NCBI GenBank assembly: GCA_019113645.1
Contig: DXGZ01000132.1
Location: 1-38,337 of the forward strand
Length of the DNA: 38,337 nucleotides
Reading direction: 5' to 3'
DNA from: Candidatus Mediterraneibacter vanvlietii
GTDB lineage: Bacteria; Bacillota; Clostridia; Lachnospirales; Lachnospiraceae
Within the stretch, counting starts at the first letter, position 1; each line of letters opens with the position of its first letter. Both the position numbers and the translations under genes were made by a program. The notes beneath the pieces were generated by a model. The model ran no database searches. It had not been told where the DNA came from and worked only from the letters and a program-made list of their open reading frames with translations. Positions 1-38,337 of the stretch are shown piece by piece.

Positions 1-75
1 GATTATATGTCGCCAAATGACTTTGAAAAACTATATGAGCAGACACAGACAAACGGACAGCTCTTAGTAAGTTAA
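1..75 (+). pseudogene. C-terminal fragment of an IS3-like transposase (rve integrase), cut by the window edge
   Basis: Frame 1 is open from base 1 and encodes 24 residues before a TAA at 73-75. It contains YMSPNDFEKLYEQ, which resembles the end of the integrase core (OrfB) of IS3-family transposases, where the pattern xYxSPxxFE follows the last catalytic region. Only the tail lies in the window, so activity cannot be judged. The call rests on one short motif plus a plausible IS terminus just downstream. Confidence 0.55.
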
Positions 76-119
76 GATGAGGATAAATTTCTCATTTTAA
101 CTTGCGCTAAATCTTGACA
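69..119. mobile_element. Probable right end of the IS element, with a terminal hairpin
   Basis: A 13-bp inverted repeat (69-81 with 91-103, one G.T pair) spans the transposase stop codon. The sequence then runs to CTTGACA at 113-119. Read on the other strand this begins TGTCAAGATTTAGCGC, a plausible IS3-type end starting with TG. The exact boundary and any target duplication cannot be set because the other end is outside the window. Confidence 0.4.
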
Positions 120-347
120 TAGGACCATAGGATATAATCTGAAAAAAATGATAGCAGAAGGTATTCAGACTTTGAAGAAAAAAGCAGAAAAATATTATGG
201 AAAACACTATATTCGAAGTTTGCTTATATCGGAAAGTAAAAATATACAATAACTGAGAAAAGCAGTGAGATAGGGAGCGGTCAACTTTTTATATTAAGAT
301 AATTACATCTGGTGATATTGCTTTTCACATTAAAAACTAATCTTTTC
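120..347. other. Gene-poor AT-rich stretch beside the IS end
   Basis: This stretch holds only a 34-codon reading frame at 148-252 (MIAEGIQTLKKKAEKYYGKH and on), with no Shine-Dalgarno site. It may be a remnant of a gene cut by the IS. I see no other feature before the promoter at 348. Confidence 0.4.
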
Positions 348-378
348 TTGACTGTAAACCCCCTTCACCCTTTATAAT
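348..378 (+). promoter_or_regulatory. MerR-type promoter with 19-bp spacer
   Basis: TTGACT (348-353) and TATAAT (373-378) are separated by 19 bp rather than 17. Overlong spacers are the hallmark of promoters activated by MerR-family proteins, which untwist the DNA to realign the two boxes. The promoter lies directly upstream of a MerR-family gene, so autoregulation is the natural inference. Confidence 0.65.
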
Positions 379-407
379 CTCTTATATAAAGGAGGGGAGC
401 ACCACCC

Positions 408-1919
408 ATGACCATCAAAGAAATCGAAACCCTCTCAGGCATGACCAGAGCCAACATCCGCTTCTATGAAAAAGAAGGTCTCATCACACCTCAGCGGAAT
501 CCCAACGGATACAGGAACTATTCGGAGGAGGATCTTGAGACGCTGAAGCGCATCCGGCTTCTCCGGTCGATACATGTCAGCCTGGAGGATATCAAATTAT
601 TGAATCAGAATAAATGTGAACTGTCAGATCTGCTCCTTGCGCATCTGCGGACTCTGAAAAGTGAGCAGCAGGATCAGGAGCGATCCAGGCTGATTTGCGA
701 GCAGCTCTGCAGGAGCCAGGTGTCTTATGACAGTTTTGACGCGCAGCATTATCTTGATCTGCTGAGCAACGATGCGTCAGCTCGTCAGGTACTGGCAGAG
801 TTAGAGGAAGATTCGATCCCCAAGGTAACCGCGCCGTGGCGGAGATTTTTTGCCCGCATGATTGATATGACGATATATATGACGCTGTGGGATGCATTCC
901 TCTCACTGGTTTTTCATATTAACATTATGGAAACAGGATTGCCGGGGATGGTTATGGATATAATTGCGTCTGCGGTTCTCCTTCTGCTGGCGGAGCCGGT
1001 TATGCTTGCCCTGTCCGGCACAACGCCGGGAAAATTCCTGTTTGGCCTGAGGGTATCTGCGGAAAGCGGTGCGCGCCTGACCTGGAAGGAAGCATGGCGA
1101 AGAACGTGGATTGTGTGGAGAAAAGGCTACGGATACTATATTCCAGTCTATCAGATCATCCGGGAATACCGGTCTTACAGATCCTGTAAAAAGGGCGAGC
1201 TTCTGGAATGGGAGGAAGACAGTGTTCTCTGGCTGGACGGCAGCCATTTGAGACTGAAGGCAACTGCAGCGGTTGGAGTTCTTATCATTCTTACCGGAGT
1301 GACATTCACGATCTGGCAGGCGGGCGCGCTCCCGTGCAACAGAGGAGAAATAACAGCAGCCCAGTATGTTGAGAATTTTAATGATATGCAGAGATTTTAT
1401 CAGATTGACCGGCAGCTGAATCTGCCGGAGTTTGACCCGATCATTGACGGGGATTACCGGCGGATGCTGAATGAAGACGGAACCTGGGAGAAAATTCCGG
1501 GGAATTTTTACATGAATAATACGGCGGGACACTATCCGGATCTGCCGCAGCTTCATTATGAGGAAACGGATGGCATCATGACAGGCCTGGAGTTTTCTGC
1601 GGAATATGAAAATGAGGATGTGGAGATCACTCCCTATGGAGATCTTATGGCGCTCGCAGCTCTTTCCTATATTTGTGCCCAGGATGATTACTCGCTCCTG
1701 AGTGATCCGCCGTCCTTCCTATATCTGCGTATAAAGGCAAATGCCGACCGGTTTTATGATTTCACGATTTCTGAAGCCGGAATTACAGTGGAGGTGTCAT
1801 TTGAATACAACGGATATGAACTGCGGCAGGCAGAGTACAGCAGCAGTTTTGTGCTTGTCCCGCTGTATGGGGAAGATCCTTATTTTCATGTGAGTTATCG
1901 CGTATATTGTGGAGATTGA
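408..1919 (+). CDS. Membrane-bound MerR-family regulator with RDD domain and C-terminal outer domain
   Basis: Residues 1-70 are a MerR-type winged helix-turn-helix (IKEIETLSGMTRANIRFYEK, then GLITPQRNPNGYRNY) followed by a helical linker. Residues 143-285 resemble an RDD membrane domain, with hydrophobic segments at about 152-172 and 181-203. A third segment at about 286-304 precedes a roughly 200-residue acidic, Tyr-rich region. With the DNA-binding end inside the cell, three segments place this last part outside. I infer a one-component transmembrane sensor that binds DNA directly. The start at 408 has a GGAGGGGAG site upstream and gives the full helix-turn-helix. The ligand and targets are unknown; the 19-bp-spaced promoter suggests it controls itself. 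Confidence 0.75.
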   Translation: MTIKEIETLSGMTRANIRFYEKEGLITPQRNPNGYRNYSEEDLETLKRIRLLRSIHVSLEDIKLLNQNKCELSDLLLAHLRTLKSEQQDQERSRLICEQLCRSQVSYDSFDAQHYLDLLSNDASARQVLAELEEDSIPKVTAPWRRFFARMIDMTIYMTLWDAFLSLVFHINIMETGLPGMVMDIIASAVLLLLAEPVMLALSGTTPGKFLFGLRVSAESGARLTWKEAWRRTWIVWRKGYGYYIPVYQIIREYRSYRSCKKGELLEWEEDSVLWLDGSHLRLKATAAVGVLIILTGVTFTIWQAGALPCNRGEITAAQYVENFNDMQRFYQIDRQLNLPEFDPIIDGDYRRMLNEDGTWEKIPGNFYMNNTAGHYPDLPQLHYEETDGIMTGLEFSAEYENEDVEITPYGDLMALAALSYICAQDDYSLLSDPPSFLYLRIKANADRFYDFTISEAGITVEVSFEYNGYELRQAEYSSSFVLVPLYGEDPYFHVSYRVYCGD

Positions 1920-2125
1920 GCACCTGGCTGCCAGAATATTTTTGTGACGCTGAATCAGGATTCTGAGAGTCAGATTTTAAGCTGGTGCTAAATCAGGCAG
2001 TATGAATGCTGACTTAAGATTTCCTGAGGATAATTATTTTACAGAAAACAGGACATAATTATTATAGTAGTTGTTTTCATCGTGTGATATCTTGTGAACA
2101 CATGGAAAACAGGAGATGAAAGAAG

Positions 2126-3259
2126 ATGAAAATAGCTGCGGTAATTGATGAAAACTGGAGTACTTCGGGAAAAGATAAATTTTTAGATGTATCATTTTAT
2201 CGGAAAATAAAGGATCAGAGAAATGCAGATGCTCTAATTGTACTGACTGCCGGAGAATTTGGACAGGATGGAACGATAGCGAAGAGGGATAAATATCGAA
2301 AAGCGAAGCTGATGAGAAATTACGGTGCAGATCTTGTTCTGGAGCTTCCGATATATTGTACGCTGACAGCTCTTGATACTTTCGCGTTTGCAGCGGTTTC
2401 CATGCTGGAGAAACTGAATTGCGTGAATGAACTGGTTGTGTTTACGGAAGGCACAAAGGAAGAGTTTATATCGGAGATTGCACAGTTTTTATTTGTTGAA
2501 TCAGAAGAATATCAGAATACGATAAAGAAATATTGCGCGGCGGGGCTGAGCTTTGCATCAGCACAGGCGCAGGCAGTGGAACATTACATACCCGGATCCG
2601 GAAAAGTGCTGGAGTGTGCTGTAAACAGGGCTGCTGTCGAGTACGCAAAAGCGATGAAACGCATGTACAGTACAATGAGTCTCTGCTTTTTTGAGTGTGA
2701 TATGGGAAAAGCAGATGGGGATAATGTGGAAGAAATATCGGATATTTGTAAAGAAGCAGTGTGGAAAGATCGATCCGGCCGCAGTCTTGCTACACGATTC
2801 AGCAGAACGCTGGAAGCAGTTCCGGAGCTGCACAGGGAAAAATATTTAAACGAGATTTCCGGAGGATATGCACCGGAGACGAGAAAAATCCTTTCTGCAT
2901 ATCGAAAGCAGAATCTGGTAAATTTTGAGCAGTTTGCAGAACTGTTGGACGAGGATGGGCGAGAGGCAGAAGATACGAAACGGTATTTGCTGAGAGTAAT
3001 TCTCGGAATACGACAGGTAGACATTTCCATTTGTGGACTTTACAGTTATGCTCTTTATGTTCGCGCATTGGGAAGGTATGGAAAATGCCCTCTTTTTGCG
3101 ATGGTAAAGACTTTATCCTGGATTCCGGTTTTTTCTGATGATGGTTCAGGGGGAGAAGGTGAAGCAGAGGCAGCAGCTCAGATGGATGATTCGGGAAGGA
3201 TTTTACTGGAGATTGACAGGAGGGCGAAGGAACTGCATCGTTTGATTTGTAGAACATAG
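2126..3259 (+). CDS. TmcAL-like protein (tRNA-Met cytidine acetate ligase family) lacking the HxGH motif
   Basis: The protein (377 aa) resembles TmcAL/YlbM, which uses ATP and acetate to make N4-acetylcytidine at the wobble base of elongator tRNA-Met. The match is clearest at about residues 37-75: LTAGEFGQDGTIAKRDKYRK and then GADLVLELP correspond to the family's SGxFxQRGxPAxxxKxxR and GADLVxELP. The C-terminal SYALYVRALGRYGK region also fits. The family's N-terminal NPFHNGH nucleotidyltransferase signature is absent; this part reads VIDENWSTSGKDKF. The ATP site is therefore probably lost or changed. AGGAG lies upstream of the ATG. It may be a divergent paralogue with another role, or an inactive relative of a true TmcAL elsewhere. 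Confidence 0.6.
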   Translation: MKIAAVIDENWSTSGKDKFLDVSFYRKIKDQRNADALIVLTAGEFGQDGTIAKRDKYRKAKLMRNYGADLVLELPIYCTLTALDTFAFAAVSMLEKLNCVNELVVFTEGTKEEFISEIAQFLFVESEEYQNTIKKYCAAGLSFASAQAQAVEHYIPGSGKVLECAVNRAAVEYAKAMKRMYSTMSLCFFECDMGKADGDNVEEISDICKEAVWKDRSGRSLATRFSRTLEAVPELHREKYLNEISGGYAPETRKILSAYRKQNLVNFEQFAELLDEDGREAEDTKRYLLRVILGIRQVDISICGLYSYALYVRALGRYGKCPLFAMVKTLSWIPVFSDDGSGGEGEAEAAAQMDDSGRILLEIDRRAKELHRLICRT

Positions 3260-3376
3260 GAAAATTATATAAAAAGGAGCGCCCCCATTTTATCTTGATG
3301 ATGTGATACAATTATGGCATGTTATGTGTAGTAGAGACAGCAGGATAAAAATTTTAATATTTACAGTGAGGTAATT

Positions 3377-4543
3377 ATGAAAATACTGAATTTCGGATCT
3401 TTGAACATCGATTACGTCTACAGTGTGGATCATTTTGTAAATAAGGGGGAAACTCTGTCATCTGACGGCCTTCATGTGTACAGCGGCGGCAAGGGGCTGA
3501 ATCAGTCCATTGCCATGAGCAGAGCCGGGGCTGAGGTATACCATGCGGGAGCGGTCGGAGAGGATGGGCGATTCCTGATCGAACTTCTGGAAAGCGCGGG
3601 AGTGAATACAGAATACATACAGGTTCTGTCTGATGTGCGCACAGGAAACGCCATTATACAGAATGACGTTCAGGGAGATAACTGCATCCTGCTCTACAGC
3701 GGCGCCAACCGCGCGGTGACAAGGGAAATGGCAGACGAGGTGCTCAAACATTTTGATCAGGGGGACTGGCTTGTTCTTCAGAATGAAATCAGTGAAATCC
3801 CCTACATCGTTCGGAGAGCACATGAGAAAGGAATGAAGATTATTTTAAATCCATCGCCAATGGATGAAAAGATATTTCAGATACCGCTGGATGACATTGA
3901 CTGTCTGATTCTGAATGAAGTGGAAGCGCTGGGATTGATAAGCAACGCTGACTGTGACAATCAGGAACCGGACGGAAATGCAATCATGAAGAAGCTGAAA
4001 GAAAAGTTCCCGGATATGGAGATCTTGCTGACTCTTGGAGAGAAAGGATCTGTATATTGCGGCAGCGCCGGATCATGCTGTGATGAGAGTGGCATCGGAA
4101 TGACCGGCGGGAAGAGCAGCAGCGGAATGCCGGGCGGGGAAAATGTTCTGCATCAGGAAGCCTACAAGGTGCAGGCGGTTGATACGACTGCGGCAGGAGA
4201 CACATTTACAGGGTATTTTCTGGCGCAGCGGATGAACGGTGCTGATGTAAAACAGGCGCTTGCCATGGCATCTGCGGCATCAGCGCTTGCAGTTTCTCGC
4301 AAAGGCGCGGCTCCGTCCATACCGGAGCGGGAGGAGGCGGAGCGCAGCCTGCGGATATTTCAGCAGGAGAGCTGTGAAGCAGAGCTAAATGCAGAGAACA
4401 GCGGGGGGGCAGAAGAAAGCGGCAGCGCTGCAGAAAGATTTCTGCATCGGATTCCTGCTTCCGTATTTCACAGAGATTCACATGCCGCTTGGTTCCTTCG
4501 GGAATGCAGAGGAGCAGGAGAACCAGGTGCCGGATCAGTTTGA
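3377..4543 (+). CDS. Ribokinase-like PfkB-family sugar kinase with low-complexity insertion and odd C-terminal extension
   Basis: This is a PfkB-family carbohydrate kinase. It shows the N-terminal GSLNIDYVY, the sugar-binding YSGGKGLNQSIAMSRAGA (residues 36-52) and the ATP-site and catalytic motif DTTAAGDTF with catalytic base Asp at about 275. The family normally ends near AAPSIPEREEAERSL (about 311-325), so the last 60 or so residues are extra. They are read through an Ala/Glu/Ser-rich stretch with a seven-G run at 4403-4409. A second anomaly is a Gly/Ser/Cys-rich insertion at about 229-257, between the usual LTLGEKGSVYC and HQEAYKV segments, where CGGAATG-nCCGGCGGG is repeated in the DNA. 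GTGAGG lies upstream of the ATG. Sugar specificity is not certain; ribose is the default for this subfamily. Confidence 0.8.
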   Translation: MKILNFGSLNIDYVYSVDHFVNKGETLSSDGLHVYSGGKGLNQSIAMSRAGAEVYHAGAVGEDGRFLIELLESAGVNTEYIQVLSDVRTGNAIIQNDVQGDNCILLYSGANRAVTREMADEVLKHFDQGDWLVLQNEISEIPYIVRRAHEKGMKIILNPSPMDEKIFQIPLDDIDCLILNEVEALGLISNADCDNQEPDGNAIMKKLKEKFPDMEILLTLGEKGSVYCGSAGSCCDESGIGMTGGKSSSGMPGGENVLHQEAYKVQAVDTTAAGDTFTGYFLAQRMNGADVKQALAMASAASALAVSRKGAAPSIPEREEAERSLRIFQQESCEAELNAENSGGAEESGSAAERFLHRIPASVFHRDSHAAWFLRECRGAGEPGAGSV

Positions 4544-5131
4544 GATCTTTCACGGATCAGGCGGTAAGGATGACAGTCTGGATGATCTGTATCTGGAAAA
4601 TTACTCCAACACGGAATTCGTTTCAGAGGAGGATGTCCATGAATTCCTGAGCCATGTTTCCGAATTGCTGGAAACATTTCATGATGGAGTGGGATTCGAG
4701 TTTCGGCTGGAGCGGGAAGTAGAAGCGCTGCCGGCGGAAGAGGTCGCGGAGACGGGGATGGATACGCTGATGCACGGCTGGGGCTGGATTATGAAGAGTG
4801 TGCCGAACGTTTCGGAAAAGAAAATGAAAACGCATGGCTGACAGAGGTGATCGGGAAGAAAAAGGTCAGCTTCAGAGATGCGTGTGAATATCTCGGCGAA
4901 CCGGAAATTTACGGAGATTTTCAGTCGGCGAGCTCTTTTGTGCACGGGCAGGATATTATATCAAAATGGTCTCCGTTTACTTTCTACAGCTCGATCTGTC
5001 ACAGGCTGTTCCTTATGATGTCATACATTTTCCGGACGATCCGGCTGTATACGATTTCCGGGGGACTTGAGGATGAGATGGAGACACTGGAGGAAGAACT
5101 TTGGGAACTGTTGGAGTCTTATGCCAAGTGA
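4482..5131 (+). pseudogene. Unknown acidic protein gene interrupted by a one-base frameshift
   Basis: Two consecutive open frames look like one gene. The first (readable from 4389, most protein-like from the ATG at 4482) encodes DDSLDDLYLENYSNTEFVSE and continues to VEALPAEEVAETG. The second frame carries GDGYADARLGLDYEECAERF upstream of its first ATG at 4847 and ends at 5131. Adding one G to the run at 4754-4757 joins them smoothly (AETG to DGYADARLG). The joined protein would be about 215 aa. Its C-terminal part (SSFVHGQDII, then SSICHRLFLMMSYIFRTIRL) faintly recalls HEPN/DUF5677-like helical proteins; I do not trust that as a name. The break may be a real mutation or a homopolymer sequencing error. 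No clear ribosome-binding site was found. Confidence 0.55.
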
Positions 5132-5294
5132 AATACGTGTTGGCGGTAATAGATAAATCGAAGTTCCCGTGTTAAAATAGAGACAGGCGCCGGCGAATCA
5201 AATCAATACATAAAAAGCATATCAGCATACCGGCGTACATTCGACAGAGCGGAGCGTGAGTGTCCGCCTGATTCAGAAAGGAAGGTAATTGACG

Positions 5295-5654
5295 ATGACA
5301 AAAGAAGTACAGGATTATGTTGCACAGAAAAGCAGAGATCTGATGGCAGCGCCGTCATGCTGTGCGGAGGCGAAGGCAGCGGCCCAGGCATGGCTGGATG
5401 CTCTTGGAACAGAGAACGAGGCTGCAGAGACAGAGAAATATATTGCAGAACTTGAAGAAGATATTGTCTCGGTTGATGACCTGATCGCTCTTGCGGAATC
5501 TGAGACAGGTGCAAAGATCTTCGGCGAGGAAGGCGCCAAAGGGGTTGCGGCTCACGGAAGAGAAATAAAAGCAGCGGGCGCGAAATACTGTGACTGTCCG
5601 GCGTGCGCGGCGGTTGCGGCGATTCTGGAGAAGAAGGAAGAAATGCTGAAATAA
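5295..5654 (+). CDS. Small conserved Lachnospiraceae protein (often mislabelled Hsp90)
   Basis: A 119-residue soluble, Ala/Glu-rich protein. It has SCCAEAKAAAQAWLDALGTE near the N-terminus and a C-terminal KYCDCPACAAV motif. The two cysteine clusters could bind a metal or form disulfides. From memory, close relatives in Lachnospiraceae are often annotated as Hsp90-like, but nothing here resembles the Hsp90 ATPase or other domains, and the length is far too short. The ATG at 5295 is chosen because AAGGAAGG lies about ten bases upstream; a TTG two codons earlier is also possible. The gene is convergent with the oxidoreductase gene and separated from it by two hairpins. Function unknown. Confidence 0.7.
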   Translation: MTKEVQDYVAQKSRDLMAAPSCCAEAKAAAQAWLDALGTENEAAETEKYIAELEEDIVSVDDLIALAESETGAKIFGEEGAKGVAAHGREIKAAGAKYCDCPACAAVAAILEKKEEMLK

Positions 5655-5678
5655 TCGGGATGCCGGAAAACGGGGAGG

Positions 5679-5705
5679 CCGGGGACAAAATACTTTTTGC
5701 CCCGG
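5679..5705 (+). terminator. Hairpin terminator after the small conserved gene
   Basis: CCGGGG and CAAAA pair with TTTTG and CCCCGG around a short loop, followed by TTCCCTT. The weak T tract suggests an imperfect terminator. Confidence 0.5.
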
Positions 5706-5736
5706 TTCCCTTATGATAACCGGAAATGCCAGGTGA

Positions 5737-5765
5737 CCCGGGAGAATCACTCTCCCGGGAATTTT
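5737..5765. terminator. Bidirectional hairpin between convergent genes
   Basis: A nine-base perfect stem, CCCGGGAGA (5737-5745) with TCTCCCGGG (5751-5759), is followed by AATTTTA. The loop overlaps the stop codon of the minus-strand oxidoreductase gene, so it probably ends both transcripts. Confidence 0.6.
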
Positions 5766-6745
5766 ATGCCATTCTGTCGGCGGACTTCATCGATCACCCG
5801 GATCGCATCAAGGGAATACTGCAGGTACTTGTGATCGATCTCCTGGTTTCGGATCAGTTCTGAGAATTTCTCGACCTCATAGACCATGTCATTTTCCGGC
5901 ACAGGGCAGGAGATATCTTCTGTGGCTCCGCCGGTCAGCCCGTCTCTGGAGCCTTCACGCAGGCGCAGTGTGATATTTTGCGGATGGCTCACATAATCGA
6001 TCAGGATAGAACCATCTTCGCCCTGCAGGATGCTCTGGGTTACGGAATTTGATATTTTGGAATAGACTGCTTCGGCGATCATGTTATTATATTTCATGAG
6101 CACGATTCCGTTTCCGTCAAATCCGTTTTCCAGTTTTGTGGAAACTGCGCTGATTTCATCGGGCATGCCGAAGAGACGGACGAGGGAGTGGATGCAGTAT
6201 ACGCCGATATCCATGACAGCTGCATTGCCGAGATCCGGATTAAATGCGTTCTGCACAATTCCCTGCCGGAAATCATCGTACCGGCTTGAATACTGGCAGA
6301 ATTCAAATGTCACCCTGCGGAGCGCGCCGATGCGGGGAAGTTCAGCCTTTATCCTGTCATAAACCGGATTGAAGTCCGGGCGCATGGCTTCCAGAAGGAC
6401 ACGCTTATTCTTTTTCGCGCAGTCGATCATGGAGCGGACTTCTGCTTCATTTACTGCCATTACTTTCTCGCAGAGAACATGTTTCCCATGCTCCAGCGCC
6501 TGGATGGTCTGGCGGCAGTGCACTCCGTTGGGGGATGCCACGTAGACAGCGTCCAGATCAGAGTTCAGGAAAGCCTCATAGTCTGTAAATATGTTGGGGA
6601 TGCCGTGCTTTTTGGCGAAAGCGTCTCCGGTCTCCTGTTTTCTTGAGTATACGGCGCCAAGTTCCATGTCAGATGACTGAAGGACAGCGTCGCAGAGCAT
6701 ATCGCTGATGAAGTTGGTTCCGATGATTCCGAGTCTGAGTTTCAT
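5747..6745 (-). CDS. Gfo/Idh/MocA-family NAD(P)-dependent oxidoreductase
   Basis: The 332-aa protein has an N-terminal Rossmann fold (LRLGIIGTNFISDM), the AVYVASPNGVHCRQT segment typical of the family, and the C-terminal GFO_IDH_MocA sheet domain (DIGVYCIHSLVRLFG). Members oxidise or reduce sugar or inositol hydroxyls with NAD(P). The substrate cannot be read here. The usual EKP motif that positions the nicotinamide is EKV (CEKVMAVNEAE), a mild departure; the Lys is kept. The start at 6745 has GGAGGG six bases upstream and matches the family. A longer frame to 6802 would add a repetitive NGTE-type leader from a 15-bp imperfect DNA repeat and is not favoured. It lies 122 bp downstream of the M18 peptidase gene and may share its transcript. 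Confidence 0.85.
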   Translation of the reverse strand: MKLRLGIIGTNFISDMLCDAVLQSSDMELGAVYSRKQETGDAFAKKHGIPNIFTDYEAFLNSDLDAVYVASPNGVHCRQTIQALEHGKHVLCEKVMAVNEAEVRSMIDCAKKNKRVLLEAMRPDFNPVYDRIKAELPRIGALRRVTFEFCQYSSRYDDFRQGIVQNAFNPDLGNAAVMDIGVYCIHSLVRLFGMPDEISAVSTKLENGFDGNGIVLMKYNNMIAEAVYSKISNSVTQSILQGEDGSILIDYVSHPQNITLRLREGSRDGLTGGATEDISCPVPENDMVYEVEKFSELIRNQEIDHKYLQYSLDAIRVIDEVRRQNGIKFPGE

Positions 6746-6867
6746 TTGATTTCCCTCCGTTTGATTTTCCTCTGTTCCGTTTATTTCCGTTCCATTTATC
6801 ACTGCCTCATTTTCCGGCTGAGGTGCAGGATCTTCTGAAAAACAGCGATTCAGGCACGCTGTGCGAT

Positions 6868-8142
6868 CTAACAGAAAAATTCTTCCGCAGCGCGGATCAG
6901 ATATCCGGTATCTTCCGCGCCTGCCGTCTCGTACGGCGAATGCATGGCAAGCTGAGGCAGTCCGATATCAACCGTGTTTAACGCTACCTGTGTGTTGGAG
7001 ATGTTGCCGAGAGTGGAGCCCCCCGCCATATCGGAGCGGTTTGTAAAGGTCTGCACCGGCACATCTGCAGAGCGGCAGATGTCACGGAACATGGCTGCGG
7101 ACATGGCGTCTGTGCAGTATTTCTGGTTGGCGTTAAATTTGATCACGATGCCGCCGTTTAATGTCGGCCGGTTTGCGGGATCTGACTTGTCTGTGTGGTT
7201 TGGGTGAACGGCGTGGGCATTGTCCGCCGAGATCATCAGACTGTCCGCCAGGTGAATCAGGTATTCTTCTCTGGTATATCCGAGACAGTCATGGATCCGT
7301 GTCAGCGTGTCATAGAGGAATGTGGAGGCTGCCCCCTGTTTCGTGCCGCTTCCCACCTCTTCGTTGTCCAGGACACAGTGAACTGCCATATATTCCTGGC
7401 GTTTTCCTGCGAGAAATCCGCGCAGGGAAGCGTAGGCGCACTGCAGGTCATCCAGCCGCCCGCAGGAGATAAATTCTTCTGAAGCACCCCAGATACTTGC
7501 CTTCTGACGGTTATAGAGGAACAGGTCATGCCCGAGAATTTCATCAGCTGTTACCCCTGCACTTTTGGCGATCAGATCCATGAATGTTCCTTTTGCGGAG
7601 AGTGTCCCATAGAGGGGAAGCATATCTTTCTGCGCATTGTATTTATATCCGCTGTTTGCCTCACGGTTCATGTGGATAGCAAGGTTCGGGATGAGAATCA
7701 GGTCGCGGTCTATATTGATCAGCCGGGAGATGAACTGACCGGATGCGCTGTCTTTTATAACGATGCGGCCTGCCACAGAGAGCGGACGGTCGAACCAGGG
7801 AGCGCAGAGCATTCCGCCGTAGCCCTCCACGTTCAGACGGATATATTTTCCGTCCGCTTCCAGCTCCGGGTTCTCTTTGATTTTGAATGTGGGTGAATCA
7901 CTGTGGCTGGCTATGATGCGCATCCCTTTCATCTCTGTCTCCGGAATGGAGAATGCGATGAGGGAGGAATCGTTTCTGGTCACGAAATATCTGCCGCCCG
8001 GCTGGAGGGTCCACTTTTTGTTCTCTTCCAGCTGGGTGAAATGCTCGTCCAGAAGTGCTTTTTTCATATTATCTACCGCATGAAAACAGGTCGGGCTGTT
8101 TTCGAGAAAAACCGCGAGGTCGCGGGAAACCGTACTGTTCAT
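6868..8142 (-). CDS. M18-family zinc aminopeptidase
   Basis: The 424-aa protein matches the M18 aspartyl aminopeptidase family (yeast Ape1, bacterial ApeB). These are cytoplasmic dodecameric enzymes that remove N-terminal residues, often acidic ones. Visible metal and catalytic signatures are SHSDSPTFKIK, the catalytic-glutamate region CVLDNEEVGSGTKQGA, SADNAHAVHPNH, and the C-terminal ligand in AMHSPYETAG. Length is normal and no signal peptide is present. The start at 8142 follows AAAGGAGC. A consensus promoter lies upstream on the minus strand, and the oxidoreductase gene follows. Confidence 0.9.
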   Translation of the reverse strand: MNSTVSRDLAVFLENSPTCFHAVDNMKKALLDEHFTQLEENKKWTLQPGGRYFVTRNDSSLIAFSIPETEMKGMRIIASHSDSPTFKIKENPELEADGKYIRLNVEGYGGMLCAPWFDRPLSVAGRIVIKDSASGQFISRLINIDRDLILIPNLAIHMNREANSGYKYNAQKDMLPLYGTLSAKGTFMDLIAKSAGVTADEILGHDLFLYNRQKASIWGASEEFISCGRLDDLQCAYASLRGFLAGKRQEYMAVHCVLDNEEVGSGTKQGAASTFLYDTLTRIHDCLGYTREEYLIHLADSLMISADNAHAVHPNHTDKSDPANRPTLNGGIVIKFNANQKYCTDAMSAAMFRDICRSADVPVQTFTNRSDMAGGSTLGNISNTQVALNTVDIGLPQLAMHSPYETAGAEDTGYLIRAAEEFFC

Positions 8143-8177
8143 ATGTAAGAATGCTCCTTTTCATGATTTATGTTTTC

Positions 8178-8206
8178 AGAATATAATTCTGGAGTCATTG
8201 TGTCAA
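8178..8206 (-). promoter_or_regulatory. Sigma-A-type promoter for the M18 aminopeptidase
   Basis: On the minus strand TTGACA (8206-8201) is followed after 17 bp by TATTCT (8183-8178). An overlapping TATATT gives a 15-bp spacer. Confidence 0.65.
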
Positions 8207-8299
8207 GATTGATTTGTATTCGCAACGGCGGCATGACTGCGTGAAGAGGCAGGAGGGATACCGGATGCGGCAGGCCTGACAGCTGTACGTTTTCGCCGC

Positions 8300-8328
8300 T
8301 TTACAATACGAAAAAGCTCACGTATACT
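8300..8328 (+). promoter_or_regulatory. Sigma-A-type promoter for the two-component system
   Basis: TTTACA (8300-8305) and TATACT (8323-8328) are 17 bp apart, just before the response regulator gene and its AAGGAG site. Confidence 0.75.
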
Positions 8329-8353
8329 TGGACTTATAAAGGAGCTGATAAGT

Positions 8354-9028
8354 ATGAGAATATTGATTGCCGAGGATGAGAAGGACTTAAACGGGATTCT
8401 CGCTTCAAGGCTGAAATCAGAACATTACAGTGTGGATTCCTGCTATGACGGCGAGGAGGCATGCGCGTATCTGGACAGTGCGGAGTATGACGCGGTGATT
8501 CTGGACATTATGATGCCGAAGCTGGACGGGCTCAGTGTACTGAAGCGGATGAGGAACGGAAATGACGGGACACCGGTGCTTCTTCTGACTGCGAAGGACA
8601 GTATTGAAGAACGGGTGATGGGACTGGATGCCGGAGCGAACGATTACCTGGTGAAACCGTTTGCCTTCGAAGAGCTGCTGGCGCGGATCCGGGTGCTTTT
8701 AAGAAAGCCTGCGGAGACGCCGAAGACATGTTATAAGGTGGCGGATCTGGAAGTGCATATGGATACGCAGCAGGTGACAAGGGGCGGAGAGGAGATCCGC
8801 CTGTCGGGAAAAGAGTTCGCCCTTTTGAGATACATGGTTCAGAACGAGGGAATCGTGCTGTCTCGGGACAGGCTGGAGCAGCATCTCTGGAACTTTGACT
8901 ATGCGGGCGGATCGAATGTGATTGACGTATATATCCGCTATCTGCGGAAGAAGATCGATGAAGGCCGTGAGCCGAAACTGATTCATACGGTGCGGGGAGC
9001 CGGATATGTACTGAAGGTGAAAGAATGA
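8354..9028 (+). CDS. OmpR/PhoB-family response regulator
   Basis: The 224-aa protein has a receiver domain (1-118) with acidic pocket EDE at 7-9, phosphoacceptor Asp51 in VILDIMMPKLDG, the switch Thr in LLLTAKD, and Lys in YLVKPF. The C-terminal winged helix (about 127-222) includes LSGKEFALLRYMVQNEG and VIDVYIRYLRKKID, typical of OmpR-type DNA binding. It overlaps the kinase gene by four bases (ATGA), so the two are translationally coupled. The 11-bp-period repeat upstream of the first PepSY gene is a candidate binding site. Confidence 0.95.
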   Translation: MRILIAEDEKDLNGILASRLKSEHYSVDSCYDGEEACAYLDSAEYDAVILDIMMPKLDGLSVLKRMRNGNDGTPVLLLTAKDSIEERVMGLDAGANDYLVKPFAFEELLARIRVLLRKPAETPKTCYKVADLEVHMDTQQVTRGGEEIRLSGKEFALLRYMVQNEGIVLSRDRLEQHLWNFDYAGGSNVIDVYIRYLRKKIDEGREPKLIHTVRGAGYVLKVKE

Positions 9029-10437
9029 GACGGATATCGCTGAAGCTGAAACTTACATTATTATACACGTTTTTCATGGCGCTGCTGACGTGTGCGGCGC
9101 TGGCGATTTTGTTTTCCCTGAGCAGCAGGGAGGTGCTTACTTCCGTGCAGTCGAAGCTGGAGCGCCACGTGCAGGAGAGTGCGGAGGAGATTTCCTGGCG
9201 GAACGGTGAAGTGAGAGTGGATTCGGATTTTTATTCGGTAACGCGGGACGTGTATCTTTCATTATATAATGAAGACATGTATTTCATGTATGGACGTCTG
9301 CCTCACGGGTTCAGCGCGCAGCCTGAACTTTCGGACGGGGAAATGCGTACGATCCGGGATGGAACTATGGAATGGTATGTGTATGACATGTCAATCCGGC
9401 TGTCTTCCGGAGATGTGTATTATATCCGGGGTGTGACTTCGGTTACGAATGCTGAGGAGAGCTTTTCCATTACCATTCGATTTGCCATGTTTATCCTGCC
9501 GCTTATGGTGGCGGCAACGGCGGTTATCGGATACCGTTTTACGAGAAGAACGCTGCTTCCTGTCCGCCAGATTACTGAGACAGTTCAGGAGATTCGGGCG
9601 GATGCGGACCTCTCCAGACGGATTGCGCTGCCGGAGGGCAGGGGGAAACAGCGGGATGAGATCTATGTTCTGGCAGACACATTTGACGGGATGCTATCAG
9701 AGCTTGAGGATGTGTTTGAGCGGGAGAAGCGGTTTACATCCGATGTCTCCCATGAGCTGCGGACTCCGGTCAGTGTGATCCTCGCCCAGTGCGGAGCGCT
9801 TATGGAAGAGAAGTCGTTGGAACCGGAAGTCAGGGAACAGATCGGCCTGATTGAGCGAAAAGCGCGGGGAATGGCAGAGATGATCTCCCAGCTTCTGTTC
9901 CTGTCACGGGCGGATCAGGGGCGGCAGCCGCTGCAGCGTGAACGGGTGAATATCAGTGAACTTACGGAGATGACGGCGGAGGAACAGCAGATGCTTGCGG
10001 AGGCAGACGGACGCGGAGTTCGTATTGCCTGTAAGATTCAGGAGGATATTTTCGCGGATGTAGATGAGACCCTCTATATTCGGCTTCTCGTGAATCTGAT
10101 TTCAAATGCGGTGCGGTACAGTCATGAGAATGGGGAAGTGAAAGTCGGACTCCGCAAGGAGGAAGATGTGGCGGAAGGATATGTGCTCGACTATGGGACA
10201 GGTATATCTGCTGATGCACTGCCCCATATCTGGGAGCGGTTTTACCGGGCGGATCAGTCTCGGTCAGAAAGACAGCATTCCGGTCTGGGGCTGTCCATGG
10301 TGAAATGGATCGCCGAGGCGCATGGCGGCAGTGTGTCGGTAAGAAGCCGGGAAGGCGCGGGCAGCATGTTCCTGTTTCGGATTCCTCTGGAAGCTGCTGA
10401 TGAGACAGAAAATGAAGAAAAAAGTGAAAAAAATTAA
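9025..10437 (+). CDS. Membrane sensor histidine kinase
   Basis: The 470-aa kinase has transmembrane helices at about 9-31 and 152-171 flanking a 120-residue extracytoplasmic sensor domain. A HAMP linker follows (TRRTLLPVRQITETV), then HisKA with His243 in FTSDVSHELRTPVSVI and an HATPase domain with N box NLISNAVRYSHENG, DYGTGIS, and HSGLGLSMVKWIAEAHGG. It should phosphorylate the regulator encoded just upstream. The stimulus is unknown. The neighbouring PepSY lipoproteins suggest cell-envelope sensing, as in other Firmicutes systems paired with PepSY proteins. Confidence 0.95.
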   Translation: MRRISLKLKLTLLYTFFMALLTCAALAILFSLSSREVLTSVQSKLERHVQESAEEISWRNGEVRVDSDFYSVTRDVYLSLYNEDMYFMYGRLPHGFSAQPELSDGEMRTIRDGTMEWYVYDMSIRLSSGDVYYIRGVTSVTNAEESFSITIRFAMFILPLMVAATAVIGYRFTRRTLLPVRQITETVQEIRADADLSRRIALPEGRGKQRDEIYVLADTFDGMLSELEDVFEREKRFTSDVSHELRTPVSVILAQCGALMEEKSLEPEVREQIGLIERKARGMAEMISQLLFLSRADQGRQPLQRERVNISELTEMTAEEQQMLAEADGRGVRIACKIQEDIFADVDETLYIRLLVNLISNAVRYSHENGEVKVGLRKEEDVAEGYVLDYGTGISADALPHIWERFYRADQSRSERQHSGLGLSMVKWIAEAHGGSVSVRSREGAGSMFLFRIPLEAADETENEEKSEKN

Positions 10438-10443
10438 GAATTC

Positions 10444-10474
10444 TAATCTTCCTTTAATCTTTGCAGGGTATATT
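10444..10474 (+). promoter_or_regulatory. Candidate response-regulator box and promoter for the first PepSY gene
   Basis: TAATCTT occurs at 10444-10450 and again at 10455-10461, start to start 11 bp, one helical turn as bound by OmpR/PhoB-type dimers. A TATATT -10 follows at 10469-10474, with no good -35, as expected for an activated promoter. Target assignment to the adjacent two-component system is inference. Confidence 0.5.
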
Positions 10475-10553
10475 CATATCAACGAAAACAAATAAATAAC
10501 AATACACAGGGCGGAAGAGTCCGTGATGAAGAAAGATGAAGGGAGAAAGAAAA

Positions 10554-11195
10554 ATGAAAAAATTAGCAGCAGTATTACTGGCAGGAGCAGCAATTGGAGT
10601 ATTTACAGGATGCGGAAACGGAGGAAGCGATATCGGAAGAGATGCGGCTCTGGAGGCTGCGCTCAATGATGCGGGAGTCAGTGAATCTGACACGTCAAGA
10701 CTTCAGGTGTCCGAAGAGAGGGATGATGGAAGGAAAATTTACGAGATCCGCTTCGATGTCGGCCAGACGGAATATGACTATGAGATTCTCGCGTCTGATG
10801 GTCAGGTGATCAGTTCGGATATCGACAGCAGCAGAGAAGCGTCAGCAGGCAATGCAGGTACAGGTGCACAGAGTACAACTCAGACGGACGGAACAGGCCA
10901 GAGCACTGTACAGGATGATGCAGCGCAGCAGAACACTGAGCAGGCGGGAAATGCTCAGAACCAGCAGAGCGGAGCAGCGAATAATGCAGAGGTTGCGGTG
11001 AGCCTGGAGGAGGCATCAGCCATTGCCCTTGAGAAAGTGCCGGGAGCAACGGAAAATGATCTGAGAATTGAACTTGATTATGATGACGGCAGATACAGAT
11101 ACGAGGGAGATATCATTTATCAGCAGGTTGAGTATGATTTTGAGATTAACGCAGATACAGGAGAAGTTATTGAGTGGAGTGAAGAGAGAGGGTAA
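10554..11195 (+). CDS. Lipoprotein with two PepSY-like domains
   Basis: The 213-aa protein begins with a lipoprotein signal (MKKLAAVLLAGAAIGVFTGC) whose lipobox Cys would anchor it to the outer face of the membrane. A first PepSY-like unit follows (about 28-82), then a Gln/Thr/Asn-rich linker, then a clear PepSY domain (VSLEEASAIALEKVPGATEN to VEYDFEINADTGEVIEW). PepSY domains are thought to modulate peptidases or sense the envelope. The start at 10554 is preferred over 10536 because it begins the signal peptide and has GGGAG nine bases upstream. It is a paralogue of the gene at 11605 and lies right after the two-component system, so it is a likely target. Confidence 0.85.
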   Translation: MKKLAAVLLAGAAIGVFTGCGNGGSDIGRDAALEAALNDAGVSESDTSRLQVSEERDDGRKIYEIRFDVGQTEYDYEILASDGQVISSDIDSSREASAGNAGTGAQSTTQTDGTGQSTVQDDAAQQNTEQAGNAQNQQSGAANNAEVAVSLEEASAIALEKVPGATENDLRIELDYDDGRYRYEGDIIYQQVEYDFEINADTGEVIEWSEERG

Positions 11196-11310
11196 TTCGC
11201 TCTGAACAGAGAAGCCGATCTGAAGCCGGCCCAAAGCGAGGTTCATTGATCGCGCGGCGGGAACGGCGATGTAATAAAAGGCATCCGGGATATGAAAACA
11301 CAGTAATCGC

Positions 11311-11339
11311 TTGACGAATCAGGGGAAACTTGGTATAAT
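11311..11339 (+). promoter_or_regulatory. Promoter for tRNA-Cys
   Basis: TTGACG (11311-11316) and TATAAT (11334-11339), spacer 17 bp, about 75 bp upstream of the tRNA. Confidence 0.75.
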
Positions 11340-11413
11340 TTGAAAGATGCATGAGTAGAATAAATCATGCAGTGCGGCGGAAACGGTCGAAGCTGTTTTG
11401 CCGATATGCGTAA

Positions 11414-11485
11414 GGCGCAGTAGCCAAGTGGTAAGGCGTGGGTCTGCAACACCCTGATTCACCGGTTCAAATCCGGTCTGCGCCT
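11414..11485 (+). tRNA. tRNA-Cys (GCA anticodon)
   Basis: The seven-pair acceptor stem is GGCGCAG with CTGCGCC. The D arm is TAGCCAAGTGGTAAGGC, the anticodon loop in GTGGGTCTGCAACACCC carries GCA, and the T arm is CCGGTTCAAATCCGG. Discriminator base T73 is the identity base for tRNA-Cys. CCA is not encoded, so the cca product at 16767 would be needed to mature it. Confidence 0.95.
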
Positions 11486-11506
11486 CTTTTGAAAGACTGT
11501 GATGAA

Positions 11507-11545
11507 ATATTCTGAATGCCAGTCGGCATTCAGAATATTTTTTTC
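11507..11545 (+). terminator. Strong intrinsic terminator after tRNA-Cys
   Basis: A perfect 14-bp stem, ATATTCTGAATGCC (11507-11520) with its complement at 11525-11538, has loop AGTC and then a run of T. Confidence 0.9.
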
Positions 11546-11604
11546 TTTATCCAAAAAAGTATCAGGCGATTGATTTTCAGGATTTTGCCGGGAGGGAGAT
11601 GAAA

Positions 11605-12135
11605 ATGAGAAGAAAACTGATAAAAATCACAGCGGCAGCGGGGATGGCAGTAGTGCTGTTGTCAGGCTGCGGTTCCGGCGGGAATTATACCCCATCGAAC
11701 GCGGGAAGCTCAGACGGGCAGACGGACGGATCCGCGACATCGAATAAAGAGGAAGAACTGCAGGCGGAAATTGATGCGCTGCAGCAGGAGATCGATGATC
11801 TGAAGAATGCCCAGGGCCAGCAGAGCACAGCAGAAAATGCGCAGGATGATTCTGCTGGAGCTGAAAACAGTCAGAGCCAGACGGATATGGGAAATACGCA
11901 GAGCTCATCAGAGACTCAGGCATCCGGCACAGGAAGGATCAGTGTGGAAGAGGCAAAACAGATTGCGCTCGAGCGGGTGCCGGGGGCAACGGATCAGGAT
12001 ATATCTATTGAGCTGGACGAAGATGACGGATGGTATATCTATGAGGGAGACATCCTTTATAATCGGATAGAATATGAATTCGAGATCGATGCGGAGACGG
12101 GATCGATTCTGAAATGGGAGCAGGAGAGATGGTGA
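11605..12135 (+). CDS. Lipoprotein with coiled coil and PepSY domain
   Basis: The 176-aa protein has a lipoprotein signal ending in LLSGC, a short coiled coil (EEELQAEIDALQQEIDDLKN), a Ser/Gln/Asn-rich linker and one C-terminal PepSY domain (ISVEEAKQIALERVPGATDQ to EYEFEIDAETGSILKW). The PepSY part is closely similar to that of the gene at 10554, so the pair arose by duplication and now flanks tRNA-Cys. The coiled coil replaces the first PepSY unit of the paralogue. The start at 11605 is favoured because GGAGG is about nine bases upstream; an ATG at 11599 sits too close to it. Probably surface-exposed; function unknown. Confidence 0.85.
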   Translation: MRRKLIKITAAAGMAVVLLSGCGSGGNYTPSNAGSSDGQTDGSATSNKEEELQAEIDALQQEIDDLKNAQGQQSTAENAQDDSAGAENSQSQTDMGNTQSSSETQASGTGRISVEEAKQIALERVPGATDQDISIELDEDDGWYIYEGDILYNRIEYEFEIDAETGSILKWEQERW

Positions 12136-12251
12136 GTCCGGAGACACGGATTCACTGTCTTGCATGTTTACTGCCGCAGAAGGGGATACCATGGAGCGCT
12201 TCTTCGGCTGTGGAACTGTTATGCTATTGTATGACAGCCGGAAGATTTTAG

Positions 12252-12280
12252 TTTACGGGGCTGGCGGACAGTGTTATACT
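12252..12280 (+). promoter_or_regulatory. Promoter for asnS
   Basis: TTTACG (12252-12257) and TATACT (12275-12280), spacer 17 bp. The leader before the start codon is only about 30 bases, too short for a T-box. Confidence 0.7.
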
Positions 12281-12317
12281 ATTCTGAGAATCTTGAGTGA
12301 GAAGGAGTTATTGGGAG

Positions 12318-13709
12318 ATGGATTTAACAACGATTCGGGAGATATTTAAGAACAGGGAGGAGTATCTGGATAAGAAAATTACGATTGGCGGATGGGTGCG
12401 CAGTATCCGTGATTCCAAGACGTTTGGCTTCATTGTTGTGAACGACGGCTCTTATTTCCAGCCGCTTCAGGTAGTATATCATGACAGGATGGACAACTTC
12501 GCGGAGGTGTCGAAACTGAATGTAGGAGCAGCAGTGATCGTGACCGGAACGCTTGTGGCAACCCCGCAGGCGAAGCAGCCGTTTGAGATTCAGGCGGATG
12601 AAGTGACAGTGGAAGGGGCGTCAGCTCCGGATTATCCGCTTCAGAAGAAGCGTCATACATTTGAGTATCTTAGAACGATCTCACATCTGCGTCCTCGCAC
12701 GAACACATTTCAGGCAGTGTTCCGCGTGCGTTCGCTGGCGGCTTACGCGATTCACAAGTTTTTCCAGGACAGAGGATTTGTCTATGTGCACACTCCGCTG
12801 ATTACCGGAAGTGACTGTGAGGGTGCGGGCGAGATGTTCCGCGTGACAACGCTTGATATGGAAAATGTTCCGAAAAATGAAGATGGAACAGTGGATTATA
12901 CAAAGGATTTCTTCGGGAAAGAGACAAGCCTTACTGTGAGTGGTCAGTTAAACGGCGAGACATATGCTCAGGCGTTCAGAAGCATCTATACATTCGGACC
13001 GACTTTCCGCGCGGAGAATTCCAACACAACGAGACACGCAGCGGAATTCTGGATGATCGAGCCGGAGATCGCGTTCGCGGATCTGGAGGATGATATGGAT
13101 CTGGCAGAGGATATGCTGAAATACGTGATTTCCTATGTGCTTGAGAATGCTCCGGAAGAGATGAACTTCTTTAATTCATTCGTTGACAAGGGACTTCTGG
13201 ACAGACTTCACAATGTCGTGTCATCTGAGTTCGCAAGAGTGACTTATACAGAGGCGATTGAGCTTCTGGAGAAGAATAATGACAAGTTTGAGTATAAGGT
13301 TTCATGGGGCTGCGATCTGCAGACAGAGCATGAACGCTACCTCACAGAGCAGATTTATAAACGTCCTGTTTTTGTGACAGACTATCCGAAGGAAATAAAA
13401 GCGTTCTATATGAAACAAAATGATGACGGAAAGACGGTTGCAGCTGTGGATTGTCTTGTTCCGGGAATCGGTGAGATCATCGGCGGAAGCCAGAGAGAGG
13501 ATGACTATGACAAGCTTCTGAACCGTATGAAAGAGCTGGGACTTAAGGAAGAGGATTATGATTTCTATCTTGATCTGAGAAAATACGGCTCTACAAGACA
13601 TGCAGGATTCGGGCTTGGATTCGAACGCTGCGTGATGTATCTGACAGGTATGTCGAATATCAGAGACGTGATTCCGTTCCCGAGAACGGTCAACAACTGT
13701 GAACTGTAG
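12318..13709 (+). CDS. asnS: Asparaginyl-tRNA synthetase
   Basis: This class IIb synthetase charges tRNA-Asn with asparagine in the cytoplasm. The 463-aa protein has an N-terminal OB-fold anticodon domain ([20 protein letters not shown]) and a class II core: motif 2 is [21 protein letters not shown] and motif 3 is [32 protein letters not shown] matches AsnRS. The start at 12318 gives the normal N-terminus and has GAAGGAG eleven bases upstream. A terminator follows at 13731. Confidence 0.97.
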
Positions 13710-13730
13710 GGGAATCGAAGATTCAGCTGA

Positions 13731-13761
13731 GGGCGTAACATATGATTATGTACGCCCTTTT
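13731..13761 (+). terminator. Terminator after asnS
   Basis: GGGCGTA (13731-13737) pairs with TACGCCC (13751-13757), extended by CATA with TATG, then TTTTC. Confidence 0.8.
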
Positions 13762-13805
13762 CTGCTTTTCATTAACAGATGCCCGTACAGGGGAAGGAGA
13801 GGAGT

Positions 13806-14858
13806 ATGAAGTTTATTCATATTGCGGATGTACATCTGGGAGCGAGACCGGATGCAGGACCCATGTACAGCGCAGGGCGTGCGCAGGAACTTTGGGATAC
13901 GTTTCGCGGCATTATATCACTGTGCGAAGAAGAGCGCACAGACCTGCTTCTGATTGCAGGAGATCTGTTTCACCGGCAGCCTCTTATGCAGGAACTCAAA
14001 GAGGTGAATTATTTGTTCACCGGACTTTCTCATACCAGAGTTGTGCTGATTGCGGGAAATCATGATTATATAAGGCTGGATTCCAACTACAGGACATTTG
14101 AGTGGGCGGAAAATGTATATCCGCTGTTCGGAGAAGAACTGGAGTATATGGATTTTCCTGAATTGAACACGGCTGTCTATGGGTTCAGTTATCACAGGCG
14201 TGAGATCACGGAGCCAAAGTATGATCAATGCAGGGCGTGCGGCATCGAGCCCTTCGAAATCCTGCTCGCCCATGGCGGTGATGAACGGCATATTCCTATT
14301 GACTGGAGGGCGCTGAACAGTTCCGGATTCACCTATGCAGCTCTCGGACACATTCATAAGCCGCAGGCGCTTGTGAAAGACCGGATTATCTATGCCGGGG
14401 CGCTGGAACCGGTGGATAAAAATGACACCGGAGCTCACGGATATGTGCGCGGGGAAATCACAGGCGCGGGAATCCGGACGCAGTGGATCCCATATGCGCG
14501 GCGGGAATATATTCATCTTGAACTCCCTGTTTCTCCGGGTGATACGACAGGAAGTGTTTGGAAGAAAATGGAGAAACAAATAGATAATTATGGAAATGAA
14601 AATATTTACAGAGTGTCGCTTCTGGGTAAAAGAGATCCGGATATAAGCTTTGACACAGAATGGCTTGGGAGATGTGGAAATGTGATCGAGGTTGCAGATG
14701 ATACCAGCCCTGCCTATGATTTTGAGGCGCTTTACAGGGAGAACGAGAACACGGTGCTTGGGCGGTATATGGAACATTTCGCGGGATGCAGTGAGGGAAG
14801 CATTGAATACCAGGCGCTGTGCGAAGGCGTGGACGCGCTTCTGGAGAGCAGAAAATGA
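13806..14858 (+). CDS. SbcD/YhaO-type metallophosphoesterase (DNA repair nuclease)
   Basis: The 350-aa calcineurin-like phosphoesterase carries the metal motifs in order: FIHIADVHLG (D-x-H), LLIAGDLFHRQ (GD), VLIAGNHDYI (GNHD), LLAHGGDE and ALGHIHKPQ (GHxH). It resembles the nuclease subunit of SbcCD/Mre11-Rad50 and B. subtilis YhaO. The ATPase gene next door (14901) supplies the partner. The start at 13806 is chosen because GGGGAAGGAG lies just upstream and MKFIHIADVH is the normal family N-terminus; an in-frame ATG 27 bases earlier is less likely. Confidence 0.85.
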   Translation: MKFIHIADVHLGARPDAGPMYSAGRAQELWDTFRGIISLCEEERTDLLLIAGDLFHRQPLMQELKEVNYLFTGLSHTRVVLIAGNHDYIRLDSNYRTFEWAENVYPLFGEELEYMDFPELNTAVYGFSYHRREITEPKYDQCRACGIEPFEILLAHGGDERHIPIDWRALNSSGFTYAALGHIHKPQALVKDRIIYAGALEPVDKNDTGAHGYVRGEITGAGIRTQWIPYARREYIHLELPVSPGDTTGSVWKKMEKQIDNYGNENIYRVSLLGKRDPDISFDTEWLGRCGNVIEVADDTSPAYDFEALYRENENTVLGRYMEHFAGCSEGSIEYQALCEGVDALLESRK

Positions 14859-14900
14859 TCGGACATATATGATCGGATAGATATTAAGAAGGCGGAAGGT

Positions 14901-16553
14901 ATGATAATAAGGGAATTGTACATAAAGAATTTTGGAAAGTTTTCAGAACAGCATTTCTATCTCCACGACGGCCTGCAGGTGATCAGCGGGGAGAACGAGT
15001 TCGGGAAATCGACGATCCATGCGTTTATCCGCGCGATGCTCTTCGGGCTTGAGCGGGGGAGAGGCCGCGCGGCGGTGAAGGATGATTTTACACGGTATGA
15101 ACCGTGGGACAATCCGGGATATTATGCCGGTGTGATGCGGTTTAGCTGCGGGGAAAGGAACTTCCGGCTGGAGCGGAATTTTGCCAGGGCAAACAGGCAG
15201 GTTTCCCTTGTATGTGAGGATGACGGGGAAGAGCTTTCCGTTGAGCACGGAGACCTGAACATGCTTCTCGGCGGGATGACGGGTGAACTGTTCGACAGCA
15301 CGGTGTCAGTGGGACAGCTGAAGTCGCGGCCGGGAGAGGAGCTTGCGGAAGCTCTGGAGAATTATGCGGCTGACTATCTGGAGACCGGCGGGGTGCAGAT
15401 CGATCTGAACCGGGCAGTGCAGATCCTGAAAGAAAAGAAGAAGGCTGCGGCAAGAGCGCTCAGGGAAGAGAAGGATCGGCAGGAGGACGGGCGGAGAGAA
15501 CTCCGTCAGGAATGCGCCTACCTGGAGCGGGATATGGAAGATCTGCAGCGGGAATACGAAGAGAAGCAGGGACAGATGGAACAGATCAGCAGGGCAGAAA
15601 ACGATCGGGAGAATGCAGGATGGGACAACGCTGACGGGGATTGTTCCGGGGCAGAGAAATTCTCTGCAGATGAGTCGGAAGTGAAGAAGGCAGTACAGGA
15701 GGCAGAAAATATGTCTTCGAAGAGCCTTCTTCTGGCGGGTGCGGCGGGAATTCTGATCGGCATACTGGGGCTGGTATGGAGCGGGATAACCGCAGGACTG
15801 GGTGCGTCTGGAAGCTCGCTGTCGTTTGCGGTGATTGCAGGACTGATCGGAGTGACTGGGGTTATCCTTCTGGGCTGCGGGATCGCATCGAAACTGAGGA
15901 CGAAAAACAGAAGTATCCGGGCGATACATGAAGAGAAGGTCCGGAAGGAGACGAAGGATCGGGAGGAAGCAGATAAAGAAAAAACGGCCGGGGAGAAGAA
16001 AGTGAATGAAGTCCGTCAGGAGCGAAAGCGGCTGGAATGGGAACTGACAAGGATACAGAGACAGTGGAAAGAAAAGGAAATCCGAAGAGGAAATCTGCAG
16101 GAACAAATCGATGAATTCGGTCCGGGAGAGGTGCAGAAAGCGCTGGAAAAACAGTGCCGGGCGCTTGATCTGGCGGAAGAACATCTGATCCGGGCAGGGC
16201 AGGAGATGAGCAGCAGGACGGTCGACCTGGTAAACAGGAAGGCATCGGAGATATTTGCTGAAATCACAGACGGGAAATACGCGGGACTCTTCTATGACAG
16301 AGGGAAAGGTTTCCGAGTCTGGGACGGGATGAGGCAGATCCCCGCTGAACGGCTGAGCCGCGGGACACTGGAACAGATCTGGTTTGCTTTCCGTATGGCG
16401 GGTGCGCAGGCGCTCCAGGAAGAACCAATGCCGATCATTCTGGACGAAACTTTTGCATTTTATGATGATAAAAGGACGCAATCTGCGTTAAAATGGTTGA
16501 GAGGACAAAAAAAGCAGGTTATAATATTTACCTGTCATGATGCTAGGGGCTAA
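14901..16553 (+). CDS. YhaN/SbcC-like SMC-type ATPase with two membrane segments
   Basis: The N-terminal half-domain has Walker A GENEFGKST (30-38). The C-terminal half has an ABC signature region (ERLSRGTLEQIWFAFRMA) and Walker B (MPIILDETFAFYD) with catalytic Glu. Between them are two short charged coiled coils around two hydrophobic segments, about residues 274-298 and 303-326. At 550 aa it is much shorter than Rad50/SbcC or B. subtilis YhaN, and no CxxC zinc hook is seen; the membrane hairpin stands where the coil tip would be. It is likely a membrane-tethered partner of the nuclease encoded upstream, acting in DNA end processing. The ATG at 14901 is preceded by GGCGGAAGG. Confidence 0.8.
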   Translation: MIIRELYIKNFGKFSEQHFYLHDGLQVISGENEFGKSTIHAFIRAMLFGLERGRGRAAVKDDFTRYEPWDNPGYYAGVMRFSCGERNFRLERNFARANRQVSLVCEDDGEELSVEHGDLNMLLGGMTGELFDSTVSVGQLKSRPGEELAEALENYAADYLETGGVQIDLNRAVQILKEKKKAAARALREEKDRQEDGRRELRQECAYLERDMEDLQREYEEKQGQMEQISRAENDRENAGWDNADGDCSGAEKFSADESEVKKAVQEAENMSSKSLLLAGAAGILIGILGLVWSGITAGLGASGSSLSFAVIAGLIGVTGVILLGCGIASKLRTKNRSIRAIHEEKVRKETKDREEADKEKTAGEKKVNEVRQERKRLEWELTRIQRQWKEKEIRRGNLQEQIDEFGPGEVQKALEKQCRALDLAEEHLIRAGQEMSSRTVDLVNRKASEIFAEITDGKYAGLFYDRGKGFRVWDGMRQIPAERLSRGTLEQIWFAFRMAGAQALQEEPMPIILDETFAFYDDKRTQSALKWLRGQKKQVIIFTCHDARG

Positions 16554-16590
16554 AGGTCATGCGTTTCATGCTTGCATGAAAAAGCATGAC
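16551..16590. repeat. Nested palindrome (TCATGC/GCATGA type)
   Basis: TTTCATGC (16564-16571) pairs with GCATGAAA (16574-16581) inside an outer AAAGgTCATGC with GCATGACTTT (16584-16593), starting in the ATPase stop codon. The TCATGC/GCATGA core followed by CCCGT also occurs at 20166-20191, so it may be a diverged relative of that repeat. Confidence 0.5.
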
Positions 16591-16641
16591 TTTGAGACCC
16601 GTAAAAACATGAGAAAGTAGCCCATTAGGGCGGATTTCGAA

Positions 16642-16716
16642 TGTTTTTAGGATTGCGGGAGCATGCAAGGCGGAGCAATCCGTAGCAGCATAGGGGGCAA
16701 AAGTCCTTTTGCCCCC
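16642..16716 (+). terminator. Two hairpins after the YhaN-like gene
   Basis: GGATTGC pairs with GCAATCC (about 16651-16682). Then GGGGGCAAAAG (16693-16703) pairs with CTTTTGCCCCC (16706-16716) around TC, an 11-bp near-loopless stem. No T tract follows, so termination is not assured; it may equally be a repeat. Confidence 0.45.
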
Positions 16717-16766
16717 TGCATTATGTCGTTAAGAGAGAAGAATTAGTTTAAGAAGGATGAGTTTTC

Positions 16767-18101
16767 ATGAAGATAGCATTGCCAAGAAAAGTAATGATGA
16801 TCATTAATAATCTTCAGCTGCACGGGTATGAGGCCTTTGCTGTAGGCGGCTGTGTAAGAGATTCTATCCTTGCGCGCAGGCCTGAGGACTGGGATATCAC
16901 CACATCCGCGCGTCCGGATGAGATCAAGAAACTGTTCCGAAGAACGGTGGATACGGGAATTGAACACGGAACGGTCACGGTCCTGCTGGGGAAGGATCAT
17001 TATGAGGTAACAACGTACCGTGTTGACGGAGCGTACGAGGACAACCGGCATCCGAAAGAGGTCCGTTTTACAACCAGGCTGGAAGAGGATCTGCGGCGCA
17101 GGGATTTTACGATAAATGCGATGGCATATAATGATGAAGTGCGTCTCGTGGATGTGTTCGGCGGGATGCAGGACTTGAACCATCACCTGATCCGGTGTGT
17201 AGGCGATCCGATGGAACGCTTCTCGGAAGACGCACTTCGGATTCTGCGGGCAGTGCGTTTCTCAGCGCAGCTGAATTTTCCGATAGAGCCGGCAACAGCT
17301 GACGCGGTGAGGAAGCTGGCGCCGACTCTGGAACACATCAGCGCAGAACGGATTCAGACAGAGCTGGTCAAGCTTCTTGTGTCTCCTCATCCGGAGCGGA
17401 TCCAGGATGCATATGAGCTGGGCATCACGAAGGTGATTCTTCCGGAGTGGAATGCAATGGTCGGTGTGGCGCAGAAGACGCCTCACCATAAATACGATGT
17501 GGCAGAGCATACGCTCCGCGCGCTGAAAAATGTGAAAAGAGACAAGATCCTGCGGCTCACGATGCTTTTCCACGACATGGGTAAACCGTCAGCCAAAGCA
17601 ACAGATGAAAACGGCAGGGATCATTTCAAAGGGCACGCCCTTGTGAGCGAGGAGATCGCACGCCGGGTTATGAGAAGGCTGAAGTTTGACAATGAGACAG
17701 TGAAGAAAGTAACCCGTCTGGTATGTTACCATGATTACCGCATGGAGGCGACGCCGGCAAATGTCCGCCGTGCCATGAACCGGATCGGAGTCGAACTTTT
17801 TCCCTATTATCTCGCTGTGCGTATGGCGGATGTGAAAGCGCAGAGCACATACCGCAGAAGAGAGAAGATAGAGAATATCGTTGCGATCAGGGAGCTCTAT
17901 CAGGAGGCCCTTTTGAATGATGAATGCGTGACGCTGCGGCAGCTTGCGGTAAGCGGACGTGACCTTATGGAACTCGGAATGCGGCCGGGACGTGAGATGG
18001 GCAGCATGCTGAGCGAGCTGTTGGAATACGTGATTGATGATCCTGAAAGAAACAACAAAGAGACACTGTGCGCTTATGTAAAAGAAAAACTTGGTTTGTA
18101 A
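16767..18101 (+). CDS. cca: CCA-adding tRNA nucleotidyltransferase with HD domain
   Basis: The 444-aa class II CCA enzyme builds or repairs the 3' CCA of tRNAs from CTP and ATP without a nucleic acid template. The head carries GYEAFAVGGCVRDSILARRPEDWDI with the GGxVRD and D-x-D metal motifs. RRRDFTINAMAY is motif C, and EDALRILRAVRFSAQL includes the nucleotide-choosing EDxxR. An HD domain follows (LTMLFHDMGKPSA, LVCYHDYRM), as found in many Firmicutes enzymes. GAAGGATGAG lies upstream. The tRNA-Cys in this window lacks an encoded CCA and would be a substrate. Confidence 0.95.
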   Translation: MKIALPRKVMMIINNLQLHGYEAFAVGGCVRDSILARRPEDWDITTSARPDEIKKLFRRTVDTGIEHGTVTVLLGKDHYEVTTYRVDGAYEDNRHPKEVRFTTRLEEDLRRRDFTINAMAYNDEVRLVDVFGGMQDLNHHLIRCVGDPMERFSEDALRILRAVRFSAQLNFPIEPATADAVRKLAPTLEHISAERIQTELVKLLVSPHPERIQDAYELGITKVILPEWNAMVGVAQKTPHHKYDVAEHTLRALKNVKRDKILRLTMLFHDMGKPSAKATDENGRDHFKGHALVSEEIARRVMRRLKFDNETVKKVTRLVCYHDYRMEATPANVRRAMNRIGVELFPYYLAVRMADVKAQSTYRRREKIENIVAIRELYQEALLNDECVTLRQLAVSGRDLMELGMRPGREMGSMLSELLEYVIDDPERNNKETLCAYVKEKLGL

Positions 18102-18110
18102 TCATACTTC

Positions 18111-18166
18111 GGCTGTCCCCTTCATAGATTAGAAAGAATCAGAATACGCGGTGACAGGGGGCAGCC
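18111..18166 (+). promoter_or_regulatory. Stem masking the cotS ribosome-binding site
   Basis: GGCTGTCCCCT (18111-18121) can pair with AGGGGGCAGCC (18156-18166), 10 Watson-Crick pairs plus one G.U, ending directly at the ATG and covering the AGGGGG Shine-Dalgarno site. CATAGATTA at 18123-18131 resembles the sporulation sigma-E/sigma-K -10 (CATAnnnTA). A transcript starting there would lack the left arm and be free of the stem. The -35 is poor. Confidence 0.4.
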
Positions 18167-19270
18167 ATGAGAGAAGAATACGAACTGGAAGTATTGGAGC
18201 GCTATGATATAGAAGTGAAAAGCACCCGAAGAATCAGGGGTGCGTTTTTTTGCGATACAAATGAGGGAACGATGCTGTTGAAGGAGACGAAAATCTCCGG
18301 GCGGCGCGCTCCCTTTCTGTATCTTGTTCTCAGCGCGATTGAAGAGAGGGGAAATGTAAAAGTTGACACGCCCGTCTTCACCAGAGACGGGGAGCTTCTT
18401 GTCACTTCAGGGGACGGGTCTGTATATATGCTGAAGAAATGGTATCAGGGAAGAGAGACTGATATCAGGCAGGAGAGCGAGATTGCCCGCGCTGCGGTGG
18501 AGATGGCGAAACTCCACAGTGAACTGCGGCAGGGCGTGACTGGAACCGGGCGAAACGGCACGGTCCGGACCGGGCAGGTCTGTGATGTTCAGGTGCGTGA
18601 CGGTCAGGAACGGAACAGGCAGGAAGGAAACACACAGGGAGATCAGGTGGAAATACCTGTGGTTCCGGCAGGGAGAGACCCTGTTGAGGAAATCAGACGG
18701 CACAACAGAGAACTGAAAAAGGTCCGCGCGTTTGTCCGGGGGCGGGTTGCGAAGAATGAATTTGAATATCTCTTCCTGGACAGTTTTGAGAAAATGTACT
18801 GTCTGGCGGAAGCGGTTCTTCTCCGAATGGAAAATTCATCAGCGTCAGAGCTCTTTGAGGAAAGCGTCAGATGCGGTTATCTTGTGCACGGCGATTACAA
18901 CTACCATAATCTGCTGATGTTGAGAGATGGGATGGCGGTGACTAATTTCGAACATATGCGTGTAGATATACAGGTGCGTGATCTCTATTACTTCATGCGG
19001 AAAGCAATGGAAAAGAATCATTGGAAACTAAAAACTGGACAGAGGATTCTAGAGTCCTACGAGAGCGTCCGCAGACTCAGCGATGAGGAGAGGGAATATG
19101 TGGGGCTGTGCCTGGCTTATCCGGAAAAGTACTGGAAGACAGCCAGTACTTATTACCATTCCAACAAAGCGTGGCTGCCGGAAAAGTATGTGGAAAAGCT
19201 TGAGATTGCGGTGCGGCAGAACGAGGAGAAGAGCGATTTTCTGAAAAAGATATTCCACGTGACGCTGTAA
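18167..19270 (+). CDS. CotS-like spore coat protein (kinase-like fold) with low-complexity insertion
   Basis: The 367-aa protein resembles the CotS/YutH/YsxE group, which has an aminoglycoside-phosphotransferase fold and localises to the spore coat. Seen are the N-lobe Lys (GTMLLKETKI), the catalytic-loop motif HGDYNYHNLL (241-250), and C-terminal helices (YYFMRKAM, SYESVRRLSDEER). Two oddities stand out. Residues about 123-170 are a Gly/Arg/Gln/Thr-rich insertion between the kinase lobes. The metal-binding Asp of the DFx motif is Asn (VTNFEHM, Asn260), which would weaken or abolish phosphotransfer. A role as a structural coat protein or pseudokinase fits. It sits between cca and hup, with its own likely sporulation promoter. 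Confidence 0.7.
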   Translation: MREEYELEVLERYDIEVKSTRRIRGAFFCDTNEGTMLLKETKISGRRAPFLYLVLSAIEERGNVKVDTPVFTRDGELLVTSGDGSVYMLKKWYQGRETDIRQESEIARAAVEMAKLHSELRQGVTGTGRNGTVRTGQVCDVQVRDGQERNRQEGNTQGDQVEIPVVPAGRDPVEEIRRHNRELKKVRAFVRGRVAKNEFEYLFLDSFEKMYCLAEAVLLRMENSSASELFEESVRCGYLVHGDYNYHNLLMLRDGMAVTNFEHMRVDIQVRDLYYFMRKAMEKNHWKLKTGQRILESYESVRRLSDEEREYVGLCLAYPEKYWKTASTYYHSNKAWLPEKYVEKLEIAVRQNEEKSDFLKKIFHVTL

Positions 19271-19285
19271 CAGTTCGCGTCAGTG

Positions 19286-19323
19286 AAAACATTGAAATGT
19301 TCGTGCGGGTAAAAACATTGAAA
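19286..19323 (+). repeat. Direct repeat before the hup promoter
   Basis: AAAACATTGAAA occurs at 19286-19297 and 19312-19323, 26 bp apart, just upstream of the -35 box. It may be an operator or an AT-rich UP-like element. Confidence 0.5.
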
Positions 19324-19327
19324 AATC

Positions 19328-19356
19328 TTGACAAAGCCTGATGAAACCGTTATAAC
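19328..19356 (+). promoter_or_regulatory. Promoter for hup
   Basis: TTGACA (19328-19333) and TATAAC (19351-19356), spacer 17 bp. The leader contains an AATATGC/GCATATT hairpin at about 19373-19396. Confidence 0.8.
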
Positions 19357-19454
19357 AATACATAAAGGCGGAAATATGCGCCCGTTTAGGCATATTCCCC
19401 TTTCAAAACCAGTAAAAAATTGTACGGAAGTACAGTCAGGAGGAGGAATTATCC

Positions 19455-19727
19455 ATGAACAAAACAGAATTAATCGCAGCCATCGCTGAGAAGGCAGAAA
19501 TATCAAAGAAAGATTCTGAAAAAGCATTAAAAGCCTTTGTTGACGTGGTAACAGAACAGCTTAAGAATGATGATAAAGTTCAGCTTGTTGGATTTGGTAC
19601 ATTCGAGGTAAGCAAGAGGGCTGCCAGAGAGGGAAGAAATCCGCAGACAGGTAAAACAATGAAGATCGAGGCTTGCAAAGCGCCGAAGTTCAAAGCGGGC
19701 AAAGCGTTAAAAGACGCGATCAACTAA
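19455..19727 (+). CDS. hup: DNA-binding protein HU
   Basis: The 90-aa protein is a standard [22 protein letters not shown], then the dimer core [20 protein letters not shown] and the arm [20 protein letters not shown] with the conserved Pro that intercalates into DNA. It bends and compacts the nucleoid as a homodimer. Its strong AGGAGGAGG site, consensus promoter and own terminator fit high expression as a single unit at the head of the sporulation block. Confidence 0.97.
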
Positions 19728-19763
19728 TTGCGGTATACAGATAGAGAACCGGATTGAGAAAAC

Positions 19764-19800
19764 AGGCACTTACGATGGGATACATTGTAAGTGCCTTTTT
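19764..19800 (+). terminator. Terminator after hup
   Basis: AGGCACTTAC (19764-19773) pairs with GTAAGTGCCT (19787-19796), followed by a T run. Confidence 0.9.
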
Positions 19801-19885
19801 ATCAGGTGCGGAGAGTTAAGGTCGAGAGAACAGGACATAGAAGAATGAAGAAGAGAATTCAGAAGAACAGAACGGAGGAAAAGAG

Positions 19886-20125
19886 ATGCGTTTGGATAAA
19901 TTTCTGAAGGTTTCCAGGCTGATCAAAAGGCGCACCGTGGCAAATGAGGCTTGCGATGCCGGGCGTGTTACGGTAAATGGCAGACCGGCGAAGGCTTCCG
20001 TGCAGGTGAAGCCGGGAGATGTGATTGAGATTCAGTTCGGAACCAAAACTGTGAAAGCAGAAGTTCTCAAACTGGAGGACACTACCAAAAAAGAGAACGC
20101 GGCAGAACTGTTCCGGTATCTGTAA
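19886..20125 (+). CDS. rqcP: S4-domain RNA-binding protein RqcP (YabO)
   Basis: The 79-aa protein is a single S4 domain (MRLDKFLKVSRLIKRRTVAN, then GRVTVNGRPAKASVQVKPGD). In B. subtilis RqcP (YabO) binds stalled 50S subunits with RqcH and helps add alanine tails to stalled chains. It differs from heat-shock Hsp15 by its short length, and gene order (hup, then yabP and yabQ) supports the RqcP call. GGAGG precedes the ATG. A palindromic repeat begins directly after the stop codon. Confidence 0.88.
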   Translation: MRLDKFLKVSRLIKRRTVANEACDAGRVTVNGRPAKASVQVKPGDVIEIQFGTKTVKAEVLKLEDTTKKENAAELFRYL

Positions 20126-20213
20126 CAGCGGGCGCTCGTCCCATGGAACAGCCCGCTTGAAAAATCATGCGAGCATGATTTTTTCTCCCGTGCAGTCCCA
20201 TGGCTGAACTGTT
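20126..20213. repeat. Palindromic repeat, copy 1 (88 bp, three stems)
   Basis: It holds three stems in order: AGCGGGC with GCCCGCT, AAAAATCATGC with GCATGATTTTT (11 bp), and CAGTCC with GAACTG (one mismatch). The reverse complement occurs at 32584-32670 with about 85% identity. In the first stem the other copy has ACGGGC with GCCCGT, a paired change that keeps the helix. It lies between rqcP and yabP. Confidence 0.75.
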
Positions 20214-20236
20214 ATGAAAAATATATACCAGTCGCA

Positions 20237-20266
20237 GGAATAAACGGGAACAACCCCTCATATATT
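20237..20266 (+). promoter_or_regulatory. Possible sigma-E promoter for yabP
   Basis: GGAATAAA (20237-20244) and CATATATT (20259-20266), 14 bp apart, resemble the sigma-E -35 and -10. In B. subtilis yabP and yabQ are sigma-E genes, which supports the call. Confidence 0.45.
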
Positions 20267-20291
20267 TAAAAGCAGAGCGGGAGGGGATTGG

Positions 20292-20576
20292 ATGGAAGAA
20301 CAGCGTATTGCGAAAACGCATAAACTGGTTGTAAATAACAGAAAAACGAGTATGGTAACAGGTGTGCTGGATGTGCTCTCTTTTGATCTGAATGAGGTTC
20401 TCCTGGAGACAGAGCAGGGAATGCTTATGGTCAAGGGGACGGATCTGCATGTCAACCGGCTGAGTGTGGAAAAAGGAGAAGTGGATCTGTCGGGAAATAT
20501 CGACAGTATTGCGTATTCCAGCAGCACTCCGGCAGGGAGGCAGGGCGAGAATTTCCTGTCCAAGTTGTTTAAGTAG
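20292..20576 (+). CDS. yabP: Sporulation protein YabP
   Basis: The 94-aa protein matches YabP: HKLVVNNRKTSMVTGVLDVL, then a beta-rich stretch with MLMVKGTDLHVNRLSVEKGE. YabP and the adjacent YabQ are mother-cell proteins needed in some Firmicutes for spore development; YabP shares a fold with YqfC. GGAGGGG lies upstream of the ATG. It is followed after eight bases by yabQ. Confidence 0.92.
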   Translation: MEEQRIAKTHKLVVNNRKTSMVTGVLDVLSFDLNEVLLETEQGMLMVKGTDLHVNRLSVEKGEVDLSGNIDSIAYSSSTPAGRQGENFLSKLFK

Positions 20577-20584
20577 GCGGCGCT

Positions 20585-20917
20585 ATGATACTCGGGATCG
20601 GAAGGGAAGCTGACGTTTTTCTGTATGCGGCGCTTTCGGGACTGTCTGTGTGGGCAGCGTACGGAATTCTGATCTGCTTCAGGAAGATTGTCAGTCATCG
20701 GAGGATTATGATCAGTCTGGAAGATATTGTATTCTGGATTGGAGCGAGCGTTTACATTTTCCGGAAAATGTATGATGCCACATACGGGACAGTGCGCTGG
20801 TTTTTTGTCCTGGGCGCCCTGTGCGGGGCAGGAGCCGGAGCACTGATATTTCGTCTGGCAGGAAAAATCCTGGTAAAGGTTAAGAAAAAACTTGAAAAGT
20901 ACAGGAAAACCAGATAG
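20585..20917 (+). CDS. yabQ: Spore cortex protein YabQ
   Basis: The 110-aa membrane protein has four hydrophobic segments (about 8-25, 39-58, 75-90 and in the GALCGAGAGALIFRLAGKIL part). YabQ is a sporulation membrane protein needed for cortex formation in B. subtilis. The start has only a weak ribosome-binding site (AGGCGG), eight bases after the yabP stop, so translation is probably coupled to yabP. Position between yabP and divIC is the conserved one. Confidence 0.85.
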   Translation: MILGIGREADVFLYAALSGLSVWAAYGILICFRKIVSHRRIMISLEDIVFWIGASVYIFRKMYDATYGTVRWFFVLGALCGAGAGALIFRLAGKILVKVKKKLEKYRKTR

Positions 20918-20970
20918 AATGTTTTTAACGTTGGGGAGTAATAAAATTATTAATAACAGGGTGAGCATGA

Positions 20971-21306
20971 ATGGGTAAAATGAAAAAAACAGGGACAGGC
21001 CGGATGCAGAAGAGGAAGAATGCGAGGCTCAGACATTATAAGAGAAGTATTGTGATGATCTGCGCGGTGTTGGTCTGCCTTACAGGGGCACTTGCGGTGG
21101 GCTCTCTCAGCCTTCACGCGAAGAATGCTCAGTACAAGGAGCAGGAAGAGGAGCTTACTGCTCAGATCAAGGAGCAGGAAGAGCGCGCCAAAGAGGTTGA
21201 AGAGTTCGAAGAGTACGTTAAGACGGACGATTATATCAAGGAAACAGCAGAAGACAAACTCGGTCTGGTTGACCCGAACGAGATTATATTTAAGCCGGCA
21301 CAGTAA
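20971..21306 (+). CDS. divIC: Septum formation protein DivIC (FtsB-like)
   Basis: The 111-aa bitopic protein has a basic N-terminus, one transmembrane segment (IVMICAVLVCLTGALAVGSL, about 27-46) and an acidic coiled coil (YKEQEEELTAQIKEQEERAK). It ends in the DivIC/FtsB signature YIKETAEDKLGLVDPNEI. It acts in the divisome with FtsL and DivIB to activate septal peptidoglycan synthesis. Its position in this cluster supports DivIC over a generic FtsB. Confidence 0.9.
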   Translation: MGKMKKTGTGRMQKRKNARLRHYKRSIVMICAVLVCLTGALAVGSLSLHAKNAQYKEQEEELTAQIKEQEERAKEVEEFEEYVKTDDYIKETAEDKLGLVDPNEIIFKPAQ

Positions 21307-21344
21307 ACTGCGGCGGAAAAGGAATTCATAAGGTTACGAATGAA

Positions 21345-21378
21345 GACTCCGGGAGAAATTCTCCCGGAGTCTTTGTTT
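21345..21378 (+). terminator. Terminator between divIC and spoIIE
   Basis: GACTCCGGGAG (21345-21355) pairs with CTCCCGGAGTC (21361-21371), then TTTGTTT. It lies just before the spoIIE ribosome-binding site, so spoIIE expression by readthrough should be limited. Confidence 0.8.
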
Positions 21379-21411
21379 CATCAGATAGTCGGAACAGGGA
21401 GGGGATTCGGT

Positions 21412-22809
21412 ATGAATGAAGGACAGGCACTGCATGGGAGCCCTTATGTGGAACAGATAGAAAAATACGCGCAGTCGCTGAAGCAGCTCTCCAGGACATT
21501 TCTCGGGCTGGAGGAAAAGCGTCAGGCTTTTTCGGATGAAGAGATCGAGGGAATGTTTATGCGGGTGAGGGAAAGAGTGTGCGGCAAATGCGAGAAGTGC
21601 GACTGGTGCTGGGGAGAGAATTTTATCCACACTTACCAGATGGGGTATGATATTCTGGCAGCAGTGGATCAGTATGGAAACGAGCTCAACACGGAGACGA
21701 AGCGGAAGCTGATGCAGAGATGTATTATGGCTCCGCGCTTTCTGCGGGAGATGCTCGATGGTTTTCATGAAGCCAGACAGAATATCATATGGGTGAACCG
21801 TATCGCGCGCAGCCGGGAAGGCTGTGCGATACAGATGGATACATTTGCGGATATGATCCGCAGCACGGCGAAGGAGCTGGAGGACAGCATCTTCACAGAT
21901 GAGCGGTTGGAGAAGAAACTGATGGCGGTCCTCAGAAAAAAAGGGATTCGGGTGCTGTATACCCGTTTTTTCATGAACGGGGAGGGCAAGTTCGAGATCC
22001 ACGTTACAGCCAGGAGCATGGGGAAGAAAAAAGTGCCGGTGAAGGAAGTTGTGAAGGCGGTGTCAGATGCGGCGGGGCGAAAATTCGTCCTGCCGTCCGA
22101 TGCTGCCCAGATGATCGGAAATCGCTATGCCACGGTTATATGCCGCGAAGGTCCGGTGTTTTATACTCTGCAGGGAACTGCGAGAATCGGCAAAGGATGT
22201 TCCCGGATATCAGGGGACAGTTTTGCCATGATGGAGCTCCCGGGAGGGAGACAGGCTGCGGCGCTTTCGGACGGTATGGGAGCCGGTGAGGAAGCCTGCC
22301 GGGAGAGTACTCTGGTCATTGAACTGCTGGAAGAACTGCTGAACGCGGGATTTCCGGAAAAAACAGCGATCCAGATGATCAACACAACGCTTGTGATGGG
22401 CCGGGAGGAAATTCACTATTCTACAGTGGACATGACTGTGTTCGACCTGTACACGGGCGAGTGCGAGATTATCAAGGCGGGAGCGTCGTCCACATTTATA
22501 AAAAAGAAGGACAGCGTGGAACATTTGAGCTCCACCAGTCTGCCCATCGGAGTTGTGAACCGGATCGAAATCGACTCGGTGAAAAGGAAGCTGGAGGACG
22601 GGGATTTTGTCATCATGGTGACGGACGGGATACTGGACGCTCTGCCTGTGGGAGAGCAGGATATTCTCCTGGAGACGATCATACAGGGGAGTTCGATTAC
22701 AAATCCAAAAGAGATGGCGCACCATATTCTGGAGCAGGTGCTGGCGTGGACGGGAAAGGAACCTGCGGATGACATGACCGTGCTGGTGGTCGGGGTCTGG
22801 GAGGGATAA
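21412..22809 (+). CDS. spoIIE: Stage II sporulation phosphatase SpoIIE, form without membrane domain
   Basis: SpoIIE is the PP2C phosphatase that dephosphorylates SpoIIAA to switch on sigma-F in the forespore. The C-terminal catalytic part is clear: ISGDSFAMMELPGGRQAAAL, SDGMGAGEEA and EPADDMTVLVV carry the metal-binding Asp residues. The regulatory region with CGKCEKCDWCW is present. The ten-helix membrane domain of the B. subtilis protein (827 aa) is missing; this form has 465 aa. The start at 21412 has GGGAGGGG upstream; an earlier in-frame ATG at 21340 would place the terminator hairpin inside the gene. Without its anchor it must reach the septum by another route, perhaps through FtsZ or a partner. 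Confidence 0.85.
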   Translation: MNEGQALHGSPYVEQIEKYAQSLKQLSRTFLGLEEKRQAFSDEEIEGMFMRVRERVCGKCEKCDWCWGENFIHTYQMGYDILAAVDQYGNELNTETKRKLMQRCIMAPRFLREMLDGFHEARQNIIWVNRIARSREGCAIQMDTFADMIRSTAKELEDSIFTDERLEKKLMAVLRKKGIRVLYTRFFMNGEGKFEIHVTARSMGKKKVPVKEVVKAVSDAAGRKFVLPSDAAQMIGNRYATVICREGPVFYTLQGTARIGKGCSRISGDSFAMMELPGGRQAAALSDGMGAGEEACRESTLVIELLEELLNAGFPEKTAIQMINTTLVMGREEIHYSTVDMTVFDLYTGECEIIKAGASSTFIKKKDSVEHLSSTSLPIGVVNRIEIDSVKRKLEDGDFVIMVTDGILDALPVGEQDILLETIIQGSSITNPKEMAHHILEQVLAWTGKEPADDMTVLVVGVWEG

Positions 22810-22822
22810 GAGCCCGGAACTC

Positions 22823-22851
22823 TTTACTTTTCAGAATGAATTGTTTATAGT
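22823..22851 (+). promoter_or_regulatory. Promoter for a possibly leaderless tilS
   Basis: TTTACT (22823-22828) and TATAGT (22846-22851), spacer 17 bp. The tilS ATG at 22858 starts six bases after the -10, where transcription should begin, and no Shine-Dalgarno sequence lies before it. Confidence 0.55.
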
Positions 22852-22857
22852 TTACAT

Positions 22858-24354
22858 ATGATGAAAAAGGCAGAAAGAGAAGTTGAAGAATTTATTGGCA
22901 AATATGATATGATCCGGGAAGGAGACACAGTGATTGTAGGCGTATCGGGAGGAGCGGATTCGGTATGCCTGCTTTTTATGCTCTGCGCGCTCAGAGACCG
23001 CCTGGGCTTCCGGGTGAAGGTGTGTCACGTAAACCATGGTATCCGGGGAGCGGCTGCGGACGCGGATGAAGAGTATGTCCGCGGACTGTGCGGGAAACTG
23101 AGAGTGCCCTGCAGGATTTTTCGTGAAAATGTGGAATTAATTGCCAGAAACAGGAAACAATCTACCGAGGAAGCGGGAAGAACGGTGCGTATGGACGCGT
23201 TTGAGACGATGTGTCTTGAAGACGGAGGAACAAAGATTGCCACAGCCCATCACAGGGAAGACAATGCGGAGACTGTTCTGATGAACCTTGCGCGCGGGAC
23301 AGGGCTTAAAGGGCTCTGCGGCATCCGCCCGGTAAATGGGAAATGGATACGTCCGCTTCTGGTTCTGGGGAAAAAGGAGATAGAAGAATATCTGCGCAGC
23401 CGGGAGATCTCCTGGTGTGAGGACGCGACAAACAGTGAGGATGATTATACAAGGAACCGGATCAGGCATAATATTATGCCTCTTCTGACAGAACAGGTGA
23501 ATGCAGGCGCGGCACGGCATATGGATGAACTGTCCCGTCAGGCGCAGGAAGTCTGGGAGTATCTGGAACAGGGCGTAAAACGCGCGTGGAAACGCTGTGT
23601 AGAGCCGGAATACGAAGCGGGTTCAGACCAGGAAAGCGAAACGCTTCGCATAAAAGAACAGCCTTTCCGCAGCGAGGCATCTGCTGTGCAGAAGCAGCTT
23701 CTTCGGGAATGCATTGCCCGCGTAAGAGGAAGGGAGAAAGACATAGAAGCGGTTCATGTGATGTCTCTGCTGGCGCTTTTTGACAGACAGACAGGCCGGT
23801 CAGTCGATCTGCCGGGAGGCGTGAAGGCGGAGCGGACGTATGAAGGCGTCATTCTGAGAAAAAGCCCCGGGAGGCGTGACAGCGAGGACGGTACAAACGA
23901 CCTGAAGCAGGGGGTGGAGATCCGGATTCCGGGAGAGACCCGGCTGCCCGGAGGAAAGGGAAAGATTCTCTGCCGTTTCATCGAGGGACCCAATCTCCTG
24001 GAAGCGAGGCAGATCCCGCAAAAAAGCTACACGAAATGGCTTGATTATGATATAATAAAATACGGTCTTTCCGCGAGAACAAGGAGAAGCGGTGATTACT
24101 TTACCGTTGATGGAGAAGGAAAGCGTCAGAAGCTGAAATCCTATTTCATAAATGAGAAAATACCGCGGGAAGAAAGGAAAAACATGCTTCTCATCGCTGA
24201 TGGAGAACATATTGTGTGGATTCCCGGCAGGAGAATGAGCCGGGCATATCAGGTAGGAAGCACAACTAAGAAAATTCTTGAGATAAAGATAATGGAGGAG
24301 AACAGAAATGGCAGAGAAGATCAGAGTGCTTGTCCCGGAGGAAAAAGTAGATGA
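22858..24354 (+). CDS. tilS: tRNA(Ile)-lysidine synthase TilS
   Basis: TilS converts the wobble C34 of tRNA-Ile(CAU) to lysidine using ATP, which changes decoding from Met to Ile. The 498-aa protein has the PP-loop VGVSGGADSVCLLF (about 24-37), CHVNHGIRG, the substrate-loop TAHHREDNAETVLMNLARGTG, and TNSEDDYTRNRIRHNIMPLL. A C-terminal TilS domain ends with SRAYQVGSTTKKILEIKI. The last 15 codons run 47 bases into hpt in another frame, an unusually long overlap. There is no Shine-Dalgarno site before either ATG (22858, 22861); see the promoter entry. Confidence 0.95.
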   Translation: MMKKAEREVEEFIGKYDMIREGDTVIVGVSGGADSVCLLFMLCALRDRLGFRVKVCHVNHGIRGAAADADEEYVRGLCGKLRVPCRIFRENVELIARNRKQSTEEAGRTVRMDAFETMCLEDGGTKIATAHHREDNAETVLMNLARGTGLKGLCGIRPVNGKWIRPLLVLGKKEIEEYLRSREISWCEDATNSEDDYTRNRIRHNIMPLLTEQVNAGAARHMDELSRQAQEVWEYLEQGVKRAWKRCVEPEYEAGSDQESETLRIKEQPFRSEASAVQKQLLRECIARVRGREKDIEAVHVMSLLALFDRQTGRSVDLPGGVKAERTYEGVILRKSPGRRDSEDGTNDLKQGVEIRIPGETRLPGGKGKILCRFIEGPNLLEARQIPQKSYTKWLDYDIIKYGLSARTRRSGDYFTVDGEGKRQKLKSYFINEKIPREERKNMLLIADGEHIVWIPGRRMSRAYQVGSTTKKILEIKIMEENRNGREDQSACPGGKSR

Positions 24355-24835
24355 GAGGATCAGAGAACTTGGAAAACAGATCAGCGAGGATTATGCCGGA
24401 AAACAGATTCATCTGATCTGCGTATTAAAAGGCGGCGTATTTTTCATGTGTGAACTGGCGAAAAGAATTTCCGTACCGGTTTCCATGGATTTTATGTGTG
24501 TGGGAAGCTACGGGGACGGAACGTCTTCAAGTGGTGTTGTCCGCATAGCAAAAGATCTGGACGAATCGATTGAGAATAAAGAGGTGTTGATTGTTGAGGA
24601 TATCATTGACTCGGGAAATACACTTTACTATCTGATCGATGTCCTGAAGAAGAGAAATCCGGCGAGCATGCGTCTCTGCACGCTTCTGGACAAACCGGAC
24701 AGAAGAGTGAAGGACGTAAAGGTGGATTACTGCGGATTCGAGATTCCGGACGAATTTGTGGTCGGATATGGGCTGGATTATGCCCAGAAATATAGAAACC
24801 TTCCTTACATCGGTGTGGTGGAAGGTCTGGAATAG
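24308..24835 (+). CDS. hpt: Hypoxanthine phosphoribosyltransferase
   Basis: The 175-aa enzyme salvages hypoxanthine and guanine with PRPP. It shows the PRPP-binding motif VLIVEDIIDSGNTLYYL, the early LKGGVFFMCELAKRI, and FVVGYGLDYAQKYRNLPYIG near the end. The AUG overlaps the end of tilS by 47 bases, with GGAGG seven bases before it in tilS sequence. In B. subtilis the same tilS-hpt-ftsH order is kept and the Hpt and TilS proteins act with each other on ftsH expression. Confidence 0.95.
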   Translation: MAEKIRVLVPEEKVDERIRELGKQISEDYAGKQIHLICVLKGGVFFMCELAKRISVPVSMDFMCVGSYGDGTSSSGVVRIAKDLDESIENKEVLIVEDIIDSGNTLYYLIDVLKKRNPASMRLCTLLDKPDRRVKDVKVDYCGFEIPDEFVVGYGLDYAQKYRNLPYIGVVEGLE

Positions 24836-24850
24836 GAAGGAGCAGAAGAT

Positions 24851-26692
24851 TTGGACAATAACAGAAAATACAGGAGTGTCAACAGTTCGACAATACTTAT
24901 GTTTATAGTGCTTGTCGTTCTGGCGCTCTGGATGGGAAGCCGGCTTCAGATACACCGGCAGGAAATGACATACACGGAATTTGTATCTGAAGTGCAGCAG
25001 GATAATGTGACGGATGTATATATTGACCAGAGCAGCGCCGTACCCACAGGTACGGTTTCCTTCATGCTGAAGGATGAGGATACGGCAAGATCCGTCAATG
25101 TATCTGATGTAGATGAAGTGGAGACGCTTCTGGAAGAAAACGGTGTTGTATATGAGCTGTCGGCAGTTCCGGAAGAGTCCGTATTTACAACGGTTCTGCT
25201 TCCCCTGCTGATTACGCTCGGCGGGGTGCTTCTGATCTTTTACCTTATGAACCGTCAGAATGGCGGGGCGAATGCTAAGGCGATGAACTTCGGAAAGAGC
25301 CGGGCGCGTATGACGAACCATGACGAGATCAAGGTGACGTTCGCGGATGTTGCAGGCCTGAAGGAGGAGAAGGAAGAGCTGGAAGAGATCGTTGATTTCC
25401 TGAAGGCTCCCAAAAAATACGTGCAGGTAGGCGCCAGAATCCCGAAAGGAGTGCTTCTTGAGGGCCCTCCGGGAACAGGTAAGACACTTCTGGCAAAAGC
25501 GGTTGCAGGAGAGGCCGGAGTCCCGTTCTTCAGCATCTCGGGCTCTGACTTCGTGGAGATGTTTGTCGGTGTAGGTGCGTCCCGTGTCCGTGATCTTTTC
25601 CAGGACGCGAAGAAGAATGCGCCTTGTATTGTATTTATCGACGAGATTGACGCGGTGGCGAGACGCCGCGGAAGCGGTCTCGGCGGCGGACATGACGAGA
25701 GAGAACAGACGCTCAACCAGCTCCTTGTGGAGATGGATGGATTCGGCGTCAATGAAGGCATTATTGTTATGGCGGCGACAAACCGGAAAGATATCCTGGA
25801 TCCCGCGATTTTAAGACCGGGGCGTTTTGACAGAAATGTAATTGTCGGAAGACCGGACGTGGGCGGAAGAGAGGAGATTCTGAAAGTCCATGCGAGAAAC
25901 AAACCGCTCGGAGATGACGTGGATCTGAAGCAGATCGCGCAGACAACAGCCGGATTCACGGGCGCTGACCTGGAGAATCTTCTGAATGAAGCGGCAATAC
26001 TTGCAGCCAAAGACAACAGAGTTTTCGTACAGCAGCAGGATATCCGCCATGCATTTGTAAAAGTGGGAATCGGTCCGGAGAAGAAGAGCCGGATTGTCTC
26101 TGAAAAGGAGCGCAGGATCACAGCTTATCATGAAGCGGGACACGCGATTCTGTTCCACCTTCTTCCGGATGTGGGACCGGTGTACAGTGTGTCGATTATC
26201 CCGACCGGCGGAGCGGGCGGTTATACGATGCCTCTTCCGGAGCGGGATGATATGTTCAATACAAAAGGGCATATGCTCCAGGAGATTACGGTTGCGCTTG
26301 GCGGACGCGTAGCGGAAGAAGAAATCTTTGACGATATTACGACCGGTGCGTCTCAGGACATCAAACAGGCTACAGCGATTGCAAAATCTATGATTACGAA
26401 GTTTGGTATGTCTGAGAGGCTGGGGCTGATCAACTATGATAATGACAGCGATGAGGTCTTTATCGGACGGGATTTCGGACACACATCCAGAGGCTACGGC
26501 GAGAAAGTTGCAGGAACGATTGACGAGGAAGTCAAGAGAATTATAGACGAATGTTACCTGAAAGCGCGCACGCTCATACAGGAGTACCATGATGTGCTTG
26601 ATGCGTGTGCCAGACTTCTGCTTGAGAAGGAGAAGATAACAAGAAGCGAGTTCGAAGCGTTATTTGAGAACAGCGAGACTAAGGAGGCTTGA
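24851..26692 (+). CDS. ftsH: ATP-dependent zinc metalloprotease FtsH
   Basis: The 613-aa membrane protease degrades damaged and regulatory proteins. Two transmembrane helices (about 15-33 and 118-134) flank the extracytoplasmic domain. The AAA domain has Walker [13 protein letters not shown], Walker [12 protein letters not shown] and the second region of homology [20 protein letters not shown]. The protease domain has the zinc motif [10 protein letters not shown] and third ligand region [17 protein letters not shown]. It starts with TTG at 24851, AAGGAG about ten bases before it. Length is normal. Confidence 0.97.
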
Positions 26693-26696
26693 TTTT

Positions 26697-28757
26697 ATGA
26701 ACATAGACGCGCTGTTCTGTGATGGCACGCAGGATTATGTGATTCCGGCCGAACCGAAAGAGAATGAGAAGATCATATTGAAATTCCGGACAGCACATAA
26801 TGATGTGGAAGAAGTAAACATCCTGACGGAAGACCGCAGCTACGCGATGTGGAAGATCAGTTCAGGAAACGAGTTTGATTATTACGAGATTGTATGGCGG
26901 CTCGGAAGCGAACCGTTTCATTATTCGTTTGAGATCAAAAGCGGAGAACAGATCTGGTATTATAACCGGTATGGTGTTTCAGATCACAGAGAAGACTATT
27001 ATTCATTTACGATTGTTCCGGGATTCTCGACCCCGGACTGGGCAAAAGGTGCGGTGATGTACCAGATTTTTGTGGACCGTTTCTGCAATGGAGATCCGAC
27101 AAATGATGTGGAGAACAGCGAGTATTTCTATATCGGCGCGCCCAGCGCAAAGATAGAGAACTGGGAGCAGGTGCCTGCCGCTCTTGATATTCGTAATTTC
27201 TATGGAGGGGATCTTCAGGGCGTGATGGATAAACTGGATTATCTGCAGGATCTCGGAGTTGAGGTAATCTACTTTAATCCTCTGTTTGTATCACCGTCCA
27301 ACCACAAATATGATATACAGGATTACGATTATATCGATCCCCATTACGGGAAAATCGTTGCTGACGGCGGTGAGCCGATTCCGGAAGGGGCACAGGACAA
27401 CATTCATGCTACAAAGTACCAGAAGAGAGTCGGCGATATACGGAATCTCGAGGCGAGCAATGAGCTTTTTGCAAAGCTTGTGGAAGAAATGCATAAACGC
27501 GGAATGAAAGTGATACTGGACGGTGTGTTTAATCACTGCGGATCCTTTAATAAATGGCTGGACCGCGAGAGGATCTATGAGCAGCGCCCCGAGTATCCGA
27601 AAGGTGCGTATGTCAGTGCAGACAGCCCGTACAGAGGTTTTTTCCATTTCCACAACAGCAGCGAGTCTGCGTGGCCGTATAATGGCAGCTATGACGGATG
27701 GTGGGGACATGATACGCTTCCGAAGCTTGCATATGAGGATTCGCCGGAACTTGAGCAATATATAATGGACATAGGAAAGAAATGGGTTTCTCCGCCTTAC
27801 AATGTGGATGGCTGGAGACTTGACGTGGCAGCTGACCTCGGGTGCAGCAATGAGTATAATCACATGTTCTGGAAAAGATTCCGGAAAGAGGTGAAATCAG
27901 CGAACCCGAACGCGCTGATTCTGGCAGAACATTACGGAGATCCGATTGAGTGGCTGCAGGGCGATGAGTGGGACAGCGTTATGAACTATGATGCGTTCAT
28001 GGAGCCGCTGACCTGGTTCCTCACCGGCATGGAGAAGCACAGTGATGAGAGACGTACGGATTTGTGGGGGAATCCTGACAACTTTGTCGGCGCGATGCGC
28101 CATTTCATGGCGAGCATGCTGACACCTTCGCTGCAGGTGGCGATGAATGAGCTTTCCAACCATGACCATTCCCGTTTCCTGACAAGGACGAACCACATTG
28201 TCGGACGTGCGGAACATGTGGGTGCGAAAGCAGCCCAGGAAGGAGTTAATCCGGCAGTGATGCGCGAAGCGGTTACTGTTCAGATGACCTGGGTCGGAGC
28301 GCCGACGATTTATTATGGAGATGAGGTCGGTGTGTGCGGTTTCACGGATCCTGACAGCAGAAGGACATATCCGTGGGGACGTGAAGATAAGGAGCTTCTC
28401 GCGTTTCATAAAGAAATGATCCGCATTCATAAGGAAGAGAAGCCGATCAGGACAGGATCCATCAAGCTGCTGTTTGCTGACTTTAACGTGCTTGCGTATG
28501 CCAGATTCCAGGCAGGAGAACAGATTGTGGTTGTGCTGAACAACAGCAAGGAACTGAAGCAGATCACAGTGCCTGTATGGCTTGCCGGAGTTCCGAAAGA
28601 GGGAAGGATGAAGCGGCTGATCTATACATATGAAGAAGGATATACGACCGGGTATGACGAGTTCATCGTTGAGAACGGAGAGATCGTAATCAATATGGGG
28701 CGGCATTCTGCAGCGGTGCTGAAACCGGTCCAGGTGTCGCAGATGGATATTATTTAA
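26697..28757 (+). CDS. GH13 glycoside hydrolase (cyclomaltodextrinase/neopullulanase type)
   Basis: The 686-aa protein has an N-terminal CBM34-like beta domain (about 1-115) and the GH13 barrel. GVFNHCGS, GWRLDVAADL (nucleophile Asp near 375), LILAEHYGD (acid/base Glu near 411) and ELSNHDHSRFL (third Asp near 489) are the four GH13 regions. The domain order and YQIFVDRFCNGD fit cyclomaltodextrinase, neopullulanase or maltogenic amylase. No signal peptide, so it acts on imported oligosaccharides. It starts four bases after the ftsH stop, with its AAGGAGG inside the ftsH end, so it is co-translated with ftsH. The start at 26697 matches that site. Exact substrate unknown. Confidence 0.88.
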   Translation: MNIDALFCDGTQDYVIPAEPKENEKIILKFRTAHNDVEEVNILTEDRSYAMWKISSGNEFDYYEIVWRLGSEPFHYSFEIKSGEQIWYYNRYGVSDHREDYYSFTIVPGFSTPDWAKGAVMYQIFVDRFCNGDPTNDVENSEYFYIGAPSAKIENWEQVPAALDIRNFYGGDLQGVMDKLDYLQDLGVEVIYFNPLFVSPSNHKYDIQDYDYIDPHYGKIVADGGEPIPEGAQDNIHATKYQKRVGDIRNLEASNELFAKLVEEMHKRGMKVILDGVFNHCGSFNKWLDRERIYEQRPEYPKGAYVSADSPYRGFFHFHNSSESAWPYNGSYDGWWGHDTLPKLAYEDSPELEQYIMDIGKKWVSPPYNVDGWRLDVAADLGCSNEYNHMFWKRFRKEVKSANPNALILAEHYGDPIEWLQGDEWDSVMNYDAFMEPLTWFLTGMEKHSDERRTDLWGNPDNFVGAMRHFMASMLTPSLQVAMNELSNHDHSRFLTRTNHIVGRAEHVGAKAAQEGVNPAVMREAVTVQMTWVGAPTIYYGDEVGVCGFTDPDSRRTYPWGREDKELLAFHKEMIRIHKEEKPIRTGSIKLLFADFNVLAYARFQAGEQIVVVLNNSKELKQITVPVWLAGVPKEGRMKRLIYTYEEGYTTGYDEFIVENGEIVINMGRHSAAVLKPVQVSQMDII

Positions 28758-28767
28758 ATTACATGTC

Positions 28768-28806
28768 ATTTTAATGAATGCCATCTGACAGATGGCATTT
28801 AAAATG
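28768..28806. terminator. Long hairpin between the GH13 and pyridoxal kinase genes
   Basis: AATGCCATCT (28777-28786) pairs with AGATGGCATT (28790-28799). The stem extends with ATTTTAA and TAAAAT, and A/T runs flank it on both sides. It could end transcription either way or attenuate the kinase gene, whose start lies 28 bases on. Confidence 0.55.
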
Positions 28807-28833
28807 GATATCAACTGGACAGAATGGTTTATT

Positions 28834-29706
28834 ATGACGAAAAAAATAGCAGTTATTAATGACCTGTCCGGCTTTGGAAAATGTTCGCTGACGGCGGCAA
28901 TTTCGGTTATCGCCTCCATGGGGGTGCAGCCATGTCCGCTTCCGACAGCGATTCTGAGCGCACAGACAGGTTTCCCAAGTTATTTCTATGATGATTATAC
29001 GGACAGAATGGACGCGATCAGCGCGGAGTGGAAGAAGATGAATGTCCGTTTTGACGGGATTTATACCGGATTCTTATCCGGGAGAACACAGATCGGGAAG
29101 GTGATGAGCTTTCTCGATACATTTTATAAGGACGATACGTTTCTTCTTGTGGATCCGGTTATGGGGGACAATGGAGAGCGGTTTTCCATATTCAGTTCCG
29201 AATTCCAGCAGGAGATGAAGGAACTGACGGCGCGCGCGGATATCGTCACGCCGAATCTGACCGAGCTCTGCCTGCTGACCGGTGAGGACAGCCGTCTGGC
29301 TGCAGATATCGCGAATGAGAAAGAAGCACTGGAAACAGCGAAACAGATGGCAGGAGAGCTGATGGCAGGAGGAACCGGAGAAGTCGTTGTCACCGGCATG
29401 CGCGTGACAGACAGCAAGACCGGGGAAGAAAAGATGGGGAACCTGGCAGTGACGAGAGAAGCGGCGGTATTCTCAACGTTCCCGCTTGTGGGCGGGAGCT
29501 ATTCGGGAACGGGAGATCTGTTTGCATCCGTAGTTGCCGGAGGAAGAGCCCGGGGAGACTCTCTGGAGGACAGTGTAAAACTCGCCGGGGAGATGATCGG
29601 AAAAGCCATCGCAGACTCCGTACGCGGGAACGTGCCAAGAGATGAAGGGGTAGACTACGAGAAGTATCTCTGGATGCTGAATAATCCATCTTTCTGTAAC
29701 AGATAA
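28834..29706 (+). CDS. Pyridoxine/pyridoxal/pyridoxamine kinase
   Basis: The 290-aa ribokinase-fold enzyme phosphorylates B6 vitamers for PLP salvage. The N-terminus (MTKKIAVINDLSGFGKCSLT) is typical of PdxK/PdxY. Others seen are LVDPVMGDNGE, TPNLTELCLLTGE and the anion hole and base GSYSGTGDLFAS. The start at 28834 fits the family; a frame open from 28792 would add a leader read through the hairpin. No good Shine-Dalgarno site is seen, so initiation is uncertain. It is the last plus-strand gene before the structured region at 29713. Confidence 0.88.
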   Translation: MTKKIAVINDLSGFGKCSLTAAISVIASMGVQPCPLPTAILSAQTGFPSYFYDDYTDRMDAISAEWKKMNVRFDGIYTGFLSGRTQIGKVMSFLDTFYKDDTFLLVDPVMGDNGERFSIFSSEFQQEMKELTARADIVTPNLTELCLLTGEDSRLAADIANEKEALETAKQMAGELMAGGTGEVVVTGMRVTDSKTGEEKMGNLAVTREAAVFSTFPLVGGSYSGTGDLFASVVAGGRARGDSLEDSVKLAGEMIGKAIADSVRGNVPRDEGVDYEKYLWMLNNPSFCNR

Positions 29707-29712
29707 GAATCC

Positions 29713-29898
29713 GTTTACAGAGCAATATCATAACGCAAAACCGTTCCGCTCTACCTCAAAAATTTGGGCGGATGTAACAAAAAAGCCAGATGTGCGTCAA
29801 ATACGACGACTTCATCTGGCTTTTTTTAACATCCGGCTCAAATGTTTTTCGGAACGCTCTCACTTAAAGTTTTGCTTATATGATACCGCTCTGTAAAC
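29713..29898 (-). repeat. Structured element A (186 bp, first arm of an inverted pair)
   Basis: The ends GTTTACAGAGC (29713-29723) and GCTCTGTAAAC (29888-29898) are perfect complements. Inside are 7-bp stems GCAAAAC/GTTTTGC (29735-29741 with 29869-29875) and CGTTCCG/CGGAACG (29742-29748 with 29850-29856). A 12-base one-sided bulge lies at 29857-29868. The apex is a separate stem, GGATGT to ACATCC and GCCAGATG with CATCTGGC (29785-29792, 29813-29820), with A and T runs: a bidirectional terminator. The loop strands recur inverted in element B. Confidence 0.8.
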
Positions 29899-30027
29899 TG
29901 GGCTAATCCAAATCAGAAAGGTAGATTTTCAGCATCCACACCGCTAATAGAAGCTGCCTGCGGCAGCCTTTCTTTTTTGATGGGACTGCTGAAAAAGCCG
30001 TTCTTTCTGACAGGGATAAACAAGTTT
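29895..30027. repeat. Structured element C (hairpin between A and B)
   Basis: Successive pairings are AAACT with AGTTT (29895-29899, 30023-30027), ATCC with GGAT, TCAGAAAG with CTTTCTGA (29913-29920, 30003-30010), TTTTCAGCA with TGCTGAAAA (29926-29934, 29987-29995), and GCTGCC with GGCAGC (29953-29958, 29962-29967) followed by TTTCTTTTTT. The apex is a good plus-strand terminator. C abuts A and B with no spacer. Confidence 0.65.
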
Positions 30028-30201
30028 CCGGTTCTGTGTCATATAAGCAAAACTTCAAGTGAGAGCGTTCCGAGAATCGTTGGTTCTGCCTGTTAGTCAA
30101 AGCATGTAGGAGTGCCTTTGCACGAGTATATGCTTTGGCGTTACAGGCATTCCAACAGTCGAGGTAGAGCGGAACGGTTTTGCGTTATGACACAGAGCCG
30201 G
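30028..30201 (+). repeat. Structured element B (174 bp, inverted counterpart of A)
   Basis: The outer stem CCGGTTCTGTG with CACAGAGCCGG (10 pairs plus one G.U) differs from that of A but still pairs. The strands 30039-30073 and 30161-30190 match A inverted in 34 of 35 and 30 of 30 bases. The internal stems GCAAAAC/GTTTTGC (30047-30053, 30177-30183) and CGTTCCG/CGGAACG (30066-30072, 30170-30176) and the bulge TTCAAGTGAGAG are kept. The apical hairpin (about 30081-30154, GCCTGT with ACAGGC and CAAAGCAT with ATGCTTTG) is unrelated to that of A. Confidence 0.8.
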
Positions 30202-30250
30202 AAACGGATGATTATCTATTATCTATATTAGAAAGATGGATTTCTCAGCA

Positions 30251-31114
30251 TCACTTCGTCAGGACTTCGATACCGTCTTCTTTGACGAGCACCATATACT
30301 CTATCTGTGCGGAGAGTCCGTCATCGATTGTGTAAACGGTCCAGTCGTTGTCTTCGTCTACGTAGAAGTCCGGGCTTCCCTCGTTGATCATGGGCTCGAT
30401 GGTGAACATCATGCCGGGAACGAGGAGCATTTCGCTTCCTTTCGGCGTTACATAGCTTACGAAAGGATCTTCGTGGAAGGCGAGGCCGATGCCGTGGCCG
30501 CCGATTTCTTCTACAACGGAATAACCGTTAGCCTTTGCGTGAGTATTGATCGCATCCGCGATATCGCCGAGATGTCCCCATGGTTTCGCTGCTGCGAGTC
30601 CCAGTTCCACACACTCTTCTGTGACGCGGATGAGTCGCTCGGCGCGGTCGGAGATTTTCCCCATCTTGAACATACGTGACGCATCGGAAAAATACCCGTC
30701 CAGGATCGTGGATACATCCACATTGATGATATCGCCTTCCTGGAGGATAATGTTTTTGTCCGGAATACCGTGACAGATCTCATTGTTGATCGATGTGCAC
30801 ACGCTTTTCGGAAATCCCTGGTAGTTCAGGGGAGCGGGAATGCCGCCGTGTTCTTTTGTGAAATGGTATACGATCTGATCGATCTCCTCTGTGCTCATTC
30901 CGATATGGATATGTTTTGCCACTTCATCGAGCACGGCTGTGTTAAGGGCTGCGCTCTCTCTGATTTTTTCTATCTGCGCAGGTGTTTTTAATAGTTTGCG
31001 GGAGGGGACGATTTCGCCTCTCTCTTTGTGAAGAAGTATTTTTTCCTCAATGGGCATATGGCATTTTTTGTATTTTCTGCCGCTGCCGCACCAGCAAAGA
31101 TCATTTCTCTCCAT
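30251..31114 (-). CDS. map: Methionine aminopeptidase with N-terminal SEC-C zinc motif
   Basis: The 287-aa type I enzyme removes the initiator Met from new proteins. Residues 1-20 are a SEC-C motif (NDLCWCGSGRKYKKCH), a zinc knuckle thought to help ribosome docking. The catalytic core has EICHGIP, INVDVS and YFSDAS (metal Asp pair), GGHGIGLAFHEDP, FTIEPM and AQIEYMVLV, giving all five metal ligands and the catalytic His. GAGGAGATG lies before the ATG. It is downstream of the DUF1015 gene (90 bp gap) and converges on the pyridoxal kinase gene across the structured region. Confidence 0.95.
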   Translation of the reverse strand: MERNDLCWCGSGRKYKKCHMPIEEKILLHKERGEIVPSRKLLKTPAQIEKIRESAALNTAVLDEVAKHIHIGMSTEEIDQIVYHFTKEHGGIPAPLNYQGFPKSVCTSINNEICHGIPDKNIILQEGDIINVDVSTILDGYFSDASRMFKMGKISDRAERLIRVTEECVELGLAAAKPWGHLGDIADAINTHAKANGYSVVEEIGGHGIGLAFHEDPFVSYVTPKGSEMLLVPGMMFTIEPMINEGSPDFYVDEDNDWTVYTIDDGLSAQIEYMVLVKEDGIEVLTK

Positions 31115-31204
31115 TGTGTTACATCTCCTCTTTTAATATGATTTATGGATACCCTCTCCTGATAAAAGACGTGCGAGTCCATGTCAGAAACGGGCAGGTT
31201 GGTG

Positions 31205-32440
31205 TTAAAAACGGTGAATGAACAGACCGCTCCGGAGTTTTGGCTCAAACCATGTGGACTTCGGCGGCATGAGCATTCCGGCGTCTGCGACGGCCAGAAG
31301 TTCATCCATGGATGTAGGATACATGGAAAAGGCAACTCCGCCCGAGCTGTCTGCAGCTTCCTCGAGAGCTTTCAAACCGCGGATTCCGCCGATAAAATGG
31401 ATGCGGGAATCGGTTTTCGGCTCGGTGATTCCGAGGATGGGGGCGAGGATTCTCTCCTGCAGGACAGACACGTCAAGATTTCTGACCGGATCTCCCGCAT
31501 TTATGGGTGAAGCGGTACGCAGGCGGTACCAGCTTCCGCGGACATACATGCCGAACTCTCCTTTTTGTGAAGGATGATACGGTCCGTCCGCTAACGGGGT
31601 GACCTCGAATCCATCCTTTATCTTATCAAGAAATGAATCAAATGTACACCCGTTCATATCAGTGACAACTCTGTTGTAATCATAGATTTTGAGTTCATCT
31701 GCAGGGAACAGGACGGACAGGAAGTAATTGAACTCTTCCTCGCCTGTAAAGCCCGGATTTTCAGCTCTTTTCTGCAGCCCGACCTTCACTGCAGAGGCAG
31801 CTCTGTGATGTCCGTCGGCAATGTACAGGTGGGGAATATCGGAGAAATAATGAGAAATGTTCTCTATTATTTCTTTATCTGATATTATCCACACCTGGTG
31901 GCGGATCTTATCATCAGACGTAAAATCATACAGCGGCTGGCTGCGTTTTATATTTTCAAGAATCTCGCGGACTGCCCGGTGAGGGCGGTATGCAAGGAAG
32001 ATGGGGCCGGTCTGCGCGCTGCATGCATCTACATGGCGGATACGGTCCTCTTCCTTGGCGGCGAGAGTATTTTCGTGCTTCAGAATCACATTGTCCAGAT
32101 AGTCGTCCACAGATGCGCAGGCAACCAGTCCGGTCTGTGTCCTGCCGTCCATGGTAAGGGCATATATATAGTAGCGGTTCCCCTCATCCTGCACGAAAGC
32201 TCCATCCCGGATCATGTCGTCAAGTGTCTGGCGCGCCTTGCGGTATACTTCCGGGGAATAGATGTCTGTTCCTTCCGGCAGAAGAGTCTCCGCGCGGTCG
32301 ATCTTCAGGAATGACATGGGATTGGACTGTACGATTTTTCTTGCTTCACTGCTGCTGTATACGTCATAGGGAAGTGCGGCGATTTCAGCCGCAAGACCTT
32401 CGGCAGGACGTATGCCCCTGAATGGGCGGATTGTGCTCAT
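31205..32440 (-). CDS. DUF1015-family protein
   Basis: The 411-aa cytoplasmic protein belongs to DUF1015, a family without an established reaction. Conserved parts seen are MSTIRPFRGIRPAEG and ALPYDVYSSSEARKIV at the N-terminus, the ILKHENTLAAKEEDR stretch, and the strongly conserved YIADGHHRAASA in the middle. The family is often found near serine biosynthesis genes, but none is seen here. The start at 32440 is chosen because GAAGGAGG lies just upstream and it gives the usual N-terminus; a frame open to 32515 would add 25 residues. Probably co-transcribed with map. Confidence 0.88.
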   Translation of the reverse strand: MSTIRPFRGIRPAEGLAAEIAALPYDVYSSSEARKIVQSNPMSFLKIDRAETLLPEGTDIYSPEVYRKARQTLDDMIRDGAFVQDEGNRYYIYALTMDGRTQTGLVACASVDDYLDNVILKHENTLAAKEEDRIRHVDACSAQTGPIFLAYRPHRAVREILENIKRSQPLYDFTSDDKIRHQVWIISDKEIIENISHYFSDIPHLYIADGHHRAASAVKVGLQKRAENPGFTGEEEFNYFLSVLFPADELKIYDYNRVVTDMNGCTFDSFLDKIKDGFEVTPLADGPYHPSQKGEFGMYVRGSWYRLRTASPINAGDPVRNLDVSVLQERILAPILGITEPKTDSRIHFIGGIRGLKALEEAADSSGGVAFSMYPTSMDELLAVADAGMLMPPKSTWFEPKLRSGLFIHRF

Positions 32441-32775
32441 GGCAGCCTCCTTCATACATATTAGTAATGATAATGTTCTGTTGTCTGCGGCAGCGGAAAT
32501 CCGTGTAATCCCCAATGTGCCTCGGGGAAAACCCCCGCAGCCGCGCTACGCATATTCTAACACAGATTCTCAGGTTTTACTACCAACAGTTCAGCTATGG
32601 AACTGTCAGGGAGAGAAAATCATGCTCGCATGATTTTTCGAACGGGCAGTTCCATGAGATGAGCGCCCGTATATGAGGAAAACAGCGGCGTAGCCGCAGT
32701 AAGCACGTCGGTGCGGTTTTTCGAATGGCGCGAGCTGAACTGTTGTCATCATTCGACAAAAACCTGCATTAATAC
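32441..32775. other. Intergenic region between divergent genes, mostly repeat
   Basis: No gene is seen between the DUF1015 start and the FHA promoter. A small GC-rich hairpin (CCCC...GGGG, 32508-32529) is followed by the MITE-like element at 32584-32745. Confidence 0.6.
32584..32745. mobile_element. MITE-like element with 13-bp terminal inverted repeats, containing repeat copy 2
   Basis: CAACAGTTCAGCT (32584-32596) and AGCTGAACTGTTG (32733-32745) are perfect inverted repeats bounding 162 bp with no coding capacity. Bases 32584-32670 are the reverse complement of the repeat at 20126-20213. The right half has further stems (GCGGC/GCCGC, GCAC/GTGC), and TTTTTCGAA occurs twice. No target duplication is obvious. 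Confidence 0.65.
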
Positions 32776-32804
32776 TTGCCCGTGGCGCGAAAGTATAGTA
32801 CTAT
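32776..32804 (+). promoter_or_regulatory. Promoter for the FHA gene
   Basis: TTGCCC (32776-32781) and TACTAT (32799-32804), spacer 17 bp, 31 bp downstream of the MITE-like element. Confidence 0.6.
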
Positions 32805-32830
32805 TAAAATTCAAAGGAGTGGTAAATGTT

Positions 32831-33400
32831 ATGTGGTATTGGGTCGTGATGTTTGTGCTTGTTGTCGGCTGTGTGTGTATGCTGACAGTGTCCTTTAAAA
32901 GTATAAAAAAGAATAAAGCCATGGCCGCCAGGGTGATGGGCAGCCGCAGAAGGCGCGATGAAAGTGATTACGAATACGACGAAGACGAGTATGACGTACC
33001 GCCGAGACGCCGGCAGCCGCAGAGAGCGGAAAGGCAGCAGGAACAGGATCGGGGACCGAGACAGAAGAAGAGACGGCAGTGGAAAATTATACTGGAAGAT
33101 ATTGACAGCTGGGATAAATACAGTTTTACATTTTATGATACAGTGGGAATCGGCCGCGGAAAAGACGGAAGCATGTACGAGAAATATCTCCCGATCATGG
33201 GCGACGGCCGTGTTTCCAAGCTTCATTGTGTGATCGTGCACAGAGGCGACAAGCTCTATCTGAAGGATGAAGGATCGAGAAACGGAACGTTTCTGAACGG
33301 AACAAGGATCGACCGCCCGGTTGTGATCCAGAGGGATGACATTATCGGAATCGGCGAGACACGGCTTGAAATTCAGAGAATCTTAAGAGAGAGCGAATAA
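32831..33400 (+). CDS. Membrane-anchored FHA-domain protein
   Basis: The 189-aa protein has an N-terminal transmembrane helix (WVVMFVLVVGCVCMLTVSF), then a charged Arg/Glu/Asp-rich linker (about 35-80). A C-terminal forkhead-associated domain follows, with GIGRGKDGS, VSKLHCVIV, DEGSRNGTFLNG and IGIGETRLEIQ. FHA domains bind phosphothreonine, so this is a likely membrane adaptor for a Ser/Thr kinase; none is encoded here. The start at 32831 has AAAGGAGTGG upstream; a longer frame from 32711 would run back into the repeat and is rejected. Confidence 0.85.
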   Translation: MWYWVVMFVLVVGCVCMLTVSFKSIKKNKAMAARVMGSRRRRDESDYEYDEDEYDVPPRRRQPQRAERQQEQDRGPRQKKRRQWKIILEDIDSWDKYSFTFYDTVGIGRGKDGSMYEKYLPIMGDGRVSKLHCVIVHRGDKLYLKDEGSRNGTFLNGTRIDRPVVIQRDDIIGIGETRLEIQRILRESE

Positions 33401-33429
33401 GAGCATAAATAAGAGAATAAATAAGAGCG
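33398..33429 (+). repeat. Short 12-bp tandem repeat at the FHA stop codon
   Basis: TAAGAG recurs at 33398, 33410 and 33422 with a 12-bp period (TAAGAGCATAAA, TAAGAGAATAAA). The first unit contains the stop codon. Confidence 0.6.
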
Positions 33430-33518
33430 CGGACAGGAAACAGCGCAAAACTTTTCTCACCTGTATTTCCGGAACAGCATATACTAAACATATAATGTCT
33501 GTCTGGGAGTGAAGATTG

Positions 33519-33944
33519 ATGAACGATAAAATGCCTTATTACATGGCGTATCCGATGCCTTTTTCTTATGATGACGAGAGAGAGGAACGGAGGGATTTTG
33601 AATATCTGAAAAGTATGTATCCTGATGTGCCGAAGCGCATTCTGCCCTATGTTGAGGAGGAGTGCGACAGGATGGAATATGAGAACAGTATGGTCTATGA
33701 CCAGTATCCGGATAAGCTGCAGTTAAAACTGATGTGCAGGCGGATCTGCGACAATGTGAGGAAACATGAGAGGATATTCCAGGATGTGGGAGAAGTGGAG
33801 GAGACAGAGCGCAGGGATGGAAGACGCCGGAATCAGGGCGGCGTTGACTCGGGCTTCCTGAGAGATCTGGCAGAAGTGATGCTTTATCAGGAACTCTATA
33901 AACGCAGATGCGATCACAGGCGCAGATGCAGGAGAATCTACTGA
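33519..33944 (+). CDS. Small basic protein of unknown function
   Basis: The 141-aa protein is not recognised. The N-terminus is Tyr/Pro/Met-rich (MPYYMAYPMPFSYDDE), the middle is helical (DFEYLKSMYPDVPKRILPYV), and the C-terminus is strongly basic (RRCDHRRRCRRIY). This composition recalls small spore coat proteins, and a CATATACTA box at 33479-33487 resembles a sporulation -10, but neither is firm. The ATG at 33519 follows GGGAGTGAAG; a TTG one codon earlier is also possible. Confidence 0.65.
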   Translation: MNDKMPYYMAYPMPFSYDDEREERRDFEYLKSMYPDVPKRILPYVEEECDRMEYENSMVYDQYPDKLQLKLMCRRICDNVRKHERIFQDVGEVEETERRDGRRRNQGGVDSGFLRDLAEVMLYQELYKRRCDHRRRCRRIY

Positions 33945-34039
33945 ATAATCTGCTGAACTGCCGGATCAGAGGAAGGAAATGGCTCTGATATTCCGAATGT
34001 TTACAATGAATAATGCAGATAACAGATGAAGGATGATAC

Positions 34040-34612
34040 ATGAAAGAGAAGAAGCGTATGAACAGGAATCTCGTTTTTATCGGTATGCCTGCTGTGGGAA
34101 AGAGCACAGTGGGCATTGTTGTAGCGAAACGGCTTGGAATGGGGTTTGTAGATACAGATCTTCTGATCCAGGATCAGGAGAAGAAACTGCTGCGTGAAAT
34201 CATAGCGGAAGCGGGACTGGATGGATTTTTAAAAATCGAAAATCAGGTGAACGCCGGGGTGAACGTGAGAAATTCGGTAATTTCGCCGGGCGGGAGCGTC
34301 ATCTACTGTGCGGACGCGATGGAACATTATAAAAAAATCGGTACGGTTGTATATTTGAAAGCGTCCTATCAGACAATAAAAAGGAGAATCCGGAATCCGA
34401 AAAAGCGCGGCGTTGTGCTCAGGGAAGGTCAGTCACTGCGGGATCTTTATGAAGAGCGCGTGCCGTATTTTGAGAAATATGCTGATATTACAGTGTGTGT
34501 GGACGGCAACCGTATAGAAGATACGATTAAAAATGTATTGGATGAAGTGAATAATTATAAAAAAACAACAGAAAAAAAGAAAAAACTTGACAGAGAGTTG
34601 GGTAAAAACTAA
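34040..34612 (+). CDS. Shikimate-kinase-like P-loop kinase with altered substrate site
   Basis: The 190-aa P-loop kinase matches the shikimate kinase fold: Walker A GMPAVGKSTV (15-24), FVDTD (37-40), and the C-terminal RVPYFEKYADITV with the substrate-binding Arg. Two residues used by true AroK to hold shikimate are changed: FRxxE is FLKIEN, so the Arg is lost, and the GGG loop is SPGGSV. It may act on another small alcohol. The C-terminus is Lys-rich. The start at 34040 has GAAGGATG upstream; an internal ATG at 34058 is possible. No other aromatic pathway gene lies near. Confidence 0.7.
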   Translation: MKEKKRMNRNLVFIGMPAVGKSTVGIVVAKRLGMGFVDTDLLIQDQEKKLLREIIAEAGLDGFLKIENQVNAGVNVRNSVISPGGSVIYCADAMEHYKKIGTVVYLKASYQTIKRRIRNPKKRGVVLREGQSLRDLYEERVPYFEKYADITVCVDGNRIEDTIKNVLDEVNNYKKTTEKKKKLDRELGKN

Positions 34613-34662
34613 AATTATAATCCGGTCAGAGCCGTAAAATAGACATCATTGTGAAAAAGCGA

Positions 34663-34691
34663 TTTAAAACAGACGGTTTTTATGCTATAAT
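34663..34691 (+). promoter_or_regulatory. Promoter for murA
   Basis: TTTAAA (34663-34668) and TATAAT (34686-34691), spacer 17 bp, about 120 bp upstream of the start codon. Confidence 0.6.
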
Positions 34692-34810
34692 AATTGCGCA
34701 GGTGCAGTCTGAGAGTGCTTGTGCTTTTCGAACTGCACAATTTACTGCGGCATATGGCAGTACAGAGGGGATATACAAATAAGATAATAAGTGTAAAGAC
34801 GAGGTGCAAA

Positions 34811-36103
34811 ATGGAGCAATATATTATCAAGGGCGGGAATCCGCTTGTGGGAGAAGTGGAGATCGGCGGCGCCAAAAATGCAGCTCTTGCGATTCTGGCG
34901 GCGGCTATCATGACAGATGAGACTGTTTTGATTGATAATCTGCCGGATGTCAATGATGTCAATGTAATGCTGGAAGCGATCAGTGAGATCGGAGCGGGAG
35001 TACAGCGCATAGACAGGCATACGGTAAAAATCAATGGCAGCACAATCGGAAATTATGACATTGAGTATGAATATATTAAGAAAATCAGAGCTTCCTATTA
35101 TCTTCTCGGAGCTCTTCTCGGAAAATACAGGCGCGCGGAAGTAGCGCTGCCCGGCGGATGCAATATCGGCAGCAGACCGATCGATCAGCATCTGAAAGGA
35201 TTCCGTGCACTTGGCGCGGACGTTGATATTGAACACGGAAAGATTGTGGCGGAAGCGGATAATTTGAAAGGGACGCACCTCTATTTTGACGTGGTCACAG
35301 TAGGAGCGACGATCAACGTGATGATGGCAGCGGCAATGTCCGAAGGACTTACGATTATGGAGAATGTGGCGAAAGAGCCGCATGTTGTTGATGTTGCGAA
35401 TTTCCTGAACAGTATGGGAGCCAACATCAGAGGGGCAGGTACTGACGTGATCAAGATCAGGGGCGTGAAAACTCTTCACAAGACAGAGTATTCGATTATC
35501 CCGGATCAGATTGAGGCAGGGACATTTATGTTTGCCGCTGCGGCGACAAAGGGTGATGTCACTGTATTAAATGTAATTCCGAAGCATCTTGATGCAACGA
35601 TATCAAAACTGATTGATATCGGATGTGAGGTAGAAGAATTTGACGACGCGGTGCGAGTGGTATCCAAAGGACGTCTCAGAAGCACACAGGTGAAGACACT
35701 TCCTTATCCGGGGTATCCTACGGACATGCAGCCGCAGATCGGCGTAACCCTTGCGCTCGCAAAGGGAACAAGCACGATTACAGAGAGTATTTTCGAGAAT
35801 CGTTTTAAATATCTTGGAGAACTGGCGCGTATGGGCGCGCAGGTCAAAGTAGAGGGAAATTCCGCTACAATCGAAGGTGTGGAGCGGTTTTCCGGAGCAC
35901 GGGTGAGCGCGCCGGATCTGCGTGCCGGAGCGGCGCTGTGTATTGCCGGGCTGGCTGCGGATGGAATCACTATTGTAGATGATATCGTCTATATCCAGAG
36001 AGGCTATGAGCGTTTTGAAGAGAAGCTTCGGAGCCTGGGCGGTGTGATCGAGAAAGTAACCAGTGAGAAGGAAATCCAGAAATTCAGATTAAAAACAGGC
36101 TGA
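34811..36103 (+). CDS. murA: UDP-N-acetylglucosamine 1-carboxyvinyltransferase
   Basis: MurA transfers enolpyruvate from PEP to UDP-GlcNAc, the first committed step of peptidoglycan synthesis. The 430-aa protein has the N-terminal IIKGGNPLVGEVEIGGAKNA, the active-site loop RRAEVALPGGCNIGSRPID with Cys117 (the fosfomycin-target Cys), and PGYPTDMQPQ. Firmicutes often carry two copies (MurA and MurZ) and I cannot tell which this is. The start at 34811 gives the standard N-terminus with ACGAGGTG just upstream. A terminator follows. Confidence 0.95.
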   Translation: MEQYIIKGGNPLVGEVEIGGAKNAALAILAAAIMTDETVLIDNLPDVNDVNVMLEAISEIGAGVQRIDRHTVKINGSTIGNYDIEYEYIKKIRASYYLLGALLGKYRRAEVALPGGCNIGSRPIDQHLKGFRALGADVDIEHGKIVAEADNLKGTHLYFDVVTVGATINVMMAAAMSEGLTIMENVAKEPHVVDVANFLNSMGANIRGAGTDVIKIRGVKTLHKTEYSIIPDQIEAGTFMFAAAATKGDVTVLNVIPKHLDATISKLIDIGCEVEEFDDAVRVVSKGRLRSTQVKTLPYPGYPTDMQPQIGVTLALAKGTSTITESIFENRFKYLGELARMGAQVKVEGNSATIEGVERFSGARVSAPDLRAGAALCIAGLAADGITIVDDIVYIQRGYERFEEKLRSLGGVIEKVTSEKEIQKFRLKTG

Positions 36104-36141
36104 TGAGAACAGGAATATAATCTCAATAAGATCAAAATATC

Positions 36142-36174
36142 AGGCAGAATCGTACAAAGCGGTTCTGCCTTTTT
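36142..36174 (+). terminator. Terminator after murA
   Basis: AGGCAGAA (36142-36149) pairs with TTCTGCCT (36163-36170), followed by TTTTT. Confidence 0.85.
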
Positions 36175-36233
36175 GCAAAGGAAGAGGCAGATAATCCCGG
36201 GGGAGCGTGGATTATTCTGAAAGGAGAGCGGAA

Positions 36234-37718
36234 ATGCCGGAAAACCAGAGAAGAAAAATGACGAGAAAAGAAGCTGCCATACGGAGAAAAAGGCAGGTGC
36301 GCAGGCAGTTGATGGTGATTGCGGTCTGCCTGGTGCTGGCTGTGGCGGCAGTTGTTGCCGCAGTGGCCAGATACGTGAGGGGAAGACAGGAAGAAGCCCG
36401 GAGACAGGAGCAAGCGGAGGCTGTGAAAGCGGTTGTCGCCGCCGGGTATGAAGAATTCCTGGCGTCTGCCGGGGAGACGGCGGAAACATCGGCATCAGCA
36501 GGCAGCGGGGATGCGGGCGAAGCCGGCACATCGGGCGCTTCGGGAGAAGGCGCGGAGTTCGCGAACTGGATAGAGGCGCAGTATCCGGATGCGATGCAGG
36601 CGGGGCTGGCAGAGGCTGCTGCGGACGGAACATTTTCCGCGGAAGAAGCATACGATGTGCTGGGGCAGACCATGCACGTGCTCTCTGACCGTTACAATGG
36701 CTGGCTGGAAGATGACGCCACAGCGGCAGAGCATAACATCTACATGAAGGACGGAGCTCAGGATGGTGCTGTGACAGTGAGTGTGGCAGGAGACCTCTGT
36801 CTTGAAGAGGACGGGTTTGTGCTGGATAAATATGATGAGGTAAATGACCTTGAGCAGTGCATTTCTCCGGAGATACTGGATATTACAAATGGCGCTGACA
36901 TTTTCTATCTGAATCATGAGTATACAGTCAGCGACAGGGGCGAGGCGCTGGCAGGCAAACTCTACACATTTCGTGCGAAGCCGGAGAGGATGGAACTGCT
37001 GACGGAGATGGGAACGGATCTGGTGTCCCTTGCCAACAATCATATTTATGATTACGGAGAGGAAGCCATGCTGGATACGATGGACTATCTGGATCAGGCG
37101 GGGATCCCTTATGTAGGCGGCGGCAGAAATCTGGATGAGGCAAAAAGCCCTGTCTATTATATTGTCAATGGAATGAAGATTGGTTTCGTTGCGGCGAGCA
37201 ATGCGGAGATTACTCTGTATACTCCGGCAGCAGGAGAGAACACGCCGGGGATCCTGGAAGCGTATGATACAACACTTTATGACCAGGTGATTTCCGAAGC
37301 AGCAGCCCAGTGTGACTATCTGATTGCCTATATTCACTGGGGACCGGAGGACATAAATCAGTATGCATCCTACCAGACTGAACAGGGAAAGGAATTCCTG
37401 GATGCCGGAGCAGATATTGTGGTAGGAGGACATCCTCATGTTCTGCAGGGAATGGAGTATATGGATGGAAAGCCGGTGATCTACAGTATGGGGGACTTCT
37501 GGTTTAACAATGAGACAAAATATACCGGACTTCTGAATCTGACCATCACACCGGAGGGACTGCAGGAGATGTCATTTACGCCGTGTCTGCAGACGGAACT
37601 GACAACACAGTACATATCAGATTCCACACAGCAGAGGGAGATGTTTGATTTTCTCGAAGAGCTGTCGCTCAATGTGGAGATTGATGATGCAGGCGTGATC
37701 ACGGAATCAGGTATTTAG
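36234..37718 (+). CDS. Membrane-anchored CapA-like protein (PGA_cap metallophosphatase family)
   Basis: The 494-aa protein has a basic N-terminus, one transmembrane segment (about 27-46), and an Ala/Gly/Ser/Glu-rich low-complexity stretch (about 75-115). An extracytoplasmic CapA domain follows: VTVSVAGDLCLEEDG, FYLNHEYTVSDRG, LVSLANNHIYDYGEEAM, YIAYIHWGPE and VVGGHPHVLQGMEY. The family includes CapA of poly-gamma-glutamate capsule export and has a calcineurin-like metal site (GD, NH, H, GHxH). No capB or capC is near, so polyglutamate synthesis is not implied. The start at 36234 has AAAGGAGAG eight bases before it; an earlier ATG at 36207 is less likely. Confidence 0.82.
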   Translation: MPENQRRKMTRKEAAIRRKRQVRRQLMVIAVCLVLAVAAVVAAVARYVRGRQEEARRQEQAEAVKAVVAAGYEEFLASAGETAETSASAGSGDAGEAGTSGASGEGAEFANWIEAQYPDAMQAGLAEAAADGTFSAEEAYDVLGQTMHVLSDRYNGWLEDDATAAEHNIYMKDGAQDGAVTVSVAGDLCLEEDGFVLDKYDEVNDLEQCISPEILDITNGADIFYLNHEYTVSDRGEALAGKLYTFRAKPERMELLTEMGTDLVSLANNHIYDYGEEAMLDTMDYLDQAGIPYVGGGRNLDEAKSPVYYIVNGMKIGFVAASNAEITLYTPAAGENTPGILEAYDTTLYDQVISEAAAQCDYLIAYIHWGPEDINQYASYQTEQGKEFLDAGADIVVGGHPHVLQGMEYMDGKPVIYSMGDFWFNNETKYTGLLNLTITPEGLQEMSFTPCLQTELTTQYISDSTQQREMFDFLEELSLNVEIDDAGVITESGI

Positions 37719-38263
37719 TTGATCAGGTTCGCTGACTTTTTGAGACGATATTTCCGAAAACAGGGATCATTTAAAAAACGTATTCTGCAAGAGTGGAGAT
37801 TGTGTTTGGCTTCCGCTCCAGGAGCTAAGGGAAACTAAGGAGCTCCGGGGACGGACTAAAAACAGGGACAGACGGTGAGCAACTCGCATTCGCTCAAACA
37901 ATCTCACCGTCTGCCCCAACGTCCCTCCACGAAACTCCAAGTTTCACTAAGCACCCTCCGAAGTCAGCCGTCCACACTCTCCACCCTTGCAGAAAGGTTT
38001 TCGAAATGGGGCTGTTTTCTGCTTTATCGGCTGGAAAAGTCATCGAATAATCAACTATGAAAAACAAAAGCGCAGCAGGAAAGCCTTACTATGTGTAAGT
38101 CCTTCCAGCCGCGCCGTTTCGTGGTTTTCCAAGTTTGTTTACAGAATAATCAGAGGCAAAAACAACAAAAGCAGAAATGCGTGAAAAGCCGGAAGGTATT
38201 GTTAATAGTCAAGGCGGCAGCAAAGTTATGCTGCCGCCGGCGCTCATTATACTCCACAAAAAC
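37719..38263. other. Non-coding, repeat-rich region downstream of the CapA-like gene
   Basis: No convincing gene is seen; the longest frames are about 60 codons without ribosome-binding sites. It holds several hairpins: GGAGCT/AGCTCC (37820-37846), a 15-bp stem at 37865-37917, GAAACT/AGTTTC (37929-37944) and GGCGGCAGCA/TGCTGCCGCC (38213-38222, 38229-38238). Confidence 0.6.
37865..37917. repeat. Long palindrome, possible REP-type repeat
   Basis: GGGACAGACGGTGAG (37865-37879) pairs with CTCACCGTCTGCCCC (37903-37917), 14 of 15 pairs, around a 23-base loop. Flanking GGGGACGG (37846-37853) and ACGTCCCT (37919-37926) may extend it. No T tract. Confidence 0.6.
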
Positions 38264-38328
38264 GAGGAATCAAGGTCGGGTAGTATTTCCTTCGGAAATC
38301 TCCACCCTTCCCCTGACTCCTCATTTTT
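38264..38328. terminator. Bidirectional terminator near the window end
   Basis: An imperfect hairpin runs from GAGGAATCA to TGACTCCTC with a TTCG tetraloop apex (ATTTCC TTCG GAAAT). CAAAAAC on the left and ATTTTTG on the right give U tracts on both strands. Confidence 0.75.
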
Positions 38329-38337
38329 GTTCTGAGA

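Follow-up and report, generated by a model that had tools for sequence, protein, structure and literature searches.

Paired facing hairpins at gene ends: a possible mobile family in the genus of Candidatus Mediterraneibacter vanvlietii

The RUP elements of pneumococcus are an example of MITEs of the IS630 family, and the attC sites of integrons contain unpaired bases in their hairpin, carry R and L boxes of the consensus RYYYAAC/GTTRRRY, and are shorter than the ~154-nt hairpin core described here. In the literature cited here, attC is an imperfect hairpin located directly after a gene, of which the bottom strand is recognised (PMC2727003), and REPs are high-copy, extragenic sequences situated 3′ of genes, between convergent or unidirectional genes (PMC3733652; PMC3116915). 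According to the same sources, REP units lie close together in opposite orientation, with termini that supply stop codons (PMC3733652), and the pair of REPs is the moving unit (PMC3116915); on grounds similar to those that would favour a structured RNA here, REPs of other bacteria have been argued to be transcribed (PMC3733652).

A comparable arrangement was found in the window, i.e. the 38,337-nucleotide stretch of contig DXGZ01000132.1 of Candidatus Mediterraneibacter vanvlietii that was analysed, in which two facing imperfect hairpins occupy the gap between the genes pdxK and map. With confidence that is about evenly balanced, we read this unit as one copy of a non-autonomous, REPIN-like mobile family in which a spacer is enclosed by a facing pair of large hairpins, or in some cases accompanied by a single one.

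The unit between pdxK and map

Both elements reported in the first-pass annotation are present at the places given there, within bounds that were too narrow, as the folds reach out to about the limits listed in Table 1. The sharing of the loop strands is likewise borne out: the A strands (29733–29757; inverted 30161–30185) are identical, and the B strands (29850–29875; 30047–30072) differ by one base. The closing stems, described as unrelated and yet paired, do pair, to 90% and 95% across 20 positions; their middle 11 positions differ, and their ends, GTTT and TCATA, are alike. The outermost arms in turn form an inverted repeat (29673–29706 versus 30219–30252, 82%), so that the hairpin pair looks like one unit. 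The earlier reading had thus recognised the fold and the possible mobility, and had missed that the pair is a single unit between two convergent gene ends.

Table 1. Features of the pdxK–map region in the window. R1 is the covariance model introduced in the next section.
Feature	Position	Strand	Evidence or remark
Pyridoxamine kinase gene pdxK	28792–29706	+	NF005491, 255.6 bits
Type I methionyl aminopeptidase gene map	30251–31114	−	TIGR00500, 272.4 bits; C-terminus EVLTK as in relatives
Whole unit	29683–30243 (about)	.	From terminus AATCCATC... to ...GGATTT; inverted termini, position relative to map stop codon
Left terminus; contains locus-specific GATGCTGA, where the pdxK codons continue	29673–29696	+	23 nt, 91% identity to right terminus
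Right terminus, inverted; overlaps map stop codon (30251–30253)	30230–30252	−	Terminus comparison
Hairpin 1 with outer arms; A-first strand sense to pdxK	29673–29938	+	Fold
Hairpin 1, R1 core	29727–29883	+	158.2 bits
Conserved A strand of hairpin 1, bulge CTCTACCTC	29728–29757	+	
Variable apical stem of hairpin 1, A and T runs on either side; terminator-like in both directions	29779–29826	+	
Conserved B strand of hairpin 1, bulge CTCTCACTTAAA	29850–29883	+	
Terminator-like hairpin with T run, in spacer between hairpins	29953–29977	+	
Hairpin 2 with outer arms; A-first strand sense to map	29985–30253	−	Fold
Hairpin 2, R1 core	30039–30191	−	150.7 bits
Conserved B strand of hairpin 2, bulge CTCTCACTTGAA	30039–30072	−	
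Conserved A strand of hairpin 2	30161–30190	−	

Fifteen pdxK loci were compared side by side. R1 hairpins were present at five of them, which were taken as occupied (G000, G005, G015, G028 and G378), and seven loci lacking the unit (L329, L331, L332, L335, L336, L337 and L343) showed by eye a terminator-like inverted repeat instead. At L339, a gap of 7 nt remained between the alignment ends. At the pdxK–map place of L338 (G375), a different element with similar termini, like AATCTGGATTTGTGGGGG, was seen on both sides, and an end resembling AATCTGGATTTGTGGGGG follows pdxK in L340 (G014). The EVLTK tail of map is retained throughout the five occupied species, and the map stop codon looks native. 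In the window, we infer that the unit codes for the last eight residues of pdxK (NNPSFCNR, after the native WML) and for its stop codon.

The terminator-like hairpin of the spacer is weak evidence on its own, as one was found and shuffles lead to an expectation of 0.9. In a permissive scan run with no shuffle control, 17 of 18 units had some stem that is followed by a T-rich stretch when read in one direction or both. The unit would thereby terminate both flanking genes.

On the unit and in 20 further loci, no Rfam family reached its gathering score (the two matches in the window were both located elsewhere), in agreement with the earlier statement that no named RNA family fits, and the weaker Rfam matches were all far below gathering scores. 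The window also contains a Clostridiales-1 RNA (RF01699, 128 bits) at 16538–16690, and a tRNA at 11414–11485.

Fold, dispersal and position at gene ends

Both hairpins fold far better than shuffled sequence, with z-scores of −13.8 and −9.7 for the A-first strands and −12.4 and −10.0 for the reverse strands; for each of the four strands, none of 200 shuffles folded as well. An alignment of 58 copies had a mean column identity of 74%, so the copies are not mere whole-length duplicates. These copies were chosen from 78 raw pairings by an A–B strand spacing of 80–95 nt, hence their narrow spacing of 87–92 nt is partly a matter of choice; L054 is a real copy with a strand spacing of 34. RNAalifold on the 58 copies returned double changes in 34 of 40 pairs. 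In a 54-pair structure voted from single-sequence folds, 90.2% of the cells were paired and 38 of the 54 pairs had double changes, with a covariation score of 0.404 compared to 0.129 when shuffled and at most 0.128 when slid.

The covariance model R1 (154 model positions) was built from the 58 copies, and the best 150 of 173 matches, 129 of them distinct, were aligned by fitting to it. In this wide set, double changes were found in 44 of 54 pairs, and covariation among the 129 distinct copies, as aligned to R1, was 0.565 versus 0.164 after shuffling. Pairing in helix 2 was down to 75.6%. Two genomes, G027 and G004, contributed 67 of the 150 aligned matches, and the hairpin counts are therefore not independent. 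The stems covary around conserved one-sided bulges, and the stems of the further copies pair. On the basis of these alignments, the folded shape is kept while much of the sequence has changed, which upholds the proposal of selection on a folded strand, covariation exceeding that of the shuffles.

By DNA similarity, matches were obtained in 21 of 61 genomes, every one within the genus, and by R1 in 44 of the 58 genus genomes, with up to 52 candidates scored per genome; the predicted further copies in related genomes thus exist. In G027, which is complete in one contig of 2.7 Mb, 66 R1 hairpins were identified at an E-value of 0.01 or better (150 candidates scored). Hairpin matches numbered 16 in G000, 35 in G004, 30 in G036 and 22 in G015. 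Contig ends cut or closely bordered many of the matches of G005 and several of those of G036. Family-wide, with one genome per genus and 10 candidates scored in each, four of 299 genomes matched, including the genome of the window. The three others scored 26–53 bits with similar cores, CGCTTTACCTC, CGCTCTACCTC or CGCTTCTCCTC, and CGGAACGCT, as judged from six alignments, fitted to the R1 model, and one sequence.

Hairpin neighbours within 1 kb of each other in G027 faced each other in 28 of 28 cases; within 3 kb, 31 were facing, three were back to back and one was in tandem, and three hairpins stand alone. Units of ~760 bp at different places in G027 share 88–97% identity and the same ends, AAATTTGTAKTTGTTGG, and those of G004 are ~680 bp long with ends ATTYGTGTTTGTT. 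In the genome of the window, there are in addition units with a single hairpin, which are ~310 bp long and have termini near AATCTGAGTTTG. Units devoid of inserted genes span about 310–960 bp. Such dispersal would be expected of the mobile hairpin suggested earlier, with near-identical units at different places among the 66 hairpins of G027.

Plasmids and phages gave no match to the unit of the window, and viral contigs gave three matches to a 17-base pattern, none with the partner strand. In genome contigs, the same pattern matched at least 117 stretches; 20 of 28 inspected loci share one non-genus stretch lacking the partner strand, and these were set aside as chance. An open-access literature search returned no title or abstract start that describes such an element.

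Several hairpin pairs enclose genes. Flanked by acyltransferase and AGCS symporter genes, the facing hairpins of L046, L356 and L357 (G007, G377 and G361) enclose different genes, i.e. one for a protein with a sub-threshold Rce1-like match, one for a DUF2000 protein with a similar sub-threshold Rce1-like match, and a RelB/ParE-type pair, respectively. At the 3′ side of one CoA activase gene (L047, L048; G019, G020) the hairpins enclose ~1 kb or ~6 kb, the latter with transporter-like genes by eye.

Gene ends, i.e. those of same-strand open frames of at least 100 codons, were looked for within 160 nt of 137 hairpins (11 more were skipped for short flank). One was located on the A side in 110 cases and on the B side in 27, compared to 173 of 600 random intergenic positions in a G027 sample. 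The A side of 27 of the 137 hairpins had no called gene end. In the 10 units of G004, the stop codon was situated at −7 to 0 for 17 of 20 ends; in G027, 24 of the 53 called ends (64 examined) were at 0 or −1, a count based on hand-corrected outer ends and a weak frame test of 35 codons.

Convergent neighbours on both sides were recorded for 16 of 32 units in G027, with four mispaired ends of 313–316 bp kept in the count as units. Among the flanks in G027, five or six are parts of copies of one Rpn gene. In G004, the script counted 9 of 10 units, one of them only by way of a frame that stops 57 nt within the unit. As background, a crude gene caller applied to a 400 kb sample of G027 gave 308 pairs of neighbouring genes, of which 42 were convergent. 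Near-identical copies thus occur at different places, and their stems covary. The majority of the hairpins examined come after a gene end, to which their orientation is fixed, and many units fill the whole gap between the stop codons of two convergent genes.

Unoccupied convergent gaps in the 400 kb sample were at least 24 nt long in 38 of 39 cases, with a median of 139. Given these long gaps and the pdxK–map comparison, many occupied sites seem to lack their native DNA as far as the stop codons. Its removal may have come with insertion or by later deletion; the borders T/AA, TG/A and TAG/ (slash at the junction) would also fit a deletion halting where the stop codon must stay. Insertion itself was not observed, as no target duplication was seen at the units and there was no same-species empty site.

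Strand asymmetry and competing explanations

On the A-first strand, which is sense to the upstream gene, A.C mismatches exceeded G.T mismatches by 92 to 28 in 50 representatives of 90% clusters, and by 231 to 61 in all 129 distinct copies from the best 150 of 173 matches. By cluster, 32 had more A.C, six had fewer and 12 were tied, and the ratio in the genus was 3.3 with a bootstrap interval of 2.3–5.2. Outside helix 2, the trend was kept in the largest group (A.C 44 versus G.T 11 in 41 clusters), and the G036 group had three of each. Twelve distant relatives were reversed, with 11 A.C and 17 G.T.

An A.C mismatch on the A-first strand corresponds to G.U on the opposite strand, which suggests that the folded strand is the one opposite to the mRNA of the upstream gene. 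The functional folded strand would accordingly be that one, as RNA or as single-stranded DNA; this is a lead and not proof, since the 12 distant relatives go the other way. For RNA made from each strand, as had been suggested in the first-pass annotation, the asymmetry of 92 to 28 gives no support, pointing instead to one functional strand.

For a mobile family, a putative trans-acting recombinase or transposase may recognise the folded single strand via the conserved bulges, the recognised strand running outward, opposite to the upstream mRNA. Either the insertion itself or subsequent deletion would strip away the native intergenic DNA as far as the stop codons, and the unit may be tolerated at gene ends because its own terminator-like stems come along. 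A bolder version, which we put forward only tentatively, is a new class of DNA recombination element: the hairpin would be a folded single-strand site read opposite to the mRNA through two pseudo-symmetric bulges, and a putative recombinase would place units from stop to stop, removing the native terminator, by which gene ends would gradually be taken over.

The same covariation, conserved internal loops and location after gene ends could be explained by a structured RNA, in which case the hairpin would function at the RNA level, within a 3′ UTR or as an antisense RNA, and its spread would be a secondary matter. We consider this rather unlikely, as a 3′ UTR RNA should favour G.U over A.C on the strand of the upstream gene, the reverse of what the genus shows, and the sole promoter-like match near the unit was at shuffle level.

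Paired changes may also be made by self-correction of palindromes through template switching in replication, with selection on the bulges and not on the fold. At pdxK–map, locus-specific letters are common to both outer ends in the occupied species, and in the window they appear in the inner arms of the unit as well, as such correction would have it. At L299 (949–1907), the flanks just outside the unit are complementary over ~12 nt, as would follow from entry of the unit into the loop of a terminator or from lengthening of the palindrome. Self-correction should, however, leave A.C and G.T about equal, contrary to the ratio in the genus, and would presumably tend to erase conserved one-sided bulges; as the whole explanation it is distinctly unlikely.

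An integron-like attC recombination site would have a similar plan: the hairpin is imperfect, it directly follows a gene and always has the same orientation to it, its tip varies, and the bottom strand is the suspected one. That the hairpins are such sites is nevertheless improbable: copies follow ordinary genes, for instance map, and were not seen in cassette arrays, and the RYYYAAC/GTTRRRY boxes were not seen by eye in the 58-copy alignment.

Genes of the Rpn/Transposase_31 type (PF04754, 33.1 bits) were found beside or between G027 units at L275, L278, L280, L283, L284 and L300, and all six Rpn relatives of G027 sit at hairpin loci, as expected if this nuclease moved a composite element. 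Rpn relatives occur in 29 of 58 genomes. Rpn was rejected as mobiliser, and the composite element is very improbable, because no relative at an E-value of 1e-15 was found in the copy-rich genomes G000, G004, G036 and G015.

IS630 was first favoured, since two long units of G027 contain transposase genes of this family, and the inverted termini would suit a MITE. Relatives of the L277 protein, searched at E 1e-30 or better, were found in 3 of 58 genomes compared to 44 of 58 for the hairpins, and 13 of 15 scanned loci with such a transposase had no hairpin motif and no terminus. The bases before ATTTG at 64 G027 ends were taa (33), aaa (13), gaa (12) and other (6), with no consistent TA at these junctions. 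IS630 was rejected as mobiliser by the scarcity of relatives at this threshold and by the loci lacking the motif, and an IS630 MITE, largely contradicted, is the least probable explanation.

Comparison with known systems

The preferred reading is a REPIN-like mobile family. Genomes of this widespread gut genus contain as many as dozens of copies of the structured element, which appears to replace ordinary gene ends and for which no name was found. If the folded strand signals movement, the hairpins would add to integrons and REPINs another mobility system based on hairpin recognition, and a ready family for finding its enzyme. The hairpin family probably also breaks assemblies, as suggested by the matches at contig ends in G005 and G036.

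IS630 MITEs are similarly short and repeated, with inverted termini and no gene of their own; the present units differ from them in the inconsistent TA, in the rarity of transposase relatives (3/58 genomes), and in the structured subterminal hairpins. The attC sites differ in that the hairpin core alone is longer here, no boxes were seen by eye, and the hairpins stand as facing pairs behind ordinary genes, not in cassette arrays. With REPs and REPINs, the element shares high copy number (66 in G027), extragenic palindromes in inverted pairs (28/28 facing), location after and between convergent genes, and a terminus supplying the stop codon. In contrast, its core is ~154 nt long, compared to 20–40 bp for REPs, and has one-sided bulges and covarying stems. 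The GTAG or CGTC tag of REPs is, by eye, not common to the termini of the three subfamilies, AAATTTGTAKTTGTTGG (G027), ATTYGTGTTTGTT (G004) and AATCTGAGTTTG (G000), GTAG being present in some G027 ends. In its workings the element comes closest to a REPIN, its site is reminiscent of attC, and it is assigned to neither.
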